DNA from: Blepharisma japonicum
Lineage: Eukaryota; Ciliophora; Heterotrichea; Heterotrichida; Blepharismidae
DNA: 64,000 nucleotides
Reading direction: 5' to 3'
Assembly (NCBI GenBank): GCA_949751835.1
Contig: CATKHK010000051.1
Location: 62,001-126,000 of the forward strand
Part shown: in pieces, positions 1 to 64,000 of the stretch
How the letters are laid out: the number at the start of each line of letters is the position of its first letter
Numbering within the stretch: the first letter of the stretch is position 1
Position numbers and translations under genes: made by a program
Notes under the pieces: generated by a model
What the model saw: only the letters and a program-made list of their open reading frames with translations
Database searches by the model: none
Told to the model about the DNA's origin: nothing

Positions 1-1625
1 TCAAAGAAAACACACTTCTAATTCACGCAGATTTATCATATAACAACTTTAACCTCCAAGAATGCGAAATCCTTGGAAAGTTTTTATATGAAAATCACAC
101 ACTTGTAGGCCTTCACATGCTTGGAAATGATTGTAAAATCAATTCCAAAGGCTTTATAATCCCAATGAAATGCAGAAAAGAAAAAGACGCCCACAACTTC
201 CAGAGAGTCATTAATGAGCCTACTTTTATGATTCATAATGAAGACAGCTCAAACTGCTGGATCTGTGAAAGGTGGGTTGAAGTAGAGTTTACTGTAAAAT
301 CAGAAGAAAAAGTTGTTTTTCTGCACTTGGAATGTGATGAATTTATAGGAGAACTAATGGAAAACAGAAATAATGGGACTTTTTATATAAAAAGAGTGGT
401 ACCACCTGGAGTTTTGAAGTTCTTTTATAGCAATGAAAATGGAGTAATTGCATTGGAAGATATTCCTAGTGAGCCTTATGGCAAACCTATAGAAGTTACT
501 ATAGGTGCTAATAAAAAGGTCTTAGAAAATGTGAATTTAAGCTATGCTGAAGGAATTGTATGTGACCCTAGAAATCTTTTTGAAACACAAATAAGGATCC
601 CTGGAACGACTTATACGATTTGCAAGCCACCACCTGCAGAACCTGAAGAAATCATATATGAAAGGATCATATGGGATATCTCTATAAGCTCTTTTAAAGA
701 CTACAAATTTGATACAGAGCAAAGACTTCAAGCTAATTTTGAGACAGATTTCAAGCATTCTAGGATAAATAAATTCGTTAAGGACCCACTTGATGTAATG
801 AACTCTAAAGAATGCTTTGAAAAAGTATATCATCAGTTTAAAGAAACCTACAGACATTTAGCAGCATTGGGTGGAAATGATCTCTACTGTTTCGGTTCTA
901 ATATTTTTTCTGATTTTTTAACACAATGCAATGTGTTTGATGAAAATTTTGGAATCAATGATCTCGGTATCTGTTGGAATGCAACTAAATGCCAGAGATC
1001 AAAATGTGAAGCTGTAATAGGAAACAGACTTTCCAAGCATGAATTTATGGAAATTCTTGCCAGGATAGCAAATGATAAATACGTCAGAAACAATCTATGT
1101 AAAAATACAGCTGAAGCTTTACAGAGGCTGTTTGATGAGAGCTTGATTCCTATTATGTCTCAATATGATACAAATAGATGGAGAATGGAGAAATACTGCT
1201 GCGAAGAAGTTGACCTAGAGCTTAAAGTCTATAAGCCAATTTTTGATGAAATATTTAGACTTTACACAGGGAGAATCTTTTGCCAGTCCAAAGGATTCAT
1301 GTCATTGGACGAATTCAGAAACTTGTGCATTGAGTCTGGACTATTAAATGACTCCAGAGAAATTGATTTTTGTGCTTATAAGTCACTTATGTGCAATAAA
1401 GAAGAGATTCTTGAGAAAAAGCATGTGAAGCTCAGCTATGTAGAATTTTTAGAAGCAATTTGTAGAGTATTCGATCAATGTGGGAATAAAAACGAGAATT
1501 TAAGAAGTAAAGTTCGAGAAGGGGCTATTCAACTTATCAATCTGTGCTCTGATGCCGTAAAAGGATCATTTTCCATGCCAACAGATGAGGCCTATTTTAA
1601 ACTTATGTATCGGCCTAAAGTTTAA
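1..1625 (+). CDS. Leucine-rich-repeat protein, 3' part (cut by left window edge)
   Basis: The reading frame is open from base 3 to a TAA at 1623-1625 without any TGA, so this is the C-terminal 540 or so residues of a longer protein. The first visible residues (HADLSYNNFNL, then LVGLHMLGND about 25 residues later) have the Leu spacing of LRR repeats. They are followed by a Trp-bearing segment (NCWICERWVEVEF) that could be a small beta domain, then by a largely helical, Cys-rich C-terminal half with acidic stretches. I do not recognise the C-terminal half. The true start lies outside the window; the internal ATG at 117 is not the start because the LRR pattern continues upstream of it. A role as a scaffold or binding protein is inference from the LRRs only. 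Confidence 0.75.
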   Translation, partial: KENTLLIHADLSYNNFNLQECEILGKFLYENHTLVGLHMLGNDCKINSKGFIIPMKCRKEKDAHNFQRVINEPTFMIHNEDSSNCWICERWVEVEFTVKSEEKVVFLHLECDEFIGELMENRNNGTFYIKRVVPPGVLKFFYSNENGVIALEDIPSEPYGKPIEVTIGANKKVLENVNLSYAEGIVCDPRNLFETQIRIPGTTYTICKPPPAEPEEIIYERIIWDISISSFKDYKFDTEQRLQANFETDFKHSRINKFVKDPLDVMNSKECFEKVYHQFKETYRHLAALGGNDLYCFGSNIFSDFLTQCNVFDENFGINDLGICWNATKCQRSKCEAVIGNRLSKHEFMEILARIANDKYVRNNLCKNTAEALQRLFDESLIPIMSQYDTNRWRMEKYCCEEVDLELKVYKPIFDEIFRLYTGRIFCQSKGFMSLDEFRNLCIESGLLNDSREIDFCAYKSLMCNKEEILEKKHVKLSYVEFLEAICRVFDQCGNKNENLRSKVREGAIQLINLCSDAVKGSFSMPTDEAYFKLMYRPKV

Positions 1626-1733
1626 ACTAATTAATTATTACATATTTTATTTAAACTTCAGTATTAAATAATTAAAGTGTTTATAAAATTTAAAAAAATG
1701 GCCATAATTTTAAGAATATTTTACTTAAGGAAG
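1626..1733. other. Short convergent intergenic spacer
   Basis: AT-rich spacer of 108 bases between the stop codons of two convergent genes. It must hold both 3' ends; I see no distinct terminator. Confidence 0.5.
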
Positions 1734-3044
1734 CTATAATTTAAATAGTGATGTATGTAAGGCAAACAGAACTTCTTTATCAATTGCTTTTAGCTGTTTA
1801 TAAACTGTCTTTCTTACTGCTACTGCATAAGTGAATATTGTCTTCTCTACATCGCTCTTAAAAAAATTTGATGCTTTATAAACTTCAGCTAAAGGCCATC
1901 TATTCCCCCCATACACAACTTGGCAAATATAAGACCTATAAATCAACAGAGAATTTGTAAAATCATGCTGAGTTTCACCATCGAAAGGTAGCATCTGATA
2001 GAAAGGTCTTAAATTTCTATTGCTGACTTCAGTGCGTTCCCAAGCTCCATAATTCCCTCTTATATTCCTTAGTAAATTTACATTGATTTCTACTGCATTT
2101 AATTGGAATTTGCAAGAACCGTCAGATAATATTTTTTCATAACAAATTTCATATGTAATGCTTACTGTAAAACTATCGTCATGATTATTAGGAATCGTAA
2201 ACCCATACATAGAAAGTAAATCTATATTTGGCAGCTGTTTATATTCATATACAAGCTCATTCCCTCTACTTAAAGTTCTATCTGCGATTAATGCGAATCC
2301 TGGAGGCATTTTATCATCAAATACAATTGAAGAAGTTTTCATGGTCGAGTTAAGAGGTCTTGGCCAATGATTGATAAAATCAATTCCTGGGATTAATACA
2401 GGGTAATTATATTTTTCATCGAGATCTTTAAAACCATATATTCTCATCATTTCTGAAGCTGGGTATAAAATAGCTCGAGTTTGGATGACAGCATCTGCCC
2501 ACAAAAATGCTTGATAATTAAACATCTCAGCTGGCAAGTCGTAGCGGTTTTTTATTTTAGATAAAACAAGCTCATGATCAGCTGTAATATTCCTTATAAA
2601 ATAGGATCTTGTATAATCATAAATCCCTAATTTTTCGAACACATCAAACTCAGCATCACTTCATAATAAAGGAGTTGTGTACTTCAGAGGGAAATTATGC
2701 ACAAATTCTGTGAGAAAAGGCCCTCTAGGTGCTATGAATTTTTCATAGAGAATTCTCATGCGAAGCATTGAGTAAGGGGAAATACCTTTGAGGACTGACG
2801 CTAAAGGGAAAGGAGTAACTGGCTCTAGAGTATCAGCTAAAGGAATTTTAAAGAGAACTTCACCTTCTTTAATGTTAGATAAAAGCTTTATTCCTATACC
2901 CCGACCTTCAAAATAGGCTATTCCATGATTATTGATATGGGATCGAAGTTGGCAACTGAAAGAACTTGCTTGATCCCTTGTCGTTGTGAGTGGAACTTCA
3001 TATGCGAATGTAGTGATAAGAAGTGAAATAAAATATAGCATCAT
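1734..3044 (-). CDS. SET-domain protein of the Rubisco-LSMT/SETD3 type with N-terminal signal peptide
   Basis: One uninterrupted frame of 436 residues when TGA (2661-2663, minus strand) is read as Trp; stop TAG at 1734-1736. Residues 1-15 (MMLYFISLLITTFAYE) form a hydrophobic signal peptide. The SET N-terminal motif is visible (EGRGIGIKLLSNIKEGEVLF), followed by an insert and the C-terminal SET elements: GIDFINHWPRP resembles the PxxDxxNH motif, and GNELVYEYKQLPNIDLLSMYGF resembles the GEExxxxY...NxxLLxxYGF substrate-lid segment. This order is typical of the protein-lysine or histidine methyltransferases of the LSMT/SETD3 family. The C-terminal 180 residues correspond to the helical Rubis-subs-bind region. 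The signal peptide is unusual for a family that normally acts in cytosol, nucleus or plastid. The substrate is unknown. Confidence 0.8.
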
Positions 3045-3181
3045 TTCTTAATTATCAATCTATTTTTTCAATTAAAAATTAATAAGGAAAACATGAGATT
3101 TTTCTTTTCATTTCAATTAAAAATATCATTATTAGACAACAAATTTTATTATTGAGAAGTATTCTATTTTATTTAATTAAG

Positions 3182-3559
3182 ATGTCAAGTTTCGATGAAG
3201 AAAACAAAGTCCCTCATTTTCGCAAAGTTTATGAACAAAAGAAATCTGACCGTGAAGTCCAGTTACAAGCAGACCAATATCCTCAGGACAGCTTCGAGCT
3301 TGGCCCTATGTCTTTTGATGAAGAAGTCAAAGCCCCTATAGGGATGATCATTATGCTAATTACAAGTTTTTTATTATCTTTTGTGCTTATTATCATAGGT
3401 GCGATACTTTTTGAGCAAAAGCACGATACAAAAAATGCAGTTGGAATATGGGTTTTAGCCTTTTTAGTAATGATTCCTGGACTTTTTTCAATTTACAAAA
3501 TAATTATGATACTTGCACCAAAAACCCCACAGGATAGAGTAAACATTTTGCACCCTTAA
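3182..3559 (+). CDS. TMEM230/TMEM134-like two-pass membrane protein
   Basis: A protein of 125 residues with a hydrophilic acidic N-terminus and two membrane segments (IIMLITSFLLSFVLIIIGAI and VGIWVLAFLVMIPGLFSIYK). The spacing of the two helices and the G..V...FxxMIPGxFSIY signature in the second helix match the DUF872 family (TMEM230, TMEM134), where the conserved element is a FIPGxYxxY motif. Human TMEM230 is about 120 residues, so the length fits. Family members work in endosomal, secretory and recycling vesicle traffic. I start at the ATG at 3182 (MSSFDEEN); an in-frame alternative start at 3152 would add ten hydrophobic residues that look untypical. It lies 52 bases upstream of the RtcA start on the same strand. 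Confidence 0.65.
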   Translation: MSSFDEENKVPHFRKVYEQKKSDREVQLQADQYPQDSFELGPMSFDEEVKAPIGMIIMLITSFLLSFVLIIIGAILFEQKHDTKNAVGIWVLAFLVMIPGLFSIYKIIMILAPKTPQDRVNILHP

Positions 3560-3611
3560 TTTATGGAAAGGAATAACTTATTATTTTTAAATGAAAATAT
3601 TATAATAAGAT

Positions 3612-4673
3612 ATGGAATCATCGATATTTGAAGTTGATGGATCTTTATATGAAGGGGGTGGCCAAATAATGAGAGTCGCTTTATGTTTAGGGATTATTAA
3701 ACAAATTCCAGTCAGAATAAAAAATATTCGCGCCGGCCGTGATAGGCCTGGCCTTGCCCGAAGCCATCTTACTTCAGTCCTTATCCTTCAGCAAATCTGC
3801 AACGGTCGCTTAGAAAACGCAGAACTAGGGTCTACTTCATTAACATTATACCCTAGTCAAATCTCTTCAGGGACTTATATAGCTGATTGTGGCTCTTCAG
3901 GAAGTATAACTCTTATGTTCCAAGCGATCCTTCCTGTATTGGTAAAAACTTCTTCCACATTGATTTTGCGTGTATTTTTAATTTAGGGTGGCACGGATGT
4001 CCCGTTTTCTCCAACAACACATTTTATTCAAAATTCTCTGCAGCCATTTTTAAATACAATTGGGGTAAAATTCAGCTATGAAGTAAAAAGATACGGTTTT
4101 AATCCTCTCGGAAGAGGAGAGATAGAAGTGCATATTGAGCCTTGTATAGATATTAAAGGAATTGATCTTTTACATAATGATATTTCAAGAAATATTGAAG
4201 CAGAAATAATATTTAGTAGAAAAAGTAAAGGAAATATGAATTATGATGAAGAAATAAGGAAAATTGTTGAAAAAGTTAGTACGAGATATATAGATAATGA
4301 GCTAGAAGTTAGAAGAGAAATAATAAGTATAAGAGAAGTTGATGCGGAATGTCATGGAGCAGTGCTAAATGTATGATATAAAAGCGAAAATGGATGCTTT
4401 TACCATAAATCTGAGGTTGGAGTTTTTAAAGGAAAAAATGTATGAGAAAAACCATGTAGAGATCTGAAAAATTGCATAGAATCGAGAACTTGTGTCTGTG
4501 AAGAGATGCAGGATCAGCTTTTAATTTTTTTAGCAATGGCAGGTAGCCCTTCGAATATAAAAATTAATCAAGTTACTGATCATTCCTTGGCTGTAATTGA
4601 TTTAATAAACAGGATTGGCTTGGCAAGAATTTCCATAAATGACGGGATTTTGGAAATAATTCCACAGTCCTAG
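3612..4673 (+). CDS. RtcA: RNA 3'-terminal phosphate cyclase
   Basis: Two exons, 3612-3971 and 3987-4673, joined across the 15-nt intron GTATTTTTAATTTAG (3972-3986); product 353 residues or fewer by my count about 348, close to the usual 340-370. The N-terminal family motif is EGGGQIMRVALCLGI. The intron splits LILR/GGTDVPFSPT, which reads through perfectly and carries the conserved GGTDVP. The segment AECHGAVLNVWYK holds a TGA-coded Trp at 4374-4376; a second TGA lies at about 4440. The family converts an RNA 3'-phosphate to a 2',3'-cyclic phosphate using ATP through a histidine-AMP intermediate. The nucleolar paralogue RCL1 is the alternative, but the general match is to the catalytic RtcA class. 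The stop is TAG. The next protein gene downstream, on the same strand beyond a tRNA gene, carries a predicted cyclic-end recognition domain. Confidence 0.88.
3972..3986 (+). other. 15-nt spliceosomal intron in RtcA (type example)
   Basis: GTATTTTTAATTTAG. Removing it restores the conserved LILRGGTDVPFSPT run, which makes this the clearest proof in the window that 15-nt introns are real. The A at intron position 10 (six from the end) is shared by all introns found here. Confidence 0.92.
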
Positions 4674-4796
4674 GTAATACATGCTAATATAATTAATCTT
4701 GTGCTTACTACTTTTTCTAGCAATAAATTTAAATCTTTTATATTTTATCTCGCATAGTTTAGGCACTTTATAAACTAGTTATAATATATCTTTTTA

Positions 4797-4868
4797 AGCG
4801 AAGTGGCGCAGTGGAAGCGTGCTGGGCTCATAACCCAGAGGTCGATGGATCGAAACCATTCTTCGCTA
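4797..4868 (+). tRNA. Initiator tRNA-Met (anticodon CAT)
   Basis: A 72-base cloverleaf. The acceptor arm AGCGAAG pairs fully with CTTCGCT before the discriminator A. The anticodon stem is CTGGG/CCCAG with loop CTCATAA. The D-arm GCGCAGTGGAAGCGT and variable region AGGTC match eukaryotic initiators closely. Diagnostic initiator features are the A1:T72 pair, the GGG/CCC stack below the anticodon, and GATGGATCGAAACC in the T-arm (ATCG in place of TTCG). There is no intron. A run of five T from 4870 to 4874 directly after the gene is a polymerase III terminator. Confidence 0.95.
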
Positions 4869-4869
4869 C

Positions 4870-4874
4870 TTTTT
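4870..4874 (+). terminator. Pol III T-run terminator of tRNA-iMet
   Basis: Five consecutive T one base after the tRNA 3' end. Confidence 0.7.
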
Positions 4875-5187
4875 ATTGTCTTTGGTTTTTAAATATGAAA
4901 AAGCTTTGATAGAGCTAATTTACATTTTATTTAATAGAGAAGCAGCTTTCTTTTTAGGATTTTTAGAAATATATGAATAAAAACTATTAGTGAGAAAGTA
5001 ACCTAAATTTTAAAAAAAATCATTGAGTTAAATCGATTACAGGCAATAGCTTATTCTATTATTTGAGAACTAAGTTAAAAACCTTGCCAAGGCTAAGATT
5101 TGCTAAAGCTGGTAATGTTTTAAATTTTTTAGTAAATCGCCTTGCCATTTTCTCTTAAGTATGGACTCAGTCAGATAATAATAGGAC
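4875..5187. other. Intergenic spacer
   Basis: AT-rich spacer between the tRNA and the next start codon. It should hold the promoter of the F-box/RCC1 gene. I see no open frame worth calling and no clear motif. Confidence 0.5.
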
Positions 5188-6786
5188 ATGGACTATTTTC
5201 AAAGAACTCCAAATGCAGTGATTTGCATCATTTTTTCCTATTTAAATTCCACAGAAGTCGCAAGGCTTGCATCCCTCAACAAATTATTTTACGAGTGCAC
5301 CAGCGAGTGCCTATACAACATCTTCACACAAATGGGATGGGGCAAACCAAAAATGTCAGAAGCAATCCAAGCATTTGGACAGATTTACAGTAAGCAAGTG
5401 ATCATTTATAAAGACTGGGACTCAGATTTTATAAAGCCAGTCCAGTTTCCAGGACTAAGAAGTGTTAAGGACATCAAATTTGGGAACCTCCACACTGCAA
5501 TTCTAAAGCATGATGGAGTAGTTCTATCAGATCTAGGGAAAGATGAAATTACTCCTTGCATGTACAACATAAAGCAAATTGAATGCAATATGGATAGAAT
5601 TATTGGCCTTACCGAATTCAATAAAATAGAATGCTTATCAGTCATAGGCGGGCAGCTCATAAAATCCAATTGGGAAGGTGAAGGAAAAATCACCGCAATC
5701 TCTGTTGGAGCTTCATTTTTTGTAGGCACTGAAGAAGGAAGAGTTTTTGCGTTCAGTGAAACTCTTTCAGCAGAGGTCAACTTTGGAACACCAAACACAG
5801 CTGCAATTAAAGATTTAAAAGCTACGCCAAAGCTTCTGCTTATTTTAACTGTCACTGGCAAGCTTTATCAATGTGAGCTTTTCAATTTTACAACAACACC
5901 ACTATTCCCTACAAAATTCATTGCCTTAATAGCTGTCGGCTATTCACACACTATTGCTTTAGCTAGAGAAGAATTTCCACCGCTGAAAGATTGGAATTCC
6001 CAATTTTTGTGTGAATGGATGCAAAAAGTCGGCTTTGAAGACTGCTGTAGACTAATAACGAATCACCAAATTGCTGGAAATGAACTTGATAATATGGATG
6101 AAAATTATCTTTTTGAGACTTTAGGGATTAAGGAAGCAAATAGAAGAAACAAATTAAATTTAGAACTCAGCAGAGTTAAGAACTCAAGCGTGTCAATCAG
6201 CTGTGAACTATACGGCTGGGGCAAAAACTTAGAAATGCAAATTTGTGCAGATTCAAATATAGTGAAAAAGCCGGTGAAAATGAATTTGCCTGAATTTTTC
6301 GCTGAAGAGACTATTAAAACAATTCATTGCAATAAATTTTTCACATTTTTATTTACAAGTTTTGGAAGGATTTTTGTAAAAGGAGGAGTGCCTTTCAAAA
6401 AGCTTACAAAAGATGAAAAAAAGAATTTTGTGCATTGGAGATCAATAGAAGCTAAATTTTCTCAAAATGCGAATTGCAATATTTTATCAATATCAACCTC
6501 CACATATCATATAGGAGTGATTTATAAAAATTTTTCAAAGAAAACTAGAGAAAAAACCAGAATGAGCATGGGTGATGACGTATTGAATGATATTTTGAAA
6601 AATCCAAGGTGGAATCCATCAGAGTTTGTGATAGGGTATACTGACAGATTTTTAGGGATTTTAGAACTTTCTGCAATTGAGTTTAGTCAAAGCGAAATTA
6701 TTAAGCATAGGATCCAGTACTTCAAAAGAAATGGAGAAATTGTTTGGGACCGACGAACAAGATTAGATCTAATGAAAATAAATTAA
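5188..6786 (+). CDS. F-box / RCC1-like / SAM / MJ1316-domain protein
   Basis: Single exon, 532 residues, no TGA, stop TAA. Residues 5-45 (NAVICIIFSYLNSTEVARLASL) look like an F-box helix set. Residues 60-265 and 340-440 look like RCC1/ATS1-type beta-propeller repeats (GNLHTAILKHDGVV, VGASFFVGTEEGRVFAF, VGYSHTIALA, LYGWGKNLEMQI). Between them, about 272-330 (WNSQFLCEWMQKVGF to LGIKEANRRNKL), is a SAM domain. The C-terminus, about 455-532, contains DVLNDILKNPRWNPSEFVIG, then YTDRFLGILEL, then HRIQYFKRNGEIVWDRR; this is the MJ1316 (DUF504) fold, which is predicted to recognise cyclic-phosphate RNA ends. The F-box suggests an SCF adaptor, so the protein might bring ubiquitin ligase to damaged or cleaved RNA; that role is inference. 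It starts 515 bases after RtcA on the same strand. Confidence 0.8.
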   Translation: MDYFQRTPNAVICIIFSYLNSTEVARLASLNKLFYECTSECLYNIFTQMGWGKPKMSEAIQAFGQIYSKQVIIYKDWDSDFIKPVQFPGLRSVKDIKFGNLHTAILKHDGVVLSDLGKDEITPCMYNIKQIECNMDRIIGLTEFNKIECLSVIGGQLIKSNWEGEGKITAISVGASFFVGTEEGRVFAFSETLSAEVNFGTPNTAAIKDLKATPKLLLILTVTGKLYQCELFNFTTTPLFPTKFIALIAVGYSHTIALAREEFPPLKDWNSQFLCEWMQKVGFEDCCRLITNHQIAGNELDNMDENYLFETLGIKEANRRNKLNLELSRVKNSSVSISCELYGWGKNLEMQICADSNIVKKPVKMNLPEFFAEETIKTIHCNKFFTFLFTSFGRIFVKGGVPFKKLTKDEKKNFVHWRSIEAKFSQNANCNILSISTSTYHIGVIYKNFSKKTREKTRMSMGDDVLNDILKNPRWNPSEFVIGYTDRFLGILELSAIEFSQSEIIKHRIQYFKRNGEIVWDRRTRLDLMKIN

Positions 6787-6800
6787 AAATAAATAAAAAT

Positions 6801-8488
6801 ATGTTCAATGAAGCATACGATTTAAAAGCTGACTTGAATATATGCATGCAAACATTAAATTCAGAAAAATTCAGAGATCTTTTAAATTCAGCAAGAATTG
6901 ATTTATATAAACTGACTGACCATTTGGGGTTTAATATTTTCCACGATATCGCATCTTGTATAATAAAAGAAGAAAAACTTGCTGAATATTTAGAAATCTT
7001 AAAAAAGGCCTTTATAGAGAGATACCCTGATGATTGGCAGACAATGATTCTCCCAATGCTAAATTCTCAGGCTGTTCATGATAGAAATTCCCCACTGCAC
7101 TGTGCGATCCTAAATAACAGAAAAGTAAAAAATATATATAGAAAGTCATTGAAGAATTCATTAAATTAGGATCAAACCTTACATTGAAAAACGTTCACGG
7201 ACAAAATGTAATGCATTTATCTGTAATTGCTGGAAATCTACAACTATTAGTTTATTTCAAATATAAGCATGGAATGCCAATAAATGAGCCTGACAATGAT
7301 GGAAAGAGTCTTCTTCATCTTGCAATTTCGAATAATAATGAATATATTTTATCACTACTATTAACATGGATAGACAATTTAGAGATAAAAGATAAAGAAG
7401 GAAGAACACCTTTGCATGCTGCTGTACTTTCTAGAGAATATTATTTAGTTAGAAGTCTCCTTGTTGCAGGAGCTGAAAGAAAAGCTAGAGATAACAGTGG
7501 CATTACTCCCCTAGATTTAGCAGTCCAAAATGGAGCTTTTGAGTTGATAAGGATGCTGGTAATTTAGATTTAGAAAGAGCCATTAGCGATCTGTAAGCTT
7601 AATCCTTGCCAGTCTCCATTGAAGCCTATGGAACAGACTTTTAGTGCGTATATTTTGTACATTTTTATATTTATATCAAGATATGGTTTGGTATTTTATT
7701 TTATGCTGCCTCACTATCCTGTTCATGTTATTATTATTTCTTGTATTATTTTTATCATGTCTTTTTTATCGTTTTTTTTAGTAAGTTGTATGAATCCTGG
7801 ATATCTATATCAGAAATCAGACCAAGATTTGTTTGTAAGTTTAATATAGACTCTATATGAAAAAATACATCCAGAATTTGTATGTCCGAAGTGCATAGTA
7901 AAGCGAACTAGAACCACTAAGCATTGCCAGCATTGCGGTAGATGTGTTGATCGATTTGATCATCATTGCCCATGAATTCGAAATTGTGTAGGGAAAAAAA
8001 ACTACAGGGTCTTTATCTGATTTATCACTATCTGCTTTGTTGATTTTACATATCATATTATTATAAGTCTACTGGAGTTTTTCAAAGTTTTCCATAGCGA
8101 ATTCAAAAGTTTTGAGTCTAATTCAGAATTTCATAGTGCTGCAACCTTGATGATTTGTATAATAAATTTTATTTGCGTGCTATTTATTATTCCAGTAGTT
8201 TATATACAATACACAAATATTTTAAGAAAAACGACTACACATCAAAGATTTGCATATCATAAGGACAATAGGTCGACATTTATAAGTATTGATATAACAG
8301 ACATGCCTTCTGCTAGCGAAACAATAGAAAGGGCATCAATAGCAATGAAAGAAGCCAATGAGTTTGAAAATTTCAAAAAAATGCGTAAAGATTCTAAAAT
8401 TTCATGCTGGAAAAGATTTAAAAAAAGAAAATCAAGCAATTTAAGCCTCTCGACTGTTATAGAAAAATCACTTATTAATGATATGTAA
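6801..8488 (+). CDS. Ankyrin-repeat DHHC palmitoyltransferase
   Basis: Four exons: 6801-7124, 7142-7558, 7574-7834 and 7850-8488, giving 546 residues. The introns are 17 nt (7125-7141) and 15 nt (7559-7573, 7835-7849). The N-terminal half holds ankyrin repeats (DRNSPLHCAILNN, HGQNVMHLSVIAGNLQLLVY, GKSLLHLAISNNNEYILSL, GRTPLHAAVLSREYYLVRSL, GITPLDLAVQNGAFELIRML). Two membrane helices follow, then the catalytic Cys-rich domain CPKCIVKRTRTTKHCQHC...[20 protein letters not shown] with the DHHC nucleophile. The Trp of HHCPW is TGA (7973-7975). Two more helices come after, giving the usual four-pass layout (animal ZDHHC13/17, yeast Akr1). It transfers palmitate to protein cysteines, normally at Golgi or endosome. 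It starts only 14 bases after the previous stop and is followed by a depalmitoylating enzyme. Confidence 0.92.
7125..7141 (+). other. Unusual 17-nt intron
   Basis: GTAAAAAATATATATAG. Removal joins NNRK to KVIEEFIKLGSNLTLKN in frame and restores an ankyrin repeat. No 15- or 16-nt alternative keeps the frame. The A six from the end is kept. Confidence 0.75.
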
Positions 8489-9100
8489 ATTTTTAAATAA
8501 ATATTTTAATTAATTTAAATTTATTCTATATTATTAGGGTTTGAAGTGTGTAATCTAATAATATTATCATCAGTTAAACTTTGATATCTTTTTTAATAAA
8601 ATCATTTATAAGAAAGAGTCTTCGAAGGCCAATATTGTCAAATAAATCAAGAAAATTTTATTTTTACAGATTTGAGATACTAAATGAATTTCAAAGTATA
8701 AGATGTGCATGATTCAAGAACAAATTATTTTATGAATACAATCAATAGAAGTAATTTTTAGATATGGCTAATTTATTTCAAATGAATCTAATCTATTTAA
8801 TGAAAATTTCAATCCAAAGGTAAAAGAAATAAAGATAAAATTAAAATTGTAAGTTACTTTATTTGAAATTATTAATAGAATTAAGATCGCTGATATAATA
8901 ACTCAAATAATGTTAACTTCTCACATTTATTAATACAATTTCTAATGATGCTGCTAATTTCAAAATTAATCAACCAAAGATCTATTAACAACGCAAATAA
9001 TATAATAAATAAAATTAGCTCATATAATTAGTCTTTCCATCATAATCTTTAAAAACAAACGTTTTGCTTATTAATTCGATCTATTATTAGTTGAATAATT
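8489..9100. other. Long AT-rich intergenic region
   Basis: 612 bases with stops in all frames under the TGA-as-Trp code. It holds the 3' end of the DHHC gene and the promoter of the thioesterase gene. No repeat, RNA gene or degenerate gene was recognised. Confidence 0.5.
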
Positions 9101-10348
9101 ATGAAGGCCATCTTAATCTGTTGCCTTTTGATTCTAGTGGTCAGCCACGAAAGTGACTACCAAAACCTACTTTATGGAATATTACAAGGCGCAGAACTCA
9201 TCACTCCTATTACTCCTCTAAATTGTAAAACACTAATATCTCGGTTCCAAAAACCTTATTTATTTGATAGACCATGAAAAAAGGTGATTTCTGACGCAAG
9301 CGTGCTTTCAGAAACTTGCGGCTTTAATGCTGCTTATGAGACCCTGCAAGGCTTTATGCAATTTCCTCAAATTTTTGATAAATTCCTTATAAAGCTTGAT
9401 GATGCTATTGAAAACGATAGACTTTTCCCTGAAAGTAATCTGCAAAAATATGGGATATCAGTAGGGATGATTATGAAGCCATTTATAGCTTTGGTTATAC
9501 CTACTGTGCTGGACTTTGAGTTTTCTAACAAATTTATGTCCTTGAAATCAGGAAAACACCCTATCGCGATTTTTCATGGCCTAGGTGATAGCTGTTATTA
9601 CTCAGGAAATATTGAGTTTACAGAATATATTCGCAAAAATGTTGGAACATATACAAAATGCGTTGAAATTGGAGATGGGTCTAACAGCAGCTGACTTGAG
9701 CCTTTCCAATCGCAAGCAATTCAAGCATGTGAAAGGATCAAAGAAGACACAGAATATTCGAATGGGCTTAGCATTATTGGCTTATCCCAAGGTGGATTAA
9801 TCGCAAGATATATTGCAGAAGCATGCGGAGTGCCAGTCCATGTAATGGTGACAATAGGAACACCTCATATGGGAGTAACAACCATGCCCTATTGTTTGAA
9901 TGGATTTTACTGTGATGTCATAAATGATGTCACTAGTAAAGATGTCTATGGTCTTTTCAGCCAAAGCAATATAGGACCTCCTGGGTATTTTAAAGATCCT
10001 AATAATTATGAAAGTTATTTAGAAAATAGCAGCTTCTTAGCTGACTTGAATAATGAGAAAACTATTAATACCACTTACATAGAGAAAATGCAAAATTTGG
10101 AGTATTTAGTTCTCGTTAAATTCACAGAGGATTCTGCAATTTCACCTATAGAAAGTGCGTGGTTTGGATTCTTTGAGGGGGAAAATGTCGTCCCTTTTAA
10201 TCAAACTAAAAGTTATTTGAAAAACACACTTGGTCTGCAGAAACTTTATAGTGAAGATAAGCTTCATTTTATTGAGATTGAAGGTGAGCATCTAAATTTC
10301 ATCGAAGAAGAGTTTACTGAACTGATTTTACCTTATCTTTTGGATTAA
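9101..10348 (+). CDS. Palmitoyl-protein thioesterase (PPT1-like)
   Basis: Single exon of 415 residues with two in-frame TGA-coded Trp codons (9274-9285 region and about 9693); stop TAA. It begins with a signal peptide (MKAILICCLLILVVSH), as expected for a lysosomal enzyme. The core starts with PIAIFHGLGDSCYY, matching PPT1 HGMGDSC. The nucleophile motif is GLSQGGLIARYIAE (Gly-x-Ser-x-Gly, Ser at about residue 225). TIGTPHMGV, EDSAISPIESAWFGFF (catalytic Asp region, as in PPT1 DSIVDPVDSEWFGFY) and GEHLNFIEEEF (catalytic His) follow in the family order. The enzyme removes palmitate from proteins in lysosomes. An extra 110 or so residues lie before the core compared with animal PPT1; they are unlike anything I recognise. 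Confidence 0.9.
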
Positions 10349-10528
10349 TTTAATAGCTAAATTTCTACGTCTCCTTTAATTAACTGCTATTTTATCTAAT
10401 CCTATTATAGATTATCATAAATTCTACACTTTTATATATTTTAATGTTAAAAATGTGTATAAAGCGAAATTGGACGGTTTCACTTATCTACCCAGTCAAT
10501 TTAACAATAAATAATTTTGCTATCCATA

Positions 10529-13500
10529 ATGTTTTTTGCTGTTTTATACCTAGTCTATTATCCTCAAGTCTTAGCGAACGTTTATCAAATATTCTCCCAA
10601 AAATATTCTCAAGTCTTCAACAACTCTACCCCTCTTGAAATCAACATTTCCGAATCTTTCATGTCTGAAGAAAAAAATCAAGGAATTTTTGGGTTTTCTT
10701 TCTGGTTTAAGCCTTCCAATGAAATTGTAACAACGACGAGCATTTTTTGGAAAATTCACAATAAAAAGTATTAATCATTTAGCAATCCAGAATATATTAT
10801 TGCTCTTTTATATTCATCAGCCATTTCTCGCCAAAAGAAAAAATCATATACAATATCACTTCAATTATTAGACGGAGTGTATAGAGAAGAATCAAATTCT
10901 TTTGTAAATATAATGCAGGTATCATCAGATCATTGAATTTTTATAGGATTGTCACGAGATAGTGATATAGGAAGCTTGATATTTTATCTTAATCAAAATG
11001 GGATAATTGACCAAGTTTCGAAAAATATTGAGCCACCATTATGCTATATTTCTTTAGAGTCCGTAATATCATTCGAAAGTTTGAATTTGGCCTATTGGAT
11101 TGCAGATTTTAAATTTTACTATAATATTTTCTATGATTTATCTGACTGGGACTCTGAATACCAAAATGCTATATCGTGTCCAGGATCTTTAAAATGCTCA
11201 TCAACTAGCATTTCCTATGGAATTTGTGATCAATGATGCTCTACTCAACCTGATTGATTTTTTCCTTTAATTCAGCCTTCTTTATATTCTAGCCAGCCTT
11301 ATTTAAAAATAGAAGACCAAAGCTATAATAAACTATTGAGCAATATATATCCAAAAATAAATTTTTCTGAAAAAGATTGAAAAAATTTTTCTATTTCAGG
11401 CTGATTTTTTATAGATCAATGCAATACAACTATGACGAGCTTTATTAAAATTGGATTGACTTGGGAAACAATTTATGGCTTAACAAACACATATCTATAT
11501 GTTGAGCTAGTCGACAGTAATCCTGGATATTATTGTGATATATTGCAGGTAAGAATCACAGATTTATATGGGCCAGACACTTTGATAGCAAGCTCTTCAA
11601 GTTTTAATTTTCTTTCTAATTGAATATTTTTCGCAATAACATGTGACTCCACATCAAAAATATTAACTTTATATACAGAAATAAATGATTTTCCCCAAAC
11701 TATATTTCCTCCCACCAGCTGGTCAGTGAGTTTTAATTCAATTTTATCAATTCATCTTAACGATGCTCTTGTTTATATAGGAGGGACAAATATTGATAAT
11801 TATTATTCTGGGAATTTTGCAGATATTCGATTATATCCTGATACACTAATTGATAATATTTTATCAATGCCAAACAACATAATTAGTCCTTCTGCTTATC
11901 TTGACCCATTTTGCAAGGAATGGTTATCCATATGATATTGCAAGTCTTGCACATCTGGATATTATCTTAGCAATGGAATTTGCAAAAGTAATTTATAATT
12001 AGAATGTCATTTTGCTTGTGCGTCCTGTGAAAATGGAGACACAGATGCAGATTGCATTAGTTGCGCCAACAAATATTTTTCTCAGCCTGGACATTCATCT
12101 ATATGCCTTAGCTATTGTCCAAAAGGATATTCTCCAGATTCTGTTTTAAAAAAATGTGTGGGGGCATCAGGAACTATTGCAAATATTAATTTTGCTGACA
12201 ATTTGCTAGGAAATTTCATTTCTTCAGATATTAATTACCAATTTGGATTACTTAATGATACTTATTATCCAGAATTTGAATTGTTTGACCCAAAGCCAGC
12301 AAATAAGCGAGGAATTTATTTTTCTAGTACAGCAATAATTTATCTTATCCCAAAACCATTTAAAAATCTAATTAGTTCTGATTTTTCTTTAGAAATGTGA
12401 ATTAATATGAATGCAAATGGAGGGGTTTTATTTTCAATTTCATCTTCAGTCAATGGGACATTATATTGGAGCTATAAACACAACATTGTAGAGAGTTTAT
12501 GCTTCGACATTCAAAATAATCAGCTTGGTTTTAAGATAATGAATAGAGATGGGAATATGCAAAAAATCGAGTCAAGACAATTAGAAATTCATAGAAAGAA
12601 AAATGAATGGGCACTTTATGCTCTTTCAGTAGGATTTGAGGATACTTTAAAATTATCAAAAGTCATAGTCATGAAAAACCAATATTATGAAATTCATAAT
12701 TTAGAATATTTTTATCGAGAAATATCTCTCAATAATTTAACAACTATTGGATATCCCAATAGATCTTTTAATGGATTTCTCTATAGCTTTGCAATGTACA
12801 ATTATAAAAAAAGTTTTTCACAGATGATGCTGAATTTAGGATCTTGTCAAGAGTGCTCTGCATGCCCTTTACCTTATAATCATTGTTTGCCTACCTGTAA
12901 CGAGCATCAATATGTGGATGCAAATGAAAATTGCCAAGAATGTCCAAGCTCTTGTAGCTGACCATGCTCAAGATATGGTACTTGCAACTTATGCTATGAC
13001 GATTTATGCTATTTATGCACGAAATATGAAATTGGAGCCTGCATAAAGTGTGTAGATCATGCATTTTTGAATTATGGAGAGTGTAAATGTGAAAATGGAT
13101 ACTTTAAAGAAGGATCTCATTGTATTGATTATTGCCAAGACGGATTTTTCTTTGATGCTAATACAAATCAATGTATGGGCTGTCCAAAAAACTGTAAATC
13201 TTGCTATGATCAAAACACATGTAAAATGTGCTTTTCTGGATTTATTCTTGAAAAAAATGAATGTAAATGTCCTGAAGGGTATTATTTAAATTCTAAAGAA
13301 AATTGTTCTCAATGTGATAAATCCTGCATTAATTGCTCTATCAAATCAACCAACTGTACATCTTGCGCCAAAGATTTTATATTATTTGGGAATAACACTT
13401 GTTATCCTTGCGAAGTATTTCAAGGATATGGGAAATTGTTTTCAATACCTTTAAAGAATTTTACTAGTGGCAATCTAGAAGAATTAGCACAAAACTGTAA

Positions 13501-15292
13501 AGAAATTTGTGGAGATGGGATCAATATGGGTGAAAAGCAATGTGATGATGGAAATATTCTTAATGGAGATGGTTGCTCAGCAAATTGTCAAGTTGAATAT
13601 GGGTGATTTTGCAGTGGAGGAAGTTTTGACTCCCCTGATGCATGTGAAGATACAACTTTGCCTTATCCAATCCTTTCATATTTTGGTCAAAATGATGAAG
13701 GCTATTTAATATTATTGTCTTTCAGTGAGCTTGTAGAAACATCTATTGAGATGAAGAGCAATATTGAAATAGCAGTTGGTAGTAATAAAAAGTTTGAGTG
13801 GGGTTTAGAGCTGCGAAATGATACTTATATGATTAATTTGGCTATGTATGAAAGTGTTCCTTCAGAAACAAAACTACTTGTGACATTTTTGAACCCAGAA
13901 GCAATCTCTGATAAGAATGGGAACCATATGAATCAAAAAATATCCGAACTTGTTTTAGGAAAATCATTTACATATAAACTTGGCCAAGCAATGAAATCAA
14001 GCATCACAACGGTCGCAGCTACAGCCATAGCCAGTGGACTTTCAATTTCAGTTTTTTCTTCAAATGTTAACTTACAAGGAATTTGGGGTATGATTGAGAT
14101 GATGCAGATCCAAAATTATCTTATATTCTTATCTTTGGATTACCCTGAAAATTTAAAAACGTATCTAAGTGCCCTTTGAATCGCGAATGGAAATTTTTTG
14201 CCAAATCCATTCCAGATTTTTTTTATCAAAAATGATCCATTTTCAGACCCTCCTGAAGCCTTTCTAAATGAGGGGTTTAATACTGATTTTTTAATGAATT
14301 CAGGTGAATTTATTGCTTTATGGATCATCCTTTTTGCTGGATTTTTAGTTTCAATTATCTTATATAAGTTGGTACCTAATAAGAAATTTGTCAAATGACT
14401 TAAAAAGTCTTATTTTTATTCGTTTTGATTAAGAGTTGGTATTGAATCATTTTTAGGTTTATGCTTATCAACATTTTTGCAATGAAATGAGTTGAATACG
14501 CCAAATCAAAATTTTGGATATTATTCTATTATATTAAGTTTTTTGGCATTCATCTATATAATTATTACATATTTACTTGTGCTTTGGCAAGTTTCAACCA
14601 AAAATATCAATGAATTAAATAAAAAATCACAATTAAGAAGATTTGGAATTTTATATGAAAATTTCAAAAAAGATAAAAAAATTAATGCTTCTTTTCTGCT
14701 ATTCCAAAATACTCGTAGATTGCTCTTTACAGCATTCTGTGTATTCTTATATGAATTCACACAAATTCAAGCTATTTTTTCATTTTTACTTTTACTTTTA
14801 TATACATTTTTTTTGATTTTATTGAAACCGTACAATAGTTTACTTGGTAATATCATGAATATTTCTAGTGAAATTTTATATTTCTTATCACATTGTATTA
14901 TTTTAAAATTTCTAGACAACAAATTAACAAATTCAGAGCGTACTCTTCTTGGATGGGCTGTTATTTTCTTACTTAGTTTAGCTTTATTAATCCATTTAAT
15001 TGGAAATTTCATTGAACAAATTAAATGAGTAGCCTCTGCTATTAATAATTTGAAGGACTTACTAATGAAGAATTTTCATAACAAATTTTTTGTAGATAGG
15101 AAGTGTATAATTTTAGACACAAGTTCAGGCATGATGGTGGATGACGAAAATGCCAAACATATTAATTATTATGAAGAAAATAAAGAGGTATGTGTAGAGA
15201 ATAATGCTCCTTATGAGCAATTTTCTTCAATTATATATACAATTCAAGAAGAATCATATGAAGAAAGCGAAGTTGTTGTTGAGGATTTGTAG
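10529..15292 (+). CDS. Large Cys-rich, LamG-like multi-pass cell-surface protein
   Basis: Three exons, 10529-10767, 10783-11987 and 12003-15292, with 15-nt introns GTATTAATCATTTAG and GTAATTTATAATTAG; 1577 residues with many TGA-coded Trp. The start ATG at 10529 follows an in-frame stop and opens a signal peptide (MFFAVLYLVYYPQVLA). The ectodomain has concanavalin/LamG-like beta regions (about 20-480 and 533-764), a furin/EGF-like Cys-rich stretch (about 480-530 and 765-985; CMGCPKNCKSCYDQNTCKMC) and one Myxococcus-type Cys repeat near 985-1020 (CGDGINMGEKQCDDGN...GDGCSANC). The C-terminal third is hydrophobic with about six or seven membrane segments (for example GEFIALWIILFAGFLVSIIL, YYSIILSFLAFIYIIITYLL, LLGWAVIFLLSLALLIHLIG) and an acidic cytosolic tail ending VVVEDL. 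This layout is common in large ciliate surface proteins. The ligand is unknown. Confidence 0.82.
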
Positions 15293-15595
15293 TTATCGCT
15301 AAATAATTTTATCACTATTATTTTATAAATGGCGTGCTTCTACAAGACTTTATTTGTTACTGCAAATCAAAATTTAATAATATAATTATGATTGCAGTAA
15401 TTTCCTGTTGACTATTGGATTTAATAGGCTATGCCATGTTAAAAACTAAAAGTACCTTCCCTTTTTAAATAGAGAATTAATCAGTTATTCATAAATTTGC
15501 TTAAATTATAGATTTCATATTCAATTAAAATTATATTATAAACTTATTAATCACTGATCAATTTTGTAATCTTTTCTTTATAAAGGATTAATTTA
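15293..15595. other. Convergent intergenic region
   Basis: 303 AT-rich bases between two convergent genes; nothing recognised beyond the two 3' ends. Confidence 0.45.
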
Positions 15596-16960
15596 CTAAA
15601 TAAATTCTTTTGAGTTATCAAGAGTATCGAGGAGCATCACCCAAACGGACTGCAATTTTGTATTATTTTCCATGATTTTAGCTGAAAACTCGCAAAAATT
15701 GTTAAAGGCCAAAAGTAAAAGCGCACTTGAAACTTTCATACTTTGCGTCCTAGACTGATTATTAAAAATGCCGTATCTTTGCTTAGTAAGGTTTATAAGG
15801 TCTAAAAGATCTTTCCCAACTGGCTTATTTTTTTCTAAAAGATTTCTTTGCTTATTTACGTTTTTTATATAATCCTGATAAGTTTGATCTTTTTCTTTAA
15901 TTAAATCAATTAGAGGTGAGGATTGCTGTGACGAATATTTCAAAACAGCAGCTAAATATTCATTTATAATACTACTTTGATTTTTATTTATTTCTGCCCA
16001 TTTTGAAAAACTCTCTGAAACTTTTCCATATAGATTTTTTTCTAATTTTAGATTTGGCGAAAAAATTTCAGGTAATTTTTCTAAATTTTTAGAAATTTCT
16101 GAAAAGTTTATTATTGAAGAATTTAAAGCTGCTATTTGGTTTGAAATTTTTCCTGCTTCTTTAGACAACTTTTGAATTAAATTGGTATAGCGAGTAAAAT
16201 ATTCATTGATTCTAGGATAAAATTCATCATTTATGCTATAATCACAATTTATCATTCCATCTACAGATAGAATTCCTGTTGAATTAGCGCTTTTTCTTAA
16301 TTTACTACTAACCTGTTTTTTAAATTCTTTCAGTTCTTCAGGGTTCTCTTCTTTAAGAAACTTAATAAAAATAGAGCTTCTTTTGATAAATTCAAAAGAA
16401 TTTAAAGTTTCTAAAAAAATTTCTAAAATTTTTTGTTGCTTTCCTAATTGAGAATCAGAAAATTTTATTTTGCATTTTTTATTTGGCAGATTTGGAATAT
16501 AATAGCTAGGAAATTGAAAAGCTAGAGCATCTCGCAGCCATATAAAATCTGGATATTTCCTGTTTACAGTTCATCCTAGAGGTAAAGTGATAACAGAATA
16601 ATTAATATGATTTGTTATTGATTTTCTATCTTGTGTTGGATCAGAAATTGATATTAAAATTTTCGTTGCTTGACCTGTCAATTCAGTAGGAGGCAATTCT
16701 TGGCAGCCAATCGTATCATAAAGGCATTCCTGGCTTTCAATATTTTGATTATTTTCTAAAGTGCTATCCTGCTTTGAGTATAAAATTTGAAAATTCTCTA
16801 CACAATTTTTAAGCTCTTCTAAAGTCCAATGATCAATATTAGAACTTTTCACTTTTTCACAATATGAAATAAAAGCTTCAGAGTCAAATTTTTTTCCAAG
16901 GATTTCATCATGCAAATATTCTTGCTTGGCCTTTCTCTGAGCTTCAATTCCTTCCTCCAT
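15596..16960 (-). CDS. PX-BAR sorting nexin-like protein
   Basis: Single exon of 454 residues with a TGA-coded Trp at 16571-16573; stop TAG. An N-terminal segment of about 90 residues (MEEGIEAQRKAKQEYL...) precedes a PX domain at about 95-220: TKILISISDP, then the phosphoinositide-binding core RKYPDFIWLRDALAFQFPSY, YIPNLPNKK (the PPxK-like loop) and a FLxxL helix (ILEIFLETLNSFEFIKRSSI). The rest is a long helical region rich in Lys, Asn and Leu, consistent with a BAR domain (residues 235-454). SNX-BAR proteins bind PI3P on endosomes and tubulate membranes during recycling. It begins 15 bases after the stop of the lipase maturation factor gene on the same strand, yet there is no sign the two share a transcript. 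Confidence 0.8.
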
Positions 16961-16975
16961 TTATACTAAAATTAT

Positions 16976-19033
16976 TTAAATCTTTAAACTTTTACTTTTA
17001 ATTAATAGCCTGCTTATTATAAGTGAAATTCCAAATCCTAAAGAAATTCCAAAAACCGGGACATAATGCATAGGATGAATATTTGGAGCATTTTTCTTCA
17101 TATCATTAGGATTAGGATAACCCCACTGCTTCCAATTATTCGTTAATAATGTGTCGTTAATAGATTTGCTTGGTAGCCAGTCCCTGATATATTTTCTTCT
17201 CCACCAATTTTTTGGTTGATTTTTTATGATAGCATTGATGACTCCTTCTAGAAAAGTTTCTTTGCCATTTTTTCATTCATGTCCTTCATATGTTGTAAAA
17301 TTATAATTGTAAATTTGAATTCTTATATAATTTGGAGGATTTTCTTCAAAAGGATTTTTTTCAAGCAAGGTATTCACGCTTGGGCTGCTATAAAAGAGCC
17401 TATTTAATAATGCAATCATTCAAGGAGAGCTTCTTAAGTCTCCTAAAGCGGCAAACCACATTTGCCAGTCAAGACGAGGCTGATGAGGAATATTAATTTT
17501 TGGAGCTAGGGTAATATTTTGAGGTTTATAGGTAAACTCGTAGTCTTTTCATATTTTTTGGTCATAAGACCCTTGTATGATTAATTCAGGTCTGCCGCCA
17601 ACTCCAGTCATTCTTCGAAAGAGCCCATATGAATTTGTTAATTGGTAAGGAGATGTCAATTCATATGATCTTTCTATAATCATAGGAGAAGGCAAAATAA
17701 GACCTTTATAATTACTGTCAATACCTTTAAGAAATGGTGATAAACTTGAGCAATAAATAATTATCAAAATTAATAATGGAGGAATGCTGAGAGGAATTTG
17801 CTTTAGATGATGAATTAAATACCGTCCTGTGTTTATGATAATAAATATTGGAATCAAAGAAAGAGCATAAAGAAAATAAGGATGGTTTAGCTAATTGACA
17901 ATTACGATTTTTCTTTGCTGTGAAAGAGTTCAGTCAAGTTTTCCTTTAATTAGGGTATAAGGATTGAGAAAGAAGTATATAATTAAAGCTGAAAATAAAA
18001 TCTAAATAAGTAATACTCAAGAAAGGTGATGCAAAATTCAATGCTTTTCTGTTTTTACTTGTAGTTCAACTACAGGAAATCCTAAAATTTTCCCTAAAAA
18101 TTTAACTAATCACTTGAAATTTAATAAAAAATAATCATCTAGCATTGATATAAGTCTAAATAATTTTTACAGCCCTATCGTTAGAATGTTAAAAAAATTG
18201 TAATTCCCACTAATAAGTATCAAAATCTGTGCTAAAAAATGTATTAAAACCCCAAAGATCCTAAGGTATCTTAAAGGAGAATAGTATAAAATTGATGTAA
18301 AAATCATTGAAAAATAAGTAAATCCTACAGATAATTTTTGAATTACGTGAGGAAGTTGATGGAAATATCATGAAAAAGGCGTAGGTAAACATTGTGTTTC
18401 ATAGTGATAAAAAAGTGCAGATAAATTTCATCATGTTGGGCACTCAGATAGCAACTTAACATTTCCACTACTAAAAATATATCTAAATGAAAGCCATCTA
18501 AGCATTTCTCTTGCAATTAATTGTATTCAACTAGTGCTTTCAGCACTTTGAAATATCGGAATCCTAGCATAAAATATCATTAAAAAGCCAGATTCTATAA
18601 TTAAAATATCCCATTGAAATGATAAAAATGTTCTACCAATTGAAAAAAATGTATAAAAACATGCCCAAAGAACTATAAAAGAGATCGCATTATTAAATCT
18701 ATTGGTAAATAAACAAAGATTTGAAAAGACAATCCCAGTCATGCAGATCTATATAAAATTTACAATGTACATTGTCGTATCAGTGTCAGAAAAATCCAAA
18801 AGTACTGGAAATATCGACTTTAAAAAATCAAGGATAGGTAAGTAATCTCAATATAAAAAAGGAAGCTGATAATTATTTGCAATAGCATGATCAACTACTA
18901 TTTTTGCTGGTAAAATTCCATCAGAGCCTCAAAGTCCTGCAATTTGTACATAGTTAGAAATAAAAGCAGATAAATAGCAAAATGCAAAAATTTTAGTCGC
19001 AATTCCTCGCTGTATCGTGATTTCTAGATCCAT
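16976..19033 (-). CDS. Lipase maturation factor (LMF1/LMF2-like)
   Basis: Five exons (19033-18764, 18748-18171, 18155-18017, 18001-17906, 17890-16976) with four 15-nt introns: 18749-18763, 18156-18170, 18002-18016 and 17891-17905; 665 residues, many Trp as TGA. The N-terminus [20 protein letters not shown]...[10 protein letters not shown] matches the family start, and [19 protein letters not shown] matches the conserved QWDxLLxExGFL motif. About seven to nine membrane helices follow. The C-terminal lumenal domain has [12 protein letters not shown] and a Trp/Pro-rich stretch ([15 protein letters not shown]) that fits the LMF DUF1222 region, ending in a last helix. LMF1 is an ER membrane protein needed to fold dimeric lipases; LMF2 is the alternative. 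Its ATG faces the next gene's ATG across 22 bases. Confidence 0.87.
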
Positions 19034-19055
19034 TTTCTATCCTTAAATTTTAATT
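19034..19055. promoter_or_regulatory. 22-bp bidirectional start region
   Basis: The whole space between two divergent start codons (LMF gene on minus, coiled-coil gene on plus). Both 5' UTRs and any promoter elements must lie here or overlap the coding sequences. No TATA-like box can be singled out in such AT-rich DNA. Confidence 0.6.
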
Positions 19056-21092
19056 ATGGATTTGGGAGGCGTTATTTCAGTTGAAAATTTTGACCCAACT
19101 TCACACAAACCGATAGATTCCCCTCGATCTCTCGAAGCCTGCAAAAGGCATGGAATCGAGCCTTCTGAACTATTTCAAATTTCTCGAGATCAAGCATCTA
19201 AAAAGCTTGGCATAAATGCCCCATCAGCTATGATAGATTTATATATAGAAAGATATGAACTTCGCCGTCAAAAAGAAGTAGAACTTGTAAAAAGTGAAAG
19301 GAAACATCTTATGAGGAACTCTTCAGCAAATTCATCCAGATCAGTTTCAAGGCATCACTCAAAAAGCACATTTTTAATCCAAGAAGAAGAAAAACAATTA
19401 GAAAAATTAAAACGAAAAAGAGAAATTGAAGTAGCACAGCTATATGAGCAAGAAAGAATAAAACAAGAACTATTAGCAAAATTCTCAGAAAAGGAAAGAA
19501 AGGCCCAAGAAAAGGAATATGAAAGAAAAAAGAAACTAGAGCAAGAGAGAAAAATGAGGGAAGCTAGAAGTCTTCAAGAAGTGGAAAGAAAAAGAATAGA
19601 AGAAGAAAATTTCCAAATGGAAATTAAACGGAAGCAGGAAGAGCAGTTTCAACAAGAACAGATGAGGCTAAGAGAAAAGGCGAAAATAGAAAAAAGAATG
19701 AAAAAAGAAGCCAAGGCAAGGGATGATGAACTAAAGAGAAGACAAGAAATGCTGAAGCAGCAAACTATGGAAATTGAAAATCAGAAGCATCAAATGATTG
19801 AAAGCAAAAGAAAAGAAATGATGCATAGAGAAAAACAGAGGCTGAAGTCTTTGCAGTTAAAACAGAAAAGACTGAAAGAAGAGAACGATTTAAAGCAAAA
19901 AGAAAAAGATGAAAGAATTAGGCTAGCTAAAACAAACTTAGAAAATTTAACAAAAGATAAGCTCAAGGAATATAAAAGAAAAGAAGAAATGACTGAGATG
20001 AAAAGAAGACATTTTGAAAAGAAAAGAGAAGCATTGAAAAAGCTAGTTCAAGAACAATCAGAAAGAAAAAAATTAGAAATTCAGCAGGTTATTGAAAATA
20101 ACCAAGAAATGATTGAAGCAAGAAAAAATGATTATTTAAATAGTATGAAAGAAGCTGAATTACGAAAAAGAATTCAAGAAAAGCAGAAAAAAGAAGAATT
20201 AGAGCGCAAAAAAGAAGAAGAAAAATTAAAAGAAATGGAAAGACAGTTTGTAAAAGAAAGATGCAACCAAATTGAAATGGAAAGAATTAAAGAAATTAAA
20301 TTCAAGCAAAAATTAGCAGAAAAAAAGCTCAGAAAATTAAATAAAATGAAAGATGAAGAACGAAAACGAGAAGAAATCTTGAAGGAAATAAAAAGCATAG
20401 AAAAACAAGACGAAATTAAAAGAATTGAAAGAAAGCAAGAATATCAAAGAGAAATGGTAAGGAAAAAGCTTCAGCAAGAAAATGAAAGGATAAATAATTT
20501 AATGAAAGAAAGGGAAAGAATTTACCAATCACGACAAAAAGTTCGTTCTCAAATTGAAATGGAAAAAACAAAAATTGCTGAAAAATTTAATTCATCAAGG
20601 AATAAAGGCGATTCACAATTTCTCCTATCTTATGAAAACTCCATGGTTTCTACGGGAGATCAATTCAATACTGCTTTAGAAAAGAAGAAAGCTTCTTCGG
20701 CTAAAAGTAACAGACTAATCATTAAAGCTTTCTCAAAGCAAAGTCATGAATCATCTAGAAGAATTTTTCATTCCCCCAAGCCTCTATCCGCAACAAGCCC
20801 AAACCGATATAAATCAACCAAAGAGAAAATGAAAGCAGAAGCCAAAAAAATTATAAAAGAACTGCAAAAGAAAAGCAAAAAAACAATGAGAAGGATTATC
20901 AAAGAAGAAGTTAAAAGAGAAGAAGAACGACAGGCAATTTTAGATTCAATAAGAGATCCTGGGGAAAGAAAAAGAATTAATTTTATTTTTGATGAAGAAA
21001 AAGAAAGATGTGAAGAACAAAAAAAAGAAATTAAGAGAAAGTTAAAAGATGATGTTCAGAGAGTTTCTATGATGTATCATAGCTTAGAGTAA
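19056..21092 (+). CDS. Long charged coiled-coil protein, CCDC177-like N-terminus
   Basis: Single exon, 678 residues, stop TAA. After 20 residues comes DSPRSLEACKRHGIEPSELF, a short motif that resembles the N-terminal SPRSLEAC motif of the animal coiled-coil protein CCDC177; residues 35-75 then continue as a helical domain. From about 75 to 510 the protein is nearly pure Lys/Glu/Arg/Gln coiled coil (KRKQEEQFQQEQMRLREKAK and similar). A Ser-rich linker (about 520-590) and a second short basic coiled coil complete it. Such proteins often sit on microtubules, basal bodies or cortical fibres, which would suit a ciliate cortex, but localisation is inference. The resemblance to CCDC177 is from memory of the motif and should be treated as tentative. 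Confidence 0.7.
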   Translation: MDLGGVISVENFDPTSHKPIDSPRSLEACKRHGIEPSELFQISRDQASKKLGINAPSAMIDLYIERYELRRQKEVELVKSERKHLMRNSSANSSRSVSRHHSKSTFLIQEEEKQLEKLKRKREIEVAQLYEQERIKQELLAKFSEKERKAQEKEYERKKKLEQERKMREARSLQEVERKRIEEENFQMEIKRKQEEQFQQEQMRLREKAKIEKRMKKEAKARDDELKRRQEMLKQQTMEIENQKHQMIESKRKEMMHREKQRLKSLQLKQKRLKEENDLKQKEKDERIRLAKTNLENLTKDKLKEYKRKEEMTEMKRRHFEKKREALKKLVQEQSERKKLEIQQVIENNQEMIEARKNDYLNSMKEAELRKRIQEKQKKEELERKKEEEKLKEMERQFVKERCNQIEMERIKEIKFKQKLAEKKLRKLNKMKDEERKREEILKEIKSIEKQDEIKRIERKQEYQREMVRKKLQQENERINNLMKERERIYQSRQKVRSQIEMEKTKIAEKFNSSRNKGDSQFLLSYENSMVSTGDQFNTALEKKKASSAKSNRLIIKAFSKQSHESSRRIFHSPKPLSATSPNRYKSTKEKMKAEAKKIIKELQKKSKKTMRRIIKEEVKREEERQAILDSIRDPGERKRINFIFDEEKERCEEQKKEIKRKLKDDVQRVSMMYHSLE

Positions 21093-21466
21093 GAAATGAA
21101 ATACAGGATAATACATATAATTTATATTAATTAAATATTTCATATAGTGGGAGGAATAGAAATTTATTGCTTTTATAATATATAGGAATAATTTATTCTT
21201 TGAAAACAATATTTTCCTTGATGATTAGTATATATGCATAAGAATAGCGCGCATAGCTATAGCCTTATTTTAATTTTAATCAATAAAATTCAAACCCTTT
21301 ATAAACTTTTTAAATAATCCAATTCATCATTAATAACACCATTTTCTTATAAAATTCCTATAAACGCTTCATTTTGGAAATTTTTGCTTCGCATTTACTA
21401 ATTATTGAATTCTTATATTATTAAGTCTTATAAACACATTTTCTGCCATCTAAATAATACAATTTA
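21093..21466. other. Intergenic spacer
   Basis: 374 AT-rich bases between two same-strand genes. No gene, repeat or RNA seen. Confidence 0.45.
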
Positions 21467-22261
21467 ATGACTTCTATCGAAGAGGATTTATCAATTTTAG
21501 CCACCGAAGAGGATGATTCCCCTAGTAGCTTCAAAGGTAAGCGCCGATCTAAAAGAGATCTTCAAGGTCGTACCTATAAATGCGGCTGCGAAAAAATGTA
21601 TTTGAGTTATCCAGCTTTATATACTCATATCAAAACTAAACATGACGGGATCACTCCGCCAGGGACTGAAACACCTCATTCGATAGGAAATAGAGGCAGA
21701 GGAAGGCCTCGCAAAATGCCTCTTGAAAAAGAAGAGAGCAATGATATAAAAGACAGCTTAGAGGATAATCCTTTGGAAGATTTAGAAATTCTTGGCGGTC
21801 AAACAGACCCTATAAATGGATTTGATGACCCCAGCTCTGAGCTACTAAATAAGATAAGAGAATGAAAAAATAAACCTACTGATGAGATTTTTGATAAAGA
21901 AAACTTATCATGTGACGATGCATTTGCAACCTATCTTATAGAAATTGCCGAAAATATAGGAGAAGATACTTACAAAAATTTTATATTATTTTTTGAAAAT
22001 TTGAGGATTTGTCTAAACCTTAGAGGTTACCAGCTTCACCTTGACGAAAATTCAGGTAAAATTCCTAATTACTGCAAAACCAAAGGCCCAGAAAAAATTC
22101 CGGGAATTTTCAATTACTATATCCAACAATACATGCCTTTAAACTTCCCATCTTTCAATAAAAGCATTGCCATAAAAATTTCTCTTCACTTCGACAAATG
22201 GCTTCTCAAAAATAACTTGACTGACATGAAAATTCTTTTAACAAATGAAATAATTAACTAA
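21467..22261 (+). CDS. Zinc-finger / AT-hook protein
   Basis: Single exon of 264 residues with one TGA-coded Trp or more (at 21863-21865); stop TAA. Residues 35-60 form a single C2H2-type finger with an unusual CGC knuckle (YKCGCEKMYLSYPALYTHIK then TKH). A Gly-Arg-Pro AT-hook (GNRGRGRPRKMP) follows at about 75-86, suggesting binding to the minor groove of AT-rich DNA. An acidic linker leads to a C-terminal helical domain (NFILFFENLRICLNLRGYQL ... IPGIFNYYIQQYMPLNFP) that looks conserved but that I cannot name. The arrangement suggests a nuclear DNA-binding protein. It ends 21 bases before the next start codon. Confidence 0.7.
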
Positions 22262-22282
22262 TTTTCTTAAAATTAATAAAAA

Positions 22283-22729
22283 ATGCCGAGATCTTCCTCA
22301 TCTTCTTCTTACACATCTTCATCAGGATCATGCTGTTCTTCTTCGTCACGATCCCCTTCACCTCGATCTAAAGTCCTCAGAATTACAAATTTAACAGGAA
22401 ATGTAAATAGAAATCACCTCTATGAAATCTTCGAAAATTATGGAGAAGTAAAATCTGTTGAATTAGCTGAAAAAGAAGGGAAAGAAGGAAGATTAAAACG
22501 AGGATATGCTTATGTTGATATGGTAAGTGGAAAAGATGCTTTAGCGGCCAAAAAAGCTATGGATGGAGGATGAATTGATGGAAATGTAATTGGTGTTAGC
22601 ATTGTGGATGAATACAGAGGAAGAAGAAGGCCTAGATCAAGATATAATAGATATAAGAGATCTAGGCCACCAATAAATAGAAGAAAAAGAAGCAGATCTT
22701 GCTCTTGTTCATCGTCTTCGTCAAGATAA
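22283..22729 (+). CDS. RNPS1/SR45-like RNA-binding splicing protein
   Basis: Single exon of 148 residues. The first 28 residues are almost all Ser with Arg-Ser pairs, followed by one RRM: VLRITNLTGNVNRNHLYEIF (RNP2 region), GEVKSVELAEKEG, RGYAYVDMVSG (RNP1 region) and AMDGGWIDGNVIGVSIVDEY, where the Trp is TGA (22571-22573). The MDGGxIDGN signature is specific to RNPS1, an exon-junction and ASAP/PSAP complex subunit that activates splicing. The tail is a short Arg-Ser region ending SCSCSSSSSR. Human RNPS1 is about twice as long, so this is a minimal version. Its stop lies three bases from the stop of the convergent gene on the other strand. Confidence 0.85.
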
Positions 22730-22732
22730 TTA

Positions 22733-23530
22733 TTAACTATTTAAAGAATCAATATCTCGCTGTTTAACTTGAATTTTTGATAAGGTTTCAGCATAGGAAT
22801 TAAGGATTTTCATTAAATTTGGGTCAGATTCGTATCTGGCAAGCCTTGAAGAAAGAATTGATTTTAAATCAGATTGCTCGTCTAATGTTTTAATTAGTTC
22901 TTCTTTTATAATATTTAAAGCTTCTATAGTGGCTGGATTATATAAATCATTTTCTAAAGACTGCTCTAAGCATTTTCTATTTAATATTTGTATATCTTGC
23001 TTTAATTCTAATTCATTGCATTGTAAAGTATTTTGATTTCCATCAGCATAAAGCAAAGATATGTCATGCAAATTTTCTGAAATTTCTTGTAAATTACCTA
23101 TGTGAGCTTTTAAACAATTTTCTGTGTTTGTTTGAATTTCGGAGATTTTTTGGGATAATGAAGAATTTTCAGCTGAAATTCTTTGAACAAGAACAAATGG
23201 GGATTTTGTTTGCAAAATTTTTTCAAGTCTCTCAAGTATTGACTGTAATGAGAGCTCAGTTTTTGGAAGTGTTTTAGCTATATCATTTAATTGAGATTCA
23301 TATGTTGACATATCAATATTCGCTTGTCAAAGCTCAGATGTATTTATTCCAAGAAATCGAAGATATGGTTCAATTTCATGCCATTCCAAATCATTTCTTC
23401 CTACTTCGTCTTTATCAATTAAGCTAATATAATTTGACGATATACCTAGACTTTTTAATTCAGAATTTTCTAAGCATTGCAATAATAACAGATTTTCATA
23501 GTCACTTATTGATATTTTCCCGGTTTCCAT
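22733..23530 (-). CDS. Coiled-coil protein, possibly HAUS4-like
   Basis: Single exon of 265 residues with a TGA-coded Trp joining TSEL to QANID; stop TAA at 22733-22735. A mixed N-terminal domain (METGKISISDYENLLLLQCL) is followed by a helical, Gln/Leu/Lys-rich coiled coil with a last helix LMKILNSYAETLSKIQVKQR. The closing LNSYExL-like helix reminded me of the augmin subunit HAUS4, but the match is weak and the protein is about 100 residues shorter. No catalytic motif is visible. It lies tail to tail with the RNPS1-like gene and 14 bases downstream of another coiled-coil gene on the same strand. Confidence 0.55.
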
Positions 23531-23544
23531 ATTATAAATTACAC

Positions 23545-25302
23545 TTAAAGCTTATTCATAAAACTCCTCATCCTCAATTCCGACATCTCTCTAGAATGTT
23601 CGGCATTTTTGAGATCGTCTTTAAGCTGCTTTACCTCTAGATAGCTTTTTCTTTTATGAGCTTCATACGTATCCTTCAGCTCTTTCAATTTTTTTTCATA
23701 GGTTTCTCTCATCATTGAAAGCTCATTCCTCATGACATTTTCAAAGGTGTCTTCATCTTCTCCTTCATGAATTCTGGCAAGCTCTTCTTGCAAGGTCTCA
23801 TTTAAATGTTGATAAATTTTTATATCAGATTTTAATGAGTCTATTGAAGAGGTTAAATTTTCAATTTGATTTGATTTCTCGTATAGAAGGTCATTTTTTT
23901 TCTCTAGTAAGTTTTGACATTTTGACAACTCTAACGATAAATAATTTTCAGTATCTTTTTTGGCAGCTTGGATTTTGGATTCATTCTGAAGTTTGTCGTT
24001 TTGAGAAGATAATTGAGCGATTTGATCTTGATGGGTACGATTTTCTTTTTGCAAGATATTTAGCTGTTTTAATGCAGAGTCTCGCTCTGATGTTAAATTA
24101 TCAACACTCATCATAATGAGATCTAGCTTGGATTTTAAAGTTTTTATTTCGGTTTTAGCATTTTCAAAAACTACATGCTCTTCTAGATGTTCATTTTCAT
24201 AATCATCAAATTTTTTCTTTTGTTCTCGCAGCTCTTCACTTAAAATTTGATAATTTTTTAAGGATACTTCATTTTCCTCTTTCAATAGACTTAATGAAGT
24301 TTGTAAACTTGCTATTATATTATCTTTCTCTGAAGATATTGTCCCAAGGGATTCATTGTCAACCTTTTCTTTATTTAGCTGCTCAATATTTTGATTTTTC
24401 ATTTTCAACTCAGACCTCAGCTGTTCCATTTCCTGCTCATTTTTCTTTAAAATATTTTTGGTTTTCGTAATCTCATCTTCATAAGACTTTACTTTTTTAT
24501 TTATATCTTTTTGAGATTCCTCTGTAATTATTGATGCATCATCCAATTTTTCTGTCAAATTTTTCACAGCCTCAAAAATAAGTTTGAATTTGTCAATAGT
24601 ATTTATTGAAGGCTGAAATTCAACAGAAACCAGCCCTGCAAGCTGGCTCAAATAATTATTGACGACACTATTTAATTTTTCATATCTTTCTTCAGCATCC
24701 TTTCTTCCTTTGATTTCTCCTTTTAATCTTTCATCATTTTTCTTTGATTTTTCCTGCTCGATTTTTAGCATATCCATAGCTTGTGTCGCAATCTTGCTAT
24801 TTGCTTCAATGTCTTCTTCGCATTTTTTAACCCTATTGAATTGGTTTTTTCATTTATTAGCGTCATTGATGATTCAATTAATCATATTTTTCATAGTTCC
24901 ATTCTCTGTGTGATTTTCTGAATTTGTCTTAAAATAGTCACTCAGTATCTCAATGGCTTCTTTTTTCTCTTGAAATAGTTTAAAATATTCTTCTTTTCAA
25001 TTAGTAAAATCTTCTACTTCAATTGAATCATTCATACCACATTTTGATTTTGGCCTGGAATTCTGCTGAATTGGTGTCAATTTTTTGGCTTGGCAGCTCC
25101 TGCATTTGCAATTTTCCTGTGAGCCTTTATTGTAAAGCTCAGTTGGATTCGGCTTTGATAAACTCCGTGATGGTCCTGGGAGATTTCTTGTTGATAACAC
25201 TGGGGATTCGCTTATAATTTTTAGATTCACTTCTTTTCTATTTGACCTATCTTGAGGAAAATTATTAGAAATCATTGGGTTTCTTGGGGTTGAAGAATTC
25301 AT
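23545..25302 (-). CDS. Coiled-coil protein with basic, Cys-containing N-terminus
   Basis: Single exon of 585 residues; several TGA-coded Trp (near 24997, 24880 and 24853); stop TAA at 23545-23547. Residues 1-100 are low in structure, rich in Ser, Pro and Asn, with a CKCRSCQAKK motif near residue 68 that could bind zinc or simply be basic. From about 110 to the end it is continuous coiled coil of the myosin-tail or golgin kind (KLKDTYEAHKRKSYLEVKQL near the end). I do not recognise the family. The start is fixed by the first ATG after the divergent spacer; the neighbour on the plus strand starts 41 bases away. Confidence 0.65.
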
Positions 25303-25343
25303 TTTGAAAATAATAAAAAACTTGTCTGTTAATATTAAAAGAA
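25303..25343. promoter_or_regulatory. 41-bp divergent start region
   Basis: The only DNA between two divergent coiled-coil genes; any promoters must overlap or lie inside coding sequence. Confidence 0.5.
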
Positions 25344-27587
25344 ATGTCTAGTGATACAAATAATAGAGAAAGGGCAATAAAATCATTAGAAAAGATTAAA
25401 AACGAATGCTTAAAAAGCATAAATGATTTGAAGAAAATACTTGAAAATAGTGAGATTGAAGGAGGAAAAGAAATAAATAGCTTAGAAAAAAATTGTATAA
25501 TGGCTATTGATTACGCTATGCATTTTATTGAAAAAGTGACTGAAAATGGTAGGGAAACACCAGAAAAAAATAAAAACTCTTATGAATCTCTAAGAAGTTT
25601 CAGTCCAAGTCAATTATTAGAATCATTTAGACTAAAAACTGAAAATTCTCTATTAAATAACAAGCTTAAACAAATCTCTCCAGCAAGAAAATCTCCAGTA
25701 AGAGCACCAGAAAGTCAAGCAGAAAGCGAATTAATAGAGAGAATTAAAGAAGAAAACAAAGAATTAAAAGAAAAATGTGAGAGATATGAAAAAGAAATTA
25801 GTGAATTAGGCTATAAATTAGCTGAGGCTGACGAAGTTTATAAAGAGCAAGAAAACGCTGTAGAGAGGCTTATGCAAAATAGTTTTCAAGTCCGAGTTGA
25901 AAATTCTCAATTGATTTTGGATAATAGAAAATTCAGAAATATAATAGAAGAATTAAAAATAAAAAGTGAGTTTAGCAGCAGTGAAAGTGTTAAAAAAACT
26001 TTGAGCATAGCATATGAAAAGAGTATAGTAATTATTAGCAAAAAGAAAAATAAAATAGCTAAAATTGAAAATTGTGGGAGCATTATATGCTATCCTGTTA
26101 TTAAGACAAGCAAAGCGAAATTTTCTTTTGGTAGTCACGAAGAACTTGCGGATAGACATCATAATGGCAAAAGTTTAGAAATTGAAACACAAAAAGGAAT
26201 AAAAATCTATGGCAGAAGTGTAAAAAAGTTTCGACCCTATTTAGAAGTTGATTTTGTATCGAGATTCAATGTAAAATCTAAACCAAAAATTATCAATGAA
26301 GACTCTATTAATACTCTTCCCTTTCAAAGAAAGCCAAAATTAGCCCTAATAACTAAGAGCATTCAAATATTTCCTTTGAAACCGAAGCAATATAAAACTC
26401 CAAATTACATGAGATCTGATCTTAATCATATACACATTTTTCCTTTAAAAATCGAAGTTCTACAAATTTCAAGCAAGATAAGCAGAACAGAAACACAAAA
26501 ATATAGCTGTTTAATTATTGAAAAAATTATGCCAAGAATAAAAATAACACCTCCAAAAAAATGATATCAAAAAGAGCAATCCACATTAACTCAGCAAATA
26601 AAACTTAAAGAATCATCAACCCATAGTTTGCCAATTTTCCCTATAATCCAAAAATTGCATCAATATAGACCAAATTTAAATATTTCAAAGTCATCTATCT
26701 TTATAGAAAATGAAAAGCAAAATTTGATGACATTTAGCAATAATAATTCGATACTCTTAGGCAAAGAAAAATCTTATCAATTGCAAAATCTCTCAACTTT
26801 TTCTTTTAATTTTATAAAAAAAAATGAAATAGCACAGCTTGTTTTTGAAAATATTCATATTTTTAATACAGAAGAAGGAATTATTGAAGCCTGCAGGCCT
26901 AAAGACACGAGTGATGAGGAAATAGAAATATCATCAACTTTAGCTTGTGTAAAGCACCCTTTATCTATTACAAATTCTTTTGCTTTTCAAGCTTTCCCTA
27001 AACAGGTAAAACTTTTTGTAACAAATCTACCAAGAATTTTCCTTAGAAAAACAAAGCCAAAATTTTCTTTTTCTCAGCAGCAAGAATTTAAACTATCCCC
27101 AATTCCTAAATTACCATTAACTAAGCATTTATTGCAAGTCACTTTAAATCATTTCGACCTTCATCCAAAAGTTGAATTATTAGACACAAAATCCTTATAT
27201 ACAATGAAGATCATTAAAGAGAAGCCAGACTTATCAATTTGCCAATTGAAAAAATTTAAATACGTTCCAATTAAATTTTTAAGTAGTGCTGGAGAAGAAG
27301 AATTTAAAACTGGATCATCTAGTCCTTGTAGAACTCCAAGAAAGCAAAGAGCAGTAGCAAATAGAAAACCTGCAATTGAAGAATTTTTTGCTTTGGTAAA
27401 AATTATATAGACATTACAATCTGTAATAATGAATATGAAAATCGATGAAAGCATAGGACCTCCAAAAGCAAATGCTGAAGAATTATTGAAAATTGCCCAA
27501 GATTCAAAAATCCCGTTTAATTTTTGGCATGATTGATTAACTGAAAGAATGAAAGTTATTTATAAACAAAGCAAAAAGAAACACTAA
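25344..27587 (+). CDS. Unknown protein: coiled-coil N-terminus with repeated IFPLK-like motifs
   Basis: Two exons, 25344-27395 and 27411-27587, around the 15-nt intron GTAAAAATTATATAG; 742 residues including TGA-coded Trp at 26562-26564 and near the end. Residues 1-210 are coiled coil (LERIKEENKELKEKCERYEK-like). The middle 450 residues are basic and lack clear domains but contain recurrent short strands of the type IQIFPLKPK, IHIFPLKIE and LPIFPIIQK, each with an aromatic-Pro-Leu core. The C-terminus is NFWHDWLTERMKVIYKQSKK. I do not recognise it. The recurrent strands could be linear binding motifs; that is speculation. Confidence 0.6.
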
Positions 27588-27837
27588 TGTATAATAGATA
27601 TATGCTAAAATAAAATTAATATTTATACTTATAGTTCATTTTGTGCATATTTTCAATTTCCTACATCATATTGCTCATTCTGTCTTATAATTTGCATGCA
27701 GGCGTAATTCATTTTTTTTTTCCTTTCAAAAGATATTATTCCATATTGTTCATTCTTATATTAAAAATATCCAATAATCTATCCTGAAAATTATAAGAGC
27801 CTTAAAACTAATATATCATGTTTAATCTACAAACAAT

Positions 27838-28623
27838 ATGGGGAGTAGCCCAACCAATCACGCAAAGCCTTCAAACATTAGCGAAGCCAAAGAAGAAATG
27901 CATAAATCACAAAGAAAAAAGTCCTCAATCACAGGAGTCCTAGGAACAAAACTTATCCAAAGAAACGAAACAAAATATCAAAGCCAAGAAAACCCTTTTA
28001 AATTTTCAAGATCTCAGACCCTAAATAATTTGGGCTCTGAGACCTTCCATAGATCTAAGACGAAGATTGAGACAGAAACAGGAGGAATCTGCCCTAAATG
28101 CTTAACAAAATATCCATGCATACACACCAGCTTCGAAAATTTTAAAAATGCTCTACATTCACTAAGTCCGCAGCCAGCTGAAGAGTCTCCAAAATACTCA
28201 TATAGACGCTCCTATACAAATAAAGCAGTTTTCAAAGAGCCAATGTGCATTACACTAGACCAATACAATTCCAATTTAACCAAATCGAAAACTATGCTAA
28301 AACTTCCAGAAATTGCGTCTCCAAGATTGAGAAATCAGGTGGGAAATATTCATGAAAAAATTGAAGATGAAATAAAAAGAAATAAAAGATATGATCATAT
28401 AAAGGACAAAAAAGAAAAAGACTATGAAAAAATCCTTGAAGAAATAGTTGTTGAGGAAAATATTAGAAAAGATACGATCAAGAGGCTGGAAACCATGAAT
28501 TTTAATTCAGAGAAAAAATTGAAGGTTTTAGAAGAAAAATTTACCAGAGGTAAAGAGCACTTGAGAAGTAATGTAAAAGGGAATAGTGGAAGGTATAATG
28601 GAGGAATGTGGGCATTGATTTAA
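27838..28623 (+). CDS. Unknown protein with putative N-myristoylation signal
   Basis: Single exon of 261 residues, stop TAA. It starts MGSSPTN, with Gly2 and Thr6 as in N-myristoylation substrates. A small Cys cluster CPKCLTKYPCIH at about residues 90-101 could bind a metal. The C-terminal third (NIHEKIEDEIKRNKRYDHIK and on) is a charged helix. The rest is Ser/Lys-rich. No family recognised. The 250 bases before it contain only AT-rich DNA. Confidence 0.6.
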   Translation: MGSSPTNHAKPSNISEAKEEMHKSQRKKSSITGVLGTKLIQRNETKYQSQENPFKFSRSQTLNNLGSETFHRSKTKIETETGGICPKCLTKYPCIHTSFENFKNALHSLSPQPAEESPKYSYRRSYTNKAVFKEPMCITLDQYNSNLTKSKTMLKLPEIASPRLRNQVGNIHEKIEDEIKRNKRYDHIKDKKEKDYEKILEEIVVEENIRKDTIKRLETMNFNSEKKLKVLEEKFTRGKEHLRSNVKGNSGRYNGGMWALI

Positions 28624-28966
28624 AATTAATTTAATTAAAATTATAAAATTTTTTCTTGAGTTTTATTTACAATATAAATTCAGAGCTCCAAATTTTATTA
28701 ATAAAATATATTAATAATAGATCATTAGCTTATTAAAACTTGAGACTATAATAGATATATATTTTAACCAAAATAGTTTCTTTATATCAAGTTCTATATA
28801 ATTTTATTTTTTAATAATTTTTTTTAAATTTCAAAAATGATGCAATAGCTTCTTATTTTAAATAACAATTATTTCTATTACTTATATCAATTGAATCACA
28901 TATTTCTTTATAATGTAATATTTCCACTCGTTATATGGAGAAACATTAAGTAAATTATCATAAAAA
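28624..28966. other. Intergenic spacer
   Basis: 343 very AT-rich bases between two same-strand genes; nothing recognised. Confidence 0.45.
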
Positions 28967-30109
28967 ATGGGATGCTGTTTTAGTTGCCTCAAAAGTGATT
29001 CGAAAGATCCAGCAAAAGCTCCTCTTGTAATCATTGATGGTAAAAAAGCAGAAGAAATGGATTCTGCAATTACAGATGCAGCTCCATCTCCATCGCACCC
29101 TATTTGTCTAGATGATTTTCAAATCGAAAGAGTTTTAGGCAAAGGCGCATTTGGAAAAGTGTTTTTAGTCACAAAAAAAGACACCGGGAAACTTTATGCG
29201 ATGAAATGCTTGAAAAAAGAAATGATTGAGCAGAGAAATCAAAGGGTTCATACCAAAACTGAAAGAGAAATTTTAGGTGATGTGGACAGCCCATTTATAG
29301 TTCAGCTTCATTTTGCTTTCCAGACACCTGAAAGATTGTATATGGTTTTGGATTTTATTAACGGTGGCGAATTGTTCTTCCATCTAAGGCGATCTACAAG
29401 ATTCACAGAGCAACGAAGTCGATTTTACTCCGCTGAAATTTTGCTAGCCCTAGACTATTTGCATGCACATGGAGTTATTTACAGAGATTTGAAACCTGAA
29501 AATATTTTGCTTGATTCTGAAGGACATATAAAATTGACAGATTTTGGGCTTAGTAAACAGTTTTTTGGAAATGAAAGCGAAAACAAAGCTTTTTCATTCT
29601 GTGGGACACCTGAGTATTTAGCTCCAGAAATTTTGAAAGGTACAGGCCATGACCAAGCTGTTGATTTTTGGAGTTTAGGAGCTTTATTATATGAAATGCT
29701 AGCTGGAGCTCCACCTTTTTATTCAAAAAATCGAGACCAGATGTTCAGAAATATGCTAACAAAGCCAGTTGATATGAAACCTCATTTTTCAGCTCAAGCA
29801 GTTGATTTATTGAAAAATTTGTTGCAAGTTGATGTAATTTTTATTTAGCCAAGAAAACGACTATCTTCAACCCCAGAAATTCAAGCTCATCCATTTTTTG
29901 AGGGAATGGACTGGGCCAAGCTTAGTAAAAAAGAAATTGAGCCTCCATTCAAGCCTAAAGTGACAGGACCTCGCGATTTAAGAAATTTTGATAGGATGTT
30001 TACAGATGAAACTCCAGAAGAAAGCTTAATTACTACTAACTTAGATTCACAGCAGAAAGCAGCTGCTAAGTATGAAGGATTCACTTATCATGATCCTGGG
30101 CATTTATAG
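28967..30109 (+). CDS. AGC-family Ser/Thr protein kinase with acylated N-terminus
   Basis: Two exons, 28967-29833 and 29849-30109, with the 15-nt intron GTAATTTTTATTTAG; 375 residues, stop TAG. It begins MGCCFSC, fitting N-myristoylation at Gly2 plus palmitoylation of nearby Cys, so membrane anchoring is likely. The kinase domain (about 47-305) has all landmarks: GKGAFGKVFLV glycine loop, AMKCLKK with the ATP-binding Lys, YRDLKPENILL catalytic loop, TDFGLSKQF, and the activation segment FCGTPEYLAPE with its Thr. The C-terminal AGC extension ends with a hydrophobic motif, YEGFTYHDPGHL (F-x-x-F-T-Y type), so regulation by PDK1- and TORC2-like kinases is plausible. It is nearest to the Akt/S6K/PKC group; having no PH or C1 domain, it relies on the acylated N-terminus instead. 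Confidence 0.93.
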
Positions 30110-30393
30110 GAAATCATAATAATTTATATAATTGGATATTTGTTGATAAAGTATAGATAATAATTAAATTATTTGTATTTTGCAGAGCAGCAACCAGTAT
30201 TTTAAGAATTATTGCTAATAGCATACCTATATGCAAGTAATAATTAACAATTGTTATATGGTTTAGTAGTTTTAATTATTAATCAATCAGAATATTAAAA
30301 AATAAACTATTATTTTAATTCTACATAACTAGACGAAAATTAAACTTGATTTTATACATAGCTATCTTAATGAATATATAAAATTATAGAAGA

Positions 30394-30729
30394 ATGGTAA
30401 TTAAGGACAAATATCAGAAACTCAGTGAAGAATCCAAATCAAATGAGCAAATAAATGATCAATTAAATGAGAAATATAAAAGTGAGCTATGTAAGAATTG
30501 GAAAGAAGGGCAATGCAACTTTGGAGGATCTTGCTATTTCGCTCATGGGGAAAATGAGCTTACAACAATTAATAGAAGGGTTTGCAAACAATTCCAAAAT
30601 TATGGATATTGCATAAAAGGAAGCAACTGCGTATATATTCATAAAGAAAGAGCTAATAGAGAGCATGAGATAATAGATGATATAAATCGAAGAAAAGCAC
30701 TAATTTTCAATTCGATCAATTGAGAATAG
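30394..30729 (+). CDS. Small tandem CCCH zinc-finger protein
   Basis: Single exon of 111 residues, the last two codons being TGA (Trp) and GAA before TAG. Two CCCH fingers of the tristetraprolin kind: CKNWKEGQCNFGGSCYFAH (C-x7-C-x5-C-x3-H) and CKQFQNYGYCIKGSNCVYIH (C-x8-C-x5-C-x3-H), preceded by KYKSELCKNW, like the lead-in of TTP fingers. Such proteins bind AU-rich mRNA and control its decay. A short helix ends the protein. No other domain is present. Confidence 0.85.
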
Positions 30730-31108
30730 CATCATTTAATCAAGTGAATAACAATTAATAAGAAATTTTACAATTTATTTAAAAGTCCAAAATTCTTTCA
30801 ATTTAGAATCACTTTATGCTTTTCATATTTTCATAGAATCATACAAATTGAGGCTCTTTAAAAGAATGCGGAGAAACAATGAATTTTATATATAAATAAC
30901 ATATTTTAAATAATTAACAAGAAATATCAAGGAGTCTTCTCGTGGAGAATAAAAAATTGTAAATATTAATAACTAAACTCCAAAAAAAATTTTAGGTAAA
31001 GAAATAAGTTTGTAATCACAAAAAAAAGCTTACTTTATATCAGTTTATCTTTAAAAACTTTGAATATTTCTTTTTTTAATATTCTTTAACGTTAAATATT
31101 TATTAAAA
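30730..31108. other. Intergenic region
   Basis: 379 AT-rich bases. A tiny hairpin (TTCTC GTG GAGAA near 30937-30950) stands out as a GC-richer spot but is too short to call. Confidence 0.4.
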
Positions 31109-31432
31109 ATGGCTTTTAAATTGTTTGTCTTAACGTTGTGTTTAACAGTACTGATTAGTTATGCTTATCAAGACATCAAATCATCCGAGCTCAAATTTTT
31201 GAATCAAATAAACGATGTGACAAGCTTTTTAGAAACAGAAGGAGATAAAAAAACTATTCCTGGACATACTCATGATAGTGCAATTAATTATTTTAGGGAA
31301 CAAATTGAAGTTGCTAAAAGAGATGGGACAGCTGAGTTAGATGATGGAATGATGTATACAGTTGAAGAGCTTGAAGCAAAAATAAAGCATATTGAAGATG
31401 CTGTAGCAAATGGAGAAGAGCTTGACTGGTAA
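31109..31432 (+). CDS. Small secreted acidic protein
   Basis: Single exon of 107 residues, stop TAA. A clear signal peptide (MAFKLFVLTLCLTVLISYAY) is followed by an acidic, soluble helical domain with no Cys: FFLETEG-like linker, HTHDSAINYFREQIEVAKRD, MYTVEELEAKIKHIEDAVAN and a terminal DW. The balance of helix and acidity fits a lumenal or secreted protein. I know no family. The 5' spacer and 3' spacer are both over 300 bases, large for this region. Confidence 0.6.
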   Translation: MAFKLFVLTLCLTVLISYAYQDIKSSELKFLNQINDVTSFLETEGDKKTIPGHTHDSAINYFREQIEVAKRDGTAELDDGMMYTVEELEAKIKHIEDAVANGEELDW

Positions 31433-31746
31433 GAATTAAATTATGATTTTCAATAATTATTTTGGTTATTGTATATAGTGTTTAATTTCAGATGGGCTAT
31501 CCTATTAATTTTAAGTTATAAGGACTATTAAAAATGACTTGTTGATCTTAGTCTGTCTCCGATACTATGCCTAACAAAATATAGAAAGTTAGTATTTATG
31601 CCTAAAAAATTAACTTTTAGTATTTGGGGAATTTTTCCAAAAATTACCAGTGGAAACTCGATATTAATTGTTATAGGGTATTTAAGCACTATTTGCCAAT
31701 TTATCATATTTGTATTTAGCTGCTAATTTTATATATAATTTTCAAT
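31433..31746. other. Intergenic region
   Basis: 314 AT-rich bases, nothing recognised. Confidence 0.4.
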
Positions 31747-32787
31747 ATGGAATCCAAAGCAAGAAATCAACTCAGTTTGTTTCAATTTAAACTAAATTTC
31801 CCTGAAGAATTCCAAAAAAACTCAATAGAAAAACTTTGGCAGGAGCACGAATTTCAAGGTCCCCGAGTTCAGGAATACTTAGTGAAGTGACCATCATTTT
31901 ATTTTTATACTAATAATCCAGAAACTGAGAAAAATTTTAGAAGAATTTGCATATTAAGCAGAGAGAATTCTACTCCAGAACTAAATAGGGGTTATCAAGA
32001 GTATATAAAAACTTACCATCACATCACATCTCTATATCTTATCAAGCAGCTTAAAAATAGAACTCAGCTAATTATTTATAACACTGAAAGGGAAGGTGAA
32101 GAAGTAAGAAGAGTGAATACTCAAGAGACATTAAACGATGGCACATGCATAGCTCGACTTCCAAATGGTGAATTATTCTGTTATGGAAATAGTTGCTATC
32201 CATTTTCTGGGATTGTGCTGATAATTGATAGTAGTTATAAGGCTCGTAGTCTTCCATCTGGAACTGCTTGCGGTTGATCATCAGCTATCTATTTCAATAG
32301 AAATGTCTATTGCTTTGGAGGATATAGGGGAGGAGGGGGAATGCTAAATATATCATGCAGATTCGATTTGGATAGTAATCGATGAATTCAATTAGCTCCA
32401 ATGCCACAAGCTGATCGGAGCTGCTATAGTTTAATATTCAATGGGGGCATTTTGATTTCTAGATATAGCAATAGAGATCTCCTTTTGTATTCGATTGATT
32501 TAGAATCTTTTTCGACAATTCCTTATTATTTTTCAGCTAATAAAAGCAAAATTTTGATAAATATAGAAAGACTATATTTGATTGAATGCGGTGAAGGAGG
32601 ATTCATCTATGAAAGTAAAGTTAGAGATGAGTATGATTGGGAGCTGGTAGCAAGATCAAACATTAAGAATTCTTATAGTCAATTTTATTGCGTATATAAT
32701 AAAGGAGCAATCTATATCTCAACACACTTAGAGAAAAGGTACTATAAATTTGATTTAGAAAATCTGAATATGGAGAGCTTTAAATAA
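31747..32787 (+). CDS. Kelch-like beta-propeller protein
   Basis: Single exon of 346 residues with three or more TGA-coded Trp; stop TAA. After a helical N-terminal 100 residues, repeats typical of kelch blades appear: CIARLPNGELFCYGN, VYCFGGYRGGGG followed by RFDLDSNRWIQLAPMPQADR (the classic Gly-Gly, then Trp at fixed distance, then P-M-P), and later blades of the form YKFDLENL. The second Trp is TGA. Kelch proteins of this kind are abundant in ciliates and usually serve as binding or adaptor modules; the partner is unknown. Confidence 0.8.
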
Positions 32788-33486
32788 AAAGTTAGTAGCA
32801 CTTACCCCCTGAATTAATAGCGTTGTATACCATAAAAACTTTCATAAATATATTATATGAAATTATTCACTAAATTTTTTTCATTTTTCAACATTTTCAT
32901 TTATATGAAAAGCTTTTTTATAAATTCCTAAGGAAGAAAATGATAAACTTAAAACTCAAAACCTAATAATGAAATTTCAATGGCTAAAGAGACTCAAAGA
33001 TAAAATTTAAAAATTTAGTAGAATATTACAGAAGAAAATACATTCTGGTCATGGCATTTGATACTTTATTAGAAAACAAGCATTCCATCCTAGAATATAG
33101 TCGAGAAAATGTGAAGCAAATTGAATTTTGAAAACATAATTCATAGATAGCACTTATAAAGTGCGTGATACATTTAGATGCATGATTTTTACTTTAACTG
33201 TATATTTAAATGGTTCTAATCTGGCATTCTTAACTAGATGAAGTATAATATTATGCTTAAGATAATTTGATGTATCTATCAGATGCTCAAGATTAAGAAT
33301 TAAAATCATGGCTTTATATCTTATCTTAAACCAAATTCTAATATATTTAATCTCTTTTAAATGGCTATTCAATTGTATGGCATTATAAAGAATTTAATCT
33401 AGTAATTATTTTAATTTTCCATAATAAAATAATTAATATAAATTTTTATGGGCTTAATTTTTAAATAGATATTAATTAAGATATCT
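32788..33486. other. Long convergent intergenic region
   Basis: 699 AT-rich bases between two convergent kelch-type genes. It holds a small perfect inverted repeat GCACTT-ATA-AAGTGC (about 33150-33164). A minus-strand frame at 33154-33372 is low-complexity and was not called. Confidence 0.45.
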
Positions 33487-35025
33487 TTAAATAAGTTGAT
33501 CTTTAGTTAAAGTCTTATCTTCTAAGTTGAATTTATAATAAACTATTTCGTCTTTATGCAATAGACCAAAATAAATGATATCTTCTTTCCAAGTGCAAAA
33601 TACCTGTGAAGAAGATTTTAATTTGCAATTGCAAATAGCTTGTCAATTGTATTCATTTTCCTGCATCTCATATATCAATTTATAATTATCAATTAAAAAT
33701 ATTTTTGAGTCCGTTGACAAAAACAATTTCGGTCCACTTGTTAAATTGTTAGATTTTATCTCTGAAAAACTTTCAATATTAAAATCAAACTTATGAAAGA
33801 TGCCATGGCTTAGGCCAGCTATCAAAACTGAATTGCCATAAATTACGCAAGAGCATCCAAATAAATCTTTAGGCAATCTCCCTAATTCAGTTCATTTAGC
33901 TTTAACGAGATCATATTTGTATCCTCTGGTATCTCTTAAATCTCTTCCAAATAAATAAATAAAATTCTCATGATAAATTCCACCTATAAAATCGTGTATA
34001 AATAATGATTGAATTTTCTTGATAGAGAAATTCGTAATATCCAATATATAATTACTCTTTCCTCCTGAAAACAACTTGAAATTAGGCAACTTTATTAAGA
34101 AACCTAAACTATGGGTCATTTCTTTGAAATCAATTGTTTTTAGAACTTGCAATTTTGAAATAACATTAAAAATGATTACATTCATTCATTTTCCATATGT
34201 GCTTGCAAAGTAAATACAATTATTATGATCCAAGCTATTAAATTCAATAGTTTTCTGATTTTCTTCTTCTATATTTTTGCATTTGCTCTCCATGCTACTG
34301 TATTTATTTGATAAATTCTTCAATTTATTATCAAATTCTTCTTCATAATTTTTCAAAAAAAAGTATTCGCCTTTATCTCCGTATAAGCTAAATAAATGCT
34401 CAAATTTTGTTTTTGCACCTTCTCATAGTAATTTAGCATCAACTGCTGCTATACTTAAGTTCGGTTTATTTAAGTGGCTTTGGAGCTGTTTTTCGTAGTA
34501 TGCAATACTGCATAGGGCTTCTTGAAAGTCTTGACTCCACTGTTTATTCATTTTAAAGTAATCATATTTATATTTTTCTCTACATTCATTCTTGAGAAAC
34601 TGGAACCCTGAACGATGAATATACTTTGTCACTACATAAATTGCTTCTTCTTTTGGCATAAATAAAAGCTCTTGAGTGTCTCTAATATTTTTACTCGATT
34701 TTTCTTCAAATGCTTGTATTGACTCAAGAAGCTTTATGCAATAATTTGAAAACGAATCAATTTTTTTGATATACGAATTTGACTTACTCATTATTTCTGC
34801 AACCTTTTTATTGACTTCTAGAATTTCTAAGTCTTTCTGCTTCGACATCTCTTCTATAGCTCAGGTAATTAAACCTATTATTTCTTTCTTCGTTTCATAA
34901 TTTACCTTTCTAGAAGCTCCTAATTCCACATTTCTCTGATTTCTATCCTTTCCAAGTATTTCAGCAAAGACACAGTCTAGAGCCACTTGGCAGTTTCTTG
35001 TCTTTTCAGAAAGCTGGATTTCCAT
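33487..35025 (-). CDS. Coiled-coil / kelch-like beta-propeller protein
   Basis: Single exon of 512 residues with TGA-coded Trp at several points (for example 34423-34425, 34186-34188 and 33877-33879, minus strand); stop TAA. Residues 1-270 are helical and rich in Lys and Glu (KKEIIGLITWAIEEMSKQKD, then a helical bundle ending SSMESKCKNIEEENQ). Residues 280-512 form kelch-like blades (FLIKLPNFKLFSGGKSNYIL, FIGGIYHENFIYLFGRD, YKYDLVKAKWTELGRLPKD, CSCVIYGNSVLIAGLSHG). The layout recalls ciliate B-box/kelch proteins without a visible B-box. A decayed relative lies directly upstream at 35230-35790. Confidence 0.75.
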
Positions 35026-35229
35026 TTTTTTCCACGTTAATTTTAAGATGAATTATGCTTTAGAGAATTTTCCCAACTATTAACTATTATAGGATATAAA
35101 GCATATTTTGCCGATTTAAATTAAAATTTAATCTAAAAATAGCTTAAATAATGATATTCATTTTTTAAGCAACTAAATTGATTGAAAACTATTTTTCCAA
35201 GCAATGATTTGGATTTAGGGTTGCATTGA

Positions 35230-35790
35230 ACTCAAGCAAAACTTATAGTGCCTTACATCTTTATCAAATAGCAACCCAAAATGGATCAAGCCTTCAGTAT
35301 TTATATAAAATATTGCAAATTGCTTTTAGTAACTGCAAATCAATTTTGGACTCATTCTCTTGCATTTCATATCTCGTTTTCCATGATCAATTAAAAGCAC
35401 ATTAGAATTACATGTAATCATTATTTGTGTAATAATCAATTTTTATTCCAGAATACCTTTCAATATTAAGATCATGCCTCTAAATTTGATTTTTACCTAA
35501 TTTCATTAAAGTGGAATTTTTATTATAACACAGGAATCTCTTGATAATTTTGTGGTAAAGATTCTATTTTCTTCCATTTATTATTAATCAAGCCATATTT
35601 GTGAGCTGAGGCTCTTTTATCATTATAATCTCTTAAATGCATAATCAAATTCTCATGACAAACCACCAAATATATAAGTTTTGATAGGCAGCGATTTGAT
35701 TGTTTTATATCAAATGTTTATGTATTAATTATATTAGCATTGGTACCTTCTAAAGATAAGCAGAAATTAAGCAATTGGATAAGGATAGAT
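35230..35790 (-). pseudogene. Decayed paralogue of the kelch-like gene
   Basis: No open frame, but the DNA aligns by eye with the 3' half of the intact gene at 33487-35025 in the same strand. Matching stretches are ACATCTTTATCAAATAGCAA against TCGTCTTTATGCAATAGACC, TCTTGCATTTCATATCT against TCCTGCATCTCATATAT, ACCTTTCAATATTAAGATCA against ACTTTCAATATTAAAATCAA, and CAAATTCTCATGACAAACCA against AAAATTCTCATGATAAATTC, in the right order. Many small insertions, deletions and stops are present throughout, so this is an old duplicate. The edges are approximate; the counterpart of the coiled-coil half is missing. Confidence 0.75.
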
Positions 35791-36442
35791 TGCTTATATT
35801 TCTGGCTTGTCAAATATAATTTCCATTTAATCAGAAAGTATGTTGACATGTCTTACTTCATTTAGCCACGACAGAAAAGATGAAATTCTAAACTGCTTTA
35901 ATTATCAAAATCGCTAGCCATTAAAATCAAACCCAGTCCACGTGAGGTATTTAATTAAATCTCCATTTAATCTTGTTTAATGCTTGAGAGCTGAGCAGCA
36001 GCCTTTTTATTAGAATGTAGTAGGACTCAGCTTTGAATGTTCAAAGTTAGCGGCAGCTTGGATATATTAAGAAAATTTTTTACTTGCTCACTCAGAACTG
36101 CTTAAATTACAAATTTTGGTTATATAACTGCTGGCGATCTCTTATGCTCGTTGTTGTGAGAGTCTATAACTCATATGCTAAGTAAACAAGCTAACTCCAA
36201 ATACAATACCACATCCTTTTGCAAGGATTCAACCATGATGTGCTTTTCAGAGCTCCCAGTTGCTATGAAGAAAGCATACTAAAATGCAAGCAGTCGAGGA
36301 TCAGAGATTCTTTTATTTGCACATATCACACTAATTTTTTTACTTTTGAGAGAGTTTTTGCATAAATATCCCGAATTCGAGCATAATTTTTAAAATTCAT
36401 TAGGAAAATGGCTAAAATTATTTTAAATCGCAACAAATTATT
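35791..36442. other. Gene-poor region upstream of the kelch pseudogene
   Basis: 652 bases with somewhat higher GC than other spacers and no open frame. It might be further gene remnant, but I could not match it to anything. A small hairpin ATCCTT-TTGC-AAGGAT lies near 36214. Confidence 0.4.
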
Positions 36443-39031
36443 TTATGAGTACAAAAACATAGATAATAATTGATTTCTTTGGGTTGGCAAAATCTTCACA
36501 CTTGGATTATATTCGCCTGCATTTTCCATCTCCATAAAATGAGTTAACGGCTCAGTAAACAGTTTAGCTAAAAACACAGCTGTGAGTCCATTATATAAAC
36601 TGTTATCTATATAATTTTTCAAAAAATCTATAATATACAAAAAATTTTTCATTGATATTTGGTCTAAATTATTCATCAGATAATTTCTTGCTGCAGGAAA
36701 TGAATTTGCTTGGAAAATCTGACAAGCTTCTGAAACTAATTCAGGCAAAAGTAGAGGCTGCTCCAAACAGTCTAAAAATTCTAATAATATATTCGACATA
36801 GAAAAAATATCTGCATCTTCCCTAAATGATTCTCCAGTATCAAGTGCTCATCGAATATCTTTTTTTATCTCGGTATCCCCAGCTTCTTGGAAAATCCCTT
36901 TTTCGCGATATCCTTTTGATTTCAAAAACTCAACCATCCTTGCCAACTCTTTTGGGATTTCCATAGCTATTTTTGATTTATCTGCAAAAACTGATAGCTT
37001 TTCGTTCAGTGATGCTATTGGCTGCGGAATTTTTATAAGATTTTGGATAGTCGCTCCAAAGCAAGAACCATTAATTTTACATTGAATTTCTATAAAAAAA
37101 TCTGATCCACCTTTTACTCCTAAAACAAAAATGCAATTAGTGTACTCTGGGTTTTTATTTAATTTTCGTGTTTGGTTTTTTCCAAAATAAATGCTCAGTT
37201 TAATCTCTTCTATTTGACGAGAAATTAAAGTACCTTCTTCTGGCATAACAGTAAGCCAACTCTTATGGAGACCCAAGTCTCGATTATGCTTTACCTCAAA
37301 TTTTAAAACATTTGCTCCTACATTTTCTATAGTCAACACTTTTGTGAGCAAAGTTTTATAGCGAACTCCAGTAATTTCGACAAAATTTTCTGAAACTTTC
37401 AGCTTGGGCATGCTTTCATGGTGCATGTTGTCAACAGTTTTATATACTTCACTTTTTACTTGATCGAATAACAAAGGGTCTGTATGCTTTGCTGGCACCA
37501 TAAAACTACCAAATACTGGCTTATGGTCACTTTGGATTATATAATTGCAGATTCCATATCGCATTAAAAACGCTTCACCTCTTCACAATATCCGATCACA
37601 TCAAGCTGGGTCTCTTTTATTGTTTGTATTAAATTGATTAGTCGTGCCAATCCGATATTTAAAACTTGGCATAAAATCTATTTTTCCTTCGTGAAATTCA
37701 GCTAATATGTCATTTTCTCTTTTTTCCATGTATAGCTGATCATATTCGAGCAATTCAGAAAAATTTTTTGCATAGATTTTATTAATAATGCTGTCAGTTG
37801 ATAAATTATTAAGTCGATAATTTAAATCACCCGCTCAAAAAATAAAATCATGCTCATATACATTCCTGAATTCTTTACTACTTAATACAAATTTTCCTTC
37901 TTTCGATATTGTTTTTATTTGTTCATTCCTAAGCTTAGCTTGGTTTTTATGCGCTGCGAGATGGCAATTAATTATGCATACACTCGATTCAAATAAATCA
38001 AATCTCATGCAAATCGCGCCTTTATTCCCAACATATCCCTTAAATCCTAATTTTACACAGGACGATTTTATTTCATTAATATAATCTCTCATGCTGAATT
38101 TTACAAAAATCATTGTTAAAAGACCCATCAGATGTTCGTCTCCTACCTAAATATCTCTTACTATTGTATACTGATTCCCTGGAAATGAGTCATTAATCTG
38201 ATTGCAAATATGAGACATCCAATTCCTCATTCTTACATCGTCGCCTACAATGTTTTTTGGGCTGAGTTCACACATTTCTTGCAAACAAATTACAATCACA
38301 TCAGGGGATTGTTCAGGCTCCAAATACACATCATTTTGGCAGCAGAACCACAAAAATAAATCTTCGCTTGGTCCTTTCCCAGCTGTATTTCAAGTCCCTA
38401 TAATCATTTTTATATCCCTGATTTCTGTATATTCAGTTTCCCTTATTTTTAACTGGTCTTTTATATAAGCATTCATCATATCTTTTCCATAATGTTCTGG
38501 TAACAGTGCATTTGATATTTTTTGTATAGAGTTATTTTCTGTGTTATATTCTATTGATCTTACTTGTATAGGTATCGCTGATTCATAGTACCACATCCAT
38601 TTATGTGAGTTAGATAGGGCATGGAATGGTTCTCTTTGATACCTTGATACCTCTTCTATATGCTTTATAAGCGTATTGATTAATTTTTTATTATTTGTAG
38701 TGATATCTCAGAGAGTTGCATCATAAGTCAGCCAGCGAAATAAAAATCCATCTGATTTTGGAATTATTTGGATTTCTTTTGTGAGAGGAAGCACTATCAG
38801 AAGTTCAAGTCCGCCGCTGAGAGAAAAGATTTTTCGAGGGCGGAATAAGAAAATTCTGAATAAAAATTACGCTTGCTCATATGGGCAGGATTTATTTGAT
38901 ACTAGTGCAAAAAAGCATTCCTTGGGTTTTCCTTTGTATTGAGTTGTGACTATTTCAAGCTATATTAAGAATACTTTTAATAAGTTTTCTGAATTCCTAA
39001 GCCTATTTTGAACCGTCTTGACTGGGTTCAT
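36443..39031 (-). CDS. OCRL/INPP5B-type inositol polyphosphate 5-phosphatase (5-ptase, ASH, RhoGAP)
   Basis: Four exons (39031-38975, 38959-38871, 38855-38162, 38146-36443) with 15-nt introns at 38960-38974, 38856-38870 (ending CAG) and 38147-38161; 847 residues against 901 in human OCRL. N-terminal 120 residues resemble the PH domain. The phosphatase shows GTWNTAGKGPSEDL, VICLQEMCEL, GNKGAICMRFD, NCHLAAHKNQ, FWAGDLNYRL, PAWCDRILWRG and SDHKPVFGSF, with four of the Trp encoded by TGA. An ASH domain follows (about 520-640), then a RhoGAP-like domain (EKGIFQEAGD, LVSEACQIFQ) that ends at the TAA. The enzyme dephosphorylates PI(4,5)P2 on endosomes, Golgi and cilium base. The GAP Arg appears absent (FQEAGD in place of FRxxG), as in OCRL. 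Confidence 0.93.
38856..38870 (-). other. 15-nt intron with CAG acceptor
   Basis: GTAATTTTTATTCAG (minus strand). Splicing joins CPYEQA to IFLFRPRKIF; without it an in-frame TAA ends the model. Most introns here end in TAG, so CAG is the minority form. Confidence 0.75.
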
Positions 39032-39388
39032 TTGTTAGCTTTTTGAGATAAATATTAAATATGTAGTGAAGATTTTCATTAAAAGGGATTTTTTTATAGT
39101 GAGGATTAGAAGACTGAAATATTACTATAAGGTCGAATAAGCACACAGTTCAAAGATAAGCTATTAGATTAATAAAATAATTCATTATAAAAAATTTCAG
39201 AAAATTATCATAAAATTCGAAATATTCTTCTAAGTTTGCAAATAAAGAAATATTCAGCAGATTTCTACTTGTGCAATAAATTTATATCAACAACTATTAG
39301 TTATTTGTACTAAGTTAGCATAGCAAAGTGAAATTTATAATTAATTTCCACTTTAATTTAGTCAAAATTTGAATTATTTTCATTCAAA
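39032..39388. other. Divergent intergenic region
   Basis: 357 AT-rich bases holding the promoters of the OCRL-type gene (minus) and the TMEM237-like gene (plus). No discrete element seen. Confidence 0.45.
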
Positions 39389-40567
39389 ATGGCACAATCA
39401 AATCCACTTATGCGAAGATCTAAACTTCCTCCTATCAGTGGACAAGCTACAACAGGCGACATTCAAGATCGATTAAAAACAATGCAAAATCCTGCAGCAT
39501 TACTATTATCATATGCAAAATTAAATGGGCAAAATATAACCTTAAATCGCCCTAGACAAACCAAAACATCCGCGCCAGTTCATATCGCAATTTCTCAAGA
39601 TGACCAATTACCTACTGATTTTGTAGAGGGTAAAGAACCATATGAAAATATTGCATTTGCTCCTTTAAACCAAGACCCTGAAGGAATTTATACATTCGTG
39701 GAAAGTAATTTCTACTTAGATATGAAAACTGGGAATTTTAGAAGATTTCTTAACAATAATTTAGTTATAAAAGAAGCGAAACCTGTTTACACTTCTGTTT
39801 CTGAAGAAGAAAAAGAAGCAAGCGTATATATGAAGTTGGAAGATTTAAGTTTTTTTATTCACAGATTTTTCTTGTTTCTTCAAGGTATATGTGGAGGCTT
39901 AGGAATAGTTCATATTTATTTGCTGTTATCTAATTTCGATGATATTGAATTTTTGGATTTTTATGCGCAACATGCGGTACCAATTGGAACACTCTTCCAT
40001 ATTGTTGTGTTTTTATCATTAGTCGGAGCAATTCATAGAGTGATTTCAGAAAAAAATCATTGTAATTAATATTTAGACACTGTAATCTCAAGAACTGAAG
40101 TAGACTATGACACTAGCAAGCATAGAATGCCATATTGCATAGCTATGGTTTGCACAATTTGCTATGCAATTGCTTATATTTTTGTGACAGCTTGTGCAGC
40201 TTTTGCGTCTAGGATGTATTTTAATGATAAAAATTACCAGCATTCTTGGAAATCTAATGTAGACTCAAGCATTTCAGATGGGCTTAAAAGCTGGAGATGG
40301 CTAATGATAATTGCAGACGCTTTAATAATTCTTGCGTGGATTATTTGGTCAATGCAAAGTAATTGGAATATTGGTACACTATATAGGATGGAACTTGAAG
40401 CTCTGAAACGAAAAGAAGAAGCCACTGTTGTTAGCTATTTACAAAAGATTTATCGCCACTTATTTTATGGAAATCCATATTTACCTTCTGGAGTTTATAC
40501 TATTAATGATACCAAAGAGGAGAGTCCAACAAAAGAAAAGGCTGAAAAGGAAATCAAAAAACTATAA
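39389..40567 (+). CDS. TMEM237-like four-pass membrane protein
   Basis: Two exons, 39389-40061 and 40077-40567, with the 15-nt intron GTAATTAATATTTAG; 387 residues, stop TAA. A disordered N-terminal 170 residues (MRRSKLPPISGQ, then TFVESNFYLDMKTGNFRRFL) precedes four helices: RFFLFLQGICGGLGIVHIYL, TLFHIVVFLSLVGAIHRVI, CIAMVCTICYAIAYIFVTAC and WLMIIADALIILAWIIWSMQ. The pattern F-QG-x-x-G-x-x-x-VH in helix 1, the conserved acidic loop and the helix order resemble TMEM237, a ciliary transition-zone protein (JBTS14 in humans). The assignment rests on topology plus a few residues, so another four-pass family is possible. Ciliary function would make sense beside the OCRL-type gene with which it shares a divergent spacer. 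Confidence 0.55.
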
Positions 40568-40921
40568 TTATATAAAATCGTTCTAATTAAAATTTTGCTT
40601 ACTTTTTGTTTATAAAGTATTATAGTAAATTCAATATTTTTGTATTTGTTTATTTTAATTTATAAATAAGATCATTGATTTATCATAAGCCTTTAATATT
40701 CGAGAATTATCTCAGTTATTAAACCCTAAGATTTTATAATAAATTTTCATAGAAAATAAGATATTGATACTTAATTTATATTTTATCGGACAAATATGCA
40801 CTCAACACCCTAAATTTCTTAAAGTTGTAATTAACTCAGTCCAATTGTTTGAATATCTTTATCCTCCAATTCGAAGAAAATTATCATATGATTTTGTATA
40901 TTCTTGAATATTTTCTAATAA
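40568..40921. other. Intergenic spacer
   Basis: 354 AT-rich bases between two same-strand genes, nothing recognised. Confidence 0.45.
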
Positions 40922-41755
40922 ATGGAGAGTTCTCGGGTCCGTGCTGTTCTATTCAAGAATGAGCAGCATCCAACTGATGCACATCAAATTTTAATCAGTC
41001 CCAACATAAGTAAAGAAGAGTTACTGCATTTGGCATCAGAGCAGCTTGGAATTTCAGCAAAAAAAATCTTTTCTGAAACAGGGCTCCTTTTAAACTCAGT
41101 CAACTCTATATCAGATGGCACCACGTTTTACATCTCTCAAGGTGAAAATTTCCAAGTAAAATCATCTTCAAGCCCACAAAAAACTAGCAAAAAATACGTG
41201 ATTTGTTTATTAGGCGCAGCGGCTGTAGGAAAATCAGCGATAACCTTGAGATATGTGTCTAATAAATTTGTAAGGGACTATGATCCAACAATTGAGGATT
41301 ATTATACCAAAAATGTGGTAATTGATAATGAGCCGACAGTGATATCAATTTTAGATACAGCGGGCATGGAAGATTACTCACCTTTAGTTGATGATTGGAT
41401 TGATAATAAAGACGGGTTTATTTTGGTTTACTCAGTAGAACTCCCTGATTCGCTAACAAGATTGAGATTTTTTAGAGATAAAATATTGCATAGATATCAG
41501 CGTCAAGGAAATAAAGGGCCAGTCACAGTTATGGCAGCTAATAAAATAGATATTCCTAATAGAAATGTATCAGCTGAAGAAGGAAGAAAAGTAGCAGAAG
41601 AGCTTGATATGAAGCAATTTGAAGTGTCCGCTGCTACTGGTCAAGGAATCGATGACGTTTTTGCTGATATAATAAGAGTGCTTAGATCAAGAAGGGTTGT
41701 TCAAAAAAAAGAAAGTAAAGAATCCTGGTTTAAAAAAGCATGCAGCCTTCTTTAG
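40922..41755 (+). CDS. Doublecortin-like domain fused to a Ras-family GTPase
   Basis: Single exon of 277 residues, stop TAG. Residues 5-80 (VRAVLFKNEQHPTDAHQILI ... LLNSVNSISDGTTFYISQGE) have the doublecortin pattern: a strand with Asn, a helix, then L-N-S-V-x-x-I-x-D-G-x-x-Y/FYxxxGE. Residues 92-265 are a Ras domain: GAAAVGKSA P-loop, FVRDYDPTIEDYY switch I, ILDTAGMEDY switch II, ANKID and SAATG. The C-terminus is CSLL, a CaaX box ending in Leu that predicts geranylgeranylation. At the positions equivalent to Ras Gly12, Gly13 and Gln61 the residues are Ala, Ala and Met, which should lower intrinsic GTP hydrolysis. DCX domains bind microtubules, so a membrane-tethered microtubule-linked GTPase is a reasonable guess. 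Confidence 0.85.
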   Translation: MESSRVRAVLFKNEQHPTDAHQILISPNISKEELLHLASEQLGISAKKIFSETGLLLNSVNSISDGTTFYISQGENFQVKSSSSPQKTSKKYVICLLGAAAVGKSAITLRYVSNKFVRDYDPTIEDYYTKNVVIDNEPTVISILDTAGMEDYSPLVDDWIDNKDGFILVYSVELPDSLTRLRFFRDKILHRYQRQGNKGPVTVMAANKIDIPNRNVSAEEGRKVAEELDMKQFEVSAATGQGIDDVFADIIRVLRSRRVVQKKESKESWFKKACSLL

Positions 41756-42348
41756 ATATAAAAGTAATTACTCAAATTTAAATTATGCGCACTTGGAAGA
41801 TAGTAATATTTATACCTTGCTTTGCTTCATTTTTTTAATTTAGTTATCTTTAACTCTAGTATATATTTTCATAGTTATGATTTTAGCTATATTCAATGTG
41901 ATAAGAAAATTGACCTTATAAAAATATATTTAAAAGAGCGAATATTAATGAAAATGGAACAAGATTGGCAGTTTTTTATTTAAATTTATAAAGATAATAA
42001 TTAATAGGATAAACCCAGCAGTCTTTTTAAATAGTAAAATTCTTTATGAAAAAACTTACATTTACTAGATTAAATTTTCAAATATATAATATCTATTAAA
42101 TTAAGTTTATTAATCTTTTTCTGAAAAGGGTCTATCATTATGCATCTCTCCATAAATGGAACTAATTTTAAATAAAAAGGAAGAGTTCAATTTTGAATTT
42201 ATATATGATTGACTGGACATTTTTCATTTTTATGAGCCCAGATTTGCAATAATAAAATAGATTATGCAATTTCGTTTAATTTAAAAATCTGGAATTGGCT
42301 ATTTTGCAGTTCTAATTTTAAATAACTTAAATTAAGTTATATTTAAAA
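41756..42348. other. Convergent intergenic region
   Basis: 593 AT-rich bases between two convergent genes. No gene or remnant recognised. Confidence 0.45.
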
Positions 42349-42822
42349 CTATCTGAATTTGGCATTTTGATACTTATGAATAATTTGATTGCACGTTTTC
42401 ATATGCGTACTCAGCGCATATTTTATTTTAAACTTTTTCCCACAGTAGTCACATGCGAATGGCTTTTTTCCGAGATCATGCATTTTTCCATTATGCTGCT
42501 TGAGACCTCTAAAAGAAATAAAGCTTCTTTGGCATTCTTCACATGCGTATTTAAAGCTTCCAGATACTTCTATTTCTGGTTCATCAAGGTTTAAATCCAG
42601 TTGGCTTTCGATTTCTTTCTCTTCTTTTTTTATCATGTCTATAGACTTTTCGTGAATGTGATATCCAAGTTCTTTATATGACCCAAAAGCTAAAATGCAG
42701 TGGGGGCAAGGGAATAAAGAAGAGGCTTGCTTATATGAAGCATTCAAAGTTAGCGGTTCTGGTAGTTCTTGATTTCTATCGATGCTTATGGCGTTTGAGT
42801 TGGTTTCCATATTTATAGCCAT
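42349..42822 (-). CDS. Small C2H2 zinc-finger protein
   Basis: Single exon of 157 residues, stop TAA. Three C2H2 fingers are visible: FPCPHCILAFGSYKELGYHI with H at the end, YACEECQRSFISFRGLKQHN then KMH, and FACDYCGKKFKIKYALSTHM ending in a Cys (C2HC form: THMKTC). The second and third fingers are joined by a linker LGKKPFA, close to the TGEKPF linker of DNA-binding Kruppel-type fingers. An acidic segment (LDLNLDEPEIEV) lies between the first and second fingers. It is likely a transcription regulator. Two alternative starts (42822 and the Met at residue 5) cannot be separated. Confidence 0.85.
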   Translation of the reverse strand: MAINMETNSNAISIDRNQELPEPLTLNASYKQASSLFPCPHCILAFGSYKELGYHIHEKSIDMIKKEEKEIESQLDLNLDEPEIEVSGSFKYACEECQRSFISFRGLKQHNGKMHDLGKKPFACDYCGKKFKIKYALSTHMKTCNQIIHKYQNAKFR

Positions 42823-43814
42823 TTACCTTATGCTTTTAGTTAATATTAGTTTTCATAGCTGGCTTAAAATAGCCAAATTTTAAATAAAAAATTCCCAAAC
42901 ATACTCTATTTGTAAAAATATTTTTAAACTTTGAATTTATTGATGGCTTGCAAAAGGATTAAAACAGATATTTTAGCTCACTTAAGAAAATCTATTGTTT
43001 TTTCACTCATTTATAAACTGCAAAAATTTTATATTGAAAAACAAGTAATATTCTTATTTTTCAAAGATAAAATAAGAATAAACTATTTCTTATGATTTTT
43101 TCAGCTGACTTCTATGCGATCAAATATTTACAGGCTTTACTGTATCCATATTGATACTTATTATATTTATGAGACCCAACATTTATTTCATTTGCAATAA
43201 TAACTTTCCTTTTAGGGAACAAGCAAAATATAGTGAAAAAACTTCTTTTTAGGAAATACAAACTTTCTATTAGCAAAAATATTTATATATTAAATTTCAT
43301 GTATATTAACTGATTCAGGGTCGACTTTTTTATAAATTCCTACAATAAAATTTAAAGTAATAAGAAAGTGAAACGTTCAAAAGAATATTTTTATTTTAAT
43401 ATGGTAAATGCCTAACCATTTGGAATCCAGAAGTTCTACCTTAAAAGTTAATCCAAATTAAGAAAAAATATAAAATAGACTCAATTTGTAAACTGACATT
43501 AAACTGCTAGAAAATTACTATTTCTTTTATAAATAGAGAATTATATACAGTCAATACTTGTGAAAATATATTTCTTATACATTCTGAATATAGCACTTTA
43601 TTTAATGATTAATAATATAAAATTAGTCTATTTGATAGTGTAAAGGAGAAAAAAATTACAGTTTGATAGAGGGAATAAGCCTTAACTTATGATTAGAATT
43701 TCTAAATCATATAAGCTTTTCCCAAATTCTAGTGAGAATATTTTTAAAGCTTTAAGATTTGTTTAAGATAATATAGAAAATAAACCCTTTAATTTTTAAA
43801 ATGTAAAACTATTT
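42823..43814. other. Longest gene-free region (992 bases)
   Basis: AT-rich DNA with no coding frame between the C2H2 gene and the guanylyl cyclase 3' end. The one clear structure is a perfect inverted repeat at 43049-43080. I found no RNA gene or gene remnant. Confidence 0.5.
43049..43080. repeat. Perfect 12-bp inverted repeat, 8-nt loop
   Basis: Arms TATTCTTATTTT (43049-43060) and AAAATAAGAATA (43069-43080) are exact reverse complements around TCAAAGAT. In AT-rich DNA some such repeats arise by chance. Confidence 0.7.
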
Positions 43815-46800
43815 TTAAAGATTTAAAATTTCATCAAGCACATAAAGTGTAATTTTTTTATTCCTATCCACAATTTCTTTATGAACATCAAAAGTGTATG
43901 GGCATTGAGAATTTTTTTGAAGAAGATTTTTTGCATACTCACTTACCACAATTTTCCCAGGAATTCCGTTACTTTCACATTTATTAGCAATCAGCACATC
44001 TCTCCCATAAATATCGTACCTCACAATTTTAGTTCCAGCTACTCCTCCTATAACATTCCCAGAATGAATCCCAATTCTCATGCACAAATGTGTAAAATAT
44101 TCACTATTAATATCTTCTATAACCTTCAGCATAGCTTCTGCAAATTTCATTATATTTAAGCACTCTACAGCTGGATTTCTATTGTTATCTTCCGTAAATC
44201 CAATGGCTACATAGCAATCTCCAATAGTGTGAACTTTATATACATGGTGCTCTACACAAATTCTGTCAAACCTTGTGAAAAATTCATGAAGCATCCCTAC
44301 AATTTGTTCAGGACTTTTGGAAGCTGATCACAAAGTATAGCCGACAATATCAGCATATAAAATTGTAACGTCAGATAAAGAGTCAGTAATAGTGTTTTCT
44401 TCTTTTAAGTTGAAATACACATGAGATGGCATCATTTCTGTAAGAAGATTCTCAGTTTTTTTGCTTTCTTTGTGGGCTGCTTTGCGAAGAGCATATGAGA
44501 TTCTAAGCTTTTTTTCTCGATAGTAAATAGAATATGTCATAATAAATAATAGTATAAAGGACAAAGAAGCGATTTCTGCAGTATTGAATTTCATAAAAAT
44601 TAGAACAATAAGCATTCAAAGTATAAAGACAATAGAAATAGTTACAGTAATGTGCTTTAAAAATGAATTTGAACAGTGTGTAAGATACAAAGCGTGGAGA
44701 ACCATTTTTCCAAATTCAATATAATTATCATAGGTCGAGTCTTCAGTTCTGGTTAAAACCATAAGGATCCCCATCCCTGCAGCAAAAATTCACTGAAAAA
44801 TTCACCCAGTCATAATATTTTGTTTTTCTTTTTTAACCATTTTTATCATCAACAGAAACAGTAAAAATTCGAGAAATAGACTTCCAAGCGAAACACTTCG
44901 ATAAGGCGTTGTTTTATCATCATTAACAAGAAACCTGGCAAGACTTAAAACAGTAGCAACAGCAAAAAATACAGCTCCAATAATCAATCCATAAAAGACA
45001 ATAGGAAAATTACAACTAATAAAATATTCTCTGAATTTCTGGTCTTTTAGCCTTTCTTTGCATCTGAAGGAAATAAATCTAACTTTTTCTATTTTGGGGG
45101 TATTCGATCTTTTGAAAACTTCATCCACATTATCTAAGTCAAGAGTTTCCAAAAACAAAGACTTTCGTCTTTCCCCTGAAATAATATGATGGCTAGTATC
45201 GAAATAATAGCTTGATTTCGACATAGAAATTGTCGAAAGTCTTCCTCCTTCCATACTCATTTGGGATTTCTTAATAGTCATTGTCTCTTTGTCACCCAGT
45301 ACAGATTCTTTAACTAATTTTGTGTCCATAGTCCCTTTGCCTTTAACCTCTACTGTTTTATTTTCAAAACTCAAGCCTTCTTTAGAATCTATCAGCTCAA
45401 AAGTGTCATTGGATATTTGGATGCAGCTTGAGTCTTGCAAAGTTGAAGCCATTCTACTTGCTGTGTTTACAGTATCTCCTACTAGTGAAAACTGAGGTTT
45501 ATGAAACCCTACAACTCCAGCTGTGACTGGGCCACTATTAATTCCAATTTTTAATTTTAATTGAGTGTCATCATTTATGAATATTTCTTCTGCAGCTTTT
45601 AGCATCCCGAGTCCAAGTTCTATTGCTCGTCTTGCATGAGAAACACTTGAGAACATTGGATCCGATTCAGGCTCTGAATCTTTTAAACCTGCACAAGCCA
45701 TATAAGTTTTTCCAACGGTCTCTATTTTTGTGACTCCAAATTCATCACACAATTGGTCAAATTTTCTAAAAACTCCATCCAAAAATTCTATAAGATCTTG
45801 AGGTGTAAATCTTGAGATAATCGCTTCAAAATCGCATATATCGCAAAATAGCACGGAAACAGTCCCTTGGTTTTCTGTTATATATCTTACTCCATCTTTT
45901 ACTCTTTTCCTCACAAAAGCTGGAAGCAAGAAATTTAGGACGCTCATTGATTTTTCTACTTCTTGTTTATCATGCTGAATTCTTGCAAATTCGTCTCGTC
46001 TTGATTTTTCTCTGACGTAGCTTATAAGTGTTGAGACTGAGATTACTGATAAATATACAAAAATGTATTCGATTATATAGAGAACCTGATTATTATAGTC
46101 AATTTGGCTACTTTGGGTAATTTTTTCGATAATAATAGGAATTGTAATGCCAAAATGAATGATTGTTAAAGCTACAAGATAAAACCACAATGTGCAAAAG
46201 CCTAATAGAACTATAACAGGCAATGATATAATTGTGCTTATAGATAATCAGCCAAAAGTATAATATTCTATTACAGTTGCTGCCAAATTCACTATATAAA
46301 CTGAAAGGAGCAGTTTTTTTTGGTATTTTTTAAATAATCATTTTCATGTCAAAATGAAAAGGCTGAGATGATATAAGCCAAAAATTGAATGATAAATCAG
46401 AACTCCAAGCTCCTCATAGGATATTAGAGAAAGGATAAACAAGACAACATATCTTGATAGAAATAGTAAAATCAAAGCTCTATATTGGATAATGTTTTCT
46501 CTAAGCTGCTCACCTTGATATTCAAGCTCTCTTACAGGCGATATGAACAGCAACCTCCATTTATTCAAATCATATCTATCCAATCTTTTCTGTTCTTTTC
46601 ATTTATCAGTCACTCTGTAAAGCTCACTAATACTATCTTTATATTTTTCCATCCTTGAAATCACAGCAACTTGGTAAATTTTATTGGTAAGAGCTCTCAT
46701 TAAATGAATAGTATTTGGATCGAAATTTATATTGGCAACTCTTGCTGAGTAGCTCAATACAAAGCAAATGCATGGCACCAATAATATATGAGCATAACTT

Positions 46801-49800
46801 CTTGGGCAGTTATTAATCATTTCTGCTGCCATAAAACTTGGGTTTTCATCTACTTCTGAAACTCCTTGAATATAACCAAATGCTATCATAATTGATATTG
46901 CAATAGAAGCCATTGTGTATTTATTGAAAGAGTTCACTTGTAGCATAATTGTTATCATAGAAACTATATATCAGTCAATAAAAGCCAAAATTCCTATATA
47001 AGTAAAATTCTCAGTATATCCTGAAGAATTGATAGTTGAATTGACTCCGAAATACAGGAATATGAATAAAATAAAAGCATGTGATACCCCTTCAAAAGCA
47101 AAATATGTCAGCTTCTTAAAAGTGAAAATTTCTTTTTTAATCCCTACATCATAAGATTCTGGATGCATTGTGATTTCGGCCTTTGAAATATCCTCATCAA
47201 AAATTCCTATTGCCATAATAGGAAGCAGCGTCAACAAAAACTCCAAAATAAGGATGTATTGGCTATCAATTAAACTAATACCTGAAAATCCTACGCTGGC
47301 ATTGTAGAAAAACAGCAAGCAGACTAAAAGAATATCTCTATATATCACAAGAAACATAACTGAAGCTATTCTTGTATAACAATAATGGCCTTCAAACAAT
47401 AAAAGATGTTTCAATTGAGAAAAATCTCTTAGGCAAATACATCCAGATAAAGAAGCATCTGGACCTTCATTTCCTTCGATCCCAACTCCTATATGTGATT
47501 CTTGAATCATTGCAGTATCACTTGGCCCGTCTCCAATTGCCATAATAGCAGGCTTAAACTGAAAGTTCCCTTTAAGCAGCCTAACAAGTTTAATTTTTTG
47601 ATCCGTCGTAATTGAGCTAAAAATGACTGTTTTTGCAGCAAAAAGCAAAGCAACCAAATGTCTTCTGCTTTCTTCTGTGTTAAAAGCAAATTGCAGGCCG
47701 CTTCTATCGATGGATAATACATAAGATACAGTATCTGGGTCAAATGGGTATTGTAGCACATCTTCTAATACTACATTAGGTACCAATTCAGACATCAGTG
47801 GGTGTATAGATCTTCTTTGAAAAGGCATATTAAAGCTTTTTTTAACTGGAGAATCACAATAAGGGGATAATCCATTCACCTCATCGCGAAACATCATTAA
47901 TTCGCTTCTATTAGAAATGTTGTTCATTTCATCAGAATATTTTCTTTTCGGTGACATTATTGACTTGTTAGGATTTTCTGGCGATTCTCCACTGTGATAT
48001 ATAAGCTGCTTTATGTGGTTTCTCATAATCCTTGTGCATTCCATTTGAGAAGTAATACCTCGGATTCTTGCCATTTGTGTATGCTCTTCTGCCAGTCCAG
48101 ACGAAATTGCAGCACAAATAGAGCTTTCTTCAGAGTCTCCACTGGCTAGTCATATTTTAATTCCAGCTCTGCTTAGAAGTTTCATGGTTTCTTTTGTTTC
48201 ATCTGCCACTAAATCTTCAATTCCAACAATTCCCAAATATTTCATACCTTTTTCATAGCGCTCGAAAACACGATTCATCCTTCCTTCACTATTAACTGGA
48301 GAAAGCTTGGCATTCCCATAAGCAAACTTGAATTCATTAAGCTCTTTTGCGGATAATATTTTATAGCCTAATAAAACTTGTTTTTTTCCTGAAAGGCTTT
48401 TCATATAAGTGATTGATTCAACATTGGAATATTTATTTGAATCGATAGATAGCAGCCTGACCATAGGATCTCTTGACCCGCGGATGTATAAAATAGCTTG
48501 GTCTGTGTCCGGGTATCTGATAAGAATTCTTGTTCTTTTAGTTTCATGATTAGGAGGTTGAAAAGCAACAACAGCTAAATCAAGCTGCTTATCAAAATAC
48601 AGCACTGATATTCTTCTATTTGATCTTCTCATAAGCTGCATACCTGCTTTTTCACTAGTTTTAGCTAATAATCTATCTTCTTCTGATAAGGAAAAATACT
48701 CTCCATTTGATTTTGTCAAAGTTTGATTACAAATGGCCAAATTTACCATAAAATGAAAAATAGGAGAAAACATTTCTGCTTCCCTTAAATCATGTCGCAA
48801 GTTCAAAAAATGATTGAAGTCTGAAGAATTTTTTTTTGTGTAGCTGTTTTCACATTCGAAACCTCTAGGAGTACCACGAGGAGTTGTAGGATAAGGATAA
48901 GAGTCAATAGTTTCTTCGCTTTCATTTACATAAACATCATCTCCAACTACACACACATTGGCAGTTAGTAAATCCTTTGTTAAAGTTCCAGATTTATCAG
49001 CCAAAATATATTCGACCTGTCCTAAATCTTCGTTAATATTCCATGTATGAAACCAAATTCCTCTGTAATTGTGCTGGATTCTAAAAATTTGGAAAAATCT
49101 GATAATAATTAAGCTCACAAAAAGGGAAATTGGTATGATGTTGCTGAACAAAATAATTAAATTGCAAACAAGCTCGATTACTGTGTCATTATATTTTAAA
49201 TCATAAAATAAAGTTCCCATCAGGGACGAAAATAATACAAGGAAAAATGCAAAAATTCAAAGATAACGGATTCATTTACCAAGCAATTTCTGGCTGACTG
49301 AAAGTCTTCTAAACCTGTTTCGCTTATGTGCCCAAGTTGTGGACTCAACACCTGTATAAATGATCATCCCTAAAATCCAGTTGGTATTAACAATTCTTGT
49401 GCCGCTCTGCAAAAGGTTTTTAATTGTGATCGGAGATGCTTTCGGGTTTGTGGTAAGTTTAAGTGATCCTTCGAAATTTTGATTTTTATTAGCTGGTGAC
49501 ACCTTTATTGTGGCGTTAATTTTGGTCAGTAAGGATACTGCGAGATTAATGTCGAGTTTGTCAAGAACTTCTTGGGAATCTTTAATCGATCGTTTGATTC
49601 TCAAGCTTTTCTCGCCGTTTATTTTTGAAATGTCTGTATAGCAGATGTGCTTCTTTGATCCTATGCTTAAGATCAGCATATCTGCTGGAACAGTTTCATT
49701 TTCGACAATACACAAAATGTCCCCAACACAAATATCTTTACTTTTCTTTTCTGTGATGATATCTCCATTCCAGACTTTATAAAATTTATTATTAACTTCT

Positions 49801-50138
49801 TCATCATTTTTATATTTCCAATGATCGTTCAAAGCATCTTTTAAAAGGGTAAACAAAATTAATGTAAGAAATACACTGAAAATAAATCACTTATAAAGGA
49901 AATCAAAATTCAAAGGCATGAGTAGGATGACAAAAACCATCAGAAATCATAAATTGTAAGAATATTGCAGTTGCTCGAATAAATTTTTGGGTATCAGATC
50001 TCACTTAGTGTACATAGAAGTCTTTATTAAGTTTGTGACGTATAAATTGCTGGTTCGAGATAATCCTTCTATAAGTTGTATTGTTCGCCAAAGTTCTTTA
50101 TCTTTTATTGAAGATCTACGCTTTGAGAAACTCGCCAT
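43815..50138 (-). CDS. P-type ATPase-guanylyl cyclase (ciliate/apicomplexan type)
   Basis: A single intronless frame of 2107 residues with about 15 or more TGA-coded Trp; stop TAA. Residues 1-1010 form a P4-ATPase-like module: A-domain ICYTDISKINGEKSL, phosphorylation motif LADKSGTLTKD (Asp at about 380, normally DKTGT), IEDLVADET, GDGPSDTAMIQESHIGVGIE and a set of membrane helices. A second multi-helix half follows with two cyclase domains. The first (about 1425-1600) has KIETVGKTYMACAG, where Glu is the guanine-selecting residue, and FSLVGDTVNTASRM, but lacks the second metal Asp. The second (about 1920-2095) has ILYADIVGY and VHTIGDCYVAIG with both metal-binding Asp. This reversed order is the hallmark of Paramecium, Tetrahymena and Plasmodium guanylyl cyclases. 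It makes cGMP from GTP, likely at the plasma or ciliary membrane. Confidence 0.93.
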
Positions 50139-50759
50139 AATGTATTTATAAACGAATAATTAAGTAATCTTGTCGTCACACTCTTTAAATTTAATACTGA
50201 ATGAAATTTTTTTGATGATTGGAAGGGGAAAATAGGAAATTATTTAAGTGAAAAAGAGGAAAAAGATAGTAAAAAAGTAAATTTTTAAAGAGAAGCGAAT
50301 AACTGGTCAATATGACTATATAATTAGATTTTTGAAAAGTTGTGAAAAGATGAGATAATAAAAAAGGAGAACAAAATTTTAGAGGGAAGGAATGATAGTT
50401 GAGAGATAAAGAGTGCTGTTTGTGACTGATTAGAATAAAATTGAGAGCTATTGGAAAATATAGACCCTGCAAACTGAAAAATGAGTCAAAATATAGCTTT
50501 ACAGTTTACTGTTTGATTAAGGCTTTTAATTACCATTAACCTCATAATGCTCTAGTCAAAATTATATCGATTTGAATTTATATATTCTCTAATTCTGATA
50601 AACTCAAGAGTCTTTTTACTTAATTTTTCTTTCAAAATGAAGCACAATTAGATACCTTATTTATAATTTCATTTATTCACTATCATTTGCAAAAATATCT
50701 AATTCTCTTTTCAGAGTTAAAATCATTACTTATAATATATTAAATATTTTTCACTAGAT
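50139..50759. other. Intergenic region upstream of the guanylyl cyclase
   Basis: 621 AT-rich bases between two same-strand genes; promoter of the cyclase and 3' end of nothing else visible. A purine-rich run near 50215-50430 gives a spurious low-complexity frame on the minus strand. Confidence 0.45.
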
Positions 50760-52175
50760 TTACTCCTCTGTATACATATCATCCACCCTATCCACAACAA
50801 TCGAGCCTCTTCTCGGGTCTTTAACTGCCACATCTCTCATAGTAGGCGCTCTTCTAAACTCATGCAAAACTTCCACACTCGGCACGACTTCAGGGATTTT
50901 CCCAGGATCTTTCCTGGTGACTTTAATGTTTGATTGATTAAGTTCTAAAATTAAGCACGAAATATCATCAATCATAACGTCTTCTTCCTCAATAATAGTT
51001 TGCCATCGAATTCTTGCTTCTTCACATAATAGCTGAGCTATGCATGTATTTTCTGGCTTAATAACTTCTAGTAATGGTCTTGAATCTAAACCTCTTATGC
51101 ATCTATTTCTATAATATTCTATGAAATGGACAACGTCTTCATTTTCAAGCACGTCTCAAACGCCATCAGATGCAGCGACAATAAAATAATCTTCATTTCC
51201 AGAGAGCTTATAGTTGGTGCAAACAGGAATTGCAATTACTCCTACACGTTTACCTCTGGTATCTCCTATGGATCTGCTCATTGCAAGTCCTGGGCCGTTG
51301 GAGTAAAGCTCCCAGACTCTATATGGTCCAATTCTATTACCAAGTTCATCTGTCAATTGTTGGACTCTTCCGCCGTTTTTTATGATTCTTGATAATTCTT
51401 CAGGATCTTCAGGCTTTTGGTCTCTTGTTAGCTGTAATGCATGAATTGCAGGGTTGGGAACGCTGTTTCTACGCTTTTTTACCTCGTCAAGCATTTTTCG
51501 ATCTTCGCCTATAATTGCAGGTGGGGCTGGGAGAACTTCTGGGACACATGAAGTGGCCAAAACGGCTCGAGAGTCACCTACGCTTGCAGAGTATAAAAAG
51601 TTACCATAATAATACACCAAAACCCCAGTACTGTATATACATTACCTTCCTGAGTTAGTAGCATTTATATTATTTATAGGGTTTCTTACCTCATCATCAC
51701 ATTTTTTGATGATTGCATTGAGGAATTCTGTTGGATTTGCCTATTTAAAATATACGGAATATTCTTGTTTATGAGCTGTAAAAAACTCATCTACAGTTGT
51801 TGCACAAAGATCTACGACTTTTTCTCCTTCAGATCCATGCCCATCGAACAATGCCATCAAAACGCTGTCTGCATCATTGCAAAATAAGCACAAATCTTGG
51901 CACTTTTTTTCAATTTCTCCATGTGGGTCAAGCCCTGGCAAAACACAAGAAGATGCCCAAAAACTGTGATTTTCGAACTCAATTTTCCTCGATGAGCATA
52001 AAACCGGCTCGGTGTGGTTATAAGATAGAGTATTTGTTCCAGCGATTTTCCCTGTATTTGTTCTTTGCTTTACTTGCACTGTAGCTTTGCGGAGATAGTT
52101 GCGAATGTCAGCAGATTCTAACTTTTTTAAACTGACATGTCTTTTGCCTTTGCTAGAGCTAATGATACATCCCAT
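50760..52175 (-). CDS. PP2C-family protein phosphatase with acylated N-terminus
   Basis: Three exons (52175-51756, 51740-51646, 51630-50760) with 15-nt introns GTATATTTTAAATAG and GTAATGTATATACAG (CAG acceptor); 461 residues, stop TAA. It begins MGCIISSS, fitting myristoylation at Gly2 and palmitoylation at Cys3. PP2C motifs are all present: MALFDGHGSEGEKV, NATNSGSTGVLVYYYGNFLY across the second intron, SASVGDSRAVLA, LQLTRDQKPEDPEE, LAMSRSIGDTRGK and FIVAASDGVWDVL with the Trp as TGA (51156-51158). The last metal-site segment reads MIDDISCLILEL, with Asp where Asn is usual. Mn/Mg-dependent Ser/Thr phosphatase, probably membrane-bound. A 60-residue basic tail follows the domain. Confidence 0.92.
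51631..51645 (-). other. 15-nt intron with CAG acceptor in the PP2C gene
   Basis: GTAATGTATATACAG (minus strand). Splicing reconstitutes the conserved SGSTGVLV core of PP2C, so the use of CAG here is well supported. Confidence 0.85.
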
Positions 52176-52199
52176 TTTGTTTATCAAGAAGTAATGCAA

Positions 52200-52727
52200 C
52201 TTTAAGGTTTTTTTAGTGAATATGGAGAAATTAAACGGATTGGAAAGAAGAAGGATGCGATAGTAAAAAAAGTTTTAATACAGTTTGTAGAGAATTTAAT
52301 AATAGCTCATTTTATTGATCAATTTAATTTAAATTAAAGTTTGTAAACATAAAATTAGTAAATTTTATAGAGATCTTATAATTTTATTGCAATAAAAAAC
52401 ATTGATTTATAGATATTTGCATTTTGAACAATGGATATCAGATGGCCAGATTATAATGCATGATTCTTATATTAGAAAACAATCTGAAATCTTTTTTAGA
52501 AATCACTAAACATAAAACTTAATTTTTTTTAATAAAGTAAATATAAGATATCTGAGCAAAAATATTAAAGAATAAAATAGAAAAAATTATTTCTCGAAGC
52601 ATCAATAACTTTATTGATAAATATGAGATATCAGCTCAAAGGATGATAAAAAAATTAAAATATTTCGATATCTTAAATAAGCAATAGAATAGATTTTATT
52701 ATCACAAAGCTAATAATAAATAATAAC
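52200..52727. other. Divergent intergenic region; left edge of tandem duplication
   Basis: AT-rich DNA between the PP2C and F-box starts. From about 52419 (GCATTTTGAACAATGG) it is similar to the DNA starting at about 56386, which precedes the second F-box gene, so the duplicated block begins here. Confidence 0.6.
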
Positions 52728-53570
52728 ATGGGCTCCAATCAAACCTCAGATAAAAATAAAGAAAGCAGGCAAGGCTACATTGATTCGGATGCATCACACA
52801 GAAAGTATGTTGGGCATAAAGAATATAGTGAAGTCGAATTAAATTATTTAAAAGAGCTTATTTTGATATTTCGAAGGTCATCTGATTTTCTCTCCCTTGA
52901 AGATTCATTAACACTATTGTGCCTAAATAAGTATATAAGACAGCATATAGCAAATTCAGAATGAGAAATGAATATAAGCATCAAAGCTTGCTTAGAGTTT
53001 CTAAAAGAAAATTATCAGGCGGAGTTTATAACCAGATTCCAAGATTATGATATAAACTCTCACAATCTATATAATAATTTTTCAAAATCTGAAAATTTGC
53101 TTAAAAATCCTTGTGGAGAACTCGGGTTTCGATATTGGGATAAAAATGGGGACTGAAGATTTTCTAAAAAAGGCACCTGGAAAAATAAATCAAGATGCTT
53201 TTGCACATCATATAATTGGGCTGAACTTTCACAAGAAATCCAGTTGAAAGATGAGCAATGTCATAAGATTTTATTAGCAAAGAGTTATGTTGCAAGAAGA
53301 TTTGATTGTGAAAGCACTGCAAGAATTACAATCGAAGGATATGAAAATGATAGCTGAAATATAATGTTTGATTCTGGATTATTTCTTCCTCCTTATAATG
53401 AAGTTGTTAAAAGTCCTTCGTGTGGATGAATGAAATTGAACTTTACGAAAGTAATCAATCCTCGGCTAACTAAAATAAAGGTGACCCTAGCAGGCAAAGA
53501 CAATAAATGTTGGAGAGGATATTATGGACCAAGATTTGGGTATACTGATATTCGAATAATAGATATTTAA
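52728..53570 (+). CDS. F-box-associated (FBA) domain protein, copy A
   Basis: Single exon of 280 residues with six or so TGA-coded Trp; stop TAA. N-terminus MGSNQTS could be myristoylated. Residues 35-75 (LIFRRSSDFLSLEDSLTLLC) may be a diverged F-box. The FBA domain starts at about 115: ENLLKNPCGELGFRYW matches the NLLRNPCGExGxxxW signature of FBXO2/FBXO6, followed by FCTSYNWAELSQEIQLKDE, KSYVARRFDC, MFDSGLFLPP and a C-terminal jelly-roll strand RGYYGPRFGYTDIRI. In animals this domain binds high-mannose glycans on misfolded glycoproteins or partner proteins for SCF ubiquitination. Here the same role is possible, but the F-box is weak. It has a close paralogue at 56664-57494. Confidence 0.85.
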
Positions 53571-54132
53571 AGATTCTATTACAAAAATTTCATAAATCTA
53601 TGCAACATTGTTTAATTATATTTTATTTGCTTTAAAGTTCATTTCACTAAATATTAAGAAATATATTTACTTTATAATTTTTACAGCTTTATAGTTATTT
53701 TTGTTTGAAGTTGTATTTATAGAAAAATTGCATGCTTATATTAGTTATTATATAAGTAAGCAAAACAGAATCATTTATGGAACAAGCATACGCTTTACAA
53801 ATTATTATAATTTAGTTTTTATAATCAAATTCAAAATAATTTTTAAAAGCTATTAAAAAATTAAAAATTACTGAAATATAATGAAATGCATAGCCTTATT
53901 TTGGATTTTTGTAAACTATATTTGTTGAGTCCTTAAGCTTTGATAGTCTTATAATTGGCCCAGACCACCCTGGAGAATCCTTAAGCTAATATATATTATT
54001 TAGAGTTATGAAAATCTTTATGATAATTGGAATTTCTCATAATGCTATTCAAACTAATTATACTTGAAGAAATGATTATTTTATAAAAATGTAATAAAAG
54101 TAATAATTTTTATAGAAATTTAGAATTATAAA
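53571..54132. other. Intergenic region inside duplication unit A
   Basis: 562 bases. A GC-richer island at about 53935-53985 is flanked by two copies of TCCTTAAGCT; otherwise AT-rich and empty. In unit B the matching part has been lost together with the TPR gene's 5' half. Confidence 0.45.
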
Positions 54133-55650
54133 ATGGTCAAGTACTTTTATGAAGCTGGAAGAGTCTGCGAATCTCAAACAGATATCAGAGAGGTGTTTTT
54201 AAATAAATTAAAATCAGAACAAGACATATCTCAAGTTTCGTCTTGCATAGATCCACAAATTCAAGAAGCAATTCTAAAACATATCGCTTCACTTCAAAAT
54301 GCCACACGTTTAACCAAAGAAAAATACATAAAAAAGTCCAAAAATCTGATTACTCTTATAAATCAGAAGCTAAATAAAGCAATAGCAGAACTAGATACGC
54401 TTGAAAAAAATTCAAATAAAATGATCAGAAATATATTAGTTTCTCAAGATAATTTAACAGAAAGCGAAAATTTACTTAATCTTACCAAAACTGAAATCGA
54501 GCATGGACTTGCTCATTATGAAGTCCCAAATATATCTAGCGATGGGATTTATATAGAAATTTCAAACCTATTTAAAGAAGAAATTATCACTACTCCTCTA
54601 ATTTTTAGCCTTGATAAGTTTAATGAGTCTTTTTTGATTGAAGTAAAAGAGGCTTTAGATAAAAACGACATAAAGATCGCTGAAAAGTTGCTTGACGAAT
54701 GGAGAGAGATTCTGAACAAGTGGGAGCCAAACAGCTTAATTAAAAATATGAATATTCTTTATCAAGTTGTAAAGCCATACAAGAATGTAGACTTATTACA
54801 AAAAATTGAGCCATATATAAATATAAGCCTGAAATCATCTTCAATGTATGATTTAGAAAGCCTAGGCGAGCTTTCTGAAATTTATGCTGATTTAGGACTT
54901 TATTATAAATCCAAGTTGAATCTTACACAAGCTGTTGAGTATTTCGATAAGTTCCAGAGCACAGTGGAAATCATCCCTGGAAAAATCAATAAAAGAGCAT
55001 GGGCTTTATTTGAGCTAGGAACACTGAACCTTTCTAAGAAAATTAAATCTTTTGATAAGGCAATTTTATATTTAAAAACTTCAGAAGATTTAGGTGGACT
55101 TAATACTTATCCAGAAGGCTACAGGAATTTGGGCAAACTATTTTCAAATAGAGAATTTTATGAAATTGCTTTAGATTACTTCAATAAATATTTAAGCTCG
55201 CAAGGTATAAAAAAAACAAAATATTTAGCAAACACTTATAGATGCATAGGCCATTGCTATATGAAAATTGACGAGCCTGATTTAGATAAAGCGAAAGAGG
55301 CTTATGATAAAGCTAGCAAACTACTAGAAGATGTTTTAAATGTGGAAGACGAAAAAGCTGAGCTAAACTTAGATTTAGCCAACTATTATGAGAAAATTGA
55401 GAGGTATGGCTCGGCGTTGAATTATATTTCTTACACACAAAAAGTTTATGAGGGAAAACGAAATAAAAATTTGATGAATCTTTATTATAATATTGGGAAA
55501 CTTTATCATTTAAACGCAGACTGGGAAAACGCAAAAAGTTATTATGATAAGTGCTTAAAAAATAAAAAACAACTCAATGAAGAGGTACAGAAGTTTCTAA
55601 TTATACAAGCACATCAAGTTTATAAGAAATTGGGCTTGATGTTTAAATAA
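54133..55650 (+). CDS. TPR-repeat protein, intact copy A
   Basis: Single exon of 505 residues, stop TAA, no TGA. Residues 1-215 are helical, with a coiled coil (KYIKKSKNLITLINQKLNKA). From about 230 to 500 there are TPR units: LGELSEIYADLGLYYKSKLN, YLKTSEDLGGLNTYPEGYRN, LGKLFSNREFYEIALDYFNK, YRCIGHCYMKIDEPDLDKAK, LDLANYYEKIERYGSALNYI and YNIGKLYHLNADWENAKSYY. The regular A/G-Y-x-x-A pattern is clear. TPRs bind other proteins; no other domain shows its role. A 5'-truncated, frame-disrupted copy lies at 57618-58217. Confidence 0.85.
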   Translation: MVKYFYEAGRVCESQTDIREVFLNKLKSEQDISQVSSCIDPQIQEAILKHIASLQNATRLTKEKYIKKSKNLITLINQKLNKAIAELDTLEKNSNKMIRNILVSQDNLTESENLLNLTKTEIEHGLAHYEVPNISSDGIYIEISNLFKEEIITTPLIFSLDKFNESFLIEVKEALDKNDIKIAEKLLDEWREILNKWEPNSLIKNMNILYQVVKPYKNVDLLQKIEPYINISLKSSSMYDLESLGELSEIYADLGLYYKSKLNLTQAVEYFDKFQSTVEIIPGKINKRAWALFELGTLNLSKKIKSFDKAILYLKTSEDLGGLNTYPEGYRNLGKLFSNREFYEIALDYFNKYLSSQGIKKTKYLANTYRCIGHCYMKIDEPDLDKAKEAYDKASKLLEDVLNVEDEKAELNLDLANYYEKIERYGSALNYISYTQKVYEGKRNKNLMNLYYNIGKLYHLNADWENAKSYYDKCLKNKKQLNEEVQKFLIIQAHQVYKKLGLMFK

Positions 55651-55845
55651 CTCATTTTAGTATATTAATTTATTAGATATAACTGCAATTTAAGAAGAAA
55701 ATAATTTTATAATGCATAGAAGCAGGCAATTTTAACTTTTGAACTGCAGTTATTTTTAAAAAAACTATAAAAATTAATAAAAGACTTGATTTTTCTTTCC
55801 ATATAAATTTTAATATATAGCTGTATATCCATCAAAATATTTCAT

Positions 55846-56385
55846 TTACTGATTTATAACTCTAATTCTTTGTCTTCTCTGATTATTATCTTCCCCCTTT
55901 ACTTCTTCAATATCCTGAGCTTTTTGATCTTCCGGATTTCTTCTATTCTATATAAATTTTACATGATTCATAATAGTCCAATCATAAATAAAATCATATT
56001 GATACCCTTCTCTAAAAAGCAAGTCTTTAAAAGTCCTTTTCAGATATGAATGGTCAGGCATATCCTAATCCTTCTAAATCATATTTTCTTGATTATTCTA
56101 TTTCCAAATGTGTTACTTGGCGTATATCCCCCTTTTCTATATAGGATATGCTGCTGTGTTTTTGGGTCTCGGCGTTTTTAATCAATTCTAAAACAATAGC
56201 ATAGACTTGGCTAGCTTTTTTAACTAAAGCCGACAGGAATTGTCAGGCTCAATAGATGATTTCTATACTGCATCGATAGATTATGTGAACCCTTACACCG
56301 CCTAGGGGAATTCTATAAATTTAAAACTCATATAGAAGCTGCGGATGCCTGATATGGGTTCTTTCAAGTTAAATTGCAATTTTTT
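55846..56385 (-). pseudogene. Casein kinase 1 pseudogene, copy A
   Basis: The DNA matches the intact CK1 gene (58400-59416) from the stop side onwards: the last 34 codons and intron are nearly identical, then the kinase C-lobe. Two internal deletions remove the region between GTCAGGC[A]TATCCT and AATCCTTCTAAATCAT and the region between the catalytic loop and the glycine-loop half. The copy ends at 56385 inside what would be codon 25 or so, exactly where the second duplication unit begins, so it never had its own start codon or promoter. Several stops and frame shifts are present. It is the truncated end of a tandem duplication and cannot encode a kinase. Confidence 0.9.
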
Positions 56386-56663
56386 CATTTTGAACAATTA
56401 GATAATCATATAACCAGATTTATAATACATGCTTTTTATATTAGAAACATATGCTAGCTTTTTTCATATCAGTAAATATGAATACTTAATCTTTTTAATG
56501 GCTATCTGGGTAAAAGCTATTAAAGAATAAAAATGAATAAATTATTTTAGGATGATATCATTACTAAACCTTATAAATATTCTATATTAAGCTTAAAAAA
56601 ATGATTAAGTAAAATCAAAAATGTTACAAAATTTCAACTAAGCAATAAATTATAATAAATAAT
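56386..56663. other. Junction and left edge of duplication unit B
   Basis: Starts at CATTTTGAACAATTAG, similar to the DNA at 52419 upstream of copy A. The CK1 homology of unit A stops here, so this is the breakpoint of the tandem duplication. Confidence 0.7.
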
Positions 56664-57494
56664 ATGGGCTCCAATCAAAATAAAGAAGACAGACAAGACT
56701 ACACTGATTCCAATATGCTGGCTAAAAAGTATGCTGTGCATAAAGAATATAGTGAAATTGAAATAAATAACTTTAAAAAGCTTATATTTATATTTCGGAG
56801 ATCAGCTGAATTTTTCTCTCTTAAAGATTTATTAAAGCTATTGTGCCTAAATAAGTATATAGGGCAACATATAAAAAATTCAGAATGAGAAATGATTATA
56901 AGCATTAAAGCTTGCTTAGAATTTATAAATGAAAACTATCAGTCAGATTTCATAAGAATTTTTCAAGATTGTGATATAAACTATCACAATATATATAATA
57001 ATTTTCCAAAGTCTGAAAATTTGCTTAAAAATCCTTGTGGAGAACATGGGTCTCTGCATTGGGAGGTAGATGGAGATTGAAGATTTTCTAAAAAAGGCAC
57101 CTGGAAAAATAAATCAAGATGCTTTTGCACATCATATAATTGGGCTAGACTTTCACAAGATATCGAGTTGAAAGATGAGAAATGCGATAAGATTTTATTA
57201 GCAAAGAGTTATGTTGCAAGAAGAGTTGATTGCCCAAGCTCTGCAAGAATTAGAATCCGGGGATTTGAGTATTGATTCTCAAATGTTATTTTTGATTCAG
57301 GAGAATTTATTCCTCCTGATAATGAAGTTGGAAATGATCCTTCGTGTGGATATATGACAGTGGGTTTTTTGGGATTAATCAATCCTAAGCTAACTAAAAT
57401 AAAGGTGACCCTAGCAGGCAGAGGCAATCACGGTTGGAGAGGATATTATGGGCCAAGATTTGGGTATACTGATATTAGAATAATAAATATTTAA
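56664..57494 (+). CDS. F-box-associated (FBA) domain protein, copy B
   Basis: Single exon of 276 residues with TGA-coded Trp; stop TAA. Closely related to copy A (52728-53570): same MGSNQ start, LLCLNKYI helix, SENLLKNPCGEHGSLHW, FSKKGTWKNKSRCFCTSYNW, KSYVARRVDC and the identical end RGYYGPRFGYTDIRI. Differences cluster in the loops, for example VDGDWRF against KNGDWRF and GFEYWFSNVIFDSGEFIPPD against GYENDSWNIMFDSGLFLPPY; the latter may mean a changed ligand pocket. Both copies are open, suggesting both are used. Confidence 0.85.
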
Positions 57495-57617
57495 AGATTC
57501 TTTATGACTTGAAAATGAAAATCATTAAGATACCCCCGATCCATGAGCGAATAACCAAAGAAAATCCTTAGTCAAAAAATTAAATATATAAAATGCTGCT
57601 TAATTATATTTTAGTAA

Positions 57618-58217
57618 AAAGTGAAATCTCTTGATAAGGCAGTTTCATATTTAAAAACTTTAGAAGATTTAGGTGAACTTAATACTTTTCCAGAAGGCTA
57701 AAGAAATTGGGCAAACTGCTTTCAAATAGAATCAATATAAAATTGCTTTAGGCTACTTCAATAAATATTTAAGCTCATAAGATAAAAACAATCCAAAATA
57801 TTTAGCAAACACTTATAATGCATATGTCATTGCTATATGAAAATTGACAAGTCTGTTAGATAAAGCAAAAAGGCTTATAATAATGCTAGCAAGATACTAG
57901 AAATGTTTTAAATCTGGAAGACGAAAAGTTGTCTAAACCTAGACTTAGCCAACTATTATGAGAAAATTAGAGGTATGACTGAGCTTTAAAATATATTTCT
58001 TACACTGAAAAAATATATAAGGAAAAACAAACTAAAATTTGATGAATATTTAGAATAACACTGCAAAAATTATCATTTATATGCAGACTGGAAAAAAGCA
58101 AAAAATTATTATGATAAATACTTGAAAAATAAAAGATAACTCAATGAAGAGGTACAGAAGTATCTAATTATACAAGCACATCAAGGTTTATAAGAAATTG
58201 GGCTTGATGTTTAAATA
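57618..58217 (+). pseudogene. TPR-gene pseudogene, copy B
   Basis: Aligns with 55038-55650 of the intact TPR gene (for example TCTTGATAAGGCAGTTTCAT against TCTTTTGATAAGGCAATTTT, and GGGCTTGATGTTTAAATAAC identical at the 3' end). The first 300 or so codons are missing, and many single-base insertions and deletions break the rest. It lies between the second FBA gene and the CK1 gene in the same order and orientation as in unit A. Confidence 0.9.
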
Positions 58218-58399
58218 ACTCATTTTAATATATACTAAATTGTAGATATGGCTGAAGTTTAAGATGGAAAATCGTTATATAATCCATAAAAGTAATTTTT
58301 ATTCTTTGACACATAAATTTTTAAATACAGATCTATAAAAATTGGTAAAACCATACAATTTTTATCTATTATAGTTGTATATCCATCAAAATATTTCAT

Positions 58400-59416
58400 T
58401 TACTGATTTATAACTCTAATTCTTTGTCTTCTCTGATTATTATCTTCACCCTTTACTTCTTCAATATCCTGAGCTTTTTGATCTTCCGGATTTCTTCTAT
58501 TCTATATAAATTTTACATGATTCATAATAGTCCAATCATAAATAAAATCATATTGATACCCTTCTCTAAAAAACAAGTCTTTAAAAGTCCTTTTCAGATA
58601 TGAATAGTCAGGCCTATCCTCAAACCTCAGTGCTCTACAATAATTCATATACAACGAAAACTCAGCAGGGTATCCCCTGCACAGTTGATCTACAGTCGTA
58701 GCCATTTTTCTCTCCATAATTCTCTCATATTTTTCTTTTTTGTCTGCTGCTCTTAGTCCTTGCCAAGGTAAACTCCCTCTTAAAAAGTATAATAAAACGT
58801 ATCCTAATCCTTCTAAATCATCTCTTCTTGATTGTTCTATTCCCAAATGTGTGTTTATTGATGTATATCTCGCAGTTCCAGTCAAGTTTTTCCCTTCTCT
58901 ATATGGTATATGCTGCTGTGTTTTTGGGTCTCGGTATTTTTTAGCTAATCCGAAATCAATAACATAAACTTGGTTAGCTTTTTTGCCAAGACCGACCAGA
59001 AAGTTATCAGGCTTAATATCTCGATGCAAGAGGTTCTTTGCATGGATAAACTCCACCCTTGATATCATTTGGTCAGCTAATATCAGAACCGTTTTGAGGG
59101 AAAATTTTCGATTACAAAAGGTCAACAGATCTTCTAAAGATGGGCCTAAAAGGTCGATGACCATGATGTTGTAGTCTCCTTCTATACCGTATCAATGGAT
59201 TACGGGAACCCCTACTCCGCCTTGAAGGATTCTATAGATTTTAGATTCATATATAAGCTGAGGATGCCGGGTTTGTGTTCTTTCGAGTTTGATTGCAACT
59301 TCTTCGTTTGTTTGGATATTAGTGCCAAGGTAAATTTCTCCAAATGAGCCACTGCCAATTTTTCGGCCTAGTCTGTATTTCCCACCGACTCGTATTTCTA
59401 CACCTGGAAGATTCAT
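58400..59416 (-). CDS. Casein kinase 1 family protein kinase
   Basis: Two exons, 59416-58517 and 58501-58400, joined across the 15-nt intron GTAAAATTTATATAG (58502-58516); 333 residues, stop TAA. Kinase landmarks of CK1: [25 protein letters not shown] (ATP Lys), [20 protein letters not shown] with Trp as TGA (59192-59194), [43 protein letters not shown] (SIN in place of APE), [15 protein letters not shown] and RCLRF-like [14 protein letters not shown]. The last exon adds a basic tail ([11 protein letters not shown]). Without the intron the frame would stop too early; the same intron is present in the decayed copy, so it predates the duplication. Confidence 0.95.
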
Positions 59417-59621
59417 TTTTATAGTTGTGGATGCATGAAAATTTAAAAGGCAGAGATTTTTATATAAATAGGGTGAAAGAGAAAATATTTATTTTGTATG
59501 GCTTATATATGAATATATTAATTATTTATTAAATAATTTCTGAATAAGAGATAAAAATTATCAAAAAATTGAGAGAATTCAAAAAATTTAAACATTATAT
59601 ATTTTACAAATCCATAAATAA

Positions 59622-60202
59622 ATGGGATGCTCATTTCCTTTGTTGAGTAAAAAAGACCCTAAAGTATTTACAAAGCAGGTTGGCTATATTGCATTAGAAA
59701 TAGAAAAAGGAACTCCAAAAGTCCTCGAAATGTTAAAAAGCTTCAAAGACTGGCCAAACTACAAGATGAGACAAGTAACAAAGACTTAGACTTCTTGATC
59801 CTTTCTACATTTAGCTTGCTGATATGGCCACGATTGGCTTGTAAACGAAATGATTAGCAACGGGGCTGACCCTCTGGTTCTAGATTGCGTAATCTCTATA
59901 AAGAATAATGAAACTCCTTTGCATCTTGCTGCTTATCGAGGCCACTTAAAAGTTATTAGCGTTTTGCTTAAAGCTGGAAGTGACCAAAGTGCCGAAAATC
60001 TTGTAAAGCTCTAACATAGTATGGAAAAACTCCATATCAATTAGCAAAAGAAAATGGCTTTGACAAAGATTACGACTTATTGGAAAACCTTGATATAACT
60101 AGAGATGATGCTTGATGCGAAATAAGGAAAAGTAAAGAACTGTGCAATGTGGACACTATGCTATGAAAAAATAGTCAAATAAATAATCTAGTAAGCATTT
60201 AA
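59622..60202 (+). CDS. Small ankyrin-repeat protein
   Basis: Three exons, 59622-59774, 59790-60002 and 60020-60202, with a 15-nt intron GTAACAAAGACTTAG and a 17-nt intron GTAAAGCTCTAACATAG; 182 residues, several TGA-coded Trp, stop TAA. Starts MGCSFPLLSKKD, possibly acylated. Ankyrin repeats: SFLHLACWYGHDWLVNEMIS, NETPLHLAAYRGHLKVISVL and, across the second intron, YGKTPYQLAKENGFDKDYDL. The model is supported by intact repeat spacing on both sides of each intron. The family is too general to give a function. Confidence 0.75.
60003..60019 (+). other. 17-nt intron with a recognisable branch site
   Basis: GTAAAGCTCTAACATAG. It contains CTCTAAC, similar to the yeast UACUAAC branch site, and the presumed branch A is six bases from the 3' end as in the 15-nt introns. 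Confidence 0.7.
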
Positions 60203-60239
60203 TGCAAAATTTGAAAAATTGCTAATAAATACAATAATT

Positions 60240-60815
60240 ATGCTTAAGAGCAAATCAAAAACCAAAAGAGTCCCAAAGCTTTTTCTCAATCAAATATTGA
60301 CGATAGCTTCCCCATATGCTTCTTCATCTAAACCTACAACAAAGCGACATCAAGATACCATTTTGATGACAAAACACCCTACACTTCATCGACGAATTGG
60401 CTCCGAGTGCATAATTCGTCCTGCCACCTCAAAACGAAAACTTTCAATTCCTTACTCAGGGTCCCCTCAAATGCTTCCAAAACCCAAATCAGCTGCTCGA
60501 ATTCATTCAAATAAGCCTATCAATATTTTAGCTCCTTTAAATTTGCATGATAAAATCAAAGCATTTTGCGAGCCTGAAGTTAATTTTCCTATATCTCCAA
60601 GAAGTACAGCTATGAATGAATTAGCAGAATATTATGAAAAGAAAGCGAGTTTGAAAATTGGGAAAGCTGTAAGCCAATCGCCATTAAAACGCAGAATAAT
60701 AAAGACTAACGACGATGCTTTGGATTCTTTGAATTTATCGCCAATTTCGATAAAAGATGATATAACGTCTTTTTTGCTGAAAAGCTCAGCAGGATCTCAG
60801 CCAATGGAAAAGTAA
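60240..60815 (+). CDS. Small basic protein of unknown function
   Basis: Single exon of 191 residues, stop TAA. Basic, Ser/Pro/Lys-rich, with low-complexity N-terminal half (TSKRKLSIPYSGSPQMLPKP) and one predicted helix (STAMNELAEYYEKKASLKIG) followed by SPLKRRIIK. It starts at the first ATG after an in-frame TAA. I do not recognise it; basic charge and Ser-Pro dipeptides suggest a phosphorylated or nucleic-acid-associated protein, which is speculation. Confidence 0.55.
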   Translation: MLKSKSKTKRVPKLFLNQILTIASPYASSSKPTTKRHQDTILMTKHPTLHRRIGSECIIRPATSKRKLSIPYSGSPQMLPKPKSAARIHSNKPINILAPLNLHDKIKAFCEPEVNFPISPRSTAMNELAEYYEKKASLKIGKAVSQSPLKRRIIKTNDDALDSLNLSPISIKDDITSFLLKSSAGSQPMEK

Positions 60816-60938
60816 TTGATATTTAGGTATGATAAAAGCTTTAGAAAGCTAATTAAAGTTTTGGAGAAAGCAAGCAAATCGTAGCGATTTATTATGGAAT
60901 TGTATGAAGATTTATATATTTAATAAAATTTTTTTTAG

Positions 60939-63044
60939 TTAGTCTTCTTTAACTTTTTCATAATAGATTTTGATAATTGGGCCATGAATATCGTTTTGAG
61001 AGGAAATATTTGTATCAGGGCCTGCAGTGGTTTCTTTAAAATCGAATTTTGTGCAATCAGATCCTACAGCTAACTCTGGCTTATCTAATGGATTTCCTCT
61101 ATACACAAATTTTGCATTAATTTTCATCTGGATTGTCCAGAAAGTGTCCATAGGAATTTCAACTTTTTCATTGAAAAATATATCTTGGACAAATTCTTTA
61201 AAAATAAAATGCTCACCCCTGGCCATAATATTGTCAGGATTTCTCATAGAGCATTCACCTTCAAAGATTGCAATATGATCGATTATATAATTTTCGTTAC
61301 AATCAAGGGGTATTGAAATACCTAAGCCAGAAATTTTAATTTTGTGGTTGACTTTAAAAGTGACTGCCTCAATTTGATGGTTTTCCACATCAATGAACCA
61401 TGGCTTGTATGGGAAAACACACTGGCCATCCCATTTTTGAGGTGGCATAACAGTTAAAAACCTACATAAAACTGCTCTTGAGTTTTCAAGTTTTTCATTT
61501 TGAAGAATTTCTCTGCCTTTAAGGTTTTCCACAAATACTTTCTCTTTTGCTGATCTTATATGCTTTATAATATCAACTTTTGCTTGGTTTGAATATTTTC
61601 CATCTTCTAGATCTTGGGCAGAAACTCCAACTTTTTCTAATACTTTTTCCTCTATATCCAGATTTATTATAAAATCTTTCAATTGAATTGATATATTTTC
61701 TCCATTATCCCAAATTTTTTGTGAATCTTGGTTGTTTTTATTGCATTCTTCACAAGCAAATTTCATCAATTTTTTTTGGTAGTAGCTTGCATGGACTCCT
61801 CTATGTAAGTCACATTTTATCTGACTGAATAAGACTAAATCGCAAAAAAACTTTGATAACGGATAAAAATTTTCACCATGAATAGCTTGGCAGTAATCAC
61901 AAAGGCTTTGACTTTTATTATTAATACACGTAACACATGCAACTTTTTTGCAAGGGAGGACACGTGGTGCATGAAATTCTAAATTAAAATGCAATTTGCA
62001 TGAAGGGCATTTTGGAGTTTCAAAATTGGGAGCAAAGATATTTATTGGTGAAAGTTCTAATAAAAGCTCTCCATTTATTGGGCATTGAGGATTATCCTCG
62101 TTTATATTTTGGCTAAAGCATACATTACAGATTATATGTCTCTCTTCACAAGGGACTTGAACTGGGTAAATTTCTGAAAAAATATAGTCTCTGCCACAAA
62201 TCTCACAAGTGCTGCTATTAAATGGCAACGTAACTTGAGTTTCTTGTCCCTTTTTATTCGCATCTATTAACGTTTTAATGTCTTCGATGAGCTGCTTTAA
62301 AAGCATATGCTTATGCTTTGCTAGCTCTCTCTTCAACAAATATATGGATGCGTTAACTGGGATTTCTTCTATTAGCTCTTCTATTCGTCTTGCAAGGAGT
62401 TCTTTGAGTTCATGATTTCTAGAAATGGGCACAAAAGATTGGCTGTTTCTTGGCATTACGCAGATATCACAAAATGTTCTTCCTTTTTCTGGGTTGACCA
62501 ATGTGGCTTGCCTATCTTTGTGTCTGTCACATTTCACGGTGTTTGCGATTCCCACCAATTTTTTGTATGCTTTATATTTTTGGCTTGTTGAATCACCTTT
62601 TGCGTTTTTTACGAATCTTTGATCATCTGCCGTCATTTCATTCTTACACTCTTTATACAACTTTCCTATTCCTTTCATAAAATATTGGTCTGCTTTATCT
62701 TCTAAATTTTTTATATATTTTTGATCTCTTGAATTTGCGCATTCTAAACAAAGGCATTGAGTGCTGTTTTTATCAAAATATGAAGAAATTCTATTAGGAT
62801 GGATATCACAAGAAATTTGGATATTCAAAAGTCGACCTTTTATTTCCCAATTCACAGGTGCATCATCGATAGAGTTCAGAATTGAAGCTTCCATACATGA
62901 GGGACAAATAACTTCGGGATTCTTCTCTCTTAAAATTGTCATACATTCCATACATAAAGTATGACCACATTTTGGAAGCACGCGAGGAAGCTTTGATAGG
63001 GTGTCGAAATTTAATAAGCAAACTACACAGCTAAAGGGATCCAT
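60939..63044 (-). CDS. RING / B-box-like / PHR-domain protein
   Basis: Single exon of 701 residues without TGA; stop TAA or TAG at 60939-60941. Residues 6-50 form a RING finger (CVVCLLNF then RVLPKCGHTLCMECM, CPSCM). Further Cys/His clusters follow: CDIHP...CLCLEC near 80-102, CDRHKDRQ...CDIC near 172-193, CEICGRDYIFSEIYPVQVPC at about 282 and CPSCKLHFNLEFHAPRVLPC at about 345, like B-box and RING repeats. The C-terminus from about 540 is a PHR-type beta sandwich, as in the PAM/Highwire E3 ligases (WDGQCVFPYKPWFIDVENHQ, ISGLGISIPLDCNEN, IHGPIIKIYYEK at the end). A ubiquitin ligase role is likely from the RING. A tandem relative lies 28 bases upstream. Confidence 0.8.
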   Translation of the reverse strand: MDPFSCVVCLLNFDTLSKLPRVLPKCGHTLCMECMTILREKNPEVICPSCMEASILNSIDDAPVNWEIKGRLLNIQISCDIHPNRISSYFDKNSTQCLCLECANSRDQKYIKNLEDKADQYFMKGIGKLYKECKNEMTADDQRFVKNAKGDSTSQKYKAYKKLVGIANTVKCDRHKDRQATLVNPEKGRTFCDICVMPRNSQSFVPISRNHELKELLARRIEELIEEIPVNASIYLLKRELAKHKHMLLKQLIEDIKTLIDANKKGQETQVTLPFNSSTCEICGRDYIFSEIYPVQVPCEERHIICNVCFSQNINEDNPQCPINGELLLELSPINIFAPNFETPKCPSCKLHFNLEFHAPRVLPCKKVACVTCINNKSQSLCDYCQAIHGENFYPLSKFFCDLVLFSQIKCDLHRGVHASYYQKKLMKFACEECNKNNQDSQKIWDNGENISIQLKDFIINLDIEEKVLEKVGVSAQDLEDGKYSNQAKVDIIKHIRSAKEKVFVENLKGREILQNEKLENSRAVLCRFLTVMPPQKWDGQCVFPYKPWFIDVENHQIEAVTFKVNHKIKISGLGISIPLDCNENYIIDHIAIFEGECSMRNPDNIMARGEHFIFKEFVQDIFFNEKVEIPMDTFWTIQMKINAKFVYRGNPLDKPELAVGSDCTKFDFKETTAGPDTNISSQNDIHGPIIKIYYEKVKED

Positions 63045-63072
63045 TTTAATTTCTATAAATAAAATAGTAGAA

Positions 63073-64000
63073 TTATAATCTTAATCTTGTATAATAGATC
63101 TTTATAATAGGCCCATGCAAGTAATTTTGGTATGAAATGTTTAGAGACTTTGAGTCAGCAAAAACTTTATTAGAGAATTCAAAATTGGTGCCATCAGACC
63201 CTATATTAAGAAGAGGTCTGTCAAGAGGACTTCCTCTAAACACCTCTTCAGCTTCTATTTTTACCTGAATTGTATATCAATCGTTTATATCAATAGGAAA
63301 ATCATTTTCAAAATAAAAGTCTTCAACGATTTTTTCTCCAGTGAAATTTACCCCATGTATTAGATTATTAAATGGTATGATTTTTGCAACTTCACCTTTT
63401 TCTATTGCAATATAATTAATGGAAGCATTTTGGGCTGCTTTCAAAGGTGTTGCAATTCCAAGCCCAGTAATAGCAATCCCAGGAGTAGAAGTTCTGAAAG
63501 TCAAAACTTCAACTTGGTCAAGCTTTGCATTAATTTTTCAAGGAGAGTAAATTAGGTTCTCATCATGATTTATAAGAGGGGGCATAAGACTATGGAATCT
63601 GGTTAGCATAGCATTCCCCCTTTCAATATTATCATTATAGCATATAGAAATTCCTCTAAGAAGAGGCTTAAAGTTTGCTATATTTCCATTCAAAAGTCAG
63701 TATACTAAATCAACCATTTGCTGATTTGAATACCTTCAATGCTTCACATCTTTAAAAATTGGACTACGATTACCTCCCCTTCTTTCCAAAATAAAGTTTT
63801 GAAGTGTTTCTGCTATATTTTCTCTAAAAAATGCTGCACCTACATTTTCTGGGCTACTTTTACAGTCAGTGCACATCGGCGCCATGGAATCGGCTCTAAT
63901 TTCAATGTCAGTTATTTTTTGATGTTTATAGCATCGGATTTGATGGAATAATATAAAATCTGTTATTAACTTGGATTGCTTAAAGTAAGGCTCAGGATGC
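63073..64000 (-). CDS. PHR-domain protein, tandem relative (cut by right window edge)
   Basis: The minus-strand frame is open from the window edge to a TAA at 63073-63075 when TGA is read as Trp (about 309 codons visible). It ends with the same PHR module as its neighbour: DQVEVLTFRTSTPGIAITGL, GLGIATPLKAAQNASINYIA, VEDFYFENDFPIDINDWYTI, NIGSDGTNFEF, LHGPIIKIYYTRLRL. Upstream a Cys pair MCTDCKSS could belong to a B-box-like finger. The N-terminal part with any RING lies beyond 64000. Order and similarity point to a tandem duplication; both copies look intact in the part seen. Confidence 0.8.

Follow-up and report, generated by a model that had tools for sequence, protein, structure and literature searches.

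An N-terminal KHA domain on a small family of Ras-subfamily GTPases with Ala12, Ala13 and Met61 in the ciliate Blepharisma japonicum

A 64,000-nt stretch of Blepharisma japonicum DNA, here called the window, contains a 277-codon open reading frame (ORF; 40922-41755, +) that runs from ATG to TAG with no internal stop, and whose product is most likely a Ras-subfamily GTPase carrying an N-terminal KHA domain and a C-terminal CSLL at which it is predicted to be prenylated. Judged by its sequences, it belongs to a small conserved family, here termed KHA-Ras, and is not a misjoined gene. What might such a protein do? The reading preferred here, to which we give a probability of about one half, is that KHA-Ras is prenylated and hydrolyses GTP weakly, its KHA domain serving to cluster it or to dock it at the membrane. 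The features on which the argument draws are as follows.

40922..41755, + strand: KHA-Ras gene, 277 uninterrupted codons with a TAG end; the domain order is the same in two paralogues (277 and 278 amino acids)
40940..41134, + strand: KHA domain (PF11834), residues 7-71; Pfam 29.8 and 32.0 bits, cut-off 29.6
41204..41683, + strand: Ras GTPase domain, residues 95-254; PF00071 E 5.9e-38, clade with KRAS and RAP2A at 100/99
41213..41236, + strand: P-loop GAAAVGKS, residues 98-105, with Ala at Ras positions 12 and 13; from sequence, alignment and GTPase survey
41354..41374, + strand: switch II DTAGMED, residues 145-151, with Met at Ras position 61; from sequence, alignment and survey (3 of 91)
41741..41752, + strand: CSLL, CaaX-like prenylation motif at the C-terminus; CSLL, CSLL and CTLL across the three paralogues

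One gene and its paralogues

The identity of the GTPase half is clear from its Pfam match to PF00071 (Ras; 130.4 bits against a cut-off of 21.6, E 5.9e-38), from intact nucleotide-binding motifs (GKS, DTAG, and NKxD in the form NKID) and from an effector loop reading DPTIED. Its joint best PDB matches are KRAS and RAP2A (E 1.3e-35 each), and an NCBIfam search of the same protein gave nothing above cut-off beyond the general small-GTPase domain. An earlier note on this DNA had placed GAAAVGKS, DTAGMED and CSLL in one ORF, where all of them are indeed present, and had taken the whole for a doublecortin-Ras fusion anchored by a prenyl group at CSLL. A globular domain at the N-terminus, a Ras GTPase and a CaaX-like tail do stand together in this ORF. 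Is it, though, a single gene?

When the genome (45.2 Mb, 224 contigs) was searched with the window protein, two further full-length matches came to light, 78% and 69% identical to it and without internal stops. The N-terminal domain, GAAAVGKSA, DPTIE, DTAGMEDY and a C-terminal C-S/T-L-L are common to all three aligned proteins. The fusion recurs in the paralogues, and on that ground two separate genes are rejected. The residue after DPTIE is Asp in two of the copies and Asn in the third (L011, DPTIEN), and the three may therefore not contact effectors alike. When the window gene is compared with its closer paralogue, dN is 0.20 and dS 1.97 in the N-terminal domain, and dN 0.13 and dS 1.11 in the Ras domain; in the two remaining comparisons dS is saturated in both domains, and the low dN/dS is that of one pair. 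The recurrence in three copies, taken with low dN/dS in both halves, is strong evidence against misjoining and shows selection for protein in both halves. No relatives were found in the prokaryote genomes or viral contigs searched, a set with no other ciliates in it.

The possibility of an intron within the ORF was considered, as GTA...AG strings of 15-16 nt occur at 41318 and 41567; since the three-paralogue alignment shows no gap at either, no intron is inferred. A neighbouring ORF, starting at 39389, is by contrast interrupted by the 15-nt string GTAATTAATATTTAG (40062-40076, +), on removal of which the frame is kept, as would be the case for one of the tiny introns of heterotrichs. For Blepharisma stoltei, a published report gives UGA as Trp and introns as predominantly 15 and 16 bp (PMC9942806). 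The Trp preceding DTAG is encoded by TGA in 24, and by TGG in 55, of the parsed small-GTPase rows described below, and the occurrence of TGA at so conserved a Trp indicates that it is read as Trp in this genome also.

The window holds other genes that merit mention in their own right. A 2107-residue ORF (43815-50138, -; TGA as Trp), which ends some 2 kb from the KHA-Ras gene, combines a P4-type phospholipid ATPase with two guanylate cyclase domains, a layout that occurs in ciliates and apicomplexans. At 36443-38128 (-) lies an OCRL-like inositol 5-phosphatase with ASH and RhoGAP domains, and at 52728-53570 and 56664-57494 (both +) are two ORFs with an MGSNQ start that are alike by eye, apparent duplicates with another ORF between them.

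Identity of the N-terminal domain

The earlier note had called this domain doublecortin (DCX), a label that gave way on profile search, where KHA was over cut-off and DCX did not appear at E<=10. The KHA score (PF11834, cut-off 29.6) is 29.8 bits with the whole protein as query and rises to 32.0 bits (E 1.3e-7) when only the N-terminal part is used, and the match takes in nearly the whole profile, residues 7-71 aligning to positions 2-67 of 67. The two paralogues, at 28.2 and 25.2 bits, score under the same Pfam cut-off. With a profile made from the N-terminal parts of the three paralogues, all eight PDB chains at E<=10 were plant K+ channels (AKT1, KAT1, AKT5), the best at E 0.28 and none significant; phmmer, run with the N-terminal part alone against PDB sequences, gave no match at E<=10. 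On this sequence comparison the domain is best called KHA, with a fit just over threshold.

What, then, of microtubules? That a doublecortin-Ras fusion holds them, as the note proposed, is very improbable. Pfam DCX (PF03607) was not listed at E<=10 for either the whole protein or its N-terminal part (HMMER filters drop most matches above about 0.1), and a six-frame search of the genome that ignored introns gave no DCX match over cut-off; the eight channel chains just described tell against the idea as well. Some likeness to DCDC1 does lean its way, though below threshold: its ubiquitin domain PF25510 matches the N-terminal part at E 0.004 (18.1 bits, far under the cut-off of 30.4) and PF24478, another DCDC1 domain, matches one of the three family members at E 0.026. 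So does a structure model of the KHA part only, a weak one (pLDDT 58.3), with which the Foldseek matches were mostly ubiquitin-like, none reaching E 0.001; the top one was a Toxoplasma conoid-fibre chain at E 0.063, TgDCX (6b4a) stood at rank 10 with E 0.29 and TM 0.48, and VIA-align Z was at most 6.1. With KHA and DCX in one ubiquitin-like fold class, microtubule binding retains a small probability. The likeness of KHA-Ras to DCX and TgDCX would then be one of fold class, and the difference is the lack of a DCX profile match. No link to microtubules was found in these searches, the one point in favour being the ubiquitin-like arrangement in the weak model.

Ras-binding domains have a ubiquitin-like fold, as does KHA. 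Might the KHA domain fold onto its own effector loop as an autoinhibitory lid, leaving GTP-loaded Ras quiet until KHA is pulled away? We consider this improbable, as the linker is short, about 24 residues between the Pfam matches (72-94) and fewer if the first Ras strand is counted, and the full-length single-sequence AlphaFold2 model (mean pLDDT 36.5) has no usable confidence.

Elsewhere in the genome no other KHA place over cut-off was found by a search ignoring introns, which may have passed over any KHA domain that tiny introns divide. A candidate on contig C33 was set aside at 19.0 bits, below cut-off, in a 97-residue ORF with no Ras domain in view. With the N-terminal part as genome query, again without regard to introns, there were two weak extra places, on C95 (E 0.012, with internal stops) and C5 (E 0.79).

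The open-access literature on the 'KHA domain' is mostly about plant K+ channels. KHA-Ras resembles AKT1, KAT1 and KST1 in the whole-domain profile match, and differs from those channels in that their KHA is near the C-terminus, whereas here it is at the N-terminus of a GTPase. KCTD9, a soluble protein with BTB and pentapeptide parts, also has its KHA at the N-terminus, but is not a GTPase; the literature found on KCTD9 says nothing of its KHA. Nearer to ciliates, a report on Plasmodium falciparum describes KHA (there DUF3354) fused to a CAMKL kinase (PMC4177888), so that KHA does pair with another signalling enzyme in an alveolate, though that enzyme is a kinase and not a GTPase. A KHA-Ras protein was not found among the matches listed from the open-access literature, the one on the KHA domain together with Ras being concerned with plant transporters, though the architecture may stand in InterPro uncommented. 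Nor, among those matches, were any relevant by title to ciliate Ras and KHA or to Blepharisma small GTPases, and those on the Ras family with RasGEF and RasGAP make no mention of ciliates.

Hot-spot residues within the small GTPases

How unusual are Ala12, Ala13 and Met61? Small GTPases match at no fewer than 140 places in the genome, the best-scored ones being counted; 100 of these 140 were read, and in 91 the P-loop and switch II could both be made out in a single frame (in 9 they could not), the three KHA-Ras proteins being included in all counts. At position 12 the 91 have Ser in 45, Thr in 15, Ala in 10 and Gly in 9; at position 13, 60 of them have Gly and 10 Ala. Gln stands at position 61 in 82, the others having Ser (4), Met (3), Glu (1) or Asn (1), and the three with Met are exactly the KHA-Ras trio. 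With Ala12 and Ala13 this common, they are ordinary superfamily variation and Met61 is the distinguishing mark. The statement in the earlier note that all three hot spots differ from Ras is accordingly correct as sequence, and over-read as to meaning, given that Ala12 and Ala13 are each found in 10 of 91 and only Met61 is exclusive.

A maximum-likelihood tree was made from 92 rows, 90 from this genome (one of the 91, under 110 residues, was dropped) with human KRAS and RAP2A. One nine-row clade, with support 100/99, unites the KHA-Ras trio, four other ciliate proteins, KRAS and RAP2A. On this tree, in which KRAS and RAP2A are the only named references and Rab, Rho, Arf and Ran have none, the KHA-Ras proteins thus group with Ras/Rap and not with the rest of the small GTPases. 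The order inside the clade is weak, the branch uniting the trio with KRAS/RAP2A and L018/L019 having 89/12. Compared to the Ras clade alone, the A12/A13/M61 combination stands out more: its other members read A12-G13-Q61 (L018), T12-G13-E61 (L019) and G12-G13-Q61 (L020 and L023). To the human KRAS and RAP2A the likeness of KHA-Ras extends over the G motifs, the effector loop YDPTIE, the CaaX-like C-terminal tail and the 100/99 clade, and the difference lies in the N-terminal KHA, Ala12, Ala13, Met61, and SAA for SAK. The last of these, the G5 motif, is SAA in all three KHA-Ras proteins as aligned, and is not unique to them, for L092 also reads SAA; a rough tally gives Lys at G5 in 66 of 87 rows, the regular expression having misread some of them.

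Could the hot-spot changes be functionless drift in a divergent Ras, with KHA a passive appendage? It is of some relevance that other Ras-like proteins here have Glu61 (L019) and Ala12 (L018). Set against that are a low dN/dS in the N-terminal and Ras domains alike, as seen in the only pair open to measurement, and the constancy of all three substitutions in three copies which differ from one another by 22 to 34%, and drift seems to us scarcely credible as the explanation.

Three further observations came from the survey. Within the Ras clade here Gln61 is replaced a second time, in L019 (G000:C103:82977-83501, -), which has Thr12 and Glu61 and no KHA. Four Rab-like proteins (L021, L053, L061 and L063), in two neighbouring groups of the tree, have Ser for Gln61. 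L020 (G000:C51:336093-336467), on the same contig as the window protein and 41% identical to it, has normal hot spots and is clipped by the contig end.

A Ras slow to switch off?

Textbooks present Ras as a timer run by GTP, and losing Gln61 as the classic way of breaking it. In KHA-Ras that loss, together with Ala12, would make for weak hydrolysis, both intrinsic and stimulated by arginine-finger GAPs, and the protein would be largely GTP-bound. Its output would then be set less by RasGAPs and more by exchange, amount and place. To our knowledge nearly every Ras Gln61 substitution tested lowers hydrolysis, with Glu the exception; the literature found on Gln61 substitutions yielded no data on Met61. 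One study of KRAS gives GTP hydrolysis more than 40-fold slower for G12A, Q61H or Q61L (PMC11450236). Exchange may matter also: a review of RAS reports that K147R and K147Q raise nucleotide exchange, acetylation of Lys147 itself being without effect on it (PMC8295990), and the residue equivalent to Lys147, within SAA, is Ala in all three KHA-Ras proteins. Taken together, the KRAS rates and the Lys147 effects suggest that KHA-Ras should lean to the GTP state.

The role proposed for KHA, to cluster the GTPase or dock it on a membrane partner, would parallel the clustering reported for a plant K+ channel. That channel is KST1, for which a review has clustering lost on removal of KHA and current unchanged (PMC8644596). 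For GORK, deletion of KHA raised current slightly, according to a report (PMC12742848) which, with another, has KHA not resolved in the GORK and AKT1 structures (PMC12742848, PMC9515098). The unchanged current of KST1 and the slight effect in GORK imply that the function of KHA is poorly defined even in plants.

The main rival to slow hydrolysis is a normal Rap-like cycle, in which the catalytic residue comes from a Rap_GAP-type protein, the loss of Gln61 and Gly12 is harmless, and KHA merely localises. Rap proteins, for their part, are turned off by dedicated GAPs that can work without Gln61. RAP2A, which in the alignment has Thr61, ties with KRAS as top PDB match (E 1.3e-35) and is in the same clade, and the genome has Rap_GAP-type proteins, both points that tell against slow hydrolysis. 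Matches over family cut-offs in the genome number three for prenyltransferase, two for RasGEF, three for RasGAP and two for Rap_GAP. The three RasGAP matches weaken the Rap-like account, as does the fact that nothing connects either Rap_GAP protein to KHA-Ras; moreover, Rap_GAP domains act on other GTPases too. We regard such a cycle as possible, if doubtful. A shade more doubtful is a bolder form of the preferred idea, a natural 'locked-on' Ras family with substitutions fixed at three oncogenic hot-spot positions, in which KHA-mediated assembly or clustering is itself the switch and replaces GAP-driven hydrolysis.

With KHA-Ras, the range of the KHA domain is extended from channels and kinases to small GTPases. 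If the preferred reading of a prenylated, slowly hydrolysing and KHA-clustered Ras is true, a conserved family with Met61 and Ala12 in each of its copies would show the way a cell copes with a slowly inactivated Ras, and KHA-Ras would reveal whether clustering can substitute for the GTP timer.
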